Below are positions 1-64,000 of a stretch of DNA of 64,000 nt, piece by piece (position 1 is the first letter of the stretch; each line of letters starts with the position of its first letter). The stretch covers positions 3,100,001-3,164,000 of the forward strand of contig NZ_CP020880.1 in assembly GCF_002157855.1 (NCBI RefSeq). The letters are read 5' to 3'. Under the pieces are notes generated by a model. It saw only the letters and a program-made list of their open reading frames with translations. It had not been told where the DNA came from and made no database searches. The position numbers and the translations under genes were made by a program. Origin of the DNA: Sutcliffiella horikoshii. Lineage in GTDB: Bacteria; Bacillota; Bacilli; Bacillales; Bacillaceae_I.

Positions 1-148
1 CTTCAGGAGTCAGAGTGTCTTCTCCGTATCGCTTCAGCTCTCCATTAATACGGAAAACAGGTGGCACTCCGACAGAAAGGTGAATGTCGGATGCCTTGAA
101 TTCATATGCGGCATGTAGCCAACTATTAATTTTTTCAATCATGGTCAT
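1..148 (-). CDS. pilT: Type IV pilus retraction ATPase PilT, N-terminal fragment (cut by window start)
   Basis: Only the first 49 or so codons lie in the window; the gene continues beyond position 1. The translated start carries the ASDIHLSVGVPP stretch followed by FRINGELKR, which is the conserved N-terminal PAS-like segment of PilT ATPases that power pilus retraction at the inner face of the membrane. The start at 148 has a GGAG ribosome site about 7 nt upstream; an ATG two codons later (142) is the alternative. It begins 4 bp after the stop of pilB, so the two ATPases are probably co-transcribed. The catalytic part is not visible. Confidence 0.85.
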   Translation of the reverse strand, partial: MTMIEKINSWLHAAYEFKASDIHLSVGVPPVFRINGELKRYGEDTLTPE

Positions 149-152
149 TCAC

Positions 153-1820
153 CTACTCCGATAAAGCGACACGCAATATTTCCTCTGTTGTCGTTAATCC
201 CATTTTTACTTTTTCTAATCCATCGTCTATTAAAAAAACGGTATCTTGTTCATACGCCAGTTCACGAATGTTTGAAACGGATTCGTTGTTCATGATCATT
301 TTCTTCATTTTGTCATTGATGACTAACAGCTCATGGATGGCAAGACGTCCTTTGTAGCCTGTCATATTGCACGTTCCGCAGCCTTTTCCACGCGGTACCT
401 TTTCGACAGTCAAACCCCGTTTTGCGAAAATTTCAATCTCCCTTGCTGTTGGCTCCTCCATTTTTGAACAATCACGGCATACTTTCCTGACCAAACGCTG
501 AGCAAGCACACCATTGATGGATGATGCCACAAGGAATGGCTCTACCTTCATATCAATCAATCTCGTGATAGTACTGATTGAATCATTGGTATGTAAGGTG
601 CTTAATACTAGGTGTCCTGTTAAGGAAGCACGAATGGCCACTTCTGCTGTCTCTCTGTCACGAATCTCCCCTACCATGATCACATTGGGATCTTGACGGA
701 GAATAGCACGGAGTCCCTTGGCAAAGGTCATTCCAACATTGGTATTCACTTGAATCTGATTGATTCCCTCCAGCTGGTACTCAACAGGATCTTCGACGGT
801 AATGATGTTGATTTCTTCACTGTTCAAGTGATTTAACGCTGCATAGAGCGTCGAGGATTTTCCGGAACCAGTCGGACCAGTAATCAGGATAATACCGGTC
901 GGGCGATGAATTAGATCCATGAACCGCTCGTTGTTCTTTTTATTGAACCCTAACTGAGAAATGTCGTTTAAAGCGCTGCTCATATCGAGAATACGCATTA
1001 CAATCTTCTCTCCGAAAACGGTAGGCAATGTAGATACACGAACATCGACCGGATGAAAATCAATATTCGTTTTGATTCTCCCGTCCTGCGGTACGCGGTG
1101 TTCAGTAATATCCATTTTTCCAAGTATCTTGATTCTTGCTATCAATACGTTTTGCGTGTGTTTTGGTAAAGTCCTTTCGGTTCGAAGCACACCGTCAATA
1201 CGGTAGCGCACCACTACTTTTGTTTCATGAGGATCGATATGAATATCACTTGCTCTTTGCTGAACCGCATTTTGAAGAAGCTGATTTACAATCCGTACAA
1301 TGGGAGAATCATCTTCTGTGATACCCTCTTCCTGCACCTTCATCTCTACATTTGGTTCAAAACCATCCAATAGCTCGTCCATGGAGTCGGTTGTTTCATA
1401 ATATTTATTGATGGAACGGAGAATGTCATCCTTTGTTGCAATTACAGGCTCCACTTCAAATCCTGTGGATAAACGCAAGTCATCCATAGCAAAGAAATCC
1501 ATCGGATCTGCCATTGCGACAAAGAGCTTATCCTGTTCCTTTTTCAATGGAATGATTAGGTTTCTTTTCGCAAAGTCCTTGGAGATTAAGTGGATCAGTT
1601 TTTCATCAAGCGGATAACGATACAAGCTGACATGCGGTATCCCTAATTGGAATTCCAATACCTCAATTAGTTGCTGTTCGGTGATATATCCTTTTTGAAG
1701 CAGGACATCTCCAATTTTTTGTTCACGAGTTTTTTCTTTTAATGCGCTTTGCAATTGACTTTCTGTGATGATCCCGGCATCAACTAGCAGGTCACCAAGT
1801 CTTTTTCTGATTTGTACCAT
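153..1820 (-). CDS. pilB: Type IV pilus assembly / type II secretion ATPase PilB (GspE family)
   Basis: A 555-residue cytoplasmic hexameric ATPase that drives pilin polymerisation. Domain order is visible: an N-terminal MshEN-like domain (LGDLLVDAGIITESQL and LGIPHVSLYRYPLD in the first 90 residues), then the GspE core with Walker A GPTGSGKSST near residue 315, an Asp-box around VEDPVEYQ, Walker B GEIRDRETAE and the His-box HTNDS. The four-cysteine zinc motif (CRDC then CGTC) is intact near residue 450. I chose the ATG at 1820 because an AAAGGA site lies 8 nt before it, whereas the upstream ATG at 1829 has the site too close. It follows the VanW-like gene by 22 bp and is followed by pilT, so this is one minus-strand pilus operon. 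Full length, no defect seen. Confidence 0.93.
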   Translation of the reverse strand: MVQIRKRLGDLLVDAGIITESQLQSALKEKTREQKIGDVLLQKGYITEQQLIEVLEFQLGIPHVSLYRYPLDEKLIHLISKDFAKRNLIIPLKKEQDKLFVAMADPMDFFAMDDLRLSTGFEVEPVIATKDDILRSINKYYETTDSMDELLDGFEPNVEMKVQEEGITEDDSPIVRIVNQLLQNAVQQRASDIHIDPHETKVVVRYRIDGVLRTERTLPKHTQNVLIARIKILGKMDITEHRVPQDGRIKTNIDFHPVDVRVSTLPTVFGEKIVMRILDMSSALNDISQLGFNKKNNERFMDLIHRPTGIILITGPTGSGKSSTLYAALNHLNSEEINIITVEDPVEYQLEGINQIQVNTNVGMTFAKGLRAILRQDPNVIMVGEIRDRETAEVAIRASLTGHLVLSTLHTNDSISTITRLIDMKVEPFLVASSINGVLAQRLVRKVCRDCSKMEEPTAREIEIFAKRGLTVEKVPRGKGCGTCNMTGYKGRLAIHELLVINDKMKKMIMNNESVSNIRELAYEQDTVFLIDDGLEKVKMGLTTTEEILRVALSE

Positions 1821-1842
1821 TGGATTCATCCTTTTGTGTCAC

Positions 1843-3315
1843 TTATTTGCCGATATAGCCACTGCCAGTTCCCGGTTCTTCGTTGTAATCATCGTTCGCA
1901 TTCCCGTTTCCTAATCCTGTGTTATTGTTGTTCGTGCCATCTGTGTTGGTATCATTATTCGAATTCGTCCCACCGGTGTTATTATTTTGGTTTCCGGTTG
2001 GATTGTTAGTATTGGTATTTGTACCGGATGTGTTCGTGTTGGTATTAGTGTTGCCGATATTGGTATTGCTCCCTGTATTTATGTTTGTGCCATTGTTCGT
2101 GTTTGGATTTGTATTTGTTCCGTTATTATTTCCAATTGTATTCGGATTGGTTGGATCTGTTGTAACGACAGGCTTAGTTAATGCATGTAATTCCACTCGC
2201 TGAATTGGAGCATAATAATCTTCACTGTAAACGAGCGTTTCTGTAATCTGCCCGGAAGCATCTGTTGCCGTTCGAACGAGCTGAACGTAAGAACCATTTT
2301 TGCCCGTCTCTTTTACACGCGTTCCTGAGCCTGGAATTGTTGCAGAATACTGAATAACGGTTTTAGGTGAAAGGGTCTGCATCTCCACTTGATTCACTTC
2401 ATATGTGAATGGAAGTGGAGCCCCATTTAATTCACCTGTAATCGTTGCACCATTGACTGAAATTGTGATGGTATATTCACTCGTATTTGGATTGGTAAAA
2501 GCAAAATCCATCTTTTCCTTTTGAAAACGTGCTTCATACCCCTCGTTGGCCCAAGTAGGAAGCTCTTTGGAAATATGCCGCTCCACTACACCGAAATTGG
2601 TAGGTGCTATTAATTCGAAAAGCATGGACGCCAACACGCTTGCAGCCTCATCAGATAAAGTCATCTCTTCATTTTCTAGCCAAGTATCAATGGAGAAGCC
2701 TTCATTTCCACGAAGTTTAATTTCCTTCCCATTTAAAACTTCCTGAAGTTCTGATATGGAAGTTTGCCCTGCAATATTCAACGTAATTTGAAGATTTGTC
2801 TGGTCCATCACTTCATCATCAACAAGGTAATCAGAAAATGAAAAAGTATGATCTCCTTCTTTAAGGTGAGAAGCTACTTCTTCCAAATCCTTTTTCAATT
2901 TCTCCGTATCCATGGCAGAAAAGATATCAGAAGTTTGAGAGAGCAATTCAATTTGTTCCAACAATGTTCCATTTGGAAGTTCTACCTTTAATGGATTATG
3001 AGAACTGTCTTCCGCAAGTTCTACCGATTCAGGAATGTAAAAAGTAAAAGCTTCTTTTGGGAAAGGTTGAAGTTCTCCCGCCCACTCTAAGTAGATTGTT
3101 CCGTTTGATAACCAGCTGTTTTTAGCAGCCTCCACCTTCTCCAACGCATCTGTTTTAGATCTATTGCTCACTTCCGCATTTGCGATAAGGGTAGATTCAG
3201 AAAATGAATTGGTGTGCGGCAGCCACTGATTAGTGACCAGGGTTCCCACTTGAGAAAAACCAAAAATAAATACTGTGCAAACTAGCAAAGCTGCCAATAG
3301 TTTTAGACTTTGCAT
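1843..3315 (-). CDS. Secreted VanW/G5-type surface protein with Asn/Thr/Gly-rich tail, pilus-linked
   Basis: 490 residues with an N-terminal hydrophobic segment (LKLLAALLVCTVFIFGF) that fits a signal peptide or membrane anchor. The middle (about residues 245-305, FGVVERHISKELPTWANEGY onward) resembles the VanW domain, and residues from about 315 to 375 (SATIPGSGTR through ETLVYSEDYYAPIQRVELHA) resemble a G5 domain, a fold linked with cell-wall binding. The last 100 or so residues are almost only N, T, G and P, a flexible spacer. The ATG at 3315 follows GGAGGG by 6 nt; an upstream TTG at 3333 is less likely. It is the gene before pilB, 22 bp apart, so a role in anchoring or passing the pilus through the wall is plausible but inferred. 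The usual VanW pattern is only partly recognisable, so the domain call is by eye. Confidence 0.72.
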   Translation of the reverse strand: MQSLKLLAALLVCTVFIFGFSQVGTLVTNQWLPHTNSFSESTLIANAEVSNRSKTDALEKVEAAKNSWLSNGTIYLEWAGELQPFPKEAFTFYIPESVELAEDSSHNPLKVELPNGTLLEQIELLSQTSDIFSAMDTEKLKKDLEEVASHLKEGDHTFSFSDYLVDDEVMDQTNLQITLNIAGQTSISELQEVLNGKEIKLRGNEGFSIDTWLENEEMTLSDEAASVLASMLFELIAPTNFGVVERHISKELPTWANEGYEARFQKEKMDFAFTNPNTSEYTITISVNGATITGELNGAPLPFTYEVNQVEMQTLSPKTVIQYSATIPGSGTRVKETGKNGSYVQLVRTATDASGQITETLVYSEDYYAPIQRVELHALTKPVVTTDPTNPNTIGNNNGTNTNPNTNNGTNINTGSNTNIGNTNTNTNTSGTNTNTNNPTGNQNNNTGGTNSNNDTNTDGTNNNNTGLGNGNANDDYNEEPGTGSGYIGK

Positions 3316-3380
3316 CCCTTTCCCTCCAAACAATCACCTAATCATTTTTTTATTGATTTTTTTAATCTGAGAACTTATTT

Positions 3381-3686
3381 TTAGATACCTTTGGATGAGC
3401 CGTTTGTTATGCTATTTTTTTGTTCCATTTTGTGTTGTTTTTCAGTTGAAGATATGAATAATGGCAATCTTTGAAGAAGAATAGCAGTAAGCAGCAGGAG
3501 AAGTATCATTAGTAGTATGCTATGCCATAGGGTGAGAAGTTCAAATATGTATATTCCTAACGTGCTGACCACAAATGCTATTGTGGGAATGACCCATTTT
3601 CCTGTTTTGGAAAATTTCATTGGAAATAAAAAGAATAGTGCCAACAGTAGTAAAAGTGCCAGACCGGCAAATAGATAGTCCCCCAA
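3381..3686 (-). CDS. Small multi-pass membrane protein, unknown function
   Basis: 101 residues, TTG start supported by a GGTGA site 5 nt upstream. Three hydrophobic stretches are visible: LFAGLALLLLLALFFLF, VIPTIAFVVSTLGIYIF and a leucine-rich segment HSILLMILLLLLTAILL, followed by a polar tail. I do not recognise a family. It lies 65 bp upstream of the VanW/G5 gene in the same direction and so may be the first gene of the pilus operon. No promoter could be assigned with confidence. Confidence 0.6.
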   Translation of the reverse strand: MGDYLFAGLALLLLLALFFLFPMKFSKTGKWVIPTIAFVVSTLGIYIFELLTLWHSILLMILLLLLTAILLQRLPLFISSTEKQHKMEQKNSITNGSSKGI

Positions 3687-3833
3687 CTCGTCACCGCTTT
3701 CTATGTATTTTTACGTATTTTGTAGAAGTAAGTAGACTATTGTAATTGTATAATAAAGCTAGGTATTTTGAAATAGTAGATTACAAGATAAAACATTTTA
3801 TTGAAAAAGTTGTTTATTGATAAGTCTCTTATA

Positions 3834-3968
3834 CTTCCAGTTTCCTTTCGTTTCAGGTGTTCGCTTTCCGCGGGACGGTGTTTGAGCTTCCTCACTACAT
3901 TGCGGTGTCTCAATCAACCGTTACTTCCCCGCTGGAGTCTCACACCTTACACTTCAGTCAACTGGGGA
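3834..3968 (+). repeat. Dispersed long-palindrome repeat, copy 1
   Basis: About 135 bp in the gap between the small membrane protein gene and the sigma factor gene. It shares the core GCTTTCCGCGGGACGGTG, the inner arm TTGAG...CTCAA and the AGGTGT...ACACCT outer arms with copies at 29803, 49914 and elsewhere. The halves are inverted relative to each other, so a transcript could fold into one long hairpin. No open frame with a ribosome site lies in it. Confidence 0.8.
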
Positions 3969-4007
3969 GAGTCTTCATTACCTTTAATATAATTTTTTAC
4001 ATATCTT

Positions 4008-4035
4008 TGAAACATTTTTAAGTTTCGCCCGTTAT
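4008..4035 (+). promoter_or_regulatory. ECF (sigma-M type) promoter of the sigma/anti-sigma operon
   Basis: TGAAAC at 4008-4013, a 16-nt spacer and CGTTAT from 4030. This fits the ECF consensus TGAAAC-N16/17-CGTC used by SigM and related factors, and lies 20 bp upstream of the sigma gene, which suggests autoregulation. Confidence 0.75.
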
Positions 4036-4055
4036 TGTTGTGAAAGGGGGGCCAG

Positions 4056-4562
4056 ATGAAACAGTCTATTGATGATATTTACGAAGAGCATATGCAGGAT
4101 ATTTTCCGGTACCTCCTTTCTTTATGCAGGGAGCATCATCTTGCGGAAGATCTTGTACAGGAAACTTTTTTGAGGGCTTATTTATATTTGGAAAATTACC
4201 GGGGTGAGGACGTGAAGCCTTGGTTGTTCCGGATCGCTCATAATGTATTAATTGATCATTATCGTAAGCATAAGCGGACCATTGTGAAGGAACAAGGCTT
4301 TTTCCAACGGCTATTTGGCAAAGGGAAAGGAACAGAGCAGGAAGTCCTCTTGAAATCAGAGGTTGCAGAAGTCATGGATGCGATTAGCACTCTCAATGAG
4401 CAGCAGGCGCAAGCGATTCTCCTCTTTGATTATCACAGCCTCACCTATAAGGAAGCGGCAGAAGCCATGGGCGTAACAGATACATATTTTAAAGTGCTGC
4501 TTTATCGTGCACGCCAAAAAGTAAGAAGTATTCGAGGAAAGGAGAACGAAAAAAATGACTAA
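4056..4562 (+). CDS. ECF RNA polymerase sigma factor, SigM-like
   Basis: 168 residues. Region 2 is clear (YRYLLSLC...LAEDLVQETFLRAYLYL with KPWLFRIAHNVLIDHYRKHKR), joined by a linker of about 40 residues to region 4 (LNEQQAQAILLFDYHSLTYKEAAEAMGVTD then YRARQKVR). The sequence most resembles B. subtilis SigM, which responds to cell-envelope stress. The ATG follows AAAGGGGGG by 4 nt. The stop overlaps the start of the anti-sigma gene by 8 bp, the usual arrangement for coupled sigma/anti-sigma pairs, and the upstream TGAAAC...CGTT promoter supports autoregulation. The symbol is left empty because orthology to sigM, rather than another ECF gene, was not tested. Confidence 0.88.
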   Translation: MKQSIDDIYEEHMQDIFRYLLSLCREHHLAEDLVQETFLRAYLYLENYRGEDVKPWLFRIAHNVLIDHYRKHKRTIVKEQGFFQRLFGKGKGTEQEVLLKSEVAEVMDAISTLNEQQAQAILLFDYHSLTYKEAAEAMGVTDTYFKVLLYRARQKVRSIRGKENEKND

Positions 4563-5679
4563 TGACTTTAAGGGAAAATTAGAACGTTATGATAAAAACG
4601 AAATGACCCCAGAAGAAAAGAAAGAGTTTGAAAAAGAAATGAGCGCCAAGGAAGAACAGTGGATGAGGCCCACCTTGGAAAAAACGAAGCAACGGAAAAT
4701 ATTGCGGGCGAGTAAATGGAAGGCGCGGATAAATACTGCACTTACAGTTATTCCTCTTTTACTATTAATACTCATGATTTCTTCTTTTTTAACAAACTTC
4801 TATTATTACGGATTTTCGGATGACTATAGTCGGTCGCAAAAATTAAGTGATGTTATTAATTTTTCACAAGTAATTACGGATCCTTATTCAAACAAGTACA
4901 CTGCCGATACGAAAGTAGGTATGTTCTTGAATATGAATGCAACAAAGGAACTTCGTAAAACAGTAGGGAAAGAATCCTACCCTATCGGGGAAATGGAAGT
5001 TAATTTTCTGTTCTCAAAGATGGGTATTGTAGATAAGAAATTTTATGGTAAAGACGACCAACTCCCGGAGATCCATCACCCTTCCTTACTGTCAGATTAC
5101 GGTATAGATTCGTCCTCTGAATGGGAAAGGCTTGAAATGCTTCCAGAGGGAACAGTTTCCACCGCTTTCGTGACTTTTGATGAGGTTCTTTCGACTGAAA
5201 AGGTGTTTGAACATTTTAAAGGAAAAGATTTGGACGTACTTTGGTTTCCCGTCGTAACATCTGAGGAAACAGGGGACCATTATCCAATATCGAACATTGG
5301 TTTTCCTAATTATCCTATTTTCCATAGCGATGATTGGAAGCTTATATCCAAAACAGAAGAGAAATCGTTCTTAGGTTCTTCAAGCTCTGAAACTCGTGCC
5401 GCACCAAATTATGTGGAAGGTGATACAGAAATGCTGCACAAATACTTTAAAAAGACACTACGTTTCTTAGCTGACTATCAAGAAGAATTCGATGAAATTC
5501 AACAGATGCATGGAGACATCCAAATAAAAGAGGCTCTCTCCTACTTAGAAGATGATGGCATCTCCCATCATGGCGTAGTCATTACCGGACCAACAAAGGA
5601 AGTACTCTCATTGAAGGAAGAAAAGTGGATAGGAGCCATTCAAGTGGACGAAGTTGCCTTATGGAATTGGAGTAACTAA
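4555..5679 (+). CDS. Membrane anti-sigma factor (YhdL-like) for the ECF sigma factor
   Basis: 374 residues. A cytoplasmic N-terminal part of about 60 residues rich in charged residues (KGKLERYDKNEMTPEEKKEF) would bind the sigma factor. One membrane segment follows (LTVIPLLLLILMISSFL, about residues 63-80), and then a 290-residue extracytoplasmic domain. This layout matches the SigM anti-sigma factors of the YhdL/sigma-factor-regulator family. The start lies inside the sigma gene, with GGAAAGGAG upstream. A convergent terminator at 5681-5720 ends the operon. The signal sensed by the external domain cannot be read from the sequence. Confidence 0.8.
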   Translation: MTNDFKGKLERYDKNEMTPEEKKEFEKEMSAKEEQWMRPTLEKTKQRKILRASKWKARINTALTVIPLLLLILMISSFLTNFYYYGFSDDYSRSQKLSDVINFSQVITDPYSNKYTADTKVGMFLNMNATKELRKTVGKESYPIGEMEVNFLFSKMGIVDKKFYGKDDQLPEIHHPSLLSDYGIDSSSEWERLEMLPEGTVSTAFVTFDEVLSTEKVFEHFKGKDLDVLWFPVVTSEETGDHYPISNIGFPNYPIFHSDDWKLISKTEEKSFLGSSSSETRAAPNYVEGDTEMLHKYFKKTLRFLADYQEEFDEIQQMHGDIQIKEALSYLEDDGISHHGVVITGPTKEVLSLKEEKWIGAIQVDEVALWNWSN

Positions 5680-5680
5680 C

Positions 5681-5720
5681 AAAAAAACTCTCGCCAACTA
5701 TGGACGAGAGTTTTTTGTTT
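5681..5720. terminator. Bidirectional terminator between the anti-sigma and GGDEF genes
   Basis: ACTCTCG and CGAGAGT arms around an 11-nt loop, with A-runs on the left and T-runs on the right, so it can serve both converging genes. Confidence 0.85.
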
Positions 5721-7455
5721 ATGAAGTTTTCCGATACTCAGCCACTTTATTTCTGCCAGCTTTTTTCGCCCCGACATACATCGCTCTGTCTGCGTGGCGG
5801 ATCAAGTCCAGCGTGTCCTCGGCATCGTCTGGCGCTGTCGCGAACCCTATGCTTGCCGTTACCTTTACCATTTGAGCTCCTTGCGATTCACGAATATGCT
5901 GCTTAAGCGCAAAGGATCTTGTGGCTAAGTGCACCCTGATGCGTTCGGCGAGTTCAAAGCATTGGCCGCGTTCCATATCTGGAAGTAATATAACGAATTC
6001 CTCTCCACCATAACGGGCAACCGTACCTTTATTGCCAACAAGGGCAGTAAGTCTATCTGCAACCTGCATGAGAATCTCGTTTCCACTTTGATGTCCATAC
6101 ACATCGTTTACTTTCTTGAAGTGATCCAAGTCTAGCATGATGAGTGAGAGAGATTTGGAATGACCTTTGTTTAATTTATCGTATTCTTTATCTAATACAC
6201 TTTCAAAAAAGCGATAGTTGTAAAGTTTGGTTAATGCACAACGTTCACTTTTCTGTTTCGTTTCCTGATAGTGTCGTGCTTTTTCCATTGCTACCCCAAA
6301 GTATGAACAAAGGATATCCACAATCATTAATTGAGATTTATCATAAGTCCGTTTTGATGTGCTTGCTAACAATACCAGTCCTTCAATCTTGTGGTTTCGG
6401 ATAACCGGAACACACATCAAGCTCTCAATTTTTGCAGGAAGATGTGATTTGGACATATGCTTCCATTCTTTTTTCGTAAAATAGCAGACGCTTTTTCCAC
6501 GTTTTAGCATATAAGCCAAGAGCTCTTCATCATCAGTATGCAAGATAGCATTTGCCTCCACACTGTTCTCCTTGTCCATGACGCGAAGGACTTTCATGAT
6601 TTTTTCGCCATTCACATCAATGATCGCAGCATAATCCACCTTAAAGAGCGTCGAGATTTTATCTAAGAAGACATCCAGTACCCCTTGTGTATCAAGCCTT
6701 TCCGTCAACTGATGTCCGACATCCGCAGCTTGCTGAAGATAAACATTTACCTTCTGACTGGAATGATAAAGTTGAAGAATGAGAGTAAGGATGACAAACG
6801 GTAGTCCTACATACACTAGTGCTATCGGTCCGACTTGCTCATATAGCATGTATAGAATCAGACCTACAGGCAAGACCATGATGCTTGTTACAGCGTCCCA
6901 CTTGGTGTCAGGTGTGATGAATTTACTTTTCCGTTCATAAATTTGCACCTGGATAAAATAAAGGGCTACTGTATTAAGCGTGAAATAAACGAATTCATGT
7001 GCAAGAATCGGTGTAATGACACCTATACTTAGGAGCCTAGTATCACCAGGTGTCCCTCCAAGCAGATAGAAAACGAACCCGGCAATTAAAGATATGCCGG
7101 AAAACATGAGCATATTGATAGGGATCCTGAGTCTATTGTCACTGTTAAAGCGCATATATGCCATCAATGCGAGGACGGAGACTAAGGTCACAATCATTTC
7201 TATGAATAAACCGAAGGATAAGAGGGCCGCCAAGGAAACACCCTGCGCCAGAAATAATGGTACCTCTCCGACGACGATCGGGATAAGGGCGAGTATGATA
7301 GCTAACGCCAGAAATCCAATAATATGCCACATCGGCAAATCTTCAAACACAACAGGAGAAAGCTGATATCCTAGCCACAAAAAGATGGGTAACATGACAA
7401 CAAAGCTTGTCCAGATTACCACTTCTTTTTGGCGACTTACTGCTTGAACCACCAA
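5719..7455 (-). CDS. Membrane GAF-GGDEF diguanylate cyclase (DgcP/YtrP-like)
   Basis: 578 residues. The first 230 or so carry about seven to eight hydrophobic segments, then a GAF-like domain (about residues 260-400, LDVFLDKISTLFKVDYAAII and LMCVPVIRNHKIEGLVLLAS), then a GGDEF domain with the active-site loop YGGEEF and the metal/GTP motif LDLDHFKKVNDVYGH. It should make cyclic di-GMP at the membrane. The RxxD product-inhibition site, normally five residues before GGEEF, is absent (the stretch reads GNKGTVARY). I chose the TTG at 7455 because GGGAGGGG lies 5 nt upstream; a TTG at 7500 would give a longer N-terminus without a ribosome site. It lies 122 bp after folC in the same direction and may be read through from it. 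Confidence 0.85.
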   Translation of the reverse strand: MVVQAVSRQKEVVIWTSFVVMLPIFLWLGYQLSPVVFEDLPMWHIIGFLALAIILALIPIVVGEVPLFLAQGVSLAALLSFGLFIEMIVTLVSVLALMAYMRFNSDNRLRIPINMLMFSGISLIAGFVFYLLGGTPGDTRLLSIGVITPILAHEFVYFTLNTVALYFIQVQIYERKSKFITPDTKWDAVTSIMVLPVGLILYMLYEQVGPIALVYVGLPFVILTLILQLYHSSQKVNVYLQQAADVGHQLTERLDTQGVLDVFLDKISTLFKVDYAAIIDVNGEKIMKVLRVMDKENSVEANAILHTDDEELLAYMLKRGKSVCYFTKKEWKHMSKSHLPAKIESLMCVPVIRNHKIEGLVLLASTSKRTYDKSQLMIVDILCSYFGVAMEKARHYQETKQKSERCALTKLYNYRFFESVLDKEYDKLNKGHSKSLSLIMLDLDHFKKVNDVYGHQSGNEILMQVADRLTALVGNKGTVARYGGEEFVILLPDMERGQCFELAERIRVHLATRSFALKQHIRESQGAQMVKVTASIGFATAPDDAEDTLDLIRHADRAMYVGAKKAGRNKVAEYRKTS

Positions 7456-7577
7456 ACTTACCCCTCCCTTCTTTATCCTTTTTTCGACAGACTTTTGCAA
7501 TAATTAAATATTATCAAATTTTCTAACTTTTGTCACAACAAAAATAGGATAATTCTCCCTTATTTCTTTTCCCCACA

Positions 7578-8840
7578 TTATGTGAGTATAGTCCTAATAT
7601 CCGAAATGAAATATAAAGAACCGGTTATCAGCAGCACAGAATTGTCATCAAGCCTTGATATAGCAGTCTGTAACGCTGTTTTCCAATCCTCTTCAAACTC
7701 TTTTTTCTGAAGTTTACTGACCTGAAAAACATCTTCTGCACGTGCTGCCCGCGGAAAATTAAAAGTAGTAAAAATTATTTCATCTGCGATATTTTCTAAT
7801 TTGCGGACCATCAGTTCTATAGGTTTATCTTTTAAAGCGCTGAATAAGACAACTACCCTTTTATTAGAAAAATTTATTTTTATCGTATTCACTAATGCGT
7901 CAACAGCCTCTTCATTATGGGCGCCATCGAGAATAATAGGCGGGTTTTTTTGCACCAATTCAAATCGCCCAGGATGCTCTGCTTTCATTAGTCCAGCTTT
8001 TAACACTTGTTCATCAAATTCCATAGCCCAATTATCCATTAATAGTATATAAGCCATGATAGCCAGTGAAGCATTGGCAGCCTGATGCTCTCCCTGCAAA
8101 GATATCTCTAGCTCCTCCAAGTTTATCTGTACAGTTCGAAAAGAAAGCTTTCCTTTTTCCATTCCATAAGAAAATTCTTCTTCCATAAAATAGACCGGAC
8201 TTTCTTTCATTAATGCTTCTTTTTGAATGACCTCTTTTGCATCCGGTTTTTGTTCCCCGGAAATAACCGGGACTCTCCTTTTGATGATACCTGCTTTATG
8301 ATGGGCAATCTCTTCAACAGACGTTCCAAGAAACCCTATATGATCATGGCCAACGTTGGTGATGATGCTGAGTATGGGTGTCATTACATTCGTGGAATCC
8401 TCTCTCCCGCCAAGTCCTACTTCAAGCAACGCGATATCCACCTTTTTGATAGTGGCAAAATAATAAAATGCCATCGCCGTTTGCAGTTCAAATTCGGTTA
8501 ACCCGGCTTCTGCTAACCCATGCTCATTAAAAACGTGGATGATTTCCACCATTTCTTCATCTGTGATATAGGTTCCATTGACAGCTAATTGGTCATTGAT
8601 AAAGCGATATGCAGGTGAGTGGAAAACCCCTACCGCAAGTCCCGACTCTATTAATACACTCTCTAAAAAGCGTAAGGTAGAACCTTTCCCATTTGTCCCG
8701 CCGATATGGACAACCTTTATTTGATTTTGTGGACTACCCACTTTTTCTAAAAACTGAACAATCCTGTCCAGACCAAGATTTATTTCATTTTTTATCGTAA
8801 AATTCACTTTCTCTTGCAAATCTTTGAATGACAAGAACAT
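7578..8840 (-). CDS. folC: Folylpolyglutamate synthase / dihydrofolate synthase FolC
   Basis: 420 residues, cytoplasmic. It adds glutamate to dihydropteroate or folates in an ATP-dependent amide ligation. Mur-ligase-type motifs are all present: P-loop HIGGTNGKGST near residue 48, EVGLGGREDSTN, the TNVGHDHIGFLG block, HPGRFE, and LDGAHNEEA in the C-terminal domain. The ATG follows AAGGAGAT. In B. subtilis folC follows valS directly; here a five-gene plus-strand operon separates them, and the second FolC-like protein of that operon makes this copy the housekeeping one by its intact motifs. Confidence 0.93.
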   Translation of the reverse strand: MFLSFKDLQEKVNFTIKNEINLGLDRIVQFLEKVGSPQNQIKVVHIGGTNGKGSTLRFLESVLIESGLAVGVFHSPAYRFINDQLAVNGTYITDEEMVEIIHVFNEHGLAEAGLTEFELQTAMAFYYFATIKKVDIALLEVGLGGREDSTNVMTPILSIITNVGHDHIGFLGTSVEEIAHHKAGIIKRRVPVISGEQKPDAKEVIQKEALMKESPVYFMEEEFSYGMEKGKLSFRTVQINLEELEISLQGEHQAANASLAIMAYILLMDNWAMEFDEQVLKAGLMKAEHPGRFELVQKNPPIILDGAHNEEAVDALVNTIKINFSNKRVVVLFSALKDKPIELMVRKLENIADEIIFTTFNFPRAARAEDVFQVSKLQKKEFEEDWKTALQTAISRLDDNSVLLITGSLYFISDIRTILT

Positions 8841-8905
8841 ATTAATCTCCTTTTTGCTTATCTGTTAGGTTAAAATGAAAAGTATTAATAACTTGAGGTG
8901 GAACT

Positions 8906-10750
8906 ATGATTAATAAACTTCCAAACGCCTTCCCTGTTCCGGAAAACATCCGGACAGAATTCTCGAAAAATAAGAGTATGCTGGTTAAACGTTCTATCAT
9001 GTCGCCCTTGAGGCAATTAAAAGTGTATACAGGGACTTCTCCTATCTTAATGGTCATTCCGTCAACTGACATCAACTTGCTGGCTCTAGGGATAACGTTG
9101 CAAGAAGTCTCTAATTGTCACCTAATGATAATAAAAAGGTTGACTCCAAAGACAGAAAACAAGATAAATCGATATATCGCCCAATACAATATTCGTGGAT
9201 TGATTGGCGTGGAAGAGAAGGAAAATAACGGGTATGAATATATGTACAATGATCATTTTCATCCCCTCATAAACTATATAACAGAAAAATACATAGACAC
9301 AACTGTTCCAAATACCATTTCAACGGAAGAAGATTACTGCCTCAAAGAAAATAAACCATCTGTAAAGTTTTTCATCAATAAAAATGATGCAACCTCTTTT
9401 TTGCCTGTACTTCTTTCCTTATTAAAAGTGTTGCCAACCCAAATAGAGCATAACCAAGAACCTTGGACCACCGCTTCTGTGTCCGATGCGCATAAGGTTA
9501 CCATGATTACTCCTTTTAACCGCTTGGAATTGACAAGGGAAATGAAAGAAAAATGGGGACTAAATGAACATGATTATGTCTTTGTTCTGAATCCTATCAC
9601 AGGCTCTTTTCGTAAATGCGTGATCTATGAAACGAAGAAAAATTTAGGTGCTGATGAAGTCATTTTAAGTACTGGAGTTAAGAAAAGTTTGTTCGGTTCA
9701 TCAGCTGCTGAACCCATTCTTATCCAAAAGGCGGCAAGATTTCCCGTTCATCATATTCAAACACAGAGCGCGAGGGATGTTCAGTTAAATCGCATCATTG
9801 TATCGGAAAACATGATAAATATATTGAAGGCTACGGAATCGCCTTATATCGAATTAATGAATCCTCATACCGGCGCATCGTTTGACTTTCATATTTCTCA
9901 GTTAGCGCAACAGACAGGTCTATCGGACGATAAAACGATTAAGCTGAACTATATACAAAGACAGTTTTTAGACTACGAGCAGCCACCAGATTTCATTCCT
10001 CCCACTGTCTTAAAGGATCTTTGTCTGAATGTGAGTTTGACAGAGTCCGAACACCTTTTATTAAAAAGCACATACGAGGAAGGTAAAGTTTTGGAGCGGA
10101 TCAGCTATCAAGAATCCCTTCAACTGAAAAAATCACTAAAAAAAGCCGGATATTATCATACATTTATGTATCCTGTTAACCATTATTATAAGGAAGCGAA
10201 GAGGCTATCTGTAAAAAAGCGAATCAAAAACAAACTACTTACTGCTTTTATCGGAAACAAACAACTTTCCTTAAAGGTAATCAGGCCTTATACATCAGAC
10301 GAAACAAGCAATATCATCCGCTTGACGAAAAGTACCATGACCTTGCTTGGAATTGAAGAGGCAGATACGGTAATCTTATCTTATCGCAATAAAACAGCAA
10401 AAGCGCAAGTTCTGGAGATGAATGACCTAGAGATGATTAAAGAAACGAACATTATGTCTTCAAGCAGCATGATGAATATTTCCGTTGCAGTTCCATCCAC
10501 CATCAGGACTCACTTAGGATTGAACAATATCGGCAAAGTCATCCTTGTGGAACGTGATATGCCATTCCTTTTGAAGAAAAATTGGAACATTCAATTTGTC
10601 CCGATTATCGCGGTCATGTTCACCGTTCTATCCGTTTCCATTTTTACAACATGGACCCGAATTTTATTGCTCTTACTTTTCGTCCCATTATCTATGTATG
10701 TTACGCTATCAAGAGTTCGCTATAGCATCTCCAATAAAAAACAGAGTTAA
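8906..10750 (+). CDS. Unrecognised membrane protein with repeated small barrel-like modules; first gene of the ligase operon
   Basis: 614 residues; I cannot assign a family. Up to three related stretches are visible: TPFNRLELTREMKEKWGLNE (near 200), NRIIVSENMINILKATE (near 297) and IIRLTKSTMTLLGIEEAD plus ISVAVPSTIRTHLGLNN (near 470-540). Each is a short strand, a helix ending in a Gly-Leu turn, then V-rich strands, the look of double-psi or AbrB-like barrels. Two hydrophobic helices close the protein (VPIIAVMFTVLSVSIF and LLLLLFVPLSMYVTL), so it is probably anchored by its C-terminus. The ATG has GAGGTGG 6 nt upstream. It is divergent from folC (65 bp) and 22 bp ahead of the next gene, so it is read as the head of a five-gene operon. 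Confidence 0.8.
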   Translation: MINKLPNAFPVPENIRTEFSKNKSMLVKRSIMSPLRQLKVYTGTSPILMVIPSTDINLLALGITLQEVSNCHLMIIKRLTPKTENKINRYIAQYNIRGLIGVEEKENNGYEYMYNDHFHPLINYITEKYIDTTVPNTISTEEDYCLKENKPSVKFFINKNDATSFLPVLLSLLKVLPTQIEHNQEPWTTASVSDAHKVTMITPFNRLELTREMKEKWGLNEHDYVFVLNPITGSFRKCVIYETKKNLGADEVILSTGVKKSLFGSSAAEPILIQKAARFPVHHIQTQSARDVQLNRIIVSENMINILKATESPYIELMNPHTGASFDFHISQLAQQTGLSDDKTIKLNYIQRQFLDYEQPPDFIPPTVLKDLCLNVSLTESEHLLLKSTYEEGKVLERISYQESLQLKKSLKKAGYYHTFMYPVNHYYKEAKRLSVKKRIKNKLLTAFIGNKQLSLKVIRPYTSDETSNIIRLTKSTMTLLGIEEADTVILSYRNKTAKAQVLEMNDLEMIKETNIMSSSSMMNISVAVPSTIRTHLGLNNIGKVILVERDMPFLLKKNWNIQFVPIIAVMFTVLSVSIFTTWTRILLLLLFVPLSMYVTLSRVRYSISNKKQS

Positions 10751-10772
10751 TAACCAAAAGGATGGAGCCCTC

Positions 10773-11429
10773 ATGAATTTTAATCTATGGGAAAAAACAT
10801 TCATTGAAGAAAGCTTTCAAGGCAATCAAGAAGGCTTTCACTATATCCAAGGCGACCTGCCAATTATCTTATCTGCTCCCCACAGCGTTACGCAGCAACG
10901 TAAGGGAAAAGAGAAACAGGGAGAGTTCCTGACAGGCCCAATGGTCATGCACCTTCAGCAACAATTAAACTGTCATGCCATCTTTAAAACGAAAAATCTG
11001 ATGGATGATGCCAATTACAATCCTAAAAGTACGTATCGTAATTTTATAAAAAAGATAGTCGATGAACATTCCATTAACTTTCTATTGGATTTGCATATTA
11101 TGGCACCTTCCAGACCTTATAATATCGACCTTGGCACCGGTAGAGGCAAAAATATCAGACACAGTCAAGGTCCAAAGATTGTTAATCATATACAAAAGAC
11201 TCTGTTAGCCCAAGGCATCAATGATGTACTTATCGATCATATCTTTACCGCAGGCTACCCACATACGGTATCTGCCGATGTTTCAAAAAGCTGCGATATC
11301 TTTTGTTTGCAAATAGAAATGAATTGGAGGTTGCTTGAAGGCGCATCCGATTCCGTTTACTTTGAAAAGATTCTTACCGCATTGGAGACCATCATTCATT
11401 ATCTTGCATCAATGGAGGATTACACATGA
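10773..11429 (+). CDS. N-formylglutamate amidohydrolase-like metallohydrolase
   Basis: 218 residues. Family motifs seen: LSAPHSV near residue 30, GEFLTGPM (about residue 50), LLDLHIMAPSRP (about residue 105) and the late IEMNWRLL block. In the N-formylglutamate amidohydrolase family such His, Glu and Asp residues bind zinc and the enzyme cleaves an amide next to glutamate or a related residue. The ATG at 10773 has GGATGGAG 5 nt upstream; longer forms begin inside the previous gene and are rejected. The stop overlaps the next gene as ATGA, so the two are translationally coupled. In this operon it may trim or recycle the product of the ligases, which is inference. Confidence 0.78.
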   Translation: MNFNLWEKTFIEESFQGNQEGFHYIQGDLPIILSAPHSVTQQRKGKEKQGEFLTGPMVMHLQQQLNCHAIFKTKNLMDDANYNPKSTYRNFIKKIVDEHSINFLLDLHIMAPSRPYNIDLGTGRGKNIRHSQGPKIVNHIQKTLLAQGINDVLIDHIFTAGYPHTVSADVSKSCDIFCLQIEMNWRLLEGASDSVYFEKILTALETIIHYLASMEDYT

Positions 11430-12337
11430 AACAACTATTATGCTGGATTATCTATAACGGAAACCTTCCTCAGCAAAAATTTATCGAACTAGCTGAGTGG
11501 TTTGATACGGAAGCTAAAAAACATAATATTTCTACTAAGCTCATGAAAAACAATGACCTGTTACCAAGTGTGACAGATGGGAACGCAACATTGGTAGGAG
11601 TTCATCACAAGCATGAGCTGCCAGATTTCGTTTTTTTTCTGGACAAAGACGTGTTACTTGCCCGCCAACTAGAAAAAATGGGCATTCCCGTTTATAACAG
11701 TGCTTCCTGCATTGAAATTTGTGATAACAAATCGCTCACATTCCAAACACTTGCAGATCACGGCATACCGATGCCAAAAACCCTTATAGCACCAATGGTA
11801 TTTCATGCTCATGAAAATCTTGAGCCCTTTTACCATGCTGCTGAAATACTAGGCTTTCCACTTGTATTAAAAGAAGCTTACGGATCATTCGGAATGCAGG
11901 TTTTTTTGATTGAAACCATAGAAGAACTGCTCGCGAAAATCAAGGAAATAGGAAACCGACCTTTTCTCTTGCAAGAATTCATCTCTTCTAGCAAAGGCAA
12001 AGATATCCGTTTAAATGTCGTGGGAGATGAGGTGGTTGCCTCAATGATGCGAATATCGGAAACTGATTTCCGGGCAAACGTGAGTAATGGTGGGAAAATG
12101 TTGAAATATGAACCGACGGCACTGGAAAAAGAAATCGCCATTCGAAGCGCGAAACTTGTGGGAGCAGATTTTGCCGGGGTAGATCTCCTATTTGCAGAAG
12201 ACGGATCTCCACTTGTTTGTGAAATAAACTCCAATGCCCATATCAAAAATATCTTTGATTGCACCGGAATCAATGTCGCAACCTATATTGTCCCACATAT
12301 TTTGAAGAAATGGCAAGAGACCCAAAATGAAAGCTAG
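11426..12337 (+). CDS. ATP-grasp amino-acid ligase, RimK-like (first of two)
   Basis: 303 residues. The N-terminal third is a pre-ATP-grasp domain. The ATP-grasp core is well kept: FPLVLKEAYGSFGMQVFLI (about residue 142), LLQEFISSSKGKDIRLNVVG, NVSNGGKMLKYEPTALE, and the metal-binding VDLLFAEDGSPLVCEINSNA near the C-terminus. This matches the RimK/LysX group that joins an amino acid to a carboxylate using ATP through an acyl phosphate. It overlaps the previous gene by 4 bp and the next one by 11 bp. The substrate cannot be read from the sequence. It shares only the general fold with the following gene (about one third look alike), so the two ligases are not a recent duplicate. Confidence 0.85.
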   Translation: MKQLLCWIIYNGNLPQQKFIELAEWFDTEAKKHNISTKLMKNNDLLPSVTDGNATLVGVHHKHELPDFVFFLDKDVLLARQLEKMGIPVYNSASCIEICDNKSLTFQTLADHGIPMPKTLIAPMVFHAHENLEPFYHAAEILGFPLVLKEAYGSFGMQVFLIETIEELLAKIKEIGNRPFLLQEFISSSKGKDIRLNVVGDEVVASMMRISETDFRANVSNGGKMLKYEPTALEKEIAIRSAKLVGADFAGVDLLFAEDGSPLVCEINSNAHIKNIFDCTGINVATYIVPHILKKWQETQNES

Positions 12338-13208
12338 AGGCTTGCTTATATACGAAGAAGAACACGCCAAAAAGAATAAAGCGTTTATAGAATGGTTTTT
12401 GGACGAGGCAGCTAAGCTTGAGATTGAGTTAGGTTTTATCCTACAGTCGAGGATTTCTTTTGGCGTTCATAACAATCAGTTGGTCCTTTTATTGGGTGAT
12501 GCACCATTGAGTGAACCACCAGACTTTGTCATCATGCGGAATATAGATCCACTTTTTAATGAACAGCTGGAACGGATGCGCATCCCTTGCTTCAACTCAC
12601 ATCACGTTTCCGTTATCTGTAACGATAAGGCGAGGACTCATCAATACTTAGCAGGCAAAGGGATACCGATGTTGGATACATACTTCATGGAAGCTGACGA
12701 ACTCCTTACAGGAAATCTGCCTCTTCCAATGCCATTTATCATTAAAACGCGGACTGGCAGAGGCGGTGGTGATATTTATATGGTGGAAGATTTGGGACAA
12801 TTGGAAGCGGTACAAGACCAACTTTCCAATCAATCCATAATCCTTCAACCACTTGCCGGGTCACCTGGGAAAGACTTGCGTGTTTATGTATTGGGACGGA
12901 AAGTTGTTGGAGCTGTACTTCGCTCCAATAAAAATAGCTTTAAAGCCAACTTTACTCTTGGCGGGCAGGCAGAGGCTTATACGCTTAGCAAAGAAGAATT
13001 GATAGTCGTCAACAAGATTATAGAGCAGTTTGATTTCGGACTCGTTGGCATTGACTTTTTGTTTGATGAAAATGGTGGCCTGCTTTTTAATGAAATAGAA
13101 GATGTTGTTGGCTGCCGGACACTATGCTTAACAAGCGACATCAATATTGTGAAACGGTACTTGGAAATTATTTTACAAAAGCTTGGATTGGGAGGGGAAC
13201 CCACATGA
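12327..13208 (+). CDS. ATP-grasp amino-acid ligase, RimK-like (second of two)
   Basis: 293 residues, same fold as its neighbour. Core motifs are FIIKTRTGRGGGDIYMVED (about residue 138), ILQPLAGSPGKDLRVYVLG, KANFTLGGQAEAY, IDFLFDENGGLLFNEIEDVVG. The metal-binding end reads NEIEDVVGCRTL instead of the NEINSNA form of the first ligase, which suggests another substrate or a different position in the product. Its start overlaps the first ligase gene by 11 bp and its stop overlaps the next gene as ATGA. Both ligases appear catalytically complete by motif. Confidence 0.83.
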   Translation: MKARGLLIYEEEHAKKNKAFIEWFLDEAAKLEIELGFILQSRISFGVHNNQLVLLLGDAPLSEPPDFVIMRNIDPLFNEQLERMRIPCFNSHHVSVICNDKARTHQYLAGKGIPMLDTYFMEADELLTGNLPLPMPFIIKTRTGRGGGDIYMVEDLGQLEAVQDQLSNQSIILQPLAGSPGKDLRVYVLGRKVVGAVLRSNKNSFKANFTLGGQAEAYTLSKEELIVVNKIIEQFDFGLVGIDFLFDENGGLLFNEIEDVVGCRTLCLTSDINIVKRYLEIILQKLGLGGEPT

Positions 13209-14539
13209 CTTTTCTGACCATGAAAGAAGCTGTTCCTTATATCTATTCCTCGCTGCTTAAAGCAAAGCCATTTCAAAGCGAGGAAAACGATGCGCTAACT
13301 CGGGCACCACATTTAACGAAGGAGTTATTGAGTTGTCTTGATCTTATCCCTTCCGGTGACAAAGTGATCCTTGTCACCGGGAGTAAGGGAAAAGGCTCCA
13401 GTTCCCGGATGATAGCAGCAATCCTCCGCAAAATGGGGTTGAAGGTTGGGTTATTTACCTCCCCCCATCTGATTGATTATAACGAGCGAATCCGGGTGAA
13501 CGGAAAAGCAATTTCAGACGAAATGTTTCTTACTTATTTGAATCAACATGCGCCTATCATTGATAAGATAACAGCTTCCATTGAAAATCCTAAGCATTAT
13601 CTTGGGCCAACGGGAATCCTACTGTCAGTTGCACTTGCCCATTTTCAATCAGAATCAACCGACATTAATGTCATTGAAATTGGTCGCGGCGGCACGTACG
13701 ATGACACGAATGTATTAGAAAATAAATGGGCTGTTGTGTCTAAGATTATGGAAGAACATCTTGGGTTCCTTGGGCATTCACTGGAAGATATCGTCCGGCA
13801 TAAAGTTGGGATTGTGAAAGAGTGTACGGACCATGTAGTGATTGGAAAACAGTCAGGGGAAACGTTGGAGCTGATGCGTAGTTTGGTTGGTGATACGGCG
13901 GCTTTTTATGGTGATGATTTCACACCTACGCTCACCTCAGCTAGTTTAAAGGGCTGTTCATTTACTTTACAGACCATGTGTGGGCGGTACGACGACCTAT
14001 CCCTCCCGTTATTGGGATCGTTTCAAGTGGAAAATGCAGCACTAGCGGTGCAGGCCTGCGAAACAGTGATGGGGCGAGCGCTCCCGAGTGACTTTTTGAA
14101 AGAAGCATTATCGGAGTTAAAATGGCCGGGTAGACTTGAAGTGGTTGCTGAGAACCCAACGGTTGTGTTGGATGGTTCCATTAACCGTGTCTCTGCAGCG
14201 TATTTAAAGGAAGTCCTGCCTCTTGTAGATTCCCGGAAGGTAGTTACTATCATTGCGGTTCCTTCCAATAAAGATTATGAGGGAGTTATTCAAGTTTGCA
14301 GCGAGTTTTCAGATATGTTGGTTGTGACGATGCCTGACAACTCACATAAGAAATTTCCGGATGATGCACTTGCTGTTGCCCGTAAATATCACACCGATGC
14401 CGTGGAAGTGGGGTTGCTATCTGAGGCAGTCGAATTAGTGAGGACTTTTAAGCCTACTCTCATCTTTGTTGTTGGCACGCAGTCAATGATTGGCAGTGCC
14501 AAGGAGATTTGGAAAGATTCATTGATGGATATTGGATAG
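13205..14539 (+). CDS. FolC/Mur-ligase paralogue with altered signature
   Basis: 444 residues. P-loop VTGSKGKGSSSRMIA (about residue 60), SPHLIDYNERIRVNG, the EIGRGGTYDDTNV block (FolC has EVGLGGR.D.TN), EHLGFLGHSLEDIVRHKVGIVK, WPGRLEVV and, where FolC has LDGAHN, LDGSINRVSA. The fold and ATP site fit the Mur ligase/FolC family, which forms amides to glutamate or other amino acids, but the lost His-Asn pair and changed Gly-rich block say it is not a second folate enzyme. ATG at 13205 with GGAGGGG 8 nt upstream; an in-frame ATG at 13124 lies inside the preceding gene and is rejected. A terminator follows at 14546. Confidence 0.82.
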   Translation: MTFLTMKEAVPYIYSSLLKAKPFQSEENDALTRAPHLTKELLSCLDLIPSGDKVILVTGSKGKGSSSRMIAAILRKMGLKVGLFTSPHLIDYNERIRVNGKAISDEMFLTYLNQHAPIIDKITASIENPKHYLGPTGILLSVALAHFQSESTDINVIEIGRGGTYDDTNVLENKWAVVSKIMEEHLGFLGHSLEDIVRHKVGIVKECTDHVVIGKQSGETLELMRSLVGDTAAFYGDDFTPTLTSASLKGCSFTLQTMCGRYDDLSLPLLGSFQVENAALAVQACETVMGRALPSDFLKEALSELKWPGRLEVVAENPTVVLDGSINRVSAAYLKEVLPLVDSRKVVTIIAVPSNKDYEGVIQVCSEFSDMLVVTMPDNSHKKFPDDALAVARKYHTDAVEVGLLSEAVELVRTFKPTLIFVVGTQSMIGSAKEIWKDSLMDIG

Positions 14540-14545
14540 AATGAT

Positions 14546-14588
14546 GCTCCAGTCACCACTCCTTGTGTTGGCTGGAGCTATTTTTAAT
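14546..14588 (+). terminator. Terminator of the five-gene ligase operon
   Basis: GCTCCAG and CTGGAGC arms with a 19-nt loop, followed by TATTTTTAATTT, 7 bp after the last stop codon. Confidence 0.85.
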
Positions 14589-14663
14589 TTCTGGAGAGGT
14601 GTTGGGTTCGGTTTTTTGGAAATTCTTTTAGGAAATAGGTTTTGGAAATCAGTGTTGGCAGAG

Positions 14664-14754
14664 CTTGGACATTTCCCAGATGACCTTCTACATTTCCCAA
14701 GGCAGCTTTTACCACTTTAGTGAAATTTTCTACCTTAAACGAGCGAGGTTCTAC
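14664..14754 (-). repeat. 21-bp period array (CTTCTAC / GTAGAAG family, minus orientation)
   Basis: The motif CTTCTAC or a close variant begins at 14664, 14685, 14706, 14727 and 14748, an exact 21-bp step. Read on the minus strand it is the same family as the array at 22341-22452. The remaining sequence of the 14589-14921 gap is C/A-rich and shows no gene, and I see no clear terminator for valS in it. Confidence 0.7.
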
Positions 14755-14921
14755 AGTTAATCCGCAACCTTCGACCATTCAACCATTTTCGACACACAAC
14801 CGATAACCACGAAACCACCGACAGCACTAAACCCACCGACCAATACCCAAAAACTAAAAATCCCAAGCAGACATCCCCCTTAAAAAAGGACATCCACTCA
14901 GGATCTTTCTCACAAAAAGCT

Positions 14922-17570
14922 TTATCCCTTCAACTCATCAATGCGAGCTTGAACGGCATCACGCTTTTCTACATAATCTTTTTCTTTTGCTTTCTCTTCT
15001 TCGATTACATTTGCAGGTGCTTTCGCGATGAAGCCTTGGTTGGAAAGCTTCTTCTGCACGCGCTCCACTTCTTTATCAAGCTTCGCAAGCTCCTTGTTCA
15101 GACGAGCAATCTCTTCGTCAATGTTGATCAGGCCTAACAATGGAAGAATCAATTCTGCTCCAGTCACCACTGCTGTCATCGCCTTCTCGCCGCCATCTAA
15201 TGAAACATCTGTTCCGATTAACAGCTCGCTTGGGTTACAGAAGCGCTCTAAGTAAGAACGGTTGCTCTCAAGCTTCGAGGCAATCTCAGAAGTTTTCGCT
15301 TTTACAAGCAATTTAACCTGCTTGCTCATTGGCGTGTTCACTTCTGCACGAACGTTTCGTACGCTGCGGATGATGTCCACTAGCAAACGCATATCTGCTG
15401 CTGCTTCTTTGTCGGTCAACTCATCGCGAACTTCCGGCCATTTTGCAGTCGTAATGGACTCGCCTTCGTGAGGAAGTTGCTGCCAGATCTCCTCTGTGAT
15501 GAATGGCATGAATGGGTGCAACAGGCGCATCGTGTTATCCAATACGTAAGCTAAAATAGAGCGAGTTGTCTTTTTAGCCGCTTCATCTTCGCTATACAAT
15601 GGAATTTTCGCCATTTCAATATACCAGTCACAGAAATCATCCCAGATGAAGTTGTAAAGGGCACGACCCACTTCACCGAACTCATATTTTTCAGCAAGCT
15701 TGGTTACGGTCTCGATTGTTTCGTTCAAACGAGTGAGGATCCACTTGTCTGCAACGGACTTTTCGCCGCTCAAATCGATATCTTCAAATTTCATATCGCC
15801 CATATTCATCAAAGCAAATCGGGATGCGTTCCAGATCTTATTGGCAAAGTTCCAAGTGGACTCTACTTTTTCATAGCTGAAGCGTAAATCCTGACCTGGT
15901 GAGCTTCCAGTAGAAAGGAAATAACGCAGGGAATCTGCACCGTACTTTTCAATAACATCCATTGGATCTACACCGTTACCAAGGGATTTACTCATCTTGC
16001 GTCCTTCCTCATCACGAACAAGTCCGTGAATCAGAACATCTTTAAATGGACGCTCGCCAGTGAATTCTAGTCCTTGGAAAATCATACGGGAAACCCAGAA
16101 TGCAATGATATCATAACCTGTTACTAGGCAATCTGTTGGGTAGAAACGTTGATAGTCCGGTGATTCTGTTTCCGGCCAGCCCATTGTCGAGAACGGCCAT
16201 AACGCAGAACTGAACCATGTATCAAGAACGTCTGTATCCTGCTCCCAATTTTCAATATCTTCCGGTGGGTTATGGTCAACATGGATTTCTCCTGTTTCTT
16301 TGTTATACCAAGCTGGAATTCGGTGGCCCCACCATAGCTGACGGGAGATACACCAGTCACGGATATTTTCCATCCAACGCATGTATGTGTTCTCAAAGCG
16401 GTTCGGTACGAAATTAACCTTGTCTTCTTGGGACTGTAGATCAATCGCCTTATCCGCAAGCGGCTGCATTTTAACGAACCATTGTGTGGAAAGATACGGC
16501 TCAACAACCGCTCCGCTTCGCTCACTGTGACCAACGGAATGCATGTGCTCTTCAATTTTGAAAAGAACGCCACTTTCCTGCAAGTCTTTTACTAGCTGCT
16601 TACGGCATTCGAAACGATCCATCCCATTGTATTTACCGGCTTTCTCGTTCATGCTGCCGTCTTCATGCATTACTAGGATACGTTCTAAGTTATGACGGTT
16701 TCCGATTTCAAAGTCGTTCGGGTCATGTGCTGGCGTAATTTTCACTGCACCGGAACCAAACTCCATGTCTACATAATCATCGGCTACGATTGGAATCTCA
16801 CGGCCAGTGATAGGCAGTGTTACCATTTTTCCGATTAGGTGCTTGTAGCGCTCGTCTTCCGGATGAACCGCAACCGCTGTATCTCCAAGCATCGTTTCAG
16901 GACGTGTTGTTGCAATTTCAATGGAACCAGAACCATCTGTCAGAGGGTATCTCATATGATAGAAGGCACCTTGAACATCTTGGTGAATTACCTCGATATC
17001 AGAAAGAGCCGTTTTAGTTGCAGGATCCCAGTTGATGATGTATTCTCCGCGGTAGATAAGGCCGTTTTTATAAAGCGTTACAAATACTTCGTTAACTGCT
17101 TTGGATAGCCCTTCGTCCAATGTGAAACGCTCGCGGCTGTAGTCAAGGCCAAGTCCCAGCTTGGACCATTGTTCACGAATATGTTTTGCGTATTCGTCTT
17201 TCCACTTCCACGCTTCTTCCATGAACTTTTCACGGCCAAGTTCATAACGGTTGATTCCTTGGTTGCGAAGTTTTTCGTCAACTTTCGCTTGCGTTGCGAT
17301 TCCTGCGTGGTCCATTCCCGGCAACCATAGAACATCAAAGCCTTGCATACGCTTCATGCGTGTGATGATGTCTTGCAGGGTAGTGTCCCATGCGTGCCCT
17401 AGGTGAAGGCGGCCTGTTACGTTTGGTGGTGGGATAACGATGGTGTATGGTGTTTTGTCCTGGTCATTTGTCGCTTCAAAAAAGCGGCCGTCCAGCCAGT
17501 ATTGATAACGGTTTTTTTCGATTGTTTGTGGATCATATTTTGTCGGAAGGTTTACTTCATTCATTTCCAT
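14922..17570 (-). CDS. valS: Valyl-tRNA synthetase ValS
   Basis: 882 residues, the normal length for the family. It charges tRNA-Val with valine and edits misactivated threonine. Class I signatures: the HIGH box as HLGH (RLHLGHAWD, about residue 50) and KMSKS ([11 protein letters not shown], about residue 525). The editing domain (about 200-340), the anticodon-binding domain (after 600) and the C-terminal coiled-coil arm ([20 protein letters not shown]) are all present. ATG at 17570 follows AGGAGG; an upstream ATG at 17624 falls inside the leader terminator region. Expression is controlled by the T-box leader just upstream. Confidence 0.96.
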
Positions 17571-17604
17571 CCTTTTTCTCCTCCTATTTGTTCCAAAATA
17601 AAAT

Positions 17605-17880
17605 AAAAAACTCCCTTCATCCAAATAAAAGGACGAAAGGAGTTAAGTTTCGCGGTACCACCTTTTTTTACAGGGTGAAAAAGATAGACTTTTCCCTGTA
17701 CACTCAAATCTGTTAACGGCTCTCCACCGGTTTCAACTACTAGACGCGATGCGTTCGCTGAAACTACTCAAGGGCGACCTTCCAATCCGACTTTCCTGAG
17801 AAACCTTTCAGCTGATGGTTTCCCTCTCTAAAGGGGTCTGCAATTGTACTCTTCCCTGTCACTGTATTTGATCGTTATCT
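17605..17880 (-). promoter_or_regulatory. T-box leader of valS
   Basis: On the minus strand the leader carries the T-box core GGTGGTACCGCG (17649-17663), which pairs with the free CCA end of uncharged tRNA, and a terminator stem (AACTCCTTTCGTCC with GGATGAAGGGAGTT) followed by TTTTTTATTTT just before valS. The long stem I region lies upstream. Which codon forms the specifier was not resolved by eye. Confidence 0.93.
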
Positions 17881-17892
17881 TATTACCTTACT

Positions 17893-17922
17893 ATGTTACA
17901 TAAAGGATATGCTAATAGTCAA
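17893..17922 (-). promoter_or_regulatory. Sigma-A type promoter of valS
   Basis: On the minus strand TTGACT (17922-17917), an 18-nt spacer and TAACAT (17898-17893), directly upstream of the T-box leader. Confidence 0.55.
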
Positions 17923-18051
17923 TAAGCTTCTCCAATTTTTTATTAAGTTATGCACAAAATGAAATAATTGTTCCAAATTGGGCACTATTTTCTGCACACA
18001 ATCATATCTTAGGTATATATACATCGAGAAAAGTGTCTTAAGGAGGTACTT

Positions 18052-18240
18052 ATGCGAAAATACAACCCTTATTCCTTGCCGCCATGGTTGAGACAGGTTC
18101 GAGGTGTATGCGCGCAATTTATCATTCCTATTTGTGTGTTTCAAGGAATACGTACCATCTTTCTTCCCACAACCTTCGACGTTCTCATTCTTGCCATTTG
18201 CATCGTGGTTGCCATTTGCTTTCATTTGGAATGGATCTAG
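18052..18240 (+). CDS. Small hydrophobic protein of 62 residues, unknown function
   Basis: The ATG has an exceptionally good ribosome site, AAGGAGGT, 5 nt upstream. The protein starts with a basic, proline-containing segment (MRKYNPYSLPPWLRQVRG) and continues as two hydrophobic stretches (AQFIIPICVFQGIRTIF and DVLILAICIVVAICFHL), so a small membrane protein is likely. It is a single-gene unit closed by a terminator at 18253. I do not recognise a named family. Confidence 0.72.
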   Translation: MRKYNPYSLPPWLRQVRGVCAQFIIPICVFQGIRTIFLPTTFDVLILAICIVVAICFHLEWI

Positions 18241-18252
18241 GCGACCTGAAAA

Positions 18253-18287
18253 GCTGCCTCTTACTTAATTGTGAGGCAGTTTTTATT
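18253..18287 (+). terminator. Terminator after the 62-residue gene
   Basis: GCTGCCTC and GAGGCAGT arms, then TTTTTATTT. Confidence 0.9.
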
Positions 18288-18390
18288 TCGTCTTCGACAC
18301 ATTATCTATAGCATATTTCCTAAGAATCATCCATAATACTACATAAAGCTAAGAATTTTCTACCAATTTCGACTTTAAAAGGAGACGTAC

Positions 18391-19698
18391 ATGATTTCAT
18401 TTATGCAAAAACCTAAAAAGGTTCCTTATACTGCTGATATGCAGTTTCCGGAAAGACAAGCTGTTGTAAGTCATTCAGAAGATGCGGATTTGGCAAGCCG
18501 CCTTTACTATATGGGCTTCACAAAGGAACATCTGCAAGCTTTACAAAATGCAAAACCGGTCATATTTGAAATACTTGATGAAGTACTTGAAAAGGTGCTG
18601 GAACATTTATATAAACAACCGCCGATGAAACGGGTTGCCACAAGCAATTCCAGTAAGGAAAGACTAAAAGCAGTTTTTGTTCGCTATTTTCAAAGTCTCT
18701 TAAGCGGAAAGCTTGATGGAGAATTTTATAAAATGCGTAAAAAAATCGGCCAAACTCACAATGGCGTACACCTTCCCGTTACTTGGTTTTTGGCGACCTA
18801 TTCCGCCATGCAGACCCTTCTGCTTCCAAAAGTAGTGGAGTTGCTTCAGGACAGTCCTAAAGATTTGGTGACTACGTTAACAGCACTGACACATATCATT
18901 AACTTAGACTCCCAACTCGTAGTCGAAGAGTATATCCATGTTCGTATTGATTTGCTTGAACAGGCAAATGAAGCAAACCGTACGTTGCAGGCGGAGCTTA
19001 CCAAAATTAGTGAAGAAGTTGCTGGTACCGTGACGGAGACGGAAGAAACTATTCAGACTGTCACACTAAAAGCGGAAGAAGTCTTAAAAGATACCAATCT
19101 CACACAAAAAAGCAGCCAAAACCTGTTGCATTTAACCAATGACAATGAAATGCAAATGGAGAAGATGGTAGGTAATTTTGAAGAGGTTATGAAGGAAGTC
19201 AGTCAATCACTAGAAGAAATGCACACATTGAAGTCTGTATCTGAAGAAATCATTACGATGACACAAGGTATCGACAATATTGCCGATCAAACGAATCTTT
19301 TGGCCCTTAATGCTTCCATTGAAGCAGCACGCGCCGGTGATGAAGGCCGTGGTTTTGCCGTTGTTGCGAGTGAAGTGCGGAAACTTGCCGAAAGCTCGAA
19401 GGAACTTAGCAGTAAAATTAAAGTACTTATCGACAAGAGTGACCAGCAAATCACCAATGTGACAAGTATGATGTCTTCCATGCACAAAGTAACCGCCCAG
19501 TCGCAACAGAATATCGTCCAAGTGAAGGGCGGCATTGTCACAGTCAAAATGGAGATGGATAACTATCTGGATCGTTTCAATAAAAACAAAGCAGATTTGG
19601 ATATTATCGTTAATTCTTTTAAAGAAATCAATCAATCGGCTGTCAGCTTGTCGTTGTTGACGGATACTCTACTCGCAAAAGCAGTTCATAAAGCATAA
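18391..19698 (+). CDS. hemAT: Heme-based aerotaxis transducer HemAT
   Basis: 435 residues, soluble, no membrane segment. Residues 1-195 form the globin-coupled sensor domain; the likely heme-binding proximal histidine is in [20 protein letters not shown]. The second half is a methyl-accepting signalling domain with the conserved hairpin tip [19 protein letters not shown] and [13 protein letters not shown], which contacts CheW/CheA. Binding of oxygen to heme changes signalling to the flagellar motor. ATG with AAAGGAGA 8 nt upstream. A weak sigma-D-like match lies upstream (TAAA at 18344 and ACCAATTT at 18362, 14-nt spacer, 5 of 8 in the -10), as expected for a chemotaxis gene but not decisive. 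Confidence 0.93.
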
Positions 19699-19703
19699 AA
19701 AGC

Positions 19704-19745
19704 AGGCCCATCCCAGATTAACTGGTTTGGGCCTCTTTGTTTTTA
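19704..19745. terminator. Bidirectional terminator between hemAT and ysxE
   Basis: AGGCCCATCCCAG and CTGGTTTGGGCCT arms with T-runs on both strands. It overlaps the last codons of ysxE. Confidence 0.85.
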
Positions 19746-20758
19746 TTTTGCTCTTCAATCTGATTGATCCTGCCTGCTACATATTCAATATTCTTGGCCA
19801 GCCAGTAGCTTCCCTGAATTCTTTTCACCAATTCTCGTTCTGAAGGGGCGTTTCTTTGGTTTGGATTTGGAGGCTGTTGAAACTGCCCTACTGCCTGCAT
19901 AAACGATGCGGGATGCGATAAATAACTTAGTGTAAGATCTTTTTCATATTCTTGCAGACTGAATCCTTTTTGATATTCATAGAACCAGTCAATACAGTCA
20001 TCACAGAATAATGGATACGTTCTTAAATATCGTTGATAAAAAGAGATAATGTCGTTGGCAGGTGCCGCTTGTTTTGCTCTCTCCCAGCTTATAAAATAAC
20101 CCCTGCCCTCTGAATCTTTTACAAAGTGATGAAACGAAACTCTTCCATGTGTCATGGCCACACGATGTTTTTTCGTTTCCTTCACCGCCTCCTGCCAGTT
20201 TTCCAGCTTTTGTAGGGAAAATTTCTGGGCAAGCGATATTTCATGGGCATACGTACACACTTGAAGCTCAAATGGAGACATATACAGTTTCTTTTCACAT
20301 ACATCCACAAATTTTTCTAAGTCCTGTTGCTCTTTCGTCCATTCCTCTGAAACGCGGTCGTAAAAGGCTGTAATCTCTTCTTCTGGATACTCTTTCTCTT
20401 GGACCGTCATATTATGAAGTTTGGCCAGTTCTTTAAACATCATGCTGTCTTTAAAGTCCAGTTCCCGCTCTTCATTATCCTCAATCCACGGCATCAAGTA
20501 GTATGCATCAGAATAACTCTCAATAAAATAATAACCCTGCCTTGTTTGATAGATGGGAACAACCGTCTTGATACCGCGCTGGAATAGGGAATGAATATTG
20601 CGGAACAACGGATATGCCTGCTCTTTGTTAATTCTTTTGAGGGCAAACGCACCCTTATTCGTTGCAATCCTCCATACCCCACTATGCTGTTCTATATATT
20701 CAGGTACGATGCCATATTGATATACTAACTCTTCCACGCTTTGCTCATTTGTCTGCAT
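19718..20758 (-). CDS. ysxE: Spore coat protein YsxE (CotS/CotI kinase-like family)
   Basis: 346 residues. The fold is that of aminoglycoside-phosphotransferase-like proteins: an N-lobe with GVWRIATNKGAFALKRI, a hinge YLMPWIEDN and the loop MTHGRVSFHHFV where a kinase would have HGDxxxxN. The HGR form lacks the usual Asp and Asn, so catalysis is doubtful. In B. subtilis ysxE follows spoVID and its product is a spore coat component made in the mother cell. Here too it lies directly after spoVID, 85 bp apart, with a hairpin terminator in the gap that may lower its expression relative to spoVID. Confidence 0.88.
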   Translation of the reverse strand: MQTNEQSVEELVYQYGIVPEYIEQHSGVWRIATNKGAFALKRINKEQAYPLFRNIHSLFQRGIKTVVPIYQTRQGYYFIESYSDAYYLMPWIEDNEERELDFKDSMMFKELAKLHNMTVQEKEYPEEEITAFYDRVSEEWTKEQQDLEKFVDVCEKKLYMSPFELQVCTYAHEISLAQKFSLQKLENWQEAVKETKKHRVAMTHGRVSFHHFVKDSEGRGYFISWERAKQAAPANDIISFYQRYLRTYPLFCDDCIDWFYEYQKGFSLQEYEKDLTLSYLSHPASFMQAVGQFQQPPNPNQRNAPSERELVKRIQGSYWLAKNIEYVAGRINQIEEQNKNKEAQTS

Positions 20759-20791
20759 CGCGAAAACTCACTTCCTCTGATATTTTCAGGT

Positions 20792-20828
20792 AAAAAAGAA
20801 GTGAGAAAAGGTCACCCCTTCCTCACTT
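20792..20828 (-). terminator. Terminator/attenuator between spoVID and ysxE
   Basis: On the minus strand AAGTGAG and CTCACTT arms followed by CTTTTTTA. Confidence 0.7.
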
Positions 20829-20843
20829 TCCTCTCGAAGCCGG

Positions 20844-22091
20844 TTATTGACTCTTAGAGGACGCCTTTACCGGAATATATAACAATTGCCCTTCATTGAT
20901 GTGATCATCTGTTGAAAGCCTATTGACTCTTATCAGCTGTTGAATGGATACATCATATCGCTCAGCAATATGGTCCATGGATTCCCCTTGCTGGACAATG
21001 CATATTTTCAGCTTAGTGAAATCATCTCCACCTTCATCCGCAAAAATTTTGGTCAAGGATAGGTCATTTTCATCTCGCGGTTCATCGGAATAATCCTCAT
21101 ATTGTTGAGGATCTGCTACCGCTTGTTGCCCCTTCCTTTTATCAAAGAAAGATACTACATTTGATGCTTCTTCCTCGTCCTGAGAGTGTGTACCTGCATG
21201 TAGTGAATGCAGCGGGGCATAAGCATCCTCAGATTTGTTTTGATAAATATAGTCTGCAGGGTTATACGGCGCTTCTACCTCAACAGGAGGAGCTTTCCTT
21301 GCTTCCACTTCAAAGGGGGCGTACTCTCCCTCATCATCGTAATTGTATTGCATATTTCTATCTATCTCATCTTGATTGAGGATTTCTTCTTCCTCGTCGT
21401 CTTCTTCCTCTGTATAGTATTGGTAGGTATCTTCTTCGTACTCATTATCGGAGTTTGCACTGCGATACATTGGTTCGTACTCGGCTACTTCTTCCCCTTC
21501 TTCTGCTACTGGTTCTTCTGCTTGAGCAAGTGCTTCTTGCTCGTATTGTGGCGCTTGTTTTTGAGAAGCATATGCTTCTTCATGGTCCCGGTTAGGTTCC
21601 ACTTCATATTCAAACGATTCTTCTGTACTGTCTTGATCCTCTTCCCAGGCAGGTGCGCTTTGTTGATGGCCGTAAATACCAGAGATGGACAACTCGGCAT
21701 CCAATTGGAGGCAGCCACGAGTTGGAACACTGTAGTCGAATGACTCAATGGCCACATAAATATCGTCTAAACTCTGGATCCTGTTCATCGGTATCGTAAT
21801 ATCGACCGGAAAGCGATGGTTCAATACGCAAACGCCATCCTCCCGCTGCTCTACTTCCTGTACAACACGGGCTTGAGGTTGATACTCCTCCTCATCGTCC
21901 GCCTCCGCATTCACATGATATTCCCCCGCTAATAATAAAGCTCCACGTATGGAAACATATTGGTCCTGCTCATAAATTTGTATATCAGGATCTAACGCAA
22001 TGGAGATGAGCTCAGATACTTCCTGTCCCTTTTGAAACCATATAGATTCCTCGACTGAAAACCGCAAGCACGATTGCTGATCTGATGACAA
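20844..22091 (-). CDS. spoVID: Stage VI sporulation protein D, SpoVID (coat encasement)
   Basis: 415 residues. The N-terminal 150 residues form the conserved domain (LRFSVEESIWFQKGQEV, SIRGALLLAGEYHV, FPVDITIPMNRI, the functional part for coat encasement). The middle is a long acidic, Glu/Tyr-rich disordered region, and the C-terminus is a LysM domain (LKICIVQQGESMDHIAERYDVSIQQLIRVN split about residue 370-410). The start is the TTG at 22091 with AAAGGAGG 6 nt upstream; an upstream ATG at 22118 has no ribosome site. A sigma-E-type promoter (22139-22168) agrees with expression in the mother cell. The acidic linker differs strongly among species. Confidence 0.93.
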   Translation of the reverse strand: MSSDQQSCLRFSVEESIWFQKGQEVSELISIALDPDIQIYEQDQYVSIRGALLLAGEYHVNAEADDEEEYQPQARVVQEVEQREDGVCVLNHRFPVDITIPMNRIQSLDDIYVAIESFDYSVPTRGCLQLDAELSISGIYGHQQSAPAWEEDQDSTEESFEYEVEPNRDHEEAYASQKQAPQYEQEALAQAEEPVAEEGEEVAEYEPMYRSANSDNEYEEDTYQYYTEEEDDEEEEILNQDEIDRNMQYNYDDEGEYAPFEVEARKAPPVEVEAPYNPADYIYQNKSEDAYAPLHSLHAGTHSQDEEEASNVVSFFDKRKGQQAVADPQQYEDYSDEPRDENDLSLTKIFADEGGDDFTKLKICIVQQGESMDHIAERYDVSIQQLIRVNRLSTDDHINEGQLLYIPVKASSKSQ

Positions 22092-22138
22092 AGCGGTTCC
22101 TCCTTTCACACCTATCAAAAATTTACTATATCAATAAA

Positions 22139-22168
22139 GATGTATGATGAGATTTGGGAGAATATGAA
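22139..22168 (-). promoter_or_regulatory. Sigma-E promoter of spoVID
   Basis: On the minus strand TTCATATT (22168-22161), a 14-nt spacer and CATACATC (22146-22139). This fits the sigma-E consensus KMATATT-N14-CATACAMT and lies 48 bp before the chosen start. Confidence 0.8.
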
Positions 22169-22340
22169 TGGTTGGGAGAAATTTATGAAAGGGGGTCAGA
22201 CCCTTGCAGGAGATTTGAGGTGAGTGTCGAAGGTGGCTTTGAACTTGGAGGTTGTTAGTAGATTGTATGATTTTTTGTTTGATTTCATGTTAGGTTGTTT
22301 GGTTTAGGTGGAATTTTTGTTGAGGGTATGGGAATTAGGT

Positions 22341-22452
22341 GTAGAAGGTTTCTTTTAAACGGTAGAAGTGAGGCTGGGAAATGTAGAAGTTGGCTTGGGA
22401 AATGTAGAAGGTAATCCGGGAAATGTAGAAGCTCGCTTGGGAAATGCACAAC
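22341..22452 (+). repeat. 21-bp period array (GTAGAAG...GGGAAAT family)
   Basis: GTAGAAG or a variant starts at 22341, 22362, 22383, 22404, 22425 and 22446. The last four units also share GGGAAAT. In one plus-strand frame four units read V-E-x-x-x-G-N, but a stop lies in the first unit and no ribosome site is present. The rest of the 22170-22490 gap is G/T-rich with a GGGTCAGACCC palindrome at about 22194. Confidence 0.8.
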
Positions 22453-22486
22453 CAGCCCCGTTCACCAAATCATCACCAAAGTAAAA

Positions 22487-22531
22487 CGCAAAAACCCGCC
22501 CTTACGCATTTTAACAATACATAAGGGCGGG
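22487..22531 (-). terminator. Terminator after hemL
   Basis: Minus-strand arms CCCGCCCTTA and TAAGGGCGGG around a 17-nt loop, followed by TTTTTGCG. Confidence 0.88.
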
Positions 22532-22547
22532 CAGAGAAAACAAATCA

Positions 22548-23837
22548 TTATTCCTTAATCGCGGCAAACGATTTTTCAATTGCATCCAATGTTTTTTCAA
22601 TATCCTCATCCGTATGAGCTGTGGACAAGAACAATCCTTCAAACTGGGAAGGTGGTAGGAATACTCCATTGTTTGCCATCTCACGGAAAAACTTCGCAAA
22701 ATAACCTAAATCCGAAGACTTTGCCACATCATAGTTCACTACTTCCTCACTATTGAAGAAGAAACCAATCATGGAACCGGCACGGTTTACAGAAACAGGA
22801 ACACTGTACTTCTCGCCTAGCGCGACAATCCCTTCTTCTAAGCGATCCGCTTTTTTGCCGAACTCTTTATACGTTTCAGGAGTCAGTTGGGCCAAAGTCT
22901 CATATCCAGCTGTCATGGCCAGCGGGTTACCAGACAACGTTCCGGCCTGATAAATCGGTCCGCTTGGAGCAATTTGTGCCATGATTTCTGCTTTACCGCC
23001 GTAAGCACCGACAGGCAGGCCGCCCCCGATTACTTTACCAAGACATGTTAAGTCTGGTGTTACGCCGTAATATCCTTGCGCACAATGGTAATCGACGCGG
23101 AAACCAGTCATTACCTCATCAAAGATTAGTACTGCGCCATATTCAGTCGTTACCTCACGCAAGCCTTCCAAGAAACCTGGTTGCGGCGGAACCACTCCCA
23201 TGTTTCCTGCAACAGGCTCCACAATGACACCGGCGATATCGTCTCCAAATTCCTTGAATGCATAACGGATGCTTTCCAAGTCATTGTAAGGCACAGTAAT
23301 CGTGTTTTGAGCCACACCCTCAGGAACACCAGGGCTGTCTGGTAAACCAAGTGTAGCGACCCCAGAACCGGCTTTAATCAACAGAGAATCACCATGGCCA
23401 TGGTAGCAGCCTTCAAACTTGATAATCTTGTTGCGGCCTGTGTACCCACGCGCCAAACGAAGTGCACTCATCGTTGCTTCCGTACCGGAGCTTACCATAC
23501 GGACTACTTCGATGGATGGTACTCTTTCAATGACAAGTTTTGCAAGTTCGTTTTCAATAAGTGTCGGAGCACCAAAGCTTGTCCCTGATTCTGTTACCTT
23601 TTTGATTGCTTCCACTACGTGGTCATTGGAGTGCCCGTGAATTAGTGGTCCCCAGGAAAGGACATAATCTATGTATTCGTTACCGTCTACATCGTATATT
23701 TTGGAGCCTTTTCCTCGCTCCATGAAGATTGGGTCCATATCTACTGATTTAAAAGCACGCACTGGGCTGTTCACGCCGCCTGGCATCAGTTTGGACGCTT
23801 CTATAAAAGCTTCTTTTGACTTTTCATAACTTCTCAT
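22548..23837 (-). CDS. hemL: Glutamate-1-semialdehyde 2,1-aminomutase HemL
   Basis: 429 residues, cytoplasmic. It uses pyridoxal phosphate to convert glutamate-1-semialdehyde to 5-aminolevulinate, the second step of the C5 tetrapyrrole route. PLP features: [16 protein letters not shown] near residue 122, [20 protein letters not shown] and the Schiff-base lysine in [17 protein letters not shown] near residue 267. The ATG follows AAAGGATG. It is the last gene of the hem operon, but is separated from hemB by 189 bp that contain a dispersed repeat, so its transcript level may differ from the rest. Confidence 0.96.
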
Positions 23838-23877
23838 TCTTCTATCATCCTTTCTTTTATCTAAAATGAATTACATA

Positions 23878-24006
23878 TTCACCGTTCCTTTTCGCTGCAG
23901 GCACTTGCTTTCCGCGGGCGGTCCGGAAGCCTCCTTGGCTGCGCCTGTCGGGTCTTTCCTGTCCCTTCCTCCCCCAGGAGTCAAGTTCCTTCCGCTCCAA
24001 TCCACT
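23878..24006 (+). repeat. Dispersed long-palindrome repeat, copy 2 (between hemB and hemL)
   Basis: Carries CTTGCTTTCCGCGGGCGGTCCGG and the ending GCTCCAATCC of the second subtype (compare 50143-50268 and 60357-60490). It lies inside the hem transcription unit, 20 bp after the hemB stop. Confidence 0.75.
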
Positions 24007-24026
24007 CATCCTAGGAAATCAGGTTA

Positions 24027-25007
24027 TTACTTCTCATCCAACCAACGCGCCACGTCTTTTGCGTAGTAAGTGATGATCAAGTCAACACCTGCACGTTTCA
24101 TGCCAATTAGTTTTTCCATGACAACTTCTCGTTCGTTGATCCATCCGTTCATCGCAGCTGCTTTAATCATGGAGTATTCTCCGCTCACATTATAAGCAAC
24201 AACTGGTACGTTGAAGTTGTTTTTCACATCACGGATGATATCCAAGTATGCCAAGGCAGGTTTCACGATCAGGAAGTCCGCTCCTTCTAGCATGTCGGAC
24301 TCTGCTTCACGGAGTGCTTCTTGACGGTTGGCAGGGTCCATTTGGTATGTTTTTCTGTCTCCGAATTGAGGAGAGCTGTGGGCTGCATCCCGGAAAGGTC
24401 CGTAGAATGCGGAGGAATACTTAACTGCATAGGACATGATTGGAACATCTTCAAAGCCGTTCTCGTCCAACCCTGCGCGGATTGCCGCTACAAACCCGTC
24501 CATCATGTTTGACGGAGCAATGATGTCCGCTCCTGCACGCGCTTGGCTGACAGCAGTGCGCGCCAGTAAGTCCAACGTAGGATCGTTTAGAATCTTCCCT
24601 TCTTCTACAATCCCACAATGCCCGTGGGACGTATATTGGCACAGACATGTGTCTGCTATGACAACAAGTTCTGGGAAATGCACTTTGATTTGTGTGATCG
24701 CCTGTTGCACAATTCCATGTTCATGGTAGGCTTGCGTTCCTACTTCATCTTTTTCTTTCGGCACACCGAAGACGATAACGGATTTAATGCCCAGTTCCGT
24801 CACTTCTGCCATTTCTGCATTTAACAGATCCAAAGATAGATGGAAAACGCCTGGCATGGAAGGAACTTCGTTACGGATATTTTCTCCTTCCACCACAAAG
24901 ATCGGGTAGATAAAATCTTCCTTATGTAAATATGTTTCACGCACAAGTGAGCGCATGTTATCTGAATTTCTTAATCTGCGATGACGATTAAATTGCAAGT
25001 CTTTCAT
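24027..25007 (-). CDS. hemB: Delta-aminolevulinic acid dehydratase (porphobilinogen synthase) HemB
   Basis: 326 residues. It condenses two 5-aminolevulinate molecules to porphobilinogen. Active-site lysines are seen in [19 protein letters not shown] (about residue 195) and [13 protein letters not shown] (about residue 250). The cysteine cluster [15 protein letters not shown] marks a zinc-dependent enzyme. It starts 1 bp after the hemD stop region in the order hemC-hemD-hemB, tightly packed. Length is normal. Confidence 0.96.
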
Positions 25008-25008
25008 A

Positions 25009-25755
25009 TTATGTATCCTCCCTTTTAAAATATTGCAGGATTTCTTCTAGCAGACCGTCCATTGTATACTCAGATGGACTGATTGCCACATGTATTCCCG
25101 CCTTTTCGGCAGCATTTCTTGTTATCGGCCCAATGGTTGCTACTGGACCATCTGGCAGTCCGAATAATTCCAAAAAGTTATGTACGGTAGAAGGGCTGGT
25201 AAACGTGTATAGGTCAACCTTTCCCTCTTTTACCCATTTCCATTCCTTTTCCTCTGGTACTCGAATCACGTTTTCATATACGACTATCTGCTTAACATTG
25301 TACCCTATTCTACTAAGTTCTTCACGCAAAAGGGGTCGTGCAAGGTTGCCCTGTATGAGCAAGATAGAACTTACTTTTTCTTTTTTAAAACTCTCTATTA
25401 GATCTTCGGCTGAAAAACGTTTCGGTACTAGGTCCACATTAAAACCGAGTGACTCTAATGCTTGTTTTGTTTTTACTCCTACCACCGCAACCTTGTTTGG
25501 CAAAGGGCCTTGATAAAGTTCAAAGAAATACTTCACCCCGTTTACACTTGTAAACACAATCCATTCAAAGTCTGCTATATTGAATTCAATATCCGATATG
25601 ACATCTTCAGAATCAGAAACATGCTGAAATTGAATAAGAGGGACTTCAAGCGAGGTCCCTCCGAGTGCTGCAATCTGCTTAGAAAAATACCTTGCCTGCT
25701 CTTTGCTTCTTGTAATAAGAATGCGTTTATCGGCTAAAGGCAAAGTACGATCCAT
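25009..25755 (-). CDS. hemD: Uroporphyrinogen-III synthase HemD
   Basis: 248 residues. The enzyme closes hydroxymethylbilane to uroporphyrinogen III with inversion of ring D. The family is poorly conserved; recognisable parts are [14 protein letters not shown] at the start, [12 protein letters not shown] (about residue 85), [30 protein letters not shown] and [15 protein letters not shown]. The start codon shares one base with the hemC stop, so the pair is translationally coupled, and one base separates its end from hemB. Confidence 0.92.
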
Positions 25756-26687
25756 TACTGATCCAGCTCCTTTTTCACATCATCAATTAATTTCTTTCCA
25801 CCTTGCGCAGTAAGACTCTCCGCAGCTTCCAATCCTACCTTTACAGGGTCTGTTCCCGTGATTCTCTCTTTATATAAAACAGAACCATCTGGAGCACCTA
25901 CAAGGACAGTCAAGGTGATGTTGTCATCCTGGCCAACAGAAGCAAATCCTGCAATTGGCACCTGGCATCCGCCTTCCATTTTATGAAGAAACGCACGCTC
26001 TGCAATGACTGCTTTATGTGTCACAGAATCTGTGAATAATGCTAAAGTCTCAAGCAGCTCTGCGTCATCTTCTCGGCATTCAATGGAAAGAGCACCTTGA
26101 CCTACAGCCGGCAAACACAGATCTTCATCAAGGAATTCGGTCACAACATCTTTTGACCAGCCCATTCGTGCAAGTCCTGCTGCTGCTAAAATAATTGCAT
26201 CATAGTCTTCGTTTTGAAGCTTTGCAAGGCGTGTATCAATATTTCCGCGAATCCATTTAATTTCTAAGTCCGGACGTTTTGCAAGGAGCTGTGCACCACG
26301 GCGCAGGCTGCTTGTTCCCACAATTGAGCCGCTCGGCAGATCAGCAAATTTCACATGATCCTTAGAGATGAACGCATCGCGGTGATCTTCACGGAATGGG
26401 ATGCATCCGATCGTCAAACCTTCTGGTAAAACAGCGGGCATATCTTTCATACTGTGGACAGCCATGTCAATATCTTTATCTAGCATCGCTTGTTCGATCT
26501 CTTTTACAAAAAGACCTTTTCCTCCAACCTTAGATAAGGTTACATCAAGAATTTGGTCTCCCTTTGTTACAATTTCCTTTACTTCAAAATCGAATGGCGC
26601 ACCTAATGCCTTCAATTGATCGATGACCCAGTTCGTTTGGGTTAAAGCAAGCTTACTTCTTCTAGAACCTACAATTATTTTTCTCAT
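25755..26687 (-). CDS. hemC: Porphobilinogen deaminase (hydroxymethylbilane synthase) HemC
   Basis: 310 residues. It joins four porphobilinogens into hydroxymethylbilane. The N-terminal [16 protein letters not shown], the [16 protein letters not shown] block with the catalytic Asp and the loop cysteine that holds the dipyrromethane cofactor ([13 protein letters not shown], about residue 241) are all intact. It follows hemX by 38 bp and overlaps hemD by one base. Confidence 0.96.
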
Positions 26688-26725
26688 ATTTCCTCCTTAC
26701 CCAATGCCAATGGGATTCCTATTTC

Positions 26726-27559
26726 CTATAAAATCCAAAAATGAAAATTTGATAATCTACCGAACAGGAAAAAGTTGATGAGGACGACAAGAAACGCTGC
26801 GATATTCCAACTCGCAATAGCCTTCCCGCTAATTCCTTTGGCAAGTCTTTGATAAAAATAATAACTGTATGCGGTAATGACAATGAAAGAGCCTATCACT
26901 TTCATGTCATACCATTGAAATTCGGACAGTTTCACAGACGCCCAAATGCTTCCTAAAATTAATGACAGCAATAACATCGGTACTCCAATTACATTCAATA
27001 CATAGGACATATGATCAAGTTTCGCCAAATCCTGAATGCGTAATAACCGCTTGCCCCACTTTTTCTCCTTTAACAGTCTATATTGAATGACATATAGCAA
27101 GGAAAAAGCGAAGGATAAGGAAAAGGCTCCATATGATAGAATCGCCATTGTGATATGTATGATGAGTAATTCAGATACCAATGCTTGTGCGACCACTTGT
27201 GATTCATGCTGTATGGGAGTGAATGTGTGTAATGCCAATACTAGAAATCCAATAACATTTGTAAAAAATACGATGAAATCAACTCGTAAAATTTTATTAA
27301 TGACGAGCGAAAAGGTAATCAAAACCCACGTATAGAAATACATTCCTTCATAAAGCGTCAAAATTGGAAATCTTCCGGTATCAAGCATCCGTAAAAATAA
27401 GAAAACCGTTTGCAATACCCATACAATTGCAAGTAACCAGAAGGCTGTTTTATTTGCCTTCTGGTTATGTTGAAGAAAATCAATGAAATATAAGAGTACG
27501 CTTAAGGCATAAAGAAGAATCGTTAATTCATACAGCCTTGCGATTGTCATCTCTAGCAT
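26726..27559 (-). CDS. hemX: HemX, CcsA-like membrane protein of the hem operon
   Basis: 277 residues with eight hydrophobic segments and a short conserved WL-type stretch (SIWASVKLSEFQWYDMKV). It belongs to the cytochrome-c-assembly (CcsA/ResC-related) family. In B. subtilis the homologous HemX lowers the amount of glutamyl-tRNA reductase. It sits between hemA and hemC, as in B. subtilis, 15 bp after hemA. Confidence 0.92.
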   Translation of the reverse strand: MLEMTIARLYELTILLYALSVLLYFIDFLQHNQKANKTAFWLLAIVWVLQTVFLFLRMLDTGRFPILTLYEGMYFYTWVLITFSLVINKILRVDFIVFFTNVIGFLVLALHTFTPIQHESQVVAQALVSELLIIHITMAILSYGAFSLSFAFSLLYVIQYRLLKEKKWGKRLLRIQDLAKLDHMSYVLNVIGVPMLLLSLILGSIWASVKLSEFQWYDMKVIGSFIVITAYSYYFYQRLAKGISGKAIASWNIAAFLVVLINFFLFGRLSNFHFWIL

Positions 27560-27574
27560 AGTTAACAGCCTCTC

Positions 27575-28945
27575 TTACGACCTGTATGTCGCAGCTTGAG
27601 GAAGCGGAATTCCTACCGGAGCAGAGGAACTCTTCTCCTTTTTCACAGTATAGTACTGTGTTTGAACTTCTTGTTGAACCGCCTCTTCAATATTAAAGAT
27701 TTTAGTGAACAGTTCTAGAGATTCTTTTGCGTCAGATTCTGCTGAAAGTTCTTTCGCACGTAAAATTGGGTCACGTAGCATCTGATTGATGATGCTTTTC
27801 GTATGTTTATTTAAGACCTTAATCTCACGTTCTGAAAGATGAGGAAGTTTTCGTTGGATACTTTGCATCGTTTCGGATTGAATATCCAACGCCTTTTGAC
27901 GTAATGCGGAAATGACCGGGACCACACCTAGTGTGTTCAACCAGTACTTAAATTCCACGATTTCCTCTTCTATGAACAGTTCAATCTCATCTGCCGCTTT
28001 TTTGCGTTCTGCCAAGTTGGCATTGACAATTCCCTCGAGATCATCAATATCGTATAAGAAGACGCTCTCTAGCTTATCCAGTTCTGGGTCCAAATCACGT
28101 GGAACCGCAATATCCACCATGAAGAGTGGACGGCCTTTTCTCATACGCTCGACATAGGTCATATCGTCTTTGGTTAGTACATAGTCTTTGGCACCGGTAG
28201 AAGAGATCAGAATATCCGCTTCTACCAACGCACAGGAAAGCTCCTGCATGGACTTTGCCTGGCCTGCGAAACGATTCGCCAGGTTTGTTGCTTTTTCCAA
28301 GGTACGGTTGATGACCGTTACCTTTTCTACCCCGTTGCTGTGAAGATTCTGGACGGCGAGTTCTCCCATTTTCCCTGCGCCTAAAATTAATACATGCTTG
28401 TTTTTTAAATCCCCAAAAATCTTTTTCGCAAGCTCCACTGCTGCATAGCTGACAGAAACGGCGTTAGATCCGATATCTGTTTCAGAATGTGCGCGTTTAG
28501 CTAAAGTGATAGCTTGTTTAAATAATTGATTAAAAATGGTTCCAACCGTTTTATGTTCTTGTGCGGCAAGAAAACTTGTACGAATTTGACCAAGGATTTG
28601 TGTTTCCCCAAGCACCATGGAATCCAATCCACAGGAGACCCGGTACAAATGCTCGATTGCCCCGTCATGTTCGTATATGTTCAAGTAAGGAGAAAACTCT
28701 TCCTTGTCTAGACCGAACCAATCTGCAAGGAAAGCTTTAATATAATAACGTCCAGTATGCAACTGATCGACTACTGCATAGACTTCCGTGCGGTTGCAGG
28801 TAGAAACAATGATGTTTTCCAAGATGGACTTTTGGTCCTTCAGAGCTACCATTGCTTTATTCAGATCAGCTGGATTAAATGTCAATTTTTCACGTATTTC
28901 AACAGGGGCCGTTTTATAATTAACACCGACTACTATGATATGCAC
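27575..28945 (-). CDS. hemA: Glutamyl-tRNA reductase HemA
   Basis: 456 residues, cytoplasmic, NADPH-dependent. It reduces glutamyl-tRNA(Glu) to glutamate-1-semialdehyde, the committed step of heme synthesis. The catalytic cysteine lies in [11 protein letters not shown] near residue 50; the NADPH-binding part is [13 protein letters not shown] (about residue 188) and the C-terminal dimerisation region follows residue 310. I chose the GTG at 28945 ([19 protein letters not shown], as the family starts) with GGGGGTG upstream; the upstream ATG at 28978 would add 11 untypical residues. First gene of hemAXCDB(L). Confidence 0.95.
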
Positions 28946-28986
28946 TTGTTCGTACACCCCCACAAAAAATAATATCATCTACTAAA

Positions 28987-28992
28987 ATTATA
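28987..28992 (-). promoter_or_regulatory. Extended -10 promoter element of hemA
   Basis: On the minus strand TGTTATAAT, a TGn-extended perfect -10, about 42 bp before the GTG start. No good -35 is seen. Confidence 0.5.
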
Positions 28993-29132
28993 ACATGACT
29001 AATGCTAGATACTTTTGTTAAAATGTGAACAAATAGTTTCCAATTAAGTAATTAGGATACATGAAAATATAGCGTTTTCATGGTTTCTCTTAGTTATATG
29101 TTACAAACATTACAATTCTTTTATTCACCAAC

Positions 29133-29162
29133 TTGTACATTAACAGAATTTCATTGTAGAAT
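29133..29162 (+). promoter_or_regulatory. Sigma-A type promoter for the gene at 29196
   Basis: TTGTAC (29133-29138), 18-nt spacer and TAGAAT (29157-29162). Confidence 0.5.
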
Positions 29163-29195
29163 CAAGGTTTCAGCCTCGATCTTAAGGAGGAAAAT

Positions 29196-29678
29196 ATGAA
29201 GAAAAATAGCTTTCTGCCTGGTTTGCTTTTATTATTTTTTGGTGCATATTTCCTGTTACAACAATTAAACATTGTGTTGTGGGAAGGGATGCTGCACTGG
29301 TCTACCATCCTCGTTATTACAGGAATTGCACTTTTATTACAAGCTTATAAACAGAGTGACTATCCTAATATCCTTCCCGGCTTTATTTTGTTGGGGATTG
29401 GGTTGCATTTTCAGTTGAAAGACATAGTTGCTGCCTGGCCCGATCATTTCGCGGTGATTATCTTGATTATTGGGATTGGCTTTATTCTTCGTTCGCAAAA
29501 GACGAAGGGCGGCATGTTTGAGGGAGTCTTGTTGTGCATTCTTGCCAGTTTCTTTCTTTTCTATGATACGTTTATGGAGATGCTGGGTGTTGTAGAGACT
29601 GGTTTTGCTAGTTTACATACTTTTTGGCCTGTTTTGTTGATTTTGCTTGGTGCGTTTTTTGTTTTTAAGAAGAAATAA
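29196..29678 (+). CDS. LiaI/LiaF-type small membrane protein
   Basis: 160 residues made of six or seven short hydrophobic segments with PGLLLLFFGAYFLLQQ, TILVITGIALLLQAY and WPVLLILLGAFFVFKKK. This is the pattern of the LiaI-LiaF-like transmembrane region (short GxxLLxxG helices). Function is unknown; related proteins take part in envelope stress sensing, but nothing here links it to a two-component system. ATG with AAGGAGG 8 nt upstream, single-gene unit with terminator. Confidence 0.75.
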   Translation: MKKNSFLPGLLLLFFGAYFLLQQLNIVLWEGMLHWSTILVITGIALLLQAYKQSDYPNILPGFILLGIGLHFQLKDIVAAWPDHFAVIILIIGIGFILRSQKTKGGMFEGVLLCILASFFLFYDTFMEMLGVVETGFASLHTFWPVLLILLGAFFVFKKK

Positions 29679-29681
29679 GGG

Positions 29682-29729
29682 AAGACCTACAAGCAATGGA
29701 GTGTTATTCCGTTGTTGTAGGTCTTTTTT
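29682..29729 (+). terminator. Terminator after the LiaI/LiaF-type gene
   Basis: AAGACCTACAA and TTGTAGGTCTT arms then TTTTT. Confidence 0.9.
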
Positions 29730-29751
29730 GTTTCATGGTTATTGTTTTGAC

Positions 29752-29777
29752 GCCGCTGGTGATTTCCGCAAACGGCC
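29752..29777 (+). repeat. Fragment of the dispersed repeat (left end only)
   Basis: CGCTGGTGATTTCCGCAAAC matches the left ends of the copies at 58861 and 58953; the rest of that copy is missing, and a full copy of the other subtype begins 26 bp on. Confidence 0.55.
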
Positions 29778-29802
29778 AAAAATCATCCCTGTACTCCCTG
29801 TT

Positions 29803-29932
29803 TCCTTTCGCTCCAGGTGTTCGCTTTCCGCGGGACGGTGCTTGAGCCTCCTCACTTCGTTGCGGGGACTCAAGCTACCGTTATCCCCCCGCCGGAGTCT
29901 CACACCTTGCACTCCAGGAAACAGGGGAAATC
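29803..29932 (+). repeat. Dispersed long-palindrome repeat, copy 3 (best preserved palindrome)
   Basis: Outer arms GTTTCCT / AGGAAAC, then AGGTGT / ACACCT, GCGGG / CCCGC and GCTTGAG / CTCAAGC nest symmetrically, so the whole 130 bp forms one interrupted palindrome. Confidence 0.85.
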
Positions 29933-29955
29933 TGAATCACCAAATTGATTACTGG

Positions 29956-30687
29956 TTACAGAACTGCTTCTAGGAAGTCTCTTGTTCGTTGGTTTTTTGG
30001 GTTATTGAAGAGGTCCTGTGGGGGGCCTTCTTCGACGATTTTGCCGTCGTGCATATAGATGACACGGTCGGCGACTTCTTGTGCGAATCCCATTTCGTGG
30101 GTGACGACCACCATGGTCATGCCTTCTTCGGCGAGTTCTTTCATTGTTTTTAGCACTTCTCCCACCAATTCTGGGTCAAGGGCGGATGTTGGTTCGTCAA
30201 ACAGCATCACTTCAGGCCTCATGGCAAGGGCACGGGCAATTGCCACACGCTGCTTTTGCCCTCCTGAGAGTTTTTCAGGATAAACATTCTCTTTGTCTGA
30301 CAAGCCTACTTTTGCCAAAAGGTCGGATGCAATTTTTCTGGCTTCCTCTTTTTTCAGCTTCTCGACCTGGACAGGAGCTTCCATAACATTCTCCAAAACT
30401 GTTTTGTGAGGGAAAAGATGAAAATGCTGAAACACCATGCCGACTTTTTGACGGACTTTATTTAAATTGTCTTTTTCTACTTCCACTTCCTTGCCATCTA
30501 TGACCACGGTGCCGCTATCCTTCATTTCAAGGAAATTCAAGCAGCGCAGAATCGTACTTTTACCGGATCCGCTGGCACCAATCAGGCAGACAACTTCTTT
30601 ATTTTTAACAGTCAAAGATATATCTTTTAAAACATGTAGGTCCCCGAACGATTTATTTAAATTTACGACTTCTATTTTATTACTCAT
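29956..30687 (-). CDS. Polar amino acid ABC transporter, ATP-binding protein (GlnQ type)
   Basis: 243 residues. Walker [10 protein letters not shown] (about residue 36), Q-loop [12 protein letters not shown], signature [15 protein letters not shown] and Walker [15 protein letters not shown] are complete, followed by the H-loop TH. This is the ATPase that powers uptake by the membrane permease encoded 12 bp upstream. The close spacing with permease and binding protein genes makes it one import system of the polar amino acid family. The transported amino acid cannot be read from the sequence. Confidence 0.93.
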
Positions 30688-30699
30688 TACCCCTACCTC

Positions 30700-31362
30700 C
30701 TATCTATCACTAGCTGAGAATTTACGTTCTAACAGATTAACAAATATTCCGATCAATCCTACAAGGAATAAGTAGTAAACAGAAACTACCAACAAGTACG
30801 TCATATAGTCAAAGCTGTTTGCACCTTGTGTTTGCGCTACATTGAACAGTTCGTAGAAACCGATGAATGCCGCTAAGGATGAATCTTTTAAACAGATGAT
30901 AAACTGATTTCCAAGTGGCGGCAGCGCCCTTCTGAATGCCTGTGGCAAAATAATTCTTCTCATCGCCAAATTGCGGGTCATACCCAATGAGCGTCCTGCT
31001 TCCATTTGTCCTTTGTCAATCGATTGAATAGTTCCACGAAATATCTCGGCAATATAGGCACCATTATGGAAGGCCAGCGCCAATGTGACGGACCAGAATG
31101 CAGTGATTCCCATCTGCACCAATCCATAGTAGAAAACAAAGATTTGAACAATCAACGGTGTTCCCCGTACAAGGTATATGTAAGTATTGGCGATCCATTC
31201 AAGTACTTTAATCTTGGATATTTTAAGGAAGGCGAAAAATAAGCCTACGAAAAGTGCAATAACAATTGAAATGGCTGTAATTTGAAGGGTTTTTAACATC
31301 CCTCTTAAAAACATGTCGTATGAACTGAAAAAAACATCGATAAAATGTGCTAAACTGGGCAT
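30700..31362 (-). CDS. Polar amino acid ABC transporter, permease (HisM/GlnP type)
   Basis: 220 residues with five membrane segments and the coupling motif EAGRSLGMTRNLAMRRIILPQA (EAA loop, about residue 128-149). Start ATG at 31362 follows AAGGGAG by 11 nt; longer frames begin before the terminator hairpin and are not supported. It probably forms a homodimer, as only one permease gene is present. It lies downstream of the binding-protein gene, separated by a terminator. Confidence 0.92.
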   Translation of the reverse strand: MPSLAHFIDVFFSSYDMFLRGMLKTLQITAISIVIALFVGLFFAFLKISKIKVLEWIANTYIYLVRGTPLIVQIFVFYYGLVQMGITAFWSVTLALAFHNGAYIAEIFRGTIQSIDKGQMEAGRSLGMTRNLAMRRIILPQAFRRALPPLGNQFIICLKDSSLAAFIGFYELFNVAQTQGANSFDYMTYLLVVSVYYLFLVGLIGIFVNLLERKFSASDR

Positions 31363-31414
31363 ACTTTGCTTCACTCCCTTATGCTGTTGTGTGCTATTAG
31401 TGGTGGATAAAGCT

Positions 31415-31450
31415 GATAAAAAATGTGTGGTGAGTGAACACCACACATTT
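31415..31450 (-). terminator. Intra-operon terminator between the binding-protein gene and permease
   Basis: Minus-strand arms AAATGTGTGGTG and CACCACACATTT with a 6-nt loop, then TTTTTTA. It is a perfect 12-bp stem and would keep most transcripts to the binding-protein gene, as such genes need higher expression. Confidence 0.88.
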
Positions 31451-31481
31451 CAGAGACAGGATTGATTATTCTAGTTCGGTA

Positions 31482-32261
31482 TTACTCACCCGGGTCTGAA
31501 GTAATGTCTTCACCAAAGTACTTTTCACTTATCTCTTTCAATTTTCCGTTATCACGTAAAGTTTCAAGCGCTTCATTAATCGCTTCCAGTAAAGCTTCAT
31601 TTCCTTTGGCTACGGCCACAGCCTGTTCACTGCGATCCAATAGTTCACGTGCCTCCAGTTCCATTCCGGAGCCGATTGCTTCACGACCGGTAACAAAATC
31701 TGTTACCACTGCATCATGGCGGCCATTGTTAAGTGCCTCTAACGCAACAACGTCGCTATCATAGTTTACGATATTATCAGATACACCCTCCACTAAATCC
31801 GCATAAGTGGATCCTCTGGAAACGGCAATTTCCACTCCCTCTAAATCATCCATTGTTTGGATGTCACTGTCAGGACGTACAAATATCTGGGCCCCAGAAT
31901 AATAATACGGTGTGGAGAAGTCCACTTCTTTTAATCTCTCTTCCGTTATGGTATGACTCGCAACCGCCGCATCAAAGCGGCCATTCTTTACTCCTTCAAC
32001 AATACTCGCAAATGTGTACTTTTCCTGCTCTGGTTCCAACCCAAGCTCAGCCGCAATAGCTTCTCCGACTTCAATATCAAAACCGGTCATGTTTCCGGAA
32101 CCGTCTGTAACACTAAATGGCGCAAATTCTCCTGAAGAAGCAAATATAAACTTGTCTTCCTTTACTAATTCGTACCCTTCACTTGTTGTCGTTTTACCAC
32201 CGCATGCTGCCAGAATGGTAGACAACAAAAATAACGTGACTAACAATACCCTTTTTTTCAA
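31482..32261 (-). CDS. Polar amino acid ABC transporter, substrate-binding lipoprotein
   Basis: 259 residues. Signal peptide with lipobox LAAC (VTLFLLSTILAACGGK), so the protein is tethered to the outer face of the membrane. The rest is a type 3 periplasmic-binding fold (FAPFSVTDGSGNMTGFDIEV, VKNGRFDAAVASHTITEERLKEVDFS, GKLKEISEKYFGED). The start is a TTG with AAGGGGG about 10 nt upstream. The TTG overlaps the end of a possible 9-codon leader frame. Binds an amino acid and hands it to the permease. Confidence 0.93.
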   Translation of the reverse strand: MKKRVLLVTLFLLSTILAACGGKTTTSEGYELVKEDKFIFASSGEFAPFSVTDGSGNMTGFDIEVGEAIAAELGLEPEQEKYTFASIVEGVKNGRFDAAVASHTITEERLKEVDFSTPYYYSGAQIFVRPDSDIQTMDDLEGVEIAVSRGSTYADLVEGVSDNIVNYDSDVVALEALNNGRHDAVVTDFVTGREAIGSGMELEARELLDRSEQAVAVAKGNEALLEAINEALETLRDNGKLKEISEKYFGEDITSDPGE

Positions 32262-32287
32262 TTTCCAAAATCCCCCTTAGTGTCCAT
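32258..32287 (-). other. Candidate 9-residue leader peptide overlapping the binding-protein start
   Basis: ATG at 32287 with AAAGGGAGAC about 7 nt upstream, then MDTKGDFGN and TGA at 32260-32258, which overlaps the TTG start of the lipoprotein gene by two bases. The arrangement allows translational coupling. Whether the frame is used is not known. Confidence 0.35.
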
Positions 32288-32501
32288 TTTTTTCGTCTCC
32301 CTTTTATGTTAACAATTACGGAAAACTACCACAAATAAGCTCAGTAATCATATTTGAGAATTATTCTGTAAATTCTAACTTCAGAAGACCTGACTACCTG
32401 TGTATCTTATGTATACGCGGAATTACTCCTTGTACATTCTATTCCCTAATGCTTCACACTAATAAACATATTTTTCGAAATTTTTTACACTTTTTAAAAA
32501 C

Positions 32502-32549
32502 AAAAAAATAGATTCCACAGCCTTTATCATGTAAGCTATGAAATCTATT
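32502..32549 (-). terminator. Terminator after the AlaX-type gene
   Basis: Arms AATAGATT and AATCTATT with an internal AGC/GCT pairing, then TTTTTTTG on the minus strand. Confidence 0.7.
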
Positions 32550-32556
32550 CTATTTA

Positions 32557-33759
32557 TTAATCCTTTGATAAAATAAGCATTATTCTTTCTATCACTTCTT
32601 CCCCTGTGAGTGTTGTTTCTCCCCCACCTTGGACGAAGTCTTCTCTGCCGCCTCCCTTTCCGTTTATGAATGCAAAGACTTCTTTGGCAATGAACTTCAA
32701 ATCGAGATCAGTCTCGCTTCCCCTAGCCCCAACAAATTGCAGCTTGCCTGTATTTTCTGCTATAAGGAACACGTTGAGGTCCTCTCTAGTAGAAACTAAT
32801 TTTCGCGCCATACTTTGAAGTTCTGCCATTTCCCTATTTTGAAGGACAGATTTTATTATTGACCGACCTGAAACTAATTCGCTTTGAGAAACAAGAGCAG
32901 CTACCTCGTATTCTAGAAGCTTTCCTTTCATGTCTTTTAGCTCTTTTGCCTGTTCTTTACTCTGGCCCAACATTCTTGTGACCGCATCACTCATCCCATT
33001 TTGAGGAGCGTTTAATAGGGAGGACAATTCTGATAGTACCTGCTGTTTTTCATGAAGTTGTTTTAACACTCGATTTCCTGCAACAAAGGATACACGGATC
33101 ATGTTCTTTTGTTTTTCTAACGATAGAATCTTAAGGGAAGCTACTCCTCCTGTTGAATGAGGGTGTGTTCCTCCACATCCGTTATAGTCAAAGTCCGGGA
33201 TGATGACGAGGCGGATATTTTCCGATACGGATAGCTCTTTTCTTAATGGATAGTCTGAGAGTTCTTCCTTTGTGACCCACTTGGCCTCTATCTTGCGGTT
33301 TTCAAGAATAATTTTATTTACAAGTGTTTCAGCCTCCAGAAATTCCTGTTCCGTCAACCCTGTGGTATCAAGATCAATGGTGGACACGTCTTTCCCCAGA
33401 TGAAAACTTTTCGTTTTATAGGAAAATAGCTCTTCAAAAGCTGCTGATAAAAGATGCTGCCCTGCATGTTGCTGCATATGGTCATATCGTCTTTCCCAAT
33501 CGATAGTTCCTTTGACAACCTTTATGCTTTCGGGAAGCGGTTGCCCCAGGTAATGCCTTATTTCTCCGTTGATTTCTTGCACTTCGAGGACTTTATGTTC
33601 ATTCAGTGTTCCCGTGTCATATGGCTGTCCGCCGCCTTCAGGGTAAAATGCAGTTTGTTCTAAAACGGCATACCATTTTCCAGATTCGTCTTGTGATTGC
33701 TTTGATAATGTGGTGGTGAATGTCTGTATGAAAGGGTCTTGGTAAAACAACTTTTCCAT
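32557..33759 (-). CDS. Alanyl-tRNA editing protein, AlaX type with DHHA1 domain
   Basis: 400 residues. N-terminal 90 residues resemble the AlaRS second additional domain part (LEQTAFYPEGGGQPYDTG). The zinc-binding editing site is intact: HMQQHAGQH (about residue 93) and CGGTHPHSTG (about residue 195). The C-terminus is a DHHA1-like domain ending in the glycine-rich GKGGGREDFVQGGG. Such stand-alone proteins remove serine or glycine wrongly loaded on tRNA-Ala. Long AlaX form with DHHA1. It is a single-gene unit between two terminators; not part of the shared B. subtilis order at this place. Confidence 0.9.
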   Translation of the reverse strand: MEKLFYQDPFIQTFTTTLSKQSQDESGKWYAVLEQTAFYPEGGGQPYDTGTLNEHKVLEVQEINGEIRHYLGQPLPESIKVVKGTIDWERRYDHMQQHAGQHLLSAAFEELFSYKTKSFHLGKDVSTIDLDTTGLTEQEFLEAETLVNKIILENRKIEAKWVTKEELSDYPLRKELSVSENIRLVIIPDFDYNGCGGTHPHSTGGVASLKILSLEKQKNMIRVSFVAGNRVLKQLHEKQQVLSELSSLLNAPQNGMSDAVTRMLGQSKEQAKELKDMKGKLLEYEVAALVSQSELVSGRSIIKSVLQNREMAELQSMARKLVSTREDLNVFLIAENTGKLQFVGARGSETDLDLKFIAKEVFAFINGKGGGREDFVQGGGETTLTGEEVIERIMLILSKD

Positions 33760-33780
33760 CTATATCACTCCTGGCTTTAA

Positions 33781-33830
33781 ACTAAAAAACTGCGTTCAGA
33801 GGATTTCTCCCTCTGATTCGCAGTTTTAGT
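33781..33830. terminator. Terminator between engB and the AlaX-type gene
   Basis: Long stem: ACTGCG with CGCAGT and inner CAGAGG with CCTCTG, A- and T-runs at both ends. Confidence 0.8.
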
Positions 33831-33831
33831 A

Positions 33832-34416
33832 TTACTTCATTCTTTTTTGCAACATGCCCCAGACTTCATCTTTTCCTTGTCCTGTTTCGGAGGAGAAGAG
33901 GATTAATTCGTCTTCTTTATCCATACCAAGGGTTTCTTTTATAACTTTTAAGTGCTTTTGCCATTTCCCTTTAGGGATTTTATCGGCTTTGGTCGCAATG
34001 ACGACTACTGGAAGCTCGTAATGCTTCAGGTACTCATACATCGTGACATCATCCTTGGATGGCGGATGGCGAAGGTCCACTATTTGCAGGACCGCACGTA
34101 GCTGCTCTCTGCTTGTCAAATAGGTTTCCATCATTCTTCCCCATGCATCACGCTCGGATTTCGGGACTTTCGCAAATCCATAACCAGGTACATCGACGAA
34201 ATGCAACATTTCATTGATCAGGTAAAAGTTCAATGTTTGTGTTTTTCCTGGTTTGGAGGATGTTCTTGCAAGGTTCTTACGGTTGATCATCTTATTAATG
34301 AAAGATGATTTTCCTACATTCGAACGACCCGCCAAGGCGAATTCTGGTAGTAGCTCACTTGGGTATTGTTCTGGTTTAACGGCACTTATGACTATTTCTG
34401 CTTGTGTTACTTTCAT
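33832..34416 (-). CDS. engB: Ribosome-assembly GTPase EngB (YsxC)
   Basis: 194 residues. G1 [11 protein letters not shown] (about residue 30), G3 [13 protein letters not shown]4 TKADK and G5 SSETGQG are all visible. In B. subtilis YsxC is essential and acts in late assembly of the 50S subunit. Its start overlaps the lonA stop by 4 bp (ATGA type), the same arrangement as in B. subtilis (lonA-ysxC). Confidence 0.95.
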
Positions 34417-36737
34417 TTTTTCTCTCCTGCTAATGCGTGTTCTAACACTTGATCTAAATGTGATACTAAAACAAACGTTAAATCTTTTCGCACACTTTCT
34501 GGAATATCATCCAAATCTTTTTCATTCTCTTTAGGTAGTATAACCTTTTTTAAGCCGGCGCGGTGTGCACTCAGTGATTTTTCTTTTAATCCGCCGATAG
34601 GAAGCACACGCCCTCTTAACGTTATTTCACCTGTCATTCCAACATCTCTTCTGACCGGTCTGCCTGTTAATGCTGAGATCAAGGCAGTGGCCATCGTAAT
34701 CCCGGCGGATGGACCGTCTTTTGGAACAGCACCTTCTGGGACATGTATATGGATATCATTTTTCTCATTGAAATCCGGGTCAATATTTAGTTCATCTGCT
34801 CTGGAACGGATAAAACTGAATGCTGCATGTGCAGACTCTTTCATCACATCCCCAAGTTTACCGGTCAACATAAGTTTTCCTTTACCTGGTGATAGAGATA
34901 CTTCAATTGATAATGTATCGCCACCAACAGTTGTATAGGCAAGGCCTGTTGCGACACCAACCTGGTCTTCCTCTTCCGCCTGTCCATAACGAAATTTAGG
35001 TTTTCCAAGGAAATCGGCAAGGTTTTTATCTGTGATGACGACCCTTTTCTTTTCACCGGAAACGATAAGTTTGGCTGCTTTTCTGCAAATGGAAGCAAGT
35101 TGTCTTTCTAAACTACGCACTCCTGCTTCACGGGTATGGTGACGGATGATGGACATTAGTGCCTCATCTCTAATTTGCAGAAGATTCTTCTGTAAACCAT
35201 GCTCCTTAGCCTGACGTGGCAGCAGATGGTCTTTTCCGATGTTTAACTTTTCTATTTCTGTGTAACCTGCAATTGTGATAATTTCCATTCTGTCTCGTAA
35301 CGGCCCAGGAATGGTTGCCAAATTGTTTGCGGTTGCGATGAACATGACATTAGAAAGGTCATACGGTTCTTCGATATAGTGGTCACTGAAATTAAAGTTC
35401 TGTTCAGGGTCCAATACTTCCAATAATGCAGAAGATGGATCTCCCCTGAAATCATTAGACATTTTATCAATTTCATCTAAAAGGAATACCGGATTGATGG
35501 TTCCCGCTTTTTTCATGCCTTGAATGATTCGTCCCGGCATTGCTCCCACATAGGTTCTTCTATGACCGCGGATTTCCGACTCATCCCGAACTCCACCAAG
35601 GGAGACGCGGACAAATTTACGATCCAGTGATTTTGCGATCGAACGTGCCAGAGAGGTTTTACCCACACCAGGAGGTCCTGCTAAACAAAGAATTGGGCCT
35701 TTTAAGGACTTTGTCAGTTGTTGAACAGCCAGGTATTCCAGCACGCGTTCTTTCACTTTTTCCAGTCCAAAGTGATCCTCGTTAAGAATTTCTTCCGCTC
35801 TGATAATATTCAATTGGTCTTCAGTTGCTTCCGTCCATGGAAGGTTCATTAGCCAGTCAATATAGTTGCGAATAACAGAGCTTTCTGCAGAACTGGATGG
35901 AATTTTTTCATAGCGGTCGATTTCCTTTAATGCGGTCTTTTTCACATTTTCCGGCATTCCGATCTTTTCAAGTTTCTCTTTCAGATCCTCAATTTCGCCG
36001 CCTTTTCCTTCTTTATCCCCAAGCTCTTTCTGGATTGCTTTCATCTGTTCGCGTAGATAATATTCCTTTTGGGTACGTTCCATGGAACGCTTCACACGCA
36101 GACCGATTTTCTTCTCGAGCTGCAGTACTTCTTTTTCATTGTTTACATGCTTGATTACTTTGTTCAAACGCTCTTTCACATCTCGTGTTTCCAAGATATC
36201 CTGTTTTTCTTTCATGTTCACAGGCAAGTGAGAAGTAATGATATCTGCCATTCTTCCAGGCTCTGTTATATCTGAAACAGTATGATATGTTTCGATTGTT
36301 GTTTTCTTGGAGAGCTTTGTGTATGTATGGAAATAGTCCAGCAAAGTTCTCATCAAGGCTTCATCTTCCGGGTCTTTCTCTTCTGTATCCGGATAGGTCA
36401 AAAGTTTGGCTTCCCAGTGTGTATCTTTTTCAATGAACTCTTCAATTTTCGCACGTTCCAGCCCTTCTACCAGGACGCGGACCGTACCATTTGGAAGCTT
36501 TAACATTTGTTTTACTTTTGTTAAAGTACCCCAAGTATATAGGTCTTCTTTTGCAGGATTGTCGGTTCCTACTTCTTTCTGTGTAGAAAGAACGACAATA
36601 TCATCCCCAAGCATTGCTTGTTCTAACGCTTCTATTGACTTTTCCCTTCCGACATCCAAATGTAAAACCATTGTCGGAAAAACCATCAGTCCTCTTAAAG
36701 GCAATAATGGAACATGATATTCCTTATTTGTTGCCAT
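34413..36737 (-). CDS. lonA: ATP-dependent protease LonA
   Basis: 774 residues. N-terminal substrate-binding domain ([21 protein letters not shown]), coiled-coil middle ([22 protein letters not shown]), AAA+ domain with Walker [13 protein letters not shown] (about 355) and Walker [12 protein letters not shown], and the Ser-Lys protease domain with the catalytic serine in [12 protein letters not shown] (about 678) and the lysine in [17 protein letters not shown]. Cytoplasmic hexamer that degrades damaged and regulatory proteins. A sigma-A-like promoter lies 42-70 bp upstream. I saw no CIRCE or CtsR operator. Confidence 0.96.
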
Positions 36738-36779
36738 GGTAACACCCCCGTACGCTCTTCCTTTATGTATCTTTGTTCA

Positions 36780-36808
36780 ATTCTATCCTAATTAAATTGC
36801 CCTGTCTA
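36780..36808 (-). promoter_or_regulatory. Sigma-A type promoter of lonA
   Basis: Minus-strand TAGACA (36808-36803), 17-nt spacer and TAGAAT (36785-36780); five of six positions match in each box. Confidence 0.65.
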
Positions 36809-36946
36809 ATTAAAGAGACAGTTTAACCTGCAAAAGAAGGGTTGTTCTATTATCTTTTACAAGTTTGCCATCGTTAATAAAGAAACGGTAGTAAAAATTT
36901 TACCTTTTTCAAGACTTGAGTGCAATAAGTAAGCCTTAGTGTATGT

Positions 36947-36975
36947 AAAACAGGCAGACCGTCACAAGGCCTGCC
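36947..36975 (-). terminator. Terminator after lonB
   Basis: GGCAGGCC and GGTCTGCC arms with a 7-nt loop, followed by TGTTTTA on the minus strand. Confidence 0.75.
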
Positions 36976-36981
36976 CACCAT

Positions 36982-38667
36982 TTACATGGATTCTGTTTTT
37001 GGAATGCTGATTGGTGCGTTTAAAATGCTTTCTACGTTTGTTTCAGTAATCTTTTCTCTAAGTAAGGTAAGATCGAGAACCTCTTGAAACTCTTTTACCG
37101 GAATGACTTCAATACCGTCAATATCTTTAATAATCGATTGCATATTATCAGCTGGAATGATGACCCTCTTTGCACCAGCCTGTTTTGCCGCTTTTATTTT
37201 CGGAATGACACCACCAATTGGTTTCACTGTTCCGTGGATGCTGATTTCTCCTGTCATTGCGACAAGATTGCTGACTGGAATTTTGAAAATAGCAGAATAG
37301 ATTCCAGTTGCCATTGCAATCCCTGCAGAAGGTCCGTCAATTGGAATCCCCCCAGGAAAATTGACATGGATATCGTAATCAGCAGCAGGAACTCCCAGTT
37401 TTCTTAATACGGTAATAACGTTCTCGATAGAGCCTTTCGCCATACTCTTTCTGCGAATGGATTTGCCACCTTGATTACCCATGCTTTCTTCTTCCACGAT
37501 ACCTGTGATATTAACAGTGCCTTTTTTCTCTTCGGTAGGGATCGCGGTCACTTCTATCTCAAGAAGAGCGCCAGAGTTCGGACCGAATACCGCCAAGCCG
37601 TTGACAAGTCCAGGTTGTGCCGCTTCTTTAATTTTGTTTTCGTATTTCGGTGCCAATTGACTGGAGTGTATCACCCATTCAATGTCAGCCACCTTTACAG
37701 TATCTCGGTCTTCTGTGATAGCCAGTCCACATGCAATCTGCATCATGTTTACCACTTCTCGCCCGTTTCTTGTATATGAGGCAAGGAGGGTAATACCTTC
37801 TTCTTCGACCAGCATATTGATTTTAGAAGCTGCATTTCTAGCCACAGCCTCCAGCTCCTCTTGATCTAATTCACGGAAAAAGACTTCCATACATCTAGAT
37901 CTTATTGCAGGAGGAATTTCATTTGGCGTTCTTGTAGTTGCCCCAACAAGACGAAAATCTGCAGGCAGACCATTTTGGAAAATATCATGAATATGGGTTG
38001 GGATTTGGTTATTCTCTTCGCTATAGTATGCGCTGTCTAAGTATACCTTTCTGTCTTCTAACACTTTAAGTAATTTGTTCATCTGGATAGAATGAAGTTC
38101 ACCAATTTCATCAATGAAAAGCATTCCTCCATGCGCGTGGGTTACAGCTCCTTGCTTTGGTTGCGGTATTCCTGCTTGGCCCATCGCTCCTGCACCTTGA
38201 TAAATCGGATCATGCACAGAACCAATTAACGGATCTGCAATTCCTCTTTCATCAAATCTAGCAGTTGTAGCATCTAACTCGATAAAAACGGCAGAACCTC
38301 TGAATGGTGACTTTGGGTTCTTTTTTGCTTCTTCCAGAACAAGTCTTGCTGCAGCAGTTTTTCCTACTCCAGGAGGTCCGTAAATAATAACATGCTGCGG
38401 ATTCGGCCCACAAATAGCAGCTTTTAAAGCCTTGATTCCATCTTCTTGTCCGACGATTTCTTTAAAGCTTGTTGGTCTAACTTTTTCTGCGAGCGGTTCC
38501 GATAAGGAAATACTTCTCATCTTTCTTAGTTGTTCCATTTCCTTTTTTGATTCTTTATCAATGGTTACTTTTTGCGTCCGTTGGTTTTTGAGCAGGTTCC
38601 AGAAATAAAGGCCGATGATGACCCCAAAGAAAAGCTGTATGAACAGTGCTATACCCGTGAAAGACAT
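36982..38667 (-). CDS. lonB: Membrane-anchored ATP-dependent protease LonB
   Basis: 561 residues. An N-terminal membrane segment (IALFIQLFFGVIIGLYFW) precedes the AAA+ domain with Walker [13 protein letters not shown] (about 98) and sensor MLFIDEIGELH, then the Lon protease domain with the catalytic serine in IDGPSAGIAMATG and the lysine in GGVIPKIKAAKQAG (about 500). In B. subtilis LonB acts in the forespore under sigma-F. I could not assign the promoter with confidence. It lies upstream of lonA, 244 bp apart with its own terminator, so the two proteases are not co-transcribed. Confidence 0.95.
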   Translation of the reverse strand: MSFTGIALFIQLFFGVIIGLYFWNLLKNQRTQKVTIDKESKKEMEQLRKMRSISLSEPLAEKVRPTSFKEIVGQEDGIKALKAAICGPNPQHVIIYGPPGVGKTAAARLVLEEAKKNPKSPFRGSAVFIELDATTARFDERGIADPLIGSVHDPIYQGAGAMGQAGIPQPKQGAVTHAHGGMLFIDEIGELHSIQMNKLLKVLEDRKVYLDSAYYSEENNQIPTHIHDIFQNGLPADFRLVGATTRTPNEIPPAIRSRCMEVFFRELDQEELEAVARNAASKINMLVEEEGITLLASYTRNGREVVNMMQIACGLAITEDRDTVKVADIEWVIHSSQLAPKYENKIKEAAQPGLVNGLAVFGPNSGALLEIEVTAIPTEEKKGTVNITGIVEEESMGNQGGKSIRRKSMAKGSIENVITVLRKLGVPAADYDIHVNFPGGIPIDGPSAGIAMATGIYSAIFKIPVSNLVAMTGEISIHGTVKPIGGVIPKIKAAKQAGAKRVIIPADNMQSIIKDIDGIEVIPVKEFQEVLDLTLLREKITETNVESILNAPISIPKTESM

Positions 38668-38861
38668 AGAAACCCTCCTGCATTCTTGATGTGATTATAT
38701 GGTAGTATCTCCGTGGGATTGGGTAATAATCCAACAAAAAATATTTGGATAAAATAGGCTTCACACGAAAAGATTGGAGGGTATAACATAATTTTAGAAA
38801 AGGAATATATGAAACCTTTTAAGGGTTTCTTTCGTAAAAAAGGGAAAAGGAGGCAAAAAAT

Positions 38862-39431
38862 ATGATAGAACTTACCTTCACACTCCCACTACTTAAACAT
38901 TCTGCTAAGCCAATACCCATACTTGACTCTCAAGGAAATCAAGTTGCATCTTTCAATCGAACATACAGAAAAAAGTGGGTGGAAGTAGTTTCCAAGCTAC
39001 CTATCCCTATTCTATCGGAAGGGGTACAAGCTTTCTTTGAAAAAAAAGATTTAATTGGAGTTTCACATAATGGAGAAACGATAAAAGTAGAGGAGCGGCC
39101 ATTTAAGGAAAACTTGTTTAAACCTAAATGGGATGTTACCCATACTAAAAATTCTGGAGAAGAAGAAACATATTTTTTTCAAGATATAACTAAAATAAAG
39201 ACCCATGGCAGGTTTATATACAACAAAAACAATCGTCAATTCACCCTTGAAAAAAATTTAATGGATGGAACCACTTACATAAAAGAAGATGGGGTATTAA
39301 TAACTGAAATCGCAAGGGTTAGATCCCTCCCAAGTCCAAGCTATATCATAAAATCTAAGGAAATGTGTCAAATCTCTTTATTAGAAATTGCAGTTCTTCA
39401 TCAAATATGCCATCTTCAATTAAAGGATTAA
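38862..39431 (+). CDS. Tubby C-terminal-like domain protein, unknown function
   Basis: 189 residues with no signal or membrane segment. Most of the protein resembles the tubby-like/LURP-one-like beta-barrel fold found in Bacillus proteins (PIPILDSQGNQVASFNRTYRK, FKPKWDVT, DITKIKTHGRFIYNKNNRQF, DGTTYIKEDGVLITEIARV, LLEIAVLHQICHLQL). The repeated pattern of short strands and the late hydrophobic helix fit that fold. ATG with AAAGGAGG 10 nt upstream. It lies on the plus strand between lonB and clpX, which B. subtilis has adjacent, so it is an insertion there. The gene is more AT-rich than its neighbours, which hints at later acquisition. Confidence 0.7.
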   Translation: MIELTFTLPLLKHSAKPIPILDSQGNQVASFNRTYRKKWVEVVSKLPIPILSEGVQAFFEKKDLIGVSHNGETIKVEERPFKENLFKPKWDVTHTKNSGEEETYFFQDITKIKTHGRFIYNKNNRQFTLEKNLMDGTTYIKEDGVLITEIARVRSLPSPSYIIKSKEMCQISLLEIAVLHQICHLQLKD

Positions 39432-39434
39432 ACA

Positions 39435-39470
39435 AAAAAGCACTCTCCCTTTAAGGAAAGTGCTTTTTAT
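39435..39470. terminator. Bidirectional terminator between the tubby-like gene and clpX
   Basis: AAAAAGCACTCTCC and GGAAAGTGCTTTTT, 14-bp stem with one or two mismatches and A/T runs. Confidence 0.88.
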
Positions 39471-39483
39471 TTGTAGTTTTTAT

Positions 39484-40752
39484 TTATGCAGAAGTCTTCT
39501 CGTCTTGTTTCAACTCAGACCCATCATCTAAAATCAACTTCGGCGCCACATTGTCAGCAACCGTTTCAGCTGTAATCACACACTTCTTGATATCCTCACG
39601 AGAAGGAAGCTCATACATCACATCAAGCATAATTCCTTCAATGATAGATCTCAATCCACGCGCACCCGTTTTTCTCTCGATTGCTTTTTTCGCAATCTCA
39701 GTTAATGCACCTTCTTCAAACTCAAGTTCCACATTATCAAGATCAAGCATCTTTTGATATTGCTTCACAAGTGCATTCTTAGGCTTTGTAAGGATTTCAA
39801 TTAGTGCATCCTCATCAAGTGGCATTAAGCTTGCTGTTACAGGAAGACGACCGATGAATTCCGGAATTAAACCGAAACGTAGTAAATCTTCCGGCAATAC
39901 TTTGCCAAGCAATTCTTTTTGCTCTAGATCGTCCGCTTTCGTTTCCGCAGTACCGAAACCGATAACCTTCTTCCCTAGACGGCGTTTAATAATTTGCTCG
40001 ATTCCGTCAAATGCTCCACCGCAAATGAATAGGATGTTCGTTGTATCGATTTGGATGAATTCTTGATGTGGGTGCTTACGTCCGCCTTGAGGAGGAACGC
40101 TTGCAACAGTACCTTCAAGAATTTTCAATAGCGCTTGCTGTACACCTTCACCAGATACATCACGAGTGATGGACGGATTTTCAGATTTACGCGCTACTTT
40201 ATCAATTTCATCGATGTAGATGATTCCTTTTTCGGCTTTCTCCACATCATAATCAGCAGCTTGGATCAGCTTTAATAGGATGTTTTCTACATCTTCCCCA
40301 ACATAACCAGCTTCTGTTAAGGAAGTCGCATCTGCAATCGCAAATGGTACATTCAGAATTCTTGCAAGTGTTTGAGCAAGAAGAGTTTTACCGCTACCAG
40401 TTGGTCCGATCATGGCAATATTACTCTTGGCTAGCTCGACATCATCAATCTTACTGTTGGAGTTAATACGCTTATAGTGGTTGTAAACCGCCACAGATAA
40501 AGATTTCTTCGCAGACTCCTGACCGATAACATATTCGTCCAAAATATCACGAATTTCTTTTGGTTTTGGAACGTCCTTAAATTCTACTTCTTCCTCTGTA
40601 CCCAACTCTTCTTCTACGATTTCTGTACAAAGTTCAATACATTCATCACATATGTATACGCCTGGACCTGCTACAAGTTTACGAACTTGATCTTGTGTCT
40701 TTCCACAGAAAGAACACTTTAATTGTCCTTTTTCGTCATTAAATTTAAACAA
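39484..40752 (-). CDS. clpX: ClpXP protease ATPase subunit ClpX
   Basis: 422 residues. N-terminal zinc finger (CSFCG and CDEC, residues 10-40), AAA+ core with Walker [12 protein letters not shown] (about residue 117), Walker [14 protein letters not shown], sensor-1 [10 protein letters not shown], the IGF loop (KVIGFG) that binds ClpP, and the RRLG-containing loop. It unfolds ssrA-tagged and other substrates for the ClpP chamber. It is directly downstream of tig, as in B. subtilis. Confidence 0.97.
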
Positions 40753-41007
40753 ATTGTTTCACCCCTTATCATTTCTCTCTTTTCCCATCCATCGGCTGGT
40801 TCCTAAAAAATGAGAAAAACTCATCACTTTTAAAAAATAGTTATGTACTGCATTTTACCACATTTTTGCCTAACATTTCTAATAATAATACTTTGGTTAT
40901 GTATGGATATTTTAGAAGATGAGTCCGTACTATTGTATCCATGAATTCATTTTACTAACACAGGGATGAATGGAAAAAGCGGAAAACTTTGCTTTTAAAA
41001 AGGTCAA

Positions 41008-41045
41008 AATGGTACAAAACAAGGCACGATCAAGTCGCGCCTTGT
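41008..41045 (-). terminator. Terminator after tig
   Basis: Minus-strand ACAAGGCGCGA and TCGTGCCTTGT arms with a 5-nt loop, then TTTTGTACC. Confidence 0.82.
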
Positions 41046-41058
41046 CTCTTATACTCTA

Positions 41059-42345
41059 TTATGCAACATCTTTGCTGTTTTCTACAAGGAAATCAATTGC
41101 TTTTCTGATTTTCAAATCTTCCTTAAGACCTTCAAGACTTCCTAATGCTTGCTTGATTTGGTCAACAGACATGTTGTACATGCCAGCCATTTTTTCGATT
41201 TCTTCGTTTGCTTCTTCATCAGTAACTTCGATGTTTTCAGCTTTAGAGATCGCTTCAAGCGTAAGGTTCATTTTCACACGCTTTTCAGCATCTTCTTTCA
41301 TTTGAGTACGAAGAGCTTCTTCATCTTGGCCGGAGAACTGGAAGTAAAGCTCCATGTTCATACCTTGCATTTGAAGGCGTTGTTCGAATTCACGAACCAT
41401 GCGGTCAGTTTCAGTTTTCACCATTGCTTCAGGGATTTCCACTTCTGCATTAGCAGCCGCTTTGTCCACTAGCGTGTCGCGTAGGTGGTTGTCAGCTTCT
41501 GTCTTCTTCGCTTCTTCTAGGCGAGCTTTCGTTTTTGCTTTAAGCTCTTCAAGCGTTTCAACTTCTTCATCTACATCTTTCGCGAACTCATCGTCAAGTG
41601 CAGGAAGTTCTTTTGTTTTGATTTCGTGTACAGTTACTTTGAAAACTGCAGGCTTTCCAGCAAGCTCTTCAGCATGGTACTCTTCAGGGAAAGAAACTTC
41701 TACTTCTTTCTCTGCTCCAGCTGCAAGACCTACTAATTGCTCTTCGAAACCTGGGATGAACGTGTTAGTACCAATTTCTAGAGAATAGTTCTCTGCTTTT
41801 CCGCCTTCGAATGCTTCGCCGTTAACGAATCCTTCAAAGTCCATAACAACAGTATCGCCGTTCTCTACAGTTCCTTCTTCTTTCACAGCAAGCTCAGCTT
41901 GACGCTCTTGAAGACCTTTCAGATCAGCTTCTACATCTTCGTCTGTAACGTTAGCGTCAAGACGCTCCACTTCTAATCCTTTGTACTCGCCAAGTTTAAC
42001 TTCAGGCTTCACGATCACTTTAGCAGTGAAAACAAGTTTTTCGTTTTTAGCGATTGTTTCGATGTCGATTTCAGGTTGATCAACAGGCTCGATTCCAGTT
42101 TCAACAACTGCGTTAGAGTATGCAGTTGGAAGAATGATATCAAGAGCATCTTGGTATAAAGATTCTACACCAAAACGTTGTTCGAACATTCCACGAGGCA
42201 TTTTCCCTTTACGGAAACCTGGTACATTTACTTTAGTAACTACTTTTTTGAATGCTGCGTCAAGACCTTTATTAACTGTTTCCGCATCAACTTCAACTGT
42301 TAATACGCCTTGATTACCTTCTAACTTTTCCCATTTAGCAGACAT
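41059..42345 (-). CDS. tig: Trigger factor, ribosome-associated chaperone and prolyl isomerase
   Basis: 428 residues. N-terminal ribosome-binding domain with the signature [17 protein letters not shown] (residue 42-58), a FKBP-type PPIase domain ([20 protein letters not shown] through [18 protein letters not shown], about 160-245) and the helical C-terminal chaperone arms. It binds nascent chains at the exit tunnel. ATG at 42345 has GGAGG 7 nt upstream; an earlier ATG at 42372 is not needed. Acidic, with many Glu/Lys, normal for the family. Confidence 0.96.
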
Positions 42346-42564
42346 AATTTTCCCTCCAACATCTATTTTCAAAAAAGATAATGATTTTCACACTATCTAA
42401 TCTGATGAACCACACATGGTGGTTGTTGTTTTCTACATTTTTGCTGCAAGTACACAGTCTTAAACACCCCTTATTACAAGAGGTTAATCTAAGAACCTAT
42501 ATCGTATATACAGTTTACAACCCTTACATTATAACATAATCCCAGATGAGTTCAACACATAGCC

Positions 42565-43569
42565 TCATAATCGTAAATATGAAAAATCTTCAAGCTTATT
42601 GATTTCACGTGTGACTGACTTAACTTCGAGAGTGGAAACGTCGTATTGTGCTGCAAGCTCTTCATCGCTTGCTTCCAAACCAAACAATTCCACCCCGGCA
42701 TGGTGCAGTCCAGCAGCCCATACTTCCGGTTTATCGGGGGTGAATGCCAAAGGAAACTGAACTGTATGTATTCGGACTAACATCTCTTTTAAACCTTCAA
42801 AAAGAGAGGGATTATCACTTTCCACTGTATCTTCTAGTATAGAAATAATTTTATTTAAGAAAGGATCCTCTTCGCCACTTTTTAAGTTGGATGGAACAAT
42901 GATGGTTCGTTGACCCATTTTACATACTTCTGTTTCCTTGTCCCAGCCTTGTTCAATCAGAAGGTGCACCAGGAAGGTTTTCAAAACGGGATGCTTGAGT
43001 TCATCCTTTAAGTATTTTTCAATTTCAGGAACTAGCGGACGAATGTTGCGGTGCTTCAACGATTGGATAAGTTCATATTGTTTTTGGACATTTCCTTCAT
43101 GAAGCAAAAACAATTCATCCTCTTGGTCGTTATAATCTGGTTCCATTGATTCGTTTTCTTCTGAAGGAAGCATCTTTCTAGCAAACTCTAAAAGCTGATA
43201 GAAATTTTGCGCATATTGAGCAGGCAGCTTGTCTTCTTCAAGGATTGCTTCAATGGTCGTTTTGACTTCACCATACTCCTTTAATTGGATAAGAATTGTT
43301 ATGTATATCTGAAGCACATGAAAATAATCGCCGATATCTTCTCGCAGCATTTTCTTGCAACGATTTCTCGCTTCTGTCAACTGGCCAAGTTCCATGTAGC
43401 AAACAACCATGCCAAGCTCTACTTCTGCATAAGCATACTCATTTTCACGGGCTTGTTCAAAAAGCTCCAAAGCCTCCGAGAACTTTTTTTCTTTCATGGT
43501 CTGCATGGCTTTTTCGAGCAGTCTTTGTTTTAAATTAGGGAACTCTACGATCTTTTTCTCTTTTCTCAT
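42565..43569 (-). CDS. ysoA: TPR-repeat protein YsoA
   Basis: 334 residues. The N-terminal half shows tetratricopeptide-like helices (KKFSEALELFEQARENEYAYAEVELGMVVCYMELGQLTEARNRC with the A-G-A spacing), the C-terminal half a conserved family domain. In B. subtilis ysoA lies next to tig, as here. No enzyme motif seen; probably a protein-protein scaffold. Cytoplasmic. It is upstream of tig by 219 bp. The role is not known. Confidence 0.87.
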   Translation of the reverse strand: MRKEKKIVEFPNLKQRLLEKAMQTMKEKKFSEALELFEQARENEYAYAEVELGMVVCYMELGQLTEARNRCKKMLREDIGDYFHVLQIYITILIQLKEYGEVKTTIEAILEEDKLPAQYAQNFYQLLEFARKMLPSEENESMEPDYNDQEDELFLLHEGNVQKQYELIQSLKHRNIRPLVPEIEKYLKDELKHPVLKTFLVHLLIEQGWDKETEVCKMGQRTIIVPSNLKSGEEDPFLNKIISILEDTVESDNPSLFEGLKEMLVRIHTVQFPLAFTPDKPEVWAAGLHHAGVELFGLEASDEELAAQYDVSTLEVKSVTREINKLEDFSYLRL

Positions 43570-43682
43570 ATGTAGGTAGCCGTCCTATTTTTATTGTTGT
43601 GAAATATTTGAAACAAGTTTATCAATGATTAGAGGGGAGCACAAGCGAAAGGGTGGAGATTCGGAGCTGAAATAGTTCTATA

Positions 43683-43815
43683 TGACCTTTTGTGTTTTTA
43701 GTAAAGAGCTTCGGGTGTATAGACTGCTTCTATTTGACCTTTGGACTTTCTTTCACGGCGCTTCGGGCGTATAGACCGCTTCTATTTGACCTATGGCGCT
43801 TCGGGATCATAGACC
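43683..43815. repeat. 52-bp period array
   Basis: TGAC begins at 43683, 43735 and 43787, and TATAGAC at about 43719 and 43771, both at 52-bp steps; GCTTCGGG is at 43708 and 43760, then 43798 where the last unit is shortened by 14 bp. No gene is seen in it. Confidence 0.7.
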
Positions 43816-43851
43816 ATTCCTAATCCCTCTATAAAAACTATACAACAAAAA

Positions 43852-43922
43852 ACACCATGCCATCATTTTTATCAACACTCTTTTAGAAGAAGTGTTCATA
43901 AAAATGCACATAGTGTTTTTAA
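43852..43922 (-). terminator. Terminator-like long hairpin downstream of tRNA-Arg
   Basis: A long imperfect stem (AAAACAC with GTGTTTT, AACACT with AGTGTT, ATTTTTAT with ATAAAAAT) ends in TTTTTTG on the minus strand, 6 bp after the tRNA CCA end. Confidence 0.75.
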
Positions 43923-43927
43923 ATAAG

Positions 43928-44004
<77 letters not shown>

Positions 44005-44060
44005 ATTATTAAAATAAATTCTTGCAATAGTTAATCTGTACTACCGTCGTCCCGATTTTG

Positions 44061-44160
44061 CTAGGAGTAAATCAGAGCCGTTTCAAAATCGGTACGCTGA
44101 AGCTTTTTCAGGAAGCGTATTCGATCGTGCTCTATCCAGCTGAGCTACTGGGACATTATA
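44061..44160 (-). pseudogene. Duplicated tRNA-Arg 5' half with attached hairpin sequence
   Basis: 44130-44160 is identical over 31 nt to 43979-44009, i.e. the first 26 nt of tRNA-Arg (acceptor 5' strand and D-arm) plus 5 nt of leader. After the D-arm it continues with a sequence that has no anticodon or T-arm but can fold as TACGCT...AGCGTA and CGATTTTG...CAAAATCG. It is not a functional tRNA. Confidence 0.7.
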
Positions 44161-44334
44161 ATAGATAATGTATTATGTACTCACCGATAAGAAATATTTA
44201 CTAATTATCAGCAGCGACAAGATTTATTATATGAGATATATAAATTAAAGTCAACACTTTTTAAAAAACTTTTCTCAAATAATTTTCACTCACTTATTTT
44301 TTCTATTAAAGAGAGGGGAAGTCCCTCCCTTCTG

Positions 44335-44838
44335 TTACTTTTCAAAAGTATGGGAAGAAAGTTTTTCTCCCTTTTCATTATAGTAATGTACAAAATAACA
44401 GGAATCTTTTGCATCCAGTATAGCATAAGTTTTATTCCGTGTCATACGAGGAAGTTCAATGCTCCCGGGATTGATAAAGAGGATCCCATCCAAATATTCC
44501 ACACCTGCAATATGTGAATGGCCGAAACATGCGATATTCGCATTTTCCTCTTCAACAGCGTATTTTAATGGCAATAAAGAAGATTTCACCTGATAAAGGT
44601 GACCGTGTGTAGCAAAAAGTCGTTGGTTGCCAATTTCCTTGGTTAATTGTTGAGGATAATCATCGTCAAAATCGCAGTTTCCCCTTACTCCATAAAAGCC
44701 TTTCATTTCTTCGCTTGTAGAAGGAAGTTCAGAATCACCACAATGGATGAAAAAATCCACTTCCCCTTGATGACGGGCCTTTATTTGCCGTAGCACCTCT
44801 GCTTGTCCGTGATTGTCACTAACAATTAAAACTTTCAT
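44335..44838 (-). CDS. ysnB: YfcE/YsnB-type metallophosphoesterase
   Basis: 167 residues. Metal-binding motifs of the calcineurin-like phosphoesterase fold are present: SDNHGQ (residue 7), HCGDSE, GNCDFD, ATHGHLY and GHSHIAG. Small single-domain enzymes like this hydrolyse phosphodiesters in vitro; the cell substrate is not known. It follows ysnA by 10 bp, and ysnB-ysnA-rph-gerM-racE is the order in B. subtilis. Confidence 0.92.
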   Translation of the reverse strand: MKVLIVSDNHGQAEVLRQIKARHQGEVDFFIHCGDSELPSTSEEMKGFYGVRGNCDFDDDYPQQLTKEIGNQRLFATHGHLYQVKSSLLPLKYAVEEENANIACFGHSHIAGVEYLDGILFINPGSIELPRMTRNKTYAILDAKDSCYFVHYYNEKGEKLSSHTFEK

Positions 44839-44848
44839 GCTTCCACTC

Positions 44849-45451
44849 CTAGTTTTTGCGGGAGAGCATCTCCCACTGATTGGTTAATTGACTGATGGCA
44901 TTTCCTCTGTGACTGATTTCACTTTTTTCCTCTTTAGATAGTTGGGCCATTGTCCTCTGTTTCTCATTCACATAGAAAATAGGATCATAGCCGAAGCCAT
45001 TCTCCCCTATTGGCTCTTGAGAGATGGTTCCTTCACATGTCCCGCGAACAGTAAACTTTTCTCCTTCAGGATCCACTACCGCAAGGACACATACAAACCG
45101 TGCCGTACGCTTTTCATCCGGAACGCCCTTTATTCCATCAAGTACCTTTTGAATATTTTTTCTATCATCCTTTTCCATACCCGCATAACGTGCAGAGTAC
45201 ACACCCGGTTCACCATTTAATGCATCTACCTCCAGGCCAGAATCATCAGCGAGCACAATCTTCCCAAGGTGTGCTGACACCGCCTCTGCCTTCAACAATG
45301 CATTTTCTTCAAAAGTTGTACCTGTTTCCTCTACGTCATGTACTTCAGGAAAATCAGCAAGAGATTTCACTTGGAATCCTTTTGGTTCCAAAATCACTTT
45401 AAAATCCTTTACCTTTCCAGGGTTATTGGTCGCAATAATTATTTCCATCAT
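44849..45451 (-). CDS. rdgB: XTP/dITP pyrophosphatase (RdgB/HAM1 family), YsnA
   Basis: 200 residues. N-terminal TNNPGKVKDF nucleotide-binding loop, the ADDSGLEVDALNGEPGVYSARYAG block with the catalytic acidic residue and the late GFGYDPIF, GRxxAQL-like MAQLSKEEKSEISHRGNA. It hydrolyses non-canonical purine nucleotides such as dITP and XTP to prevent mutations. Tandem ATGs at 45451 and 45448; the GGAG site favours the first. 1 bp separates it from rph. Confidence 0.95.
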   Translation of the reverse strand: MMEIIIATNNPGKVKDFKVILEPKGFQVKSLADFPEVHDVEETGTTFEENALLKAEAVSAHLGKIVLADDSGLEVDALNGEPGVYSARYAGMEKDDRKNIQKVLDGIKGVPDEKRTARFVCVLAVVDPEGEKFTVRGTCEGTISQEPIGENGFGYDPIFYVNEKQRTMAQLSKEEKSEISHRGNAISQLTNQWEMLSRKN

Positions 45452-45452
45452 C

Positions 45453-46214
45453 TTAATTTTCTCCTTTTCCTCTATCGATAATACTTTGTGCCAATGTTCC
45501 CAAAGCTTTCTTTTGTTCCTCTATCACATGTAAAATACCTTCTTCAGACAAGTCCAACAGTTCATTAAGCTGTTTTCTTGTAAAAGTTGCTTCTTCTCCC
45601 GTTCCTTGCAGTTCAACCAAATCCAAACCGCCGGTCATGATGACGTTCATATCCACTTGGGCAGTGGAATCTTCTATGTAGTTTAAATCAAGCAAGGCTT
45701 GGCCGTCTTTCATCACGCCAACGGATGTCGCTGCTAAAAAATCCGTAACAGGGAGACTTGCTATTTTCTTTGCTTCTACTAGTTTTTGAAAAGCTAGAAC
45801 CATCGCCACAAAAGCTCCGGTGATAGACGCCGTTCTTGTACCCCCGTCCGCCTGAATGACATCACAGTCGATCCAAATTGTTTTTTCACCTATTTTATCC
45901 AGCTCTACAATCGAACGGAGAGCTCGACCGATTAACCGCTGAATTTCCATTGTTCTGCCGGTGACCTTGCCCTTCGTGGACTCCCGCATTGTTCTTTTTT
46001 CGGTTGCCCGTGGAAGCATGGAATACTCTGCTGTGATCCATCCTTTTCCTCCACCGCGCATAAAAGGGGGCACTCTGTCTTCTATCGTGGCAGAACAAAT
46101 TACTTTCGTGTTGCCAACACTAATTAATACCGATCCTTCAGGATGTGTAATGTAGTCCGTAATTATTTCAATCGCTCTTAATTGATTTTGCTCTCTACCA
46201 TCTGTTCTTGACAT
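45453..46214 (-). CDS. rph: Ribonuclease PH
   Basis: 253 residues, phosphorolytic 3'-5' exoribonuclease acting on tRNA 3' ends. Typical [19 protein letters not shown] near residue 53 and the [21 protein letters not shown] block (about residue 114), with the RNase PH hexamer surface [12 protein letters not shown]. First gene after gerM, with a terminator in the 95-bp gap, and followed at 1 bp by ysnA. Confidence 0.96.
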
Positions 46215-46240
46215 TCTTACTAGCTCCTTTTATCTCCAAT

Positions 46241-46274
46241 AAAAATAAAGAAGAGGCAGCATAGCACCTCTTCT
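46241..46274 (-). terminator. Terminator after gerM
   Basis: Minus-strand AGAAGAGG and CCTCTTCT arms with a TTTATTTTTATT tail. Confidence 0.85.
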
Positions 46275-46309
46275 AATCATTCTTCCCTTAGTATAACAAA
46301 ATTCAGTCG

Positions 46310-47395
46310 TTAAAACCTTCCTGTGTTTACTTTTTCAGGGCGTGCGACAGGTTCTGAAATGTTTGTTCCATCCGTTGCCATCAAACCGCCTTCCCCATCA
46401 ACCGTAATCGCAATGCTTTCAACCCCTGTTTGTTCAGTCAATGTCAAAACCAGTGAATCAACAATGGATTTTGATACAATTCTTCCTTCAAGGCCAAGGA
46501 TAGCCTCATTGAAGTTCAATACCAGATTTCCATCGGCCAGTACCGGCTCATCCAGAAGGGCCACTTCATTTGACAAATCATTGGTTAAACCGGAAGTATG
46601 GGAAGGACCATTGATCAGCGCGTCTACAATCGCTGAAAACTTTTCTTTCCCTTCCAAATTTAAACGTGAGGTAACAGGGACATAGTAAGGGTCTCCGTTA
46701 CTGCTTTCTGCCATAAAGTACAATGTAACAGCACGGGAATTCATTAAATCCACCGCTTCAGCAGTATTAAAATTAATTCCATTTGCTCTACTCACACCAT
46801 CGCCAATCGGCGTTTGATTGACTGGCATCACTGTTTGCTCATGCCCGTTGACCATGATTTGCACCTTTTCCACATTTTCAAACTGGGTCAGTGTCCAAGT
46901 GATGGCTTGAAGGATTCTTTCTTCATCTGCTTTATCATAATTAGCAAATTCTTTCGAGAAGTCAGCGACAATCGTCCCATCCTCTTTAAGGTTTACGTCC
47001 ACTTCCGTCCCAGCCGGCAGAACGGCTCTAAAACCGTTTGGAAGCAACTCATCCACCGGACCTCCGGCAACTAAGTATTCTAAAGCTTGTTTCGCTACTT
47101 CATCAGTTCTTGGAAGCTCTAAGGTTTGCGAAACAACGTATCCATTACTATCAATTAAGTATAATTCTCTTTGCACATTTTCTGAAACAGCTGCTTCTTC
47201 CCCATCCGTTTCTTCGCCTGATGTATCCGTTTCTGCACCAGTTTCACTTGCGGCATCATCTACATATGAAACATCTTGCGGAATATCCTCTTCTTTTCCT
47301 GCCTGCTCGTCACCTCCAAATAATCCACATCCAGATAACAATACAGAAGAAGCAAGCACGGCAGCAGCAGTCAATTTCACTTTTTTATGAGACAT
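46310..47395 (-). CDS. gerM: Germination/sporulation lipoprotein GerM
   Basis: 361 residues. Signal peptide with lipobox LSGC (SSVLLSGCGLFGG) and an acidic, Glu-rich spacer (about residues 30-75), then two GerMN domains (LYLIDSNGYVVSQT...LPRT and VTLYFMAESSNGDPYYVPV). In B. subtilis GerM is made in the mother cell and is needed for sporulation and germination, connecting with the SpoIIIA-SpoIIQ channel. Start ATG with AGGAGGG 6 nt upstream. A weak sigma-E-like element may lie upstream (TATACATA at about 47436), not counted as a call. Confidence 0.93.
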   Translation of the reverse strand: MSHKKVKLTAAAVLASSVLLSGCGLFGGDEQAGKEEDIPQDVSYVDDAASETGAETDTSGEETDGEEAAVSENVQRELYLIDSNGYVVSQTLELPRTDEVAKQALEYLVAGGPVDELLPNGFRAVLPAGTEVDVNLKEDGTIVADFSKEFANYDKADEERILQAITWTLTQFENVEKVQIMVNGHEQTVMPVNQTPIGDGVSRANGINFNTAEAVDLMNSRAVTLYFMAESSNGDPYYVPVTSRLNLEGKEKFSAIVDALINGPSHTSGLTNDLSNEVALLDEPVLADGNLVLNFNEAILGLEGRIVSKSIVDSLVLTLTEQTGVESIAITVDGEGGLMATDGTNISEPVARPEKVNTGRF

Positions 47396-47492
47396 AGGTT
47401 TCCCTCCTAAGACGGTTTGTACTACTATGTATACGAGCTATTCCCAAAAATAGACCGAGCTTTGGAAAAAGTTTTGTCCCACAAAATGAACG

Positions 47493-47524
47493 CAAAAAAA
47501 CAGGGCGGAAAGCCTCCGTCCTGT
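47493..47524 (-). terminator. Terminator after racE
   Basis: ACAGGACGGAGG with CCGCCCTGT arms and a TTTTTTT run on the minus strand. Confidence 0.85.
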
Positions 47525-47535
47525 TTCCTTATTTC

Positions 47536-48345
47536 TTATATCCCAATCGGATCCAACACAATCGTCTGTACATTTTCAATAGGCTGTTCAAAAAGCTTGC
47601 TTGCTATCTTTTCAAAAAGCTCTTTCGAACCTGTTGTGTAAAATTGATGGTTTTCTGTACGCTGTTTTTTATTCAATAGTTTTTTGAAGTTAAGGATAGT
47701 ACTTACTTCGCGAGCTGTTTCATCACCAGAACTGATTAATTGAATGCCATCCCCCATAACCGCCTGAATGGTAGGGGTTAACAGCGGATAATGCGTACAG
47801 CCAAGAATTAGTGTGTCTATTTTCGACCCTTTAAATAGGTGAAGGGTATCTTCCACTATTTCTTTCGCACGCTCTCCTTCAAATTCGCCACTTTCCACTA
47901 ATGGAACAAAGTTTGGACACGCCAAGCTTTCTACCTTTACTTCATTGTTAATGGATTTCAATGCATTGGCATATGCACCACTGTTGATGGTCCCTACAGT
48001 CCCAATGACACCAACCTGATAATTGGATGTAACCTTCAAGGCCGTTCTAGCCCCAGGGTCCACTACTCCTATTACCGGGATGTCCAACTGCTCCCGTATC
48101 TCATCCAACACGACAGCAGTTGCTGTGTTACAGGCGATAACAAGCATTTTTATATCATGCGTCAATAAATATCTTGTCATCTCCCATGTATATAGACGAA
48201 CTTCATCAACAGGCCTAGGTCCATACGGGCAACGCGCTGTATCTCCTAAGTAAATAATGCGCTCTTTCGGCAACTGACGCATAATTTCCTTCGCAACGGT
48301 CAACCCGCCAACACCAGAATCAATAACTCCAATTGGTCTTTGCAA
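47536..48345 (-). CDS. racE: Glutamate racemase RacE/MurI
   Basis: 269 residues. It interconverts L- and D-glutamate, supplying D-glutamate for peptidoglycan. N-terminal [23 protein letters not shown], and the two catalytic cysteines in [10 protein letters not shown] (about residue 74) and [11 protein letters not shown] (about residue 185). It starts 9 bp after the ysmB stop and ends at a terminator, so the pair ysmB-racE is one unit as in B. subtilis. Confidence 0.96.
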
Positions 48346-48354
48346 CTAAATCCC

Positions 48355-48810
48355 TCATTCTTTCATTTCTAGATGTAATCGTGCTAAACACTTTTCTAAC
48401 ATGAAAATTTCATCTTTGGAATAGTTCTTTAGTATGTTTTGCAAATAGTCCTGACGTTTTTTCACCACTTCAGCAATGATACGCTCTCCTTCTTCTAAAA
48501 GGTGAATGCGTACAACACGGCGGTCATTAGGATCCTTCACACGTTGAACCAATTCATTCTTTTCCATACGGTCCACAAGATCTGTGGTCGTACTGCAAGC
48601 TAAATACATTTTTGTGGACAATTCACCGATTGTCATATCTCCACCTTCAAGAAGCCATTGCAGTGCAACAAATTGCGGAGGAGTAATGGTGTAATTGCTT
48701 AAAATTTCGCGACCCTTTTGTTTTACTAAAGTCGCTATGTATCTTAACGATTTCTCAATATCTGCTACCAATTGTGGATCCTGCAATACTGCTTCATTCT
48801 GATTCGTCAT
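48355..48810 (-). CDS. ysmB: MarR-family transcriptional regulator YsmB
   Basis: 151 residues, winged helix-turn-helix. Core PPQFVALQWLLEGGDMTIGELSTKMYLACSTTTDLVDRMEKNELVQRVKDPNDRRVVRIHLLEEGERII, with the wing DPNDRR. Dimeric DNA-binding protein; ligand and targets are unknown. It is encoded upstream of racE, but there is no direct evidence that it regulates racE. Confidence 0.92.
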   Translation of the reverse strand: MTNQNEAVLQDPQLVADIEKSLRYIATLVKQKGREILSNYTITPPQFVALQWLLEGGDMTIGELSTKMYLACSTTTDLVDRMEKNELVQRVKDPNDRRVVRIHLLEEGERIIAEVVKKRQDYLQNILKNYSKDEIFMLEKCLARLHLEMKE

Positions 48811-49056
48811 TCTCGACCCTCTTTCTTCCCTTTTTCTTTTTATCTAAGCTCTTTTCTCCAGATAAGTTGCTTATCTGAACATAGATGTCATGTAGTCTGT
48901 GTCTAGTATGTTTATTTTCTTATGTTTTCATATAAAATGCAAGATGTAAAGGCTTATAAACATATTTACCCACATAGAAATACTTGGGTTTATTCAAAGG
49001 TAAATAACCGACTACCACTCTTAACTGTTTGGTCAGAAGATAGTCGGCAGTTTAAG

Positions 49057-49281
49057 TTAAAGCTCTAATTCTCCCATGCGAAGAAGCTCGACAACTGCTT
49101 GGGAACGCCCCTTTACTCCCAGCTTTTGCATAGCATTTGAAATGTGGTTCCGAACTGTCTTTTCACTGATAAACAACTCACCAGCAATCTCTTTGGTTGT
49201 CTTATCCTGAACTAACAGCTCAAATACTTCTCTTTCTCTTTTGGTAAGCAATGGCTTTGGTTGAAACTCTTTCTCCTTCAA
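49057..49281 (-). CDS. gerE: Spore germination/coat regulator GerE
   Basis: 74 residues, only a LuxR-type helix-turn-helix ([47 protein letters not shown]). In the mother cell GerE works late with sigma-K, activating coat genes. The start is TTG with AAGGAGGG 9 nt upstream. A sigma-K-type promoter (49346-49375) fits its known control. Length and sequence match the family closely. Confidence 0.96.
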
Positions 49282-49345
49282 TAATTGTAACCCTCCTTGC
49301 CTTAGCCAGAGCTGAACTAGCGGATGGGTGTATATTTAGTCATGG

Positions 49346-49375
49346 TATAATATGTTAGAAGGAGGGCGGGAGTTA
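49346..49375 (-). promoter_or_regulatory. Sigma-K promoter of gerE
   Basis: Minus-strand AC (49373-49372), a 17-nt spacer and CATATTATA (49354-49346). This fits sigma-K AC-N16/17-CATANNNTA. Confidence 0.75.
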
Positions 49376-49398
49376 CATGTATTTATTCGTATTTTATA

Positions 49399-49863
49399 TT
49401 ATTTTTTCAATGTTTCTCGGGAAAGAAAGAGATTTCGTTGTTCTTCACTCCATGCTTCCCCTTTTCCAGTGTGCTTATTGAGTTGTACCATACGTCCTCT
49501 TCCGACAAAACACGGCTCTCCATTCCCCTTTCTACCTAAGTAATGCAGATCAACAGAAGATGTTCCTACTTGCTGTGCTTTTACGGATACTTCAAGCTCT
49601 TCTCCAAAATAAACCTGCTGCAGGAAATCGCATTGCAGATCGGCTACGACTGGAATGGTGTTGCTTCCTGCCTGCGTCCAGTCTTGCATAAAGCCGAGAC
49701 TTTTGAAGAATTCGATTCTAGCTTCTTCAAAATAGACGAACGGTACTGTGTTGTTAAGGTGTCCGAACATATCAGTTTCAGAAAATCTTACTCTTACTCC
49801 ATGACTGAATGAGAACTCATTCATCCATTGTTGCAAATCTTCTATATAAGCTAGTTTTTTCAT
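49399..49863 (-). CDS. ysmA: Acyl-CoA thioesterase-like hotdog protein YsmA
   Basis: 154 residues with the 4-hydroxybenzoyl-CoA thioesterase fold: VRFSETDMFGHLNNTVPFVYFEEARIEFF with the conserved Asp of the ETD motif near residue 31, then LEVSVKAQQVGTSSVDLHYLG. It should hydrolyse an acyl-CoA thioester; the substrate is not known. It lies upstream of gerE, matching B. subtilis order. Its start region has GGAGGAATAGG. Confidence 0.9.
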   Translation of the reverse strand: MKKLAYIEDLQQWMNEFSFSHGVRVRFSETDMFGHLNNTVPFVYFEEARIEFFKSLGFMQDWTQAGSNTIPVVADLQCDFLQQVYFGEELEVSVKAQQVGTSSVDLHYLGRKGNGEPCFVGRGRMVQLNKHTGKGEAWSEEQRNLFLSRETLKK

Positions 49864-49913
49864 AACCTATTCCTCCTCTAATTTAAAATATTGATGTTCG
49901 GTATAACTCCCTC

Positions 49914-50102
49914 TTTCCTTTCGTTCCAGGTGTTCGCTTTTCGCGGGACGGTGCTTGAGCCTCCTCGGCTTCGCCTGTGGGGTCTCAATCTACCGTTACT
50001 CCCCCGCAGGACAAGGAAGGCTTCGGCAGCAATTCATCTCACGAAGAAAATGCGTTAGCATTTTTGAGGAGTCTCACACCTTGCACTTCAGTCAACAGGG
50101 GG
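49914..50102 (+). repeat. Dispersed long-palindrome repeat, copy 4 (with 67-bp insert)
   Basis: Same arms as the copy at 29803, but 50008-50074 contains a module of about 67 bp (AGGACAAGGAAGGCTTCGGC onward) that also occurs at 59189-59255. Confidence 0.8.
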
Positions 50103-50142
50103 GGAACTGCTTTAGAATTATAAAAATTGAAGGGATCAACCT

Positions 50143-50268
50143 AGTTGATTGTAGTGGAAGGCGCGCAGACTTCCGCGGGAGGAAGGGACAGGGGAGACCC
50201 CTCAGGCTTGCCGAGGAGGCTCCCGGACCGCCCGCAGAAAAGCGAAGCGCCTGGAACGGAAATCAACT
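50143..50268 (-). repeat. Dispersed long-palindrome repeat, copy 5, opposite orientation
   Basis: Bounded by AGTTGATT and AATCAACT. On the minus strand it reads GATTTCCG...CTTCGCTTTT...GCGGGCGGTCCGG...CAATCAACT, the second subtype. It faces copy 4, with 40 bp between them. Confidence 0.8.
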
Positions 50269-50307
50269 GTCGTTTAAATCATTCTGAATTTTTAGATATA
50301 TATATTT

Positions 50308-50339
50308 GTAAAAAACGCCTCTTTTCGCAAAGAGGCGTT
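50308..50339 (-). terminator. Terminator after sdhB
   Basis: AACGCCTCTTT and AAAGAGGCGTT arms, 4-nt loop, TTTTTTAC on the minus strand. Confidence 0.92.
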
Positions 50340-50346
50340 CTGTTGG

Positions 50347-51114
50347 TTAAGCTTGGTCGGAACCAAAGAAGTTTCTGAACATTTGAACCGTCGTGTCGCG
50401 GTTAAGCGCAGCGATGGATGTAGTAAGCGGAATACCTTTCGGGCAAGACTGCACACAGTTCTGTGAGTTACCGCAGTTTGCAAGACCTCCATCTCCCATG
50501 ATTGCTTCAAGACGCTCAGACTTGTTCATTTCCCCAGTTGGATGCGCGTTGAATAGACGCACTTGGGAAAGTGGTGCAGGACCGATGAACTCGGACTTGC
50601 TGTTTACGTTCGGGCAAGCTTCCAAGCAAACCCCACATGTCATACATTTGGAAAGCTCATATGCCCATTGGCGTTTTTTCTCAGGCATACGAGGACCAGG
50701 TCCAAGATCGTATGTGCCATCGATTGGAATCCATGCTTTTACCTTTTTCAAGGAATCAAACATGCGGCTTCTGTCTACTTGAAGGTCACGTACAACTGGG
50801 AATGTGCTCATCGGCTCAAGTACGATTGGTTGCTCCAATTGGTCCACAAGCGCTGTACAGGATTGACGCGGCTTGCCATTGATGACCATTGAACATGCTC
50901 CACATACTTCTTCCAAACAGTTCATATCCCAGTTTACAGGAGTCGTCTCTTTTCCATCTTTATTGACGGGGTTACGACGAACTTCCATAAGCGCAGAGAT
51001 TACGTTCATGTTCGGGCGGTATGCCAATTCAAAAGTTTCATAGTAAGGGGTTCCCTCGGGACCATCTTGACGCTTCACTTTAAACGTTACAGTTTTAGTT
51101 TGTTCAGCCATCAT
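50347..51114 (-). CDS. sdhB: Succinate dehydrogenase iron-sulfur subunit SdhB
   Basis: 255 residues. Three iron-sulfur motifs: the plant-type [2Fe-2S] (CLEEVCGACSMVINGKPRQSC), the [4Fe-4S] (CMTCGVCLEACP) and the [3Fe-4S] (CGNSQNCVQSCPKGIPL). It passes electrons from SdhA to the membrane anchor. Start overlaps the sdhA stop by 4 bp. Normal length and arrangement, order sdhC-sdhA-sdhB as in B. subtilis. Confidence 0.97.
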   Translation of the reverse strand: MMAEQTKTVTFKVKRQDGPEGTPYYETFELAYRPNMNVISALMEVRRNPVNKDGKETTPVNWDMNCLEEVCGACSMVINGKPRQSCTALVDQLEQPIVLEPMSTFPVVRDLQVDRSRMFDSLKKVKAWIPIDGTYDLGPGPRMPEKKRQWAYELSKCMTCGVCLEACPNVNSKSEFIGPAPLSQVRLFNAHPTGEMNKSERLEAIMGDGGLANCGNSQNCVQSCPKGIPLTTSIAALNRDTTVQMFRNFFGSDQA

Positions 51115-52871
51115 TCTTTACCCCCTTTTTTCTTAGAGTAGTCACGCTTACGCGGCGGAATCAAGCTTACATCTACCTCTTCGTAATGGAACTCAGGTGC
51201 AGATTTAGGACCTGTGAATTTCGCCATTGTTGTTTTTAAGAATTCTTCGTCATTACGCTCTGGGAAGTCCGGTTTGTAATGCGCTCCACGACTCTCATTA
51301 CGGTTGTATGCACCGATTGTGATAACACGAGCCAATTGAAGCATATGTTGCAGCTGACGAGTGAACGCCGCTCCTTGGTTGCTCCATTTTGCCGTATCGT
51401 GGATGTTGATATTATCATAACGCTCAAGAAGTTCTTGAATTTTTTCATCCGTTTGCTTCAGCTTGTCGTTGTAACGAACAACTGTTACGTTGTCTGTCAT
51501 CCACTCTCCAAGCTCTTTATGAAGCACATACGCATTCTCTGTGCCGTTCATTGTCATGATTTTGTTCCACTTTGCTTCTTCTTCTTTTACATAACGATCG
51601 AAAAGAGACGTTCCAAGAGAATCGGTGGATTTTTCTAATCCATTCATGTATTCTACTGCTTTTGGACCAGCTACCATACCACCGTAGATTGCAGATAGTA
51701 AGGAGTTCGCTCCAAGACGGTTTGCACCATGCTGAGAATAATCACATTCACCTGCAGCAAATAATCCAGGGATGTTTGTCATTTGGTCATAATCGACCCA
51801 GATTCCGCCCATGGAATAGTGAACAGCAGGGAAGATTTTCATTGGTACTTTGCGTGGATCGTCACCCATGAATTTTTCATAGATTTCAATGATACCGCCA
51901 AGTTTGACATCCAATTCTTTCGGATCTTTATGAGAAAGATCCAGGTACACCATGTTTTCACCGTTAACACCAAGCTTCTGGTTTACACACACATCGAAGA
52001 TTTCACGTGTTGCGATGTCACGCGGTACAAGGTTACCGTAAGCTGGGTATTTTTCCTCAAGGAAGTACCAAGGTTTACCGTCTTTATATGTCCAAACACG
52101 TCCACCTTCTCCACGAGCTGACTCACTCATCAGACGAAGCTTGTCATCACCAGGAATGGCTGTCGGATGGATCTGGATGAACTCACCGTTCGCATAATAA
52201 GCACCTTGCTGATACACGATCGATGCTGCAGAACCTGTGTTGATAACAGAGTTTGTTGATTTACCGAAAATGATACCAGGTCCACCAGTTGCCATAATAA
52301 CCGCGTCTGCTGGGAATGATACGATTTCCATGCTTGTAAGGTTTTGTGCGACAACTCCGCGGCAAACGCCATCGTCGTCGATAACAGAACCTAAGAATTC
52401 CCAACCTTCATACTTTGTTACAAGACCGGATACTTCGTGACGACGAACTTGCTCGTCTAGTGCGTATAGTAACTGCTGACCTGTTGTTGCTCCAGCAAAT
52501 GCTGTACGGTGATGCTGCGTTCCACCAAAGCGACGGAAGTCTAGTAATCCCTCAGGAGTACGGTTGAACATAACTCCCATACGGTCCAATAGATGGATGA
52601 TACCAGGTGCCGCTTCACACATAGCTTTTACAGGAGGTTGATTCGCTAGGAAATCTCCTCCGTATACGGAATCGTCAAAGTGTTCCCAAGGAGAATCCCC
52701 TTCTCCTTTAGTGTTTACTGCCCCGTTTATTCCACCCTGGGCACAAACTGAGTGAGAACGTTTAACTGGTACTAATGAAAATAGATCAACTGGTACACCG
52801 GCTTCCGCGACTTTGATGGTTGCCATCAATCCCGCAAGTCCACCGCCTACCACGATAACTTTTTTACTCAT
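51111..52871 (-). CDS. sdhA: Succinate dehydrogenase flavoprotein SdhA
   Basis: 586 residues. FAD-binding VVGGGLAGLMATIKVAEAG at the start, the covalent FAD histidine in RSHSVCAQGGINGA (about residue 39), HPTAIPG and ERGEGG-type SARGEGGRVW substrate-site motifs, and the RxxxRD-type GANRLGANSLLSA. It oxidises succinate to fumarate at the inner membrane face. It lies 28 bp after sdhC. Confidence 0.97.
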   Translation of the reverse strand: MSKKVIVVGGGLAGLMATIKVAEAGVPVDLFSLVPVKRSHSVCAQGGINGAVNTKGEGDSPWEHFDDSVYGGDFLANQPPVKAMCEAAPGIIHLLDRMGVMFNRTPEGLLDFRRFGGTQHHRTAFAGATTGQQLLYALDEQVRRHEVSGLVTKYEGWEFLGSVIDDDGVCRGVVAQNLTSMEIVSFPADAVIMATGGPGIIFGKSTNSVINTGSAASIVYQQGAYYANGEFIQIHPTAIPGDDKLRLMSESARGEGGRVWTYKDGKPWYFLEEKYPAYGNLVPRDIATREIFDVCVNQKLGVNGENMVYLDLSHKDPKELDVKLGGIIEIYEKFMGDDPRKVPMKIFPAVHYSMGGIWVDYDQMTNIPGLFAAGECDYSQHGANRLGANSLLSAIYGGMVAGPKAVEYMNGLEKSTDSLGTSLFDRYVKEEEAKWNKIMTMNGTENAYVLHKELGEWMTDNVTVVRYNDKLKQTDEKIQELLERYDNINIHDTAKWSNQGAAFTRQLQHMLQLARVITIGAYNRNESRGAHYKPDFPERNDEEFLKTTMAKFTGPKSAPEFHYEEVDVSLIPPRKRDYSKKKGGKE

Positions 52872-52899
52872 ATGTAACTCACTCCTTAATAGTTGCTGA

Positions 52900-53511
52900 T
52901 TAAACGAATGCTAGAATTGCACGTACCCCTACGAATGATAATGCAAAGAAAATCCCGATTGTTACGTAGGTTGCAATAAGTTGAGAACGAGGAGTTACTG
53001 TAATTCCCCAGCTTACACAGAAAGACCAAAGTCCATTTGCAAAGTGGAAGATTGTTGCAATTACCCCAACAAGGTAGAACCAGAACATGAACGGACTAGA
53101 TAAAATATCTGCCATCATGTTGTAGTTAACGTCCGCACCAAGTGCAGCTGCGATTCTCGTTTCCCATACATGCCATACGATAAAAATTAATGTAACGATT
53201 CCTGTAAAGCGTTGAAGCATAAACATCCAGTTACGAACAAATCCATACTTGCTTACATTGTTCTTTGCTGTAAAAGCAATATATAAGCCGTAGATAGCGT
53301 GGAATAAGATTGGAAGAAAGATTACAAAAATTTCTAGTGCATAACGGAACGGCAAGCTTTCCATAAAATGTGCCGCTTTGTTGAATGATTCTGGCCCTTT
53401 TGTCGCAAAGTGGTTGATCACCAAATGCTGAACCAAGAAAAGACCCACAGGAATGACTCCTAGTAACGAGTGGAGCCTACGAAGTAAAAATTCACGTTCA
53501 GTTGCCATCAC
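52900..53511 (-). CDS. sdhC: Succinate dehydrogenase cytochrome b558 subunit SdhC
   Basis: 203 residues with five membrane segments. Histidines in LVQHLVINHF, LFHAIYGLYIAF, FIVWHVWE and IFHFANGLWSF are candidates for axial ligands of the two hemes. This single-subunit anchor type, reducing menaquinone, is typical of Bacillus. Start ATG with GGGGG upstream. First gene of the operon. Confidence 0.96.
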   Translation of the reverse strand: MMATEREFLLRRLHSLLGVIPVGLFLVQHLVINHFATKGPESFNKAAHFMESLPFRYALEIFVIFLPILFHAIYGLYIAFTAKNNVSKYGFVRNWMFMLQRFTGIVTLIFIVWHVWETRIAAALGADVNYNMMADILSSPFMFWFYLVGVIATIFHFANGLWSFCVSWGITVTPRSQLIATYVTIGIFFALSFVGVRAILAFV

Positions 53512-53674
53512 TTAACCCCCTTTTTCAAGTAAGAAAATAGATTAGATGTTTTGTAAGTTCTGCTTTTCACTATCTATTATAGTAAAAAATCATTGAACTC
53601 TCCATCTCGTTTTTTAAACTTTCAATATAATGAAAGCCTTTACAGATATATCGACAAATATGTGACATATTTAT

Positions 53675-53703
53675 TTTACTCCCCTATATGTGTAGCGTCA
53701 AGA
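53675..53703 (-). promoter_or_regulatory. Sigma-A type promoter of sdhCAB
   Basis: Minus-strand TTGACG (53703-53698), 17-nt spacer and TAAAAT (53680-53675). Confidence 0.7.
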
Positions 53704-53860
53704 AAACGCGACCAAAAATTGTACTTTTAAAAATACTTTTACCATTAGATAATTTTCAGAAAAATATAAAAATATATTAATAGAATAAAATACTCCATAC
53801 GTTTCATTTATTAACCCGGTAGGATGGTATATAATGAACAGAGAGAAAGAGGGGAACTAA

Positions 53861-54292
53861 ATGACTGAATCGAACAACCAACAACAAGTGATGGACACAC
53901 AAATTCAAGTCCCTATCTTCGGGTACGAACTGATTCGCGATATGCTCCTACCTGACCTATTGGGGAAAGATCATACCCAGGTCATCTATTGGGCAGGAAA
54001 GCAGCTTGCACGCAAGTTTACCATTGATACTCAAGAGGGAATCGGCCAATTTTTTAAAGAAGCAGGCTGGGGAGAACTTGAACTATTGGAACAGAACAAG
54101 CATGAAGTAAAGTACGTGATCCGCGGGGAAATGGTGACGCGCCGCCTTGACTTGAATAAAGACGCGACTTTCCAGCTTGAAGCAGGATTTCTTGCTGAAC
54201 AGATCCAACGTCTAAAAGGCAAAACTGCGGAAGCGATTGAAGAACAGAAAAAGAAAAAAGAAATATTGATTACAGTGCAGTGGGATAAGTAA
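53861..54292 (+). CDS. yslB: YslB-family protein (DUF2507)
   Basis: 143 residues, no signal. Family stretches: VPIFGYELIRDMLLPDLLG, VIYWAGKQLARKF, FFKEAGWGELELLEQNKHEVKYVIRG and RLDLNKDATFQLEAGFLAEQIQ. Conserved in Bacillaceae; the fold resembles V4R-like small-molecule-binding domains but the function is unknown. In B. subtilis it is between sdh and lysC, as here. ATG with GAGGGG upstream; a likely -10 TATAAT at about 53829. Confidence 0.9.
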   Translation: MTESNNQQQVMDTQIQVPIFGYELIRDMLLPDLLGKDHTQVIYWAGKQLARKFTIDTQEGIGQFFKEAGWGELELLEQNKHEVKYVIRGEMVTRRLDLNKDATFQLEAGFLAEQIQRLKGKTAEAIEEQKKKKEILITVQWDK

Positions 54293-54386
54293 TGGTGTTG
54301 CTGCCTCCAGGGTGGTTAGCCTGAGCTAGTTTAGTTTAGTTGCTGGGTTTTGGGTTATACTGCCTTACGGGTGGCAATTTAATAGA

Positions 54387-54427
54387 ACATGTCGTTCCTT
54401 GTCGAACGGCATGTATTTTTTATTTTT
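54387..54427 (+). terminator. Terminator after yslB
   Basis: ACATGTCGTTC and GAACGGCATGT arms, then ATTTTTTATTTTT. Confidence 0.88.
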
Positions 54428-54432
54428 GGACA

Positions 54433-54516
54433 GTATTTGGGTGAGTTTGGCTCGTATTTGCATGAGTTTGGCTCGTATTTTGCTCCGTTCGGCTCGGATT
54501 TCTATTTTACGGACAG
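54433..54516. repeat. 21-bp period array between yslB and lysC
   Basis: GTATTT (last copy GGATTT) starts at 54433, 54454, 54475 and 54496, each followed by GAGTTTGGCTC or a variant. In one minus-strand frame it reads I-R-A-K-L-x-Q heptads, but there is no ribosome site or intact gene. Confidence 0.75.
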
Positions 54517-54545
54517 TAAATCCCCCGCAGCACGTCCTCCAACAA

Positions 54546-54579
54546 CAAAAAAGCACCCTCTCCACAGGAAAAGGGCACT
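54546..54579 (-). terminator. Terminator after lysC
   Basis: Minus-strand AGTGCCCT and AGGGTGCT arms followed by TTTTTTG. Confidence 0.8.
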
Positions 54580-54603
54580 CCACAAACAAAAACTACTATT
54601 CTT

Positions 54604-55107
54604 TTAGCTTAATACTCTCTCAACAGACTCTTCACCGAGCTTAAATGCCACATGTAGTGCTTCAACTGCACGAACCATTTCCGCAACATCAACGACAGTA
54701 GAAACTTTGATCTCTGATGTGCTGACCATTTTGACATGAATGCCTTCTGTAGCAAGAACTTGGAACATTTCCGCTGCGACCCCGGGATTGGAAACCATAC
54801 CAGAACCAACGATGGAAACCTTCGCTAAACCGCTCTCCTGCTCAATACCTGTGAATCCTAGACGGCCTTGATGTTGCTCTAACACTTCAATCGTTTCTTT
54901 TACGTCCACTGTTTTAACAGAGAACGAAATATTTGTTGTATCTTTATCCATGCTCGTTTGAATGATGATGTCTACATTCAAACTGTGCTGAGCTAATGTT
55001 GTGAAGATCGTGGATAATGTATGTAGTTCATTTGGCAATCCACATACGGTAATGCGCGTGATTTGGTCTTCGAATGCTATTCCTCTGACAACTAGATTTT
55101 TTTCCAT
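54604..55107 (-). other. lysC: LysC beta subunit from an internal start
   Basis: In-frame ATG at 55107 (MEKNLVVRGIAFEDQI) with GAGGAGG 8 nt upstream (55122-55116). It yields 167 residues, the two ACT domains. B. subtilis aspartokinase II is known to have such a beta subunit from the same gene, so the site is an interpretable conservation. Confidence 0.8.
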
Positions 55108-55845
55108 GGATACTTCCTCCTCAATAATCGTTCCTTCTTCCTCTTCCATACTGGATCGTACAACCAGCTGCACGCCATAATTTTTTGCAAACTCGACCGC
55201 ACGCGGGTGAAGTACACCTGCCCCTAAGTTTGCCAGTTCCAGCATTTCATCATAAGCAATTGCCGCAAGCTTTCTTGCCCCTTTTACATAACGAGGGTCT
55301 GTTGTGAATACTCCGGTCACATCTGTATAAATATCACACTTCTCCGCCTTCAAAGCAGCAGCCAATGCAACCGCTGTTGTATCGGAACCGCCTCGGCCAA
55401 GTGTAGTAATCTCGTTATTAGCAGTAATTCCTTGGAAGCCCGCAACAATGACAATCTTACCGGCATCCAAATAACTTTTTAACAAATCTGTTTCAATATT
55501 CGTAATTCTTGCGTTCCCGTGTACAGGCTCTGTGCGGATTCCTGCCTGCCAGCCTGTTAAGGATACTGCTTCATGGCCTCTAACTTGCAATGCCATTGCC
55601 AATAGGGAGATGGTGATTTGTTCGCCTGTTGTTAAAAGCATATCCATGTCGCGCTTGCTTGGATGGGGGTTAATTGCATTTGCTAATGTTAGCAATTCGT
55701 CTGTTGTTTTACCCATTGCTGATACGACGACAACCACTTTGTTTCCGTTTTCCACTTCACTGATGACTCGACTTGCAACGTGCTGAATTCGTTCAACCGA
55801 GCCCACTGATGTTCCTCCGAATTTCTGTACAACAATCGTTGACAT
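54604..55845 (-). CDS. lysC: Lysine-sensitive aspartokinase II LysC
   Basis: 413 residues. First step of the aspartate pathway (phosphorylation of aspartate). Kinase motifs: VVQKFGGTSVGSV at the start, VSAMGKTTDELL, FQGITANNEITTLGRGGSDTTAVALAAAL and YTDVTGVFTTDP. Two ACT domains at the C-terminus (about 265-400) bind lysine. ATG at 55845 with AAAGGAATGG upstream. An internal ATG at 55107 with GAGGAGG probably makes the small beta subunit, as in B. subtilis. Expression is governed by the lysine riboswitch upstream. Confidence 0.96.
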   Translation of the reverse strand: MSTIVVQKFGGTSVGSVERIQHVASRVISEVENGNKVVVVVSAMGKTTDELLTLANAINPHPSKRDMDMLLTTGEQITISLLAMALQVRGHEAVSLTGWQAGIRTEPVHGNARITNIETDLLKSYLDAGKIVIVAGFQGITANNEITTLGRGGSDTTAVALAAALKAEKCDIYTDVTGVFTTDPRYVKGARKLAAIAYDEMLELANLGAGVLHPRAVEFAKNYGVQLVVRSSMEEEEGTIIEEEVSMEKNLVVRGIAFEDQITRITVCGLPNELHTLSTIFTTLAQHSLNVDIIIQTSMDKDTTNISFSVKTVDVKETIEVLEQHQGRLGFTGIEQESGLAKVSIVGSGMVSNPGVAAEMFQVLATEGIHVKMVSTSEIKVSTVVDVAEMVRAVEALHVAFKLGEESVERVLS

Positions 55846-55932
55846 GTGCACCATTCCTTTTTCATTGATTAGTCTCATCATAATGTTAGATAGTTCTCAG
55901 TACGCATTTAGCCATGGCAGCTTTTTTGGGAT

Positions 55933-56178
55933 ATAAAAAAACAGCAATGAGCTAATGTCTCATTGCTGTGATTGGTAAAATAAAGAATCCGTTCACGCGG
56001 TGAGATAGCTCTCCAGGCAGCACAAAGACAACCTGACAGTCCTACATTTCTTAAACGCAGAACCAGTAAAAAAAAGAAAAAGAGACTTTTTTTTACTTCG
56101 GCGATCCTCCCCTTTCCGTAATCATCTCGGAAGCTCTTTCTTCTCCGATTACATACTTTTGAAGTTCGCACCTCTATC
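55933..56178 (-). promoter_or_regulatory. Lysine riboswitch (L box) with terminator, upstream of lysC
   Basis: The minus strand carries GATAGAGGTGCGAAC at the 5' side and CTGGAGAGCTATC at the 3' side (P1 arms), the core GGGGAGGATCGCCGAAGT and AGGACTGTCAGG. The terminator (ACAGCAATGAG with CTCATTGCTGT, then TTTTTTTA) follows. One arm is an 11-bp A/T stem GTAAAAAAAAG/CTTTTTTTTAC. Lysine binding should stop transcription before lysC. Confidence 0.95.
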
Positions 56179-56222
56179 ATCACTTCATCGATTTGAAGTG
56201 GCACATTATGAAATTAATAGTG

Positions 56223-56251
56223 ATTATATCAGACAATAAGATTCCTTACAA
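56223..56251 (-). promoter_or_regulatory. Sigma-A type promoter of the lysC leader
   Basis: Minus-strand TTGTAA (56251-56246), 17-nt spacer, TATAAT (56228-56223) with TGA before it. The -35 begins 4 bp after the uvrC stop. Confidence 0.8.
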
Positions 56252-56254
56252 CAC

Positions 56255-58027
56255 CTATTCGCGAAGTTTTTTAAAAATTTCTTCAGCTATCTGCTTCGGT
56301 ATTTTTGCAGCTTGTATTTCTTCCACTGTGGCTTCTTTCATCTTTGAGACAGACCCGAAGTGTTTCATAAGCGCTTTTTTCCTTGTTGCCCCAACCCCTG
56401 TGATTTCGTCAAGTATTGATTGAAAAACACTCTTACTCCTAATTTGACGATGGAACGTAATCGCAAATCTGTGAACCTCATCTTGGATTCGCTGCAAAAG
56501 ATAGAACTCTTGACTTGTTCTCTCAAGCGGAACAATCATGGCATCTTCGCCTGCAAGAAGGTTACTCGTTCTATGTTTATCATCTTTCGCAAGACCGACA
56601 ATCGGAACAAATAAATCCAATTCATTTTCAAGGACGTCCCTTACCGCACTCATATGGCCTTTGGCACCATCAATTACAATCAAATCTGGGAGCGGTAATG
56701 ATTCTTTCAATACACGCGTGTACCTTCTTCTGACTACTTCCCTCATGGATTCATAGTCATCAGGTCCTTGGACGCTTTTGGTTTTATATTTACGGTACTC
56801 ACGTTTCTCAGGTTTCCCGTCGATAAATACCACCATGGCAGAAACAGGATCCGTTCCTTGAATATTCGAGTTATCAAACGCTTCTATGCGATGCGGGGTC
56901 ATGATACCCAGTATTTCCCCAAGGTTCTCGACTGCTTTAATGGTTCGGCTTTCATCCCGTTCAATCAAGGAGAACTTTTCTCCCAGGGCCACTTTTGCAT
57001 TCTTGTTTGCCAAATCCACCAGCTGCTTCTTTTTACCACGTTGCGGCTGAAGGACATTGGTTTGTAAAAGTTCTTGTGCAACCGGCAGGTCAATTTGACT
57101 AGGCAGCATCACTTCTTTTGGTACAAAATGATTTTGCTTAGAATAGAACTGCCCGAGGAATGTAAGGAAATCCTCTTCCGGTTCATTATAAATCGGAAAC
57201 AACGACACATCTCGTTCAATCAGTTTCCCCTGGCGGATGAAAAAGACCTGCACACACATCCATCCCTTGTCAAAAGCAAATCCGAAAACATCCCTGTCGA
57301 CAAAGTCATTCATCTCCATCTTCTGCTTTTCCATTGTCGCTTCGATGTTAATGATTTGGTCTCGGAATTCTTGTGCCCGTTCAAACTCCAGGTTTTCAGA
57401 GGCTTTCATCATTTTTTCGGTAAGCTCGGTTTTGACTTCTTTGTAGCCTCCATTAAGAAAACGGACAATTCCATCGACCATTTGTTTGTTCGTTTCTTCA
57501 GATACATGTTCCACACATGGAGCCAGACATTGACCCATGTGATAGTAGAGGCAAACCCTGTCTGGCAGCGTCATGCATTTTCTGAGCGGATAGATTCGGT
57601 CTAAAAGCTTTTTCGTTTCATTTGCGGCTTGAACATTTGGGTATGGCCCAAAGTATTTCCCTTTATCCTTTTGCACTTTGCGGGTAATTAATAGACGCGG
57701 ATGCTTTTCCGCTGTAATTTTAATAAAAGGATATCGTTTGTCATCTTTCAGCATGACATTGTACTTAGGATTATGTTTTTTTATAAGATTGAGTTCCAAT
57801 ATCAGCGCTTCTATATTGGAGGACGTCACAATATATTCAAAGTCTACAATTTCATTTACAAGTCGTAGCGTTTTGCCATCGTGGCTTCCTGTAAAATAAG
57901 AGCGTACACGATTTTTTAGCACTTTCGCCTTTCCGACATAGATTATTGTTCCTTGACGGTCCTTCATCAGGTAACATCCCGGTTGGTCAGGCAGTATGGC
58001 AAGTTTTTCTTTTAATGATTCGTTCAA
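56255..58027 (-). CDS. uvrC: Excinuclease ABC subunit C, UvrC
   Basis: 590 residues. GIY-YIG nuclease domain at the start ([20 protein letters not shown]), the cysteine-containing segment [13 protein letters not shown] (about 170), the UVR motif ([11 protein letters not shown] region), the RNase H-like second nuclease ([21 protein letters not shown] and [14 protein letters not shown]) and the helix-hairpin-helix end. It makes both incisions in nucleotide excision repair. Start: TTG at 58027 with GGGAGGA 7 nt upstream, consistent with the family start; an ATG at 58042 falls within the ribosome site region. Confidence 0.96.
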
Positions 58028-58160
58028 TGTTTTTCCTCCCAACCAAAGATTTTTTTCGTATGTAACTATTATACCTTGTTTCGTACGTATGTTCCATTTG
58101 GAAGTTTTAGGATTAGTGGGGGATGATGGGATGGGATTTTGGGAGGGTGTTGGTTGACGG

Positions 58161-58280
58161 TTTTATTGATATATCGTGATTTTTCTTGATATATTTCATT
58201 TTTTCTTGATATATTTCATTTTTTCTCGATATAATCCAAATTTTATCGATAAATTGAGATTTTTCTCGATATCCCCACAC
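58161..58280. repeat. 20-bp period array between trxA and uvrC
   Basis: Six units of exactly 20 bp start at 58161, 58181, 58201, 58221, 58241 and 58261, each TTTT[C/A]T[T/C]GAT followed by ATA-rich 10 bp; units 2 and 3 are identical. No gene. Confidence 0.9.
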
Positions 58281-58308
58281 TCATTCGCCTATCTATACCT
58301 CAAAACAC

Positions 58309-58338
58309 GCAAAAAGCCCGGTCACAGGACCGGGCTTT
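58309..58338 (-). terminator. Terminator after trxA
   Basis: AAAGCCCGGTC and GACCGGGCTTT arms with T-run on the minus strand. Confidence 0.92.
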
Positions 58339-58350
58339 CCCCAAAACGCA

Positions 58351-58665
58351 TTAAGCGTGCTTGTTTAATAATTCAGCCAAAGCTTCTTTCGGTTGGAAAC
58401 CTACTGCTTTGTCTACTACTTCACCGTTTTTGATAACAAGTAAAGTCGGGATGCTCATAACGCCGAATTTTCCAGCAGTTTCTTGGTTCTCATCCACATC
58501 AACTTTTACGATTTTCACTTTGTCACCCATGTCTTGATCTAATTCTTCAAGAACTGGAGCGATCATTTTACAAGGTCCGCACCATGGCGCCCAGAAATCT
58601 GCAAGAACTAGGCCTTCCCCAGTTTCTTGTGTAAAGTTTTGGTCAGTTGCATTTGTAATTGCCAT
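58351..58665 (-). CDS. trxA: Thioredoxin TrxA
   Basis: 104 residues. Active site [10 protein letters not shown] (about residue 28) and the cis-proline loop VMSIPTLLV. General dithiol reductant in the cytoplasm. ATG with AGGAGGA upstream. An extended -10 (TGCTATACT, 58771-58766) lies about 100 bp upstream. Single-gene unit. Confidence 0.97.
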
Positions 58666-58860
58666 AATAAATTCCTCCTAAGCCTTTTATCTCACAGTTA
58701 ACAATATATGCTGTTAATGTGTTCTCTGACAGATGGAAAATCTTTCAGAGTTTTACTATAGCTAAAGTATAGCATTTACCACATAGTGTTGCTAATTATA
58801 TGCTTCGTTATAGGTTTACCCGTTTTCGGCCATTTTATTTCATGCTAGTATCCCTCGGTA

Positions 58861-59285
58861 TACCGCTGGTGATTTCCGCACTGGGCTTCGCTTTCCTAGG
58901 GGCGCTGCTGGAGCCTCCTCGCTTCGCTTTTGGCCACTGAAAAAGTCTTTGATGTTAGATTTTTTTAAGACACCGCTATTAATTTCCGCAAACGGCTTCG
59001 CTTTCACGGGGCGACCTTGAGCCTCCTCGGGCTACGCCCTGCGGGGTCTCAACATTGTCGCTACTCCCCCGTAGGAGTCTTCGCCTATTGCTCCAATCAA
59101 CAGCTATAAATTATCCAAAAGATAGGTTACTTGGTTTTTCAGTGGCCTCCAACGCTTCAGGGGTCTCCACCTAGCGCTATCTCCCTCAGGACAAGGAAGG
59201 CTTCGGCAGCAATACATCGCACGAAGAAAATGCGGTAGGATTTTCGAGGAGTCTTCGCCCTGTGCTCCAATCACCAGCTAGGTTC
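58861..59285 (+). repeat. Dispersed long-palindrome repeat, copy 6 (outer, split by an inserted element)
   Basis: Left part 58861-58930 (CGCTGGTGATTTCCGCACTG through GAGCCTCCTCGCTTCGCT), right part 59148-59285 (GGGGTCTCCACC through GCTCCAATCACC). The right part carries the 67-bp module also seen at 50008. The two parts are interrupted by the element at 58931-59147. Confidence 0.75.
58931..59147 (+). mobile_element. Small inserted element with 13-bp terminal inverted repeats, carrying a repeat copy
   Basis: 217 bp bounded by GGCCACTGAAAAA and TTTTTCAGTGGCC. It contains another copy of the dispersed repeat (58953-59107). No transposase frame inside, so it is a non-autonomous (MITE-like) element or a remnant. 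The end sequence resembles ends of IS1182-type elements, but this was not compared with a database. Confidence 0.65.
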
Positions 59286-59291
59286 CTCTTC

Positions 59292-59325
59292 ATCAAAACA
59301 GCCAAGCACACAAGTGCCTGGCTGT
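59292..59325 (-). terminator. Terminator after etfA
   Basis: Minus-strand ACAGCCAGGCAC and GTGCTTGGCTGT arms then TTTTGATG. Confidence 0.8.
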
Positions 59326-59334
59326 GATTTGGAC

Positions 59335-60312
59335 TTAGTTTGTCACCAATAGCTTTTTGAATTCAGCTGTTAGCATTGGTACTACTTCGAACAGGTCACC
59401 GACGATACCGTAGTCAGCTACTTTGAAGATGTTTGCTTCTGGGTCTTTGTTGATTGCAACGATTACTTTGGAGTTGGACATTCCGGCAAGATGCTGGATA
59501 GCTCCGGAAATACCGCATGCAATGTAAAGGTCAGGTGTTACTACTTTGCCTGTTTGACCGATTTGCAAGGAGTAATCGCAATAGTCTGCGTCACACGCTC
59601 CACGGGAAGCACCGACTGCAGCCCCAAGTACGTCTGCCAATTCTTTTAATGGCTCGAAACCATCTTCAGATTTCACACCACGGCCGCCAGCTACCACTAC
59701 TTTCGCTTCGGAAAGATCTACACCTTCCGTAGCTTTGCGAACTACTTCTTTAATGATGGTGCGAAGATCTTTTACATCCACATCAAGGGATGATACGTCA
59801 CCTGAACGTGACTCATCTTTTTCAAGAGATGCGATGTTGTTTGGACGTACTGTTGCAAAGATTACGCCATCTGTTACGATTTTCTTTTCAAATGCTTTAC
59901 CAGAGTAGATTGGTCTTGTGAATACAAGGTTTCCACCAACCTCTTCCACTTCTGTCGCATCGGAAATCAATCCGGAGTTCAATTTGGATGCCAGTTTAGG
60001 AGATAAGTCTTTTCCTAAAGCTGTATGGCCAAAAATAATTCCTTCTGGGCTTTCGGATTCAATAACTGCCATTAATGCTTGGGAGTAACCATCAGATGTG
60101 TACGCTTTCAAGTTTGCGTGTTCAATTGTGACAACGCGGTCTGCACCATAAGCGATTAACTCTTGAGCTAGGGAACCTACGCCTTCCCCAACTAGTACAG
60201 AAACTACTTCTCCACCTTCTGCTACTGTTTTTCCTGCTGCAATTGCTTCAAATGATACATTACGCAATGCGGAATCACGCACTTCTGCTAATGTTAATAC
60301 TTTTCTTGCCAT
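59335..60312 (-). CDS. etfA: Electron transfer flavoprotein alpha subunit EtfA
   Basis: 325 residues. The C-terminal domain binds FAD: VVAGGRGVKSEDGFEPL, GAAVGASRGACDADYCDYSLQIGQTGKVVTPDLYIACGISGAIQH split over about residues 215-275, and NKDPEANIFKVADYGIVGDLF. Together with EtfB it takes electrons from acyl-CoA dehydrogenases. It lies downstream of etfB with a repeat in the 196-bp gap. Normal length. Confidence 0.96.
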   Translation of the reverse strand: MARKVLTLAEVRDSALRNVSFEAIAAGKTVAEGGEVVSVLVGEGVGSLAQELIAYGADRVVTIEHANLKAYTSDGYSQALMAVIESESPEGIIFGHTALGKDLSPKLASKLNSGLISDATEVEEVGGNLVFTRPIYSGKAFEKKIVTDGVIFATVRPNNIASLEKDESRSGDVSSLDVDVKDLRTIIKEVVRKATEGVDLSEAKVVVAGGRGVKSEDGFEPLKELADVLGAAVGASRGACDADYCDYSLQIGQTGKVVTPDLYIACGISGAIQHLAGMSNSKVIVAINKDPEANIFKVADYGIVGDLFEVVPMLTAEFKKLLVTN

Positions 60313-60356
60313 GTTTGTCTCCTCCTGTCCATGTATCTATCTAAAAAATCTTCTTA

Positions 60357-60490
60357 ACAACGCTTTTTGATTTCCGCAGCTGGCTTCGCTTTCCGTGGGG
60401 CACTTGGTGAACCTCCTCCGCAAGCCTGCGGGGTCTCACCTAAGCGCTACCTCCCGCCGGAGTCTACGCCATCTGCTCCAATCAAACGAT
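60357..60490 (+). repeat. Dispersed long-palindrome repeat, copy 7 (between etfB and etfA)
   Basis: Starts TTTTTGATTTCCGCAGCTGG, core GCTTTCCGTGGGGCACTTGG, end GCTCCAATCAAAC. Located inside the etfB-etfA unit. Confidence 0.8.
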
Positions 60491-60508
60491 AAATGTTTAT
60501 ATGACGTA

Positions 60509-61282
60509 TTAAATTACTTTCGCTTCGTTTCTTAGTGCGGAAACTAGTTCTTTAACTTGTGCATCTAGTTCCCCTTGAAGCACGCGACCTGCTTCTTTTT
60601 TCGGTGGAAGATAGATTTCCAACGTTTTTGTTTTTGCTTCTACATCGTCCTCATCAAGATCTAAATCATCTAGTTCTAGTTCTTCAAGAGGCTTTTTCTT
60701 TGCCTTCATGATCCCCGGAAGAGATGGATAGCGCGGGTCGTTCAAACCTTGTTGAGCTGTTACAAGCAATGGAAGGGTTGTTTCAATAACTTCAGAATCA
60801 CCTTCTACATCGCGCACGATAGTAGCTTTTCCGCCTTCGATTTCTAGTTTCGTGATAGTTGTAACGTAAGGAATATCCAATAGTTCCGCTACACGTGGTC
60901 CAACTTGACCAGAACCGCCGTCAATTGCAACATTACCGCCGATAATCAAGTCTGCATCTTTATCTTTTAAGAATTCTGCCAAAATTTTTGCCGTAGTAAA
61001 TTGATCTCCATTTTCCACATCATCTTCTGTATTGATTAATACCGCTTTGTCAGCACCCATCGCAAGCGCCGTACGAAGTTCTTTTTCTGCTTCTTCAGAA
61101 CCAACTGTTACCACTGTTACTTCTCCGCCATGCGTGTCTCTTACTTGAATTGCTTCCTCTACCGCATATTCGTCGTATGGGTTGATAATGAATTCTGCAC
61201 CATCTTCATTTATGCTGCCATTTGAAACCGTTAGTCTTTCCTCCGTATCAAATGTTCTTTTTAATAAAACAAAAATATTCAT
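60509..61282 (-). CDS. etfB: Electron transfer flavoprotein beta subunit EtfB
   Basis: 257 residues. VLLKRTFDTEERL at the start, the AMP-binding part with ALAMGADKAVLIN and DLIIGGNVAIDGGSGQVGPRVAELLDIPYVT (about residues 110-140). ATG at 61282 with AGGAGG 7 nt upstream; the GTG just before it is less well spaced. Partner of EtfA. Part of the fadB/fadR fatty acid degradation block, 66 bp after fadB. Confidence 0.95.
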   Translation of the reverse strand: MNIFVLLKRTFDTEERLTVSNGSINEDGAEFIINPYDEYAVEEAIQVRDTHGGEVTVVTVGSEEAEKELRTALAMGADKAVLINTEDDVENGDQFTTAKILAEFLKDKDADLIIGGNVAIDGGSGQVGPRVAELLDIPYVTTITKLEIEGGKATIVRDVEGDSEVIETTLPLLVTAQQGLNDPRYPSLPGIMKAKKKPLEELELDDLDLDEDDVEAKTKTLEIYLPPKKEAGRVLQGELDAQVKELVSALRNEAKVI

Positions 61283-61347
61283 CACAGTACCTCCTGTTTA
61301 AACATTATTTTTATTAGTAATATTCAGATTTTATATTATAAAAAAAA

Positions 61348-62121
61348 TTACTTCCCTTTAAATTCAGGAGCTCTTTTTTCCATAAACGCTGTAATACCTT
61401 CCTTGCCATCTTCTGATGTGAAGACCTTACCAAATAATTGTGCCTCTCTGTTTACGCCTTGATAAAATTCTTCATGTTTAGCAAAGCGGGACAATTCAAT
61501 AACAGAAGCAACCGATATTGGTCCTTTTTGTGCAATTTTTTTCGCCATCTTCAAAGCTTCATCCATTAAAACTTCTTCATCGACGGCTTTATTCGCAAGT
61601 CCCCACTGAACGGCTTCTTCCCCAGTCAATGTGTCGCTTGTGAAAAGCATTTCAAATGCCTTTGCGGAGCCAACCAGTTTCGGCAGGCGCTGCGTTCCGG
61701 CAAAACCAGGTATTAATCCTAGTTGCAGTTCCGGTAGGCCTAATTTAGCTGTTTTGGTCACCAAACGGATATGACAACCCATTGCAAGCTCAAGGCCTCC
61801 ACCTAAGGCTGCACCGTGTATTGCTGCGATGATCGGTTTTGGGAAGTTCTCCATTCTTTCAAACAGATCTTGACCAAATTTCGCAAGTTCGGCAAATTCT
61901 TCCCCAGTTTCCACCGTGGTGAACTCTTTAATATCCGCACCCGCAGAGAAAAATCTCCCTTCCCCGTGAAGCAGGACTACTCTTACATCTTCTTGCTTTT
62001 CCAGGTCATCCATCAATAATGAAAGCTCTTTCAAAACTACGGATGACAAAGCATTCGCCGGGGCTTTGTTGATGGTGATGAGAGCAATTCGATCTTCTAC
62101 TTTCATTTGCAAGAATTCCAT
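61348..62121 (-). CDS. fadB: Enoyl-CoA hydratase FadB (YsiB)
   Basis: 257 residues of the crotonase fold. [15 protein letters not shown] and [20 protein letters not shown] form the CoA pocket and oxyanion hole, [18 protein letters not shown] and [22 protein letters not shown] carry the catalytic glutamates (about residue 105 and 133). Hydrates enoyl-CoA in beta-oxidation. It lies between fadR and etfB, as in B. subtilis. Confidence 0.94.
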
Positions 62122-62155
62122 TATTAAACCCTCCTTATGTAAAACGGAGAACTAC

Positions 62156-62743
62156 TTAAGGGGTAGCTCCAAACCCTTTGATTAATAATTCGTGTACTCT
62201 TGGTGCAATGGATGTTAGGTCATACTTTTGGTCATTCATAACCCACGTGGTGATTGTTTCATCAATCGTACCGAATACCATTTGCCTTGCAAGGCGGACA
62301 TCTAAGTCGGAACGAAGCTCACCATTCTGGGTACCAGCCAGTAAAATTTCATCCACAACATGTAGATACCCTTTTAGCACCTCGTTAATCTTTAAACGGA
62401 GCTCTAAATTGGATTGCCTTAATTCCAACTGCGTAACGATGGCAAGATGGTGGTCTTCAGCAAGCATGGAAAAGTGTTTTTCTATCAACGTTAATAATTT
62501 CTCTGTTGATGTCGATTTTCCTGCAATTTCTTGGCGAATCTTTTCGACGAAGAGTCCCATTTTTTCCTGAAACAGTGAAATAAGAATGTCTTCCTTATTT
62601 TTAAAATAAAGATAGATGGTCCCGTCTGCTACTCCGGCTTGTTTGGCGATCTTGGAAACCTGTGCCTGGTGGTAGCCGTTTTCTGCTATGACGATTACTG
62701 CAGCATCTATTATTTGTTTATATTTAGGCTTTTGTTGTTTCAA
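62156..62743 (-). CDS. fadR: TetR-family fatty acid degradation regulator FadR (YsiA)
   Basis: 195 residues. N-terminal TetR helix-turn-helix (KQIIDAAVIVIAENGYHQAQ, KQAGVADGTIYLYFKNKEDIL), C-terminal ligand domain that in B. subtilis FadR binds long-chain acyl-CoA and releases DNA. Its own promoter contains a perfect operator palindrome at 62766-62783, so autoregulation is likely. It is 34 bp ahead of fadB. Confidence 0.95.
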   Translation of the reverse strand: MKQQKPKYKQIIDAAVIVIAENGYHQAQVSKIAKQAGVADGTIYLYFKNKEDILISLFQEKMGLFVEKIRQEIAGKSTSTEKLLTLIEKHFSMLAEDHHLAIVTQLELRQSNLELRLKINEVLKGYLHVVDEILLAGTQNGELRSDLDVRLARQMVFGTIDETITTWVMNDQKYDLTSIAPRVHELLIKGFGATP

Positions 62744-62765
62744 GCTTTTCGCTCCTTTTTGAAAA

Positions 62766-62783
62766 TGAATGAATAATCATTCA
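62766..62783. promoter_or_regulatory. FadR operator
   Basis: TGAATGAATAATCATTCA, a perfect match to the FadR box TGAATGAMTANTCATTCA, placed just after the -10 of the fadR promoter, where binding would block transcription. Confidence 0.93.
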
Positions 62784-62790
62784 TATTTTC

Positions 62791-62819
62791 ATGATACTGT
62801 ACCCTGAATGAACTGTCAA
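62791..62819 (-). promoter_or_regulatory. Sigma-A type promoter of fadR
   Basis: Minus-strand TTGACA (62819-62814), 17-nt spacer and TATCAT (62796-62791), about 50 bp before the fadR start. Confidence 0.85.
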
Positions 62820-62855
62820 TCATTATCTTATCATAATTTTAATGATCGTTACTAT

Positions 62856-62896
62856 ACAAAAAAAGAGAGAGAGGCTACTTTCTTCTCCCTCTCTTT
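62856..62896 (-). terminator. Terminator after lcfA
   Basis: Minus-strand AAAGAGAGGG and CTCTCTCTTT arms followed by TTTTTTTG. Confidence 0.8.
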
Positions 62897-62901
62897 AACT
62901 A

Positions 62902-64000
62902 TCACTTCGCTATTTTTTGCTTTTCTTCTTCCACCAATGCTCTTCTGAGGATTTTTCCTACGGCGGTTTTTGGAAGTTCATCTCTGAACTCGTAGTATCT
63001 TGGGACCTTGTAGGCAGCAAGATGTTTACGGGTATATTGGTCCAATTCTTCTTCTGTCAGCTTGGATCCGGCCTTTTTCACGATATAGGCTTTAACGGTT
63101 TCGCCACGGTAAGCATCTGGAATTCCTGCGACTACAACTTCTTGAATTTCTTCGTGTTCATATAATACTTCCTCAATCTCTCGAGGGTAAATATTAAATC
63201 CACCGGCAATAATCATATCCTTTTTACGATCCACTACGTAAAAATAACCGCGTTCATCCATATAACCTAAATCGCCGGTTAGGAGCCAGCCATCTTTTAA
63301 AACAGCTTCAGTCTCTTCTTTACGATTCCAATATCCTTTCATGATTTGTGGACCTCTTACCGCAATTTCTCCAATTTCACCAGTCGGAGCCAGTTCACCA
63401 TTTTCCATGGAAAGTATGACGGATTCTGTATTTGGCCAAGGTATCCCGATACTTCCTGACACTCTTTCATCCCAAAGGAAATTGGCATGTGTTACAGGAG
63501 AGGCTTCTGAGAGTCCATATCCTTCCACCAGTTTTCCTCCTGTTACACGTTCAAACTGCTCTTGCACCTCAACAGGAAGTGCAGCAGATCCACTGATACA
63601 AGAATCTATGGAAGATAAATCATACTTTTTAATATCAGGATGATTTAAAAGGGCGATATAGATGGTCGGTGCCCCAGGAAATAAGGTTGGCTTTTCCTTT
63701 TGAATGGCTTTCAATGTGGTTTCAGGGTCAAACTTGGGTAAAAGGACCATTTCAAATGCCTGCATGATAGAAAGGTTCATTACCGCCGTCATCCCGTATA
63801 CATGGAAGAACGGAAGAATACCAATCACCTTTTCCTGTGCCTTTTTGCATTTATACATCCATTTCACACTCATCATTGTGTTAGAAACAAGATTCATGTG
63901 TGTCAACATAACCCCTTTAGGAAAGCCTGTTGTGCCTCCAGTATATTGTAGCAACGCAAGATCTTCGTTAGGGTTGATCGCTACATCAATGGTTTGTGCT
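62902..64000 (-). CDS. lcfA: Long-chain fatty acid-CoA ligase LcfA, C-terminal part (cut by window end)
   Basis: 366 residues are visible; the N-terminal third lies beyond 64000 and the frame is open to the edge. The AMP-binding signature LQYTGGTTGFPKGVMLTH, GYGLSEASPV, DGWLLTGDLGYMDERGYFYVVDRKKDMI and the C-terminal catalytic lysine in PKTAVGKILRR are intact. Activates fatty acids for beta-oxidation; order lcfA-fadR-fadB-etfB-etfA as in B. subtilis. A TTG at 63954 is not a real start, being inside the AMP-binding motif. Confidence 0.95.
   Translation of the reverse strand, partial: AQTIDVAINPNEDLALLQYTGGTTGFPKGVMLTHMNLVSNTMMSVKWMYKCKKAQEKVIGILPFFHVYGMTAVMNLSIMQAFEMVLLPKFDPETTLKAIQKEKPTLFPGAPTIYIALLNHPDIKKYDLSSIDSCISGSAALPVEVQEQFERVTGGKLVEGYGLSEASPVTHANFLWDERVSGSIGIPWPNTESVILSMENGELAPTGEIGEIAVRGPQIMKGYWNRKEETEAVLKDGWLLTGDLGYMDERGYFYVVDRKKDMIIAGGFNIYPREIEEVLYEHEEIQEVVVAGIPDAYRGETVKAYIVKKAGSKLTEEELDQYTRKHLAAYKVPRYYEFRDELPKTAVGKILRRALVEEEKQKIAK

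What the first reader, a model, noticed from the sequence alone, without database searches (positions are those of the whole stretch)
8906..14588. Five-gene coupled operon of ATP-dependent ligases and an amidohydrolase, a candidate new system
Seen: five plus-strand genes (unknown barrel/membrane protein; N-formylglutamate amidohydrolase-like; two RimK-like ATP-grasp ligases; a FolC/Mur-ligase paralogue), the last four overlapping by 4, 11 and 4 bp, closed by one terminator. Known: ATP-grasp plus Mur-ligase pairing makes cyanophycin, and Mur-ligase PgsB makes poly-gamma-glutamate; FGase-like enzymes cleave glutamate-type amides. Inference: this operon builds, and trims, an amide-linked amino-acid product in or near the membrane. 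The combination is not one I recognise.
Basis: partly seen in the sequence, partly recalled or inferred. Interest (0 to 1): 0.85.

Follow-up and report, generated by a model that had tools for sequence, protein, structure and literature searches.

The report
Modular amide-bond building and trimming operon
This is a real, conserved but rare bacterial gene set of amide-bond-making enzymes, one likely amide-cutting enzyme and a membrane-anchored barrel protein; its parts recur in different combinations in relatives, and its product is unknown.

Summary
In detail: five plus-strand genes A-E (8906-14539), overlaps 4, 11 and 4 bp, then a strong terminator. A = double-psi beta-barrels plus C-terminal membrane helices; B = FGase/poly-gamma-glutamate-hydrolase fold; C, D = RimK-class ATP-grasp ligases; E = a separate clade of FolC-like (Mur-type) ligases. 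I found the full five-gene form in 6 genomes of two genera. It is built of modules: A-B (one cluster in 18 of 18 A-bearing genomes), C-D (adjacent in 40 of 41 fetched loci holding both; 33 of 41 next to folC) and E (mostly with C-D, a third ATP-grasp or a second FolC-like gene). A-B joins C-D in 13 of 18 genomes; the other 5 carry E. Most likely C, D and E add amino acids, probably glutamate, to a small acceptor, B trims, and A docks this at the membrane; substrate and product are unproven. E lost a FolC Phe recalled as pterin-site and changed 14 positions conserved in FolC, so E is probably no folate enzyme. The listed results of ten library searches describe no such set; the key 2009 amidoligase survey was not held. 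New variant of a known kind.

The parts
8906..10750 (+). Gene A, 614 aa: N-terminal alpha/beta region, double-psi beta-barrels (about residues 186-276 and 277-356, third at 450-552), two C-terminal membrane helices
   Evidence: Pfam CDC48_N 9.3e-5 at 456-510, below cut-off; weak phmmer matches of 454-526 to designed DPBB proteins, E 0.27 and above; AlphaFold2 mean pLDDT 71; Foldseek 7dg9 E 6.5e-7; barrel 1 vs 2 hhalign prob 91%, 1 vs 3 only 42%, 2 vs 3 under 1%; hydropathy
10773..11429 (+). Gene B, 218 aa: predicted metal-dependent amidohydrolase of the FGase / poly-gamma-glutamate hydrolase fold
   Evidence: H37, D106, H108, E182, N184 invariant in 22 aligned members; Pfam FGase in 18 of 22 members; AlphaFold2 pLDDT 94; Foldseek 2odf, 2q7s, 3a9l, 21dc
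11426..12337 (+). Gene C, 303 aa: RimK-class ATP-grasp ligase 1
   Evidence: TIGR00768 rimK_fam 202 bits, cut-off 143; nearest solved RimK 5zct 6.8e-33; invariant Lys, Asp and E-x-N residues of E. coli RimK kept in 45 of 45
12327..13208 (+). Gene D, 293 aa: RimK/LysX-class ATP-grasp ligase 2, with E-x-E where RimK and C have E-x-N
   Evidence: Pfam RimK 4.7e-23; rimK_fam 121 bits, below cut-off 143; nearest solved 3vpb 1.2e-24; E258 in 44 of 45
13205..14539 (+). Gene E, 444 aa: FolC-like Mur-type ligase of a separate clade
   Evidence: TIGR01499 239 bits, cut-off 163; nearest solved 1fgs 1.6e-55; clade of 19 with support 100/100 apart from 40 local FolC; 14 substituted positions that are at least 90% conserved in FolC
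14546..14588 (+). Intrinsic terminator closing the operon
   Evidence: fold -23.2 kcal/mol, z -5.6; sequence
7578..8840 (-). folC, the ordinary FolC paralogue, divergent neighbour (65 bp to A)
   Evidence: TIGR01499 384 bits; tree
14922..17624 (-). valS, convergent neighbour that marks the conserved site (gene name by recall)
   Evidence: valS 90-99% identical in the family loci and 78% in G058; T-box leader at 17626-17871

Best explanation
The operon encodes a small 'write and trim' system for amide-linked amino-acid chains. Inferred steps: C adds the first amino acid(s), probably L-glutamate, through an acyl-phosphate to a carboxylate of a small acceptor; D, with a different metal-site residue and its own invariant residues, adds the next; in this genus E, a FolC-like ligase with a changed acceptor pocket, adds a further residue; B, a metal-dependent amidohydrolase, removes or shortens the chain; A, anchored by two C-terminal helices, holds substrate or enzymes at the membrane with its double-psi barrels. 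Shown: domain classes, catalytic residues kept, tight coupling, and recurrent but modular linkage. Inferred: substrate, order of action, glutamate as the added residue, and a trimming role for B.
For: Enzyme classes: C, D, E, B. Residues: C and D keep the equivalents of E. coli RimK K100, K141, Q177, D187, R189, R203, N213, D248 and E260 in 45 of 45 each; E keeps the equivalents of window FolC K52, E140, H167, K182, R292 and D305 in 19 of 19. Coupling: C-D adjacent on one strand in 40 of 41 fetched loci holding both, overlapping in 30 of 41, also at sites away from folC. B lies in A's cluster in 18 of 18 A-bearing genomes (window); 13 of 18 hold C-D, in Alicyclobacillus tolerans on another contig; the other 5 hold E. 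In the 397 order genomes, 11 of 13 A-bearing ones are among the 96 with a C/D hit at E <= 1e-35 (hypergeometric 5e-6, no correction for kinship). Precedent: MyfA and MyfB, two ATP-grasp ligases proposed to act in turn on the methylofuran polyglutamate chain (PMC8141765, passages); RimK with its trimming peptidase RimB, and the rlo operon of peptidase, membrane protein and ATP-grasp (PMC12239564, passages).
Against: No product, substrate or expression data. A-B and E are often missing while C-D stays, so trimming, membrane docking and E are not always needed; C-only and D-only loci exist too (2 and 2 of the 47 loci given to the script). Relatedness inflates the co-occurrence numbers. Distances of C, D and folC correlate alike (C-folC 0.92, D-folC 0.88, C-D 0.89), so much linkage is plain vertical inheritance. 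D departs from RimK at one metal-ligand position. B's fold list also holds amidases, carboxypeptidases and nucleosidases, so its substrate is open. A's N-terminal region has no identified fold and the model of A is of middling confidence.
Confidence: 0.45

Rival explanations
1. Folate-tail editing: C and D add alpha-linked (or further) glutamates to folylpolyglutamates made by the neighbouring FolC, and B clips them.
For: C-D sits next to folC in 33 of 41 loci, in 7 of them with valS more than 4 kb away; RimK-family relatives act on pterin and F420 tails (MptN, CofF model hits; their functions named in the model titles); alpha linkages in the distal tail of E. coli folates are reported (PMC1971073, passage); in G847 an E gene lies directly before folC.
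Against: 8 of 41 C-D loci have no folC in the fetched stretch. E, the FolC paralogue, has T, V or I in 19 of 19 where E. coli FolC has F124, and changed E125 and H305 (19 of 19 each) and R361 (H in 16, Y in 2); that F124 lies in the pterin site is recalled, a review only says that Phe among others stacks on the pterin (PMC4790348, passages). No folate-type riboswitch met the Rfam thresholds in the 6 sources scanned. folC adjacency can be plain synteny.
Confidence: 0.2
2. Polymer synthesis: a storage or envelope polyamide, such as polyglutamate or cyanophycin-like material, is made by ATP-grasp plus Mur-type ligase and remodelled by B.
For: ATP-grasp plus Mur-type ligase pairing, as in CphA; E also lies beside another, divergent RimK-like ATP-grasp in 6 genomes; B folds like phage poly-gamma-glutamate hydrolases and 2 of 22 members hit Gamma_PGA_hydro (best E 0.0045); A has membrane helices.
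Against: C 42.5 bits and E 41.3 bits against the cyanophycin-synthetase cut-off of 850; E 16.4 against the PgsB cut-off of 222.7. No exporter gene between folC and valS in the window. Most C-D loci that I fetched have neither E, A nor B.
Confidence: 0.15
3. Protein modification: C and D add residues to a protein (as RimK does to S6), A presents the target and B reverses it.
For: C scores above the rimK_fam cut-off; the four nearest solved sequences to C are RimK or alpha-L-glutamate ligases; the third barrel of A resembles the CDC48 N-domain, which binds protein partners; RimK/RimB precedent.
Against: RimK equivalog not met (106.5 of 331 bits). C has invariant residues (D73, K74, D75, E150, Q158; 45 of 45 each) that E. 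coli RimK lacks. Two ligases in tandem, plus a FolC-like ligase, suit a small molecule better (inference). The S6 protein of this genome was not examined.
Confidence: 0.12
4. Peptide natural product or carrier-bound pathway (graspetide or LysW type).
For: RimK/LysX relatedness: D's nearest solved structure is 3vpb (recalled as the ArgX enzyme of a LysW pathway).
Against: C-D gaps are 15 bp or less in 38 of 41 loci and folC-C gaps mostly near 100 bp, leaving no dedicated precursor or carrier gene inside those operons; graspetide ligase model 22 bits against a cut-off of 475. Genes elsewhere in the genomes were not searched.
Confidence: 0.08

Closest known systems
MyfA/MyfB of methylofuran biosynthesis (PMC8141765, passages read)
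   Same: two ATP-grasp ligases proposed to act in turn on one polyglutamate chain; MyfB is MptN/RimK-like
   Different: not described there with an FGase-fold hydrolase, a DPBB membrane protein or a FolC-like partner (passages only). I made no direct sequence comparison.
RimK/RimB and the rlo operon of Pseudomonas (PMC12239564, passages read)
   Same: ATP-grasp ligase with a trimming peptidase (rim), or with peptidase and membrane protein (rlo)
   Different: there a retropepsin-like peptidase and a transglutaminase-like membrane protein; here an FGase-fold hydrolase, a DPBB membrane protein, two ATP-grasps and a Mur-type ligase
FolC (folylpolyglutamate synthase)
   Same: P-loop Lys and other catalytic positions, TIGR01499 score above cut-off
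   Different: separate clade; 14 positions conserved in FolC substituted; equivalent of E. coli F124 lost
Cyanophycin synthetase CphA
   Same: ATP-grasp plus Mur-type ligase chemistry
   Different: separate proteins of other subfamilies; 42.5 and 41.3 bits against a cut-off of 850
N-formylglutamate amidohydrolase and phage PghP
   Same: predicted fold; conserved His, Asp-x-His and Glu
   Different: no Pfam hit for the window protein itself; TM-scores by query only 0.50-0.62; partners differ

Membership tests
RimK-family alpha-L-glutamate ligase (gene C) | TIGR00768 subfamily score at or above 143.4 bits | tested here: met
   202.4 bits
RimK-family alpha-L-glutamate ligase (gene D) | TIGR00768 subfamily score at or above 143.4 bits | tested here: not met
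   121.4 bits, though PF08443 RimK is above its cut-off (82.2 of 21)
RimK, LysX, MptN, CofF equivalogs (genes C, D) | equivalog score cut-offs | tested here: not met
   C: RimK 106.5/331, LysX 144.8/275.6, MptN 126.4/350, CofF 73.4/300; D lower in each
RimK-type catalysis (genes C, D) | metal-binding D and E-x-N (role recalled) | tested here: inconclusive
   C: met in 45 of 45. D: Asp and first Glu in 45 of 45, Asn replaced by Glu in 44 of 45
FolC bifunctional synthase (gene E) | TIGR01499 subfamily score at or above 162.65 bits | tested here: met
   239 bits
FolC bifunctional synthase (gene E) | residues conserved in FolC (E. coli F124, E125, H305, R361, S403) | tested here: not met
   F equivalent lost in 19 of 19; E to G 18, H to I 19, R to H 16, S to T 18 of 19
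FolC bifunctional synthase (gene E) | folylpolyglutamate synthase activity | not testable with these tools
   needs purified enzyme
N-formylglutamate amidohydrolase PF05013 (gene B) | gathering score 28.9 bits | tested here: not met
   window protein no hit; 18 of 22 members hit at E up to 1, best 7e-8; the B gene of G981 23.8 bits
FGase / poly-gamma-glutamate hydrolase fold (gene B) | predicted structure matches FGase and PghP | tested here: met
   Foldseek 2odf 8.1e-7, 2q7s 5.6e-6, 3a9l 6.7e-6; TM by query 0.50-0.62 over these and 21dc
Double-psi beta-barrel of CDC48-N type (gene A) | DPBB fold | tested here: met
   7dg9 E 6.5e-7, TM by target 0.87; but Pfam CDC48_N 23 bits is below its cut-off of 35.1
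Cyanophycin synthetase | TIGR02068 850 bits | tested here: not met
   C 42.5, E 41.3
Poly-gamma-glutamate synthase PgsB | TIGR04012 222.7 bits | tested here: not met
   E 16.4
Graspetide (ATP-grasp RiPP) cluster | maturase-model score; precursor gene in the cluster | tested here: not met
   MvdD model 22.3/475 for C; no room for a precursor inside the operon; precursors elsewhere not searched
LysW-type carrier pathway | LysW-like carrier gene | tested here: inconclusive
   little intergenic room in the loci; rest of the genomes not searched
Anti-phage defence system | PADLOC model hit | tested here: not met
   0 hits at E <= 0.01 for 7 proteins

The most novel reading that the evidence does not exclude
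A modular 'write, trim and dock' system of Bacillota, in which a DPBB membrane protein plus FGase-fold hydrolase unit is joined to interchangeable amide ligases (a tandem RimK-like pair, a FolC-like clade, or that clade with a third ATP-grasp; the same clade elsewhere pairs with a second FolC-like ligase), makes a still unknown amino-acid-tailed small molecule or polymer.
Probability: 0.35. Interest if true: 0.8.

Novelty: new variant of a known kind. Interest (0 to 1): 0.5.

Why it matters
Ligases of the C-D kind are in 85 (E <= 1e-60, counted by eye, 14 families) to 96 (E <= 1e-35) of 397 sampled genomes of the order, so an unassigned amide-forming pathway may be common in soil bacilli. The exchange of ligases around a conserved hydrolase-membrane unit gives a handle on what the parts share. 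If the acceptor proves to be folate, the finding would bear on who adds unusual glutamates to folate tails; if not, it points to an undescribed tailed cofactor or polymer.

Tried and rejected
Considered and dropped: folate riboswitch near the operon (none in 6 sources); phage origin of E (24 phage records match, all below 60% identity; of the 20 shown, one is annotated folC and the others bear no annotation, several being short fragments; I read them as ordinary FolC); defence system; plasmid-borne copies (A: one archaeal partial hit, 30%; B: none; C, D, E not searched in plasmids); a dedicated small carrier or precursor inside the loci (no room); E as a recent duplicate of the local folC (rejected by the tree). 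Counting all phylum hits of B as the system was rejected: of 17 of 398, 15 show no A, C, D or E among the ORFs displayed within about 8 kb on either side (one contig end is nearer), the other two being the window and G082. The sigma-70-like scan was uninformative (15 sites against 15.6 in shuffles). Mirror-tree comparison showed little beyond vertical descent (partial r of C and D given folC 0.42).


Full report
WHAT IS THERE. The five genes exist as described: A 8906-10750, B 10773-11429, C 11426-12337, D 12327-13208, E 13205-14539, all plus strand, overlaps 4, 11 and 4 bp, A-B gap 22 bp, then a hairpin of -23.2 kcal/mol (z -5.6) with a U-run. The operon lies between folC (minus, 7578-8840) and valS (minus, 14922-17624).

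DOMAINS. A: Pfam CDC48_N 9.3e-5, under its cut-off; AlphaFold2 mean pLDDT 71 from 8 sequences; Foldseek to double-psi barrels of VCP-like ATPases (7dg9, E 6.5e-7). Barrels 1 and 2 resemble each other by profile (91%), 1 against 3 only weakly (42%), 2 against 3 not; two membrane helices at the C-terminus by hydropathy. B: no Pfam hit alone; FGase in 18 of 22 members at E up to 1, best 7e-8, and Gamma_PGA_hydro in 2 of 22; model pLDDT 94 matching FGase 2odf and 2q7s and phage poly-gamma-glutamate hydrolases 3a9l and 21dc, but also amidases, carboxypeptidases and, lower in the list, nucleosidases. C: rimK_fam 202 bits, above cut-off; D: 121 bits, below. E: FolC subfamily 239 bits, above cut-off, and below the equivalog cut-offs shown.

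RESIDUES. On 45 C and 45 D sequences (duplicates by their last 150 residues dropped) and E. coli RimK, both ligases keep RimK's K100, K141, Q177, D187, R189, R203, N213, D248 and E260. C keeps the E-x-N motif in 45 of 45; D has E-x-E in 44 of 45. C and D each have further invariant residues absent from E. coli RimK, so their acceptors probably differ from S6 and from each other (inference). On 19 E, 40 local FolC and E. coli FolC, E keeps the P-loop Lys, the Glu, the His, K200, the Arg and the Asp that FolC keeps, but substitutes 14 positions that are at least 90% conserved in FolC; the equivalent of E. coli F124 is T, V or I in 19 of 19. That F124 is in the dihydropteroate site, and the roles of the catalytic residues, are recalled; a review states only that Phe among others stacks on the pterin (PMC4790348, passages). 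I infer that E can catalyse but does not use folate.

DISTRIBUTION. Genus: D in 13 of 16 and E in the same 13 of 16 (matches of 710 bits or more; the remaining matches of 204 bits or less are FolC); full-length A in 5 of 16, with a decayed A and no B in G012. Order: 96 of 397 genomes have a hit to the D profile at E <= 1e-35, 85 of 397 at E <= 1e-60 (counted by eye; the weaker 11 include C-only and partial hits); A in 13 of 397; E in 17 of 299 at E <= 1e-80. Class: A in 4 of 398. Phylum: B profile in 17 of 398, of which 15 are solo genes, 1 the window and 1 G082. One genome-contig scan with B found 7 loci: three in this genus, Paenibacillus thermotolerans (B-C-D-A), Peribacillus tepidiphilus (B-C-D-A between valS and folC), Alicyclobacillus tolerans (B-A) and an uncultured Clostridia MAG (B-C-D, contig end nearby).

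MODULES. A-bearing genomes known to me: 18 (G000, G001, G003, G007, G009, G016, G058, G848 = P. tepidiphilus, G889, G930, G952, G915, G981, G082, G624, G753, P. thermotolerans, A. tolerans). In 18 of 18, B is in the same cluster (window). In 13 of 18, C-D is present: 12 in the cluster, and A. tolerans on another contig. The other 5 have E beside B-A; C was not found at E <= 1e-10 in the three of genus g50, and no C/D hit at E <= 1e-35 in the other two. Four of these five have a convergent third RimK-like ATP-grasp beside E; G915 has none in the fetched stretch. E is in 11 of 18, and also occurs without A-B: with C-D in 8 genomes of this genus, with the third ATP-grasp in G022 and G885, behind a second FolC-like gene in G832 and G1041, next to folC in G847, and alone in G024. 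Of the 19 E rows in the tree, 16 have another ligase besides folC in the fetched stretch; G915, G847 and G024 do not. C-D: of 47 loci given to the script (L022 dropped as a duplicate of L098; the window, L155 and L156 not included), 41 hold both, adjacent on one strand in 40, overlapping in 30; 33 of 41 next to folC, counting those with A, B or E between; 8 have no folC in the fetched stretch; 2 hold C only, 2 D only, and the 2 others are B-A-E loci. Loci were chosen from hits, about one or a few per genus, so these are counts of what I fetched, not frequencies.

CO-OCCURRENCE. In the same 397 order genomes, 11 of 13 with A are among the 96 with C/D (hypergeometric 5e-6, or 1e-6 with 85). Kinship is not corrected; the 11 fall in five families. 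The two exceptions (G915, G981) have the B-A-E form.

TREE. E forms a clade of 19 with 100/100 support, apart from 40 FolC; the second FolC-like gene of G832 and G1041 is a third group (the program warns that the long branches of the E clade and of this third group meet). C, D and folC distances correlate alike, i.e. mostly vertical descent.

LITERATURE. Ten library searches listed no paper whose title or shown abstract start describes this set; two of them were about FolC residues, and searches listed only part of what matched. The most relevant survey (Iyer et al. 2009) is not held, so an earlier mention there cannot be excluded. Passages, not whole texts, were read of PMC10861534, PMC2922099, PMC4431377, PMC8141765, PMC11915815, PMC12239564, PMC1971073 and PMC4790348; of PMC10861534 also the abstract and section list. 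They supply precedents: ATP-grasp ligases MyfA and MyfB building one polyglutamate chain; RimK countered by a peptidase; the rlo operon.

VERDICT. A real, conserved, modular amidoligase-hydrolase system whose complete five-gene form is, so far, known to me from two genera. The best reading is an amino-acid-tail writer and trimmer with membrane docking (0.45). The acceptor is open: folate is attractive for C-D by position, but E speaks against it. New variant of a known kind; interest 0.5.

Noticed in passing
L176 5570-8258; L179 6572-9301: Two FolC-like genes in tandem: E preceded by a second, very divergent FolC-like paralogue.
   Followed up: partly
L042 4770-5567; L157 10465-11271; L174 5897-6775; L178 6022-6813: A small (about 265 aa) RimK-like ATP-grasp gene convergent with E, with or without A-B nearby.
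   Followed up: partly
L043-L057: A solo family of about 230-aa FGase-like proteins in other Bacillota (15 of 398 phylum genomes), with no A, C, D or E among the ORFs displayed around them.
   Followed up: partly
L017 8527-8833; L105 5720-6403: Decay of the A-B module: remnants of A with B missing in G012; B split into two ORFs in G1131, while C and D have open frames.
   Followed up: yes
window 17626-17871 (-) and 55998-56184 (-): T-box leader before valS, and a lysine riboswitch.
   Followed up: no
window 5719-7500 (-): Membrane protein with a GGDEF-like C-terminus (by eye) downstream of folC; a similar-sized neighbour of about 578 aa recurs beside folC in many loci. L099 has a c-di-GMP-II riboswitch at 3251-3334.
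   Followed up: no
L058 7455-8537: A Halobacterium hubeiense plasmid protein is 30% identical to the third barrel and membrane part of A (E 3e-11), with no ligase gene annotated in the 16-kb stretch shown.
   Followed up: partly
L115 5974-11912: The only fetched locus with C and D apart (4.2 kb). The genes between look like a spore-germination (Ger) cluster by eye, not tested.
   Followed up: no
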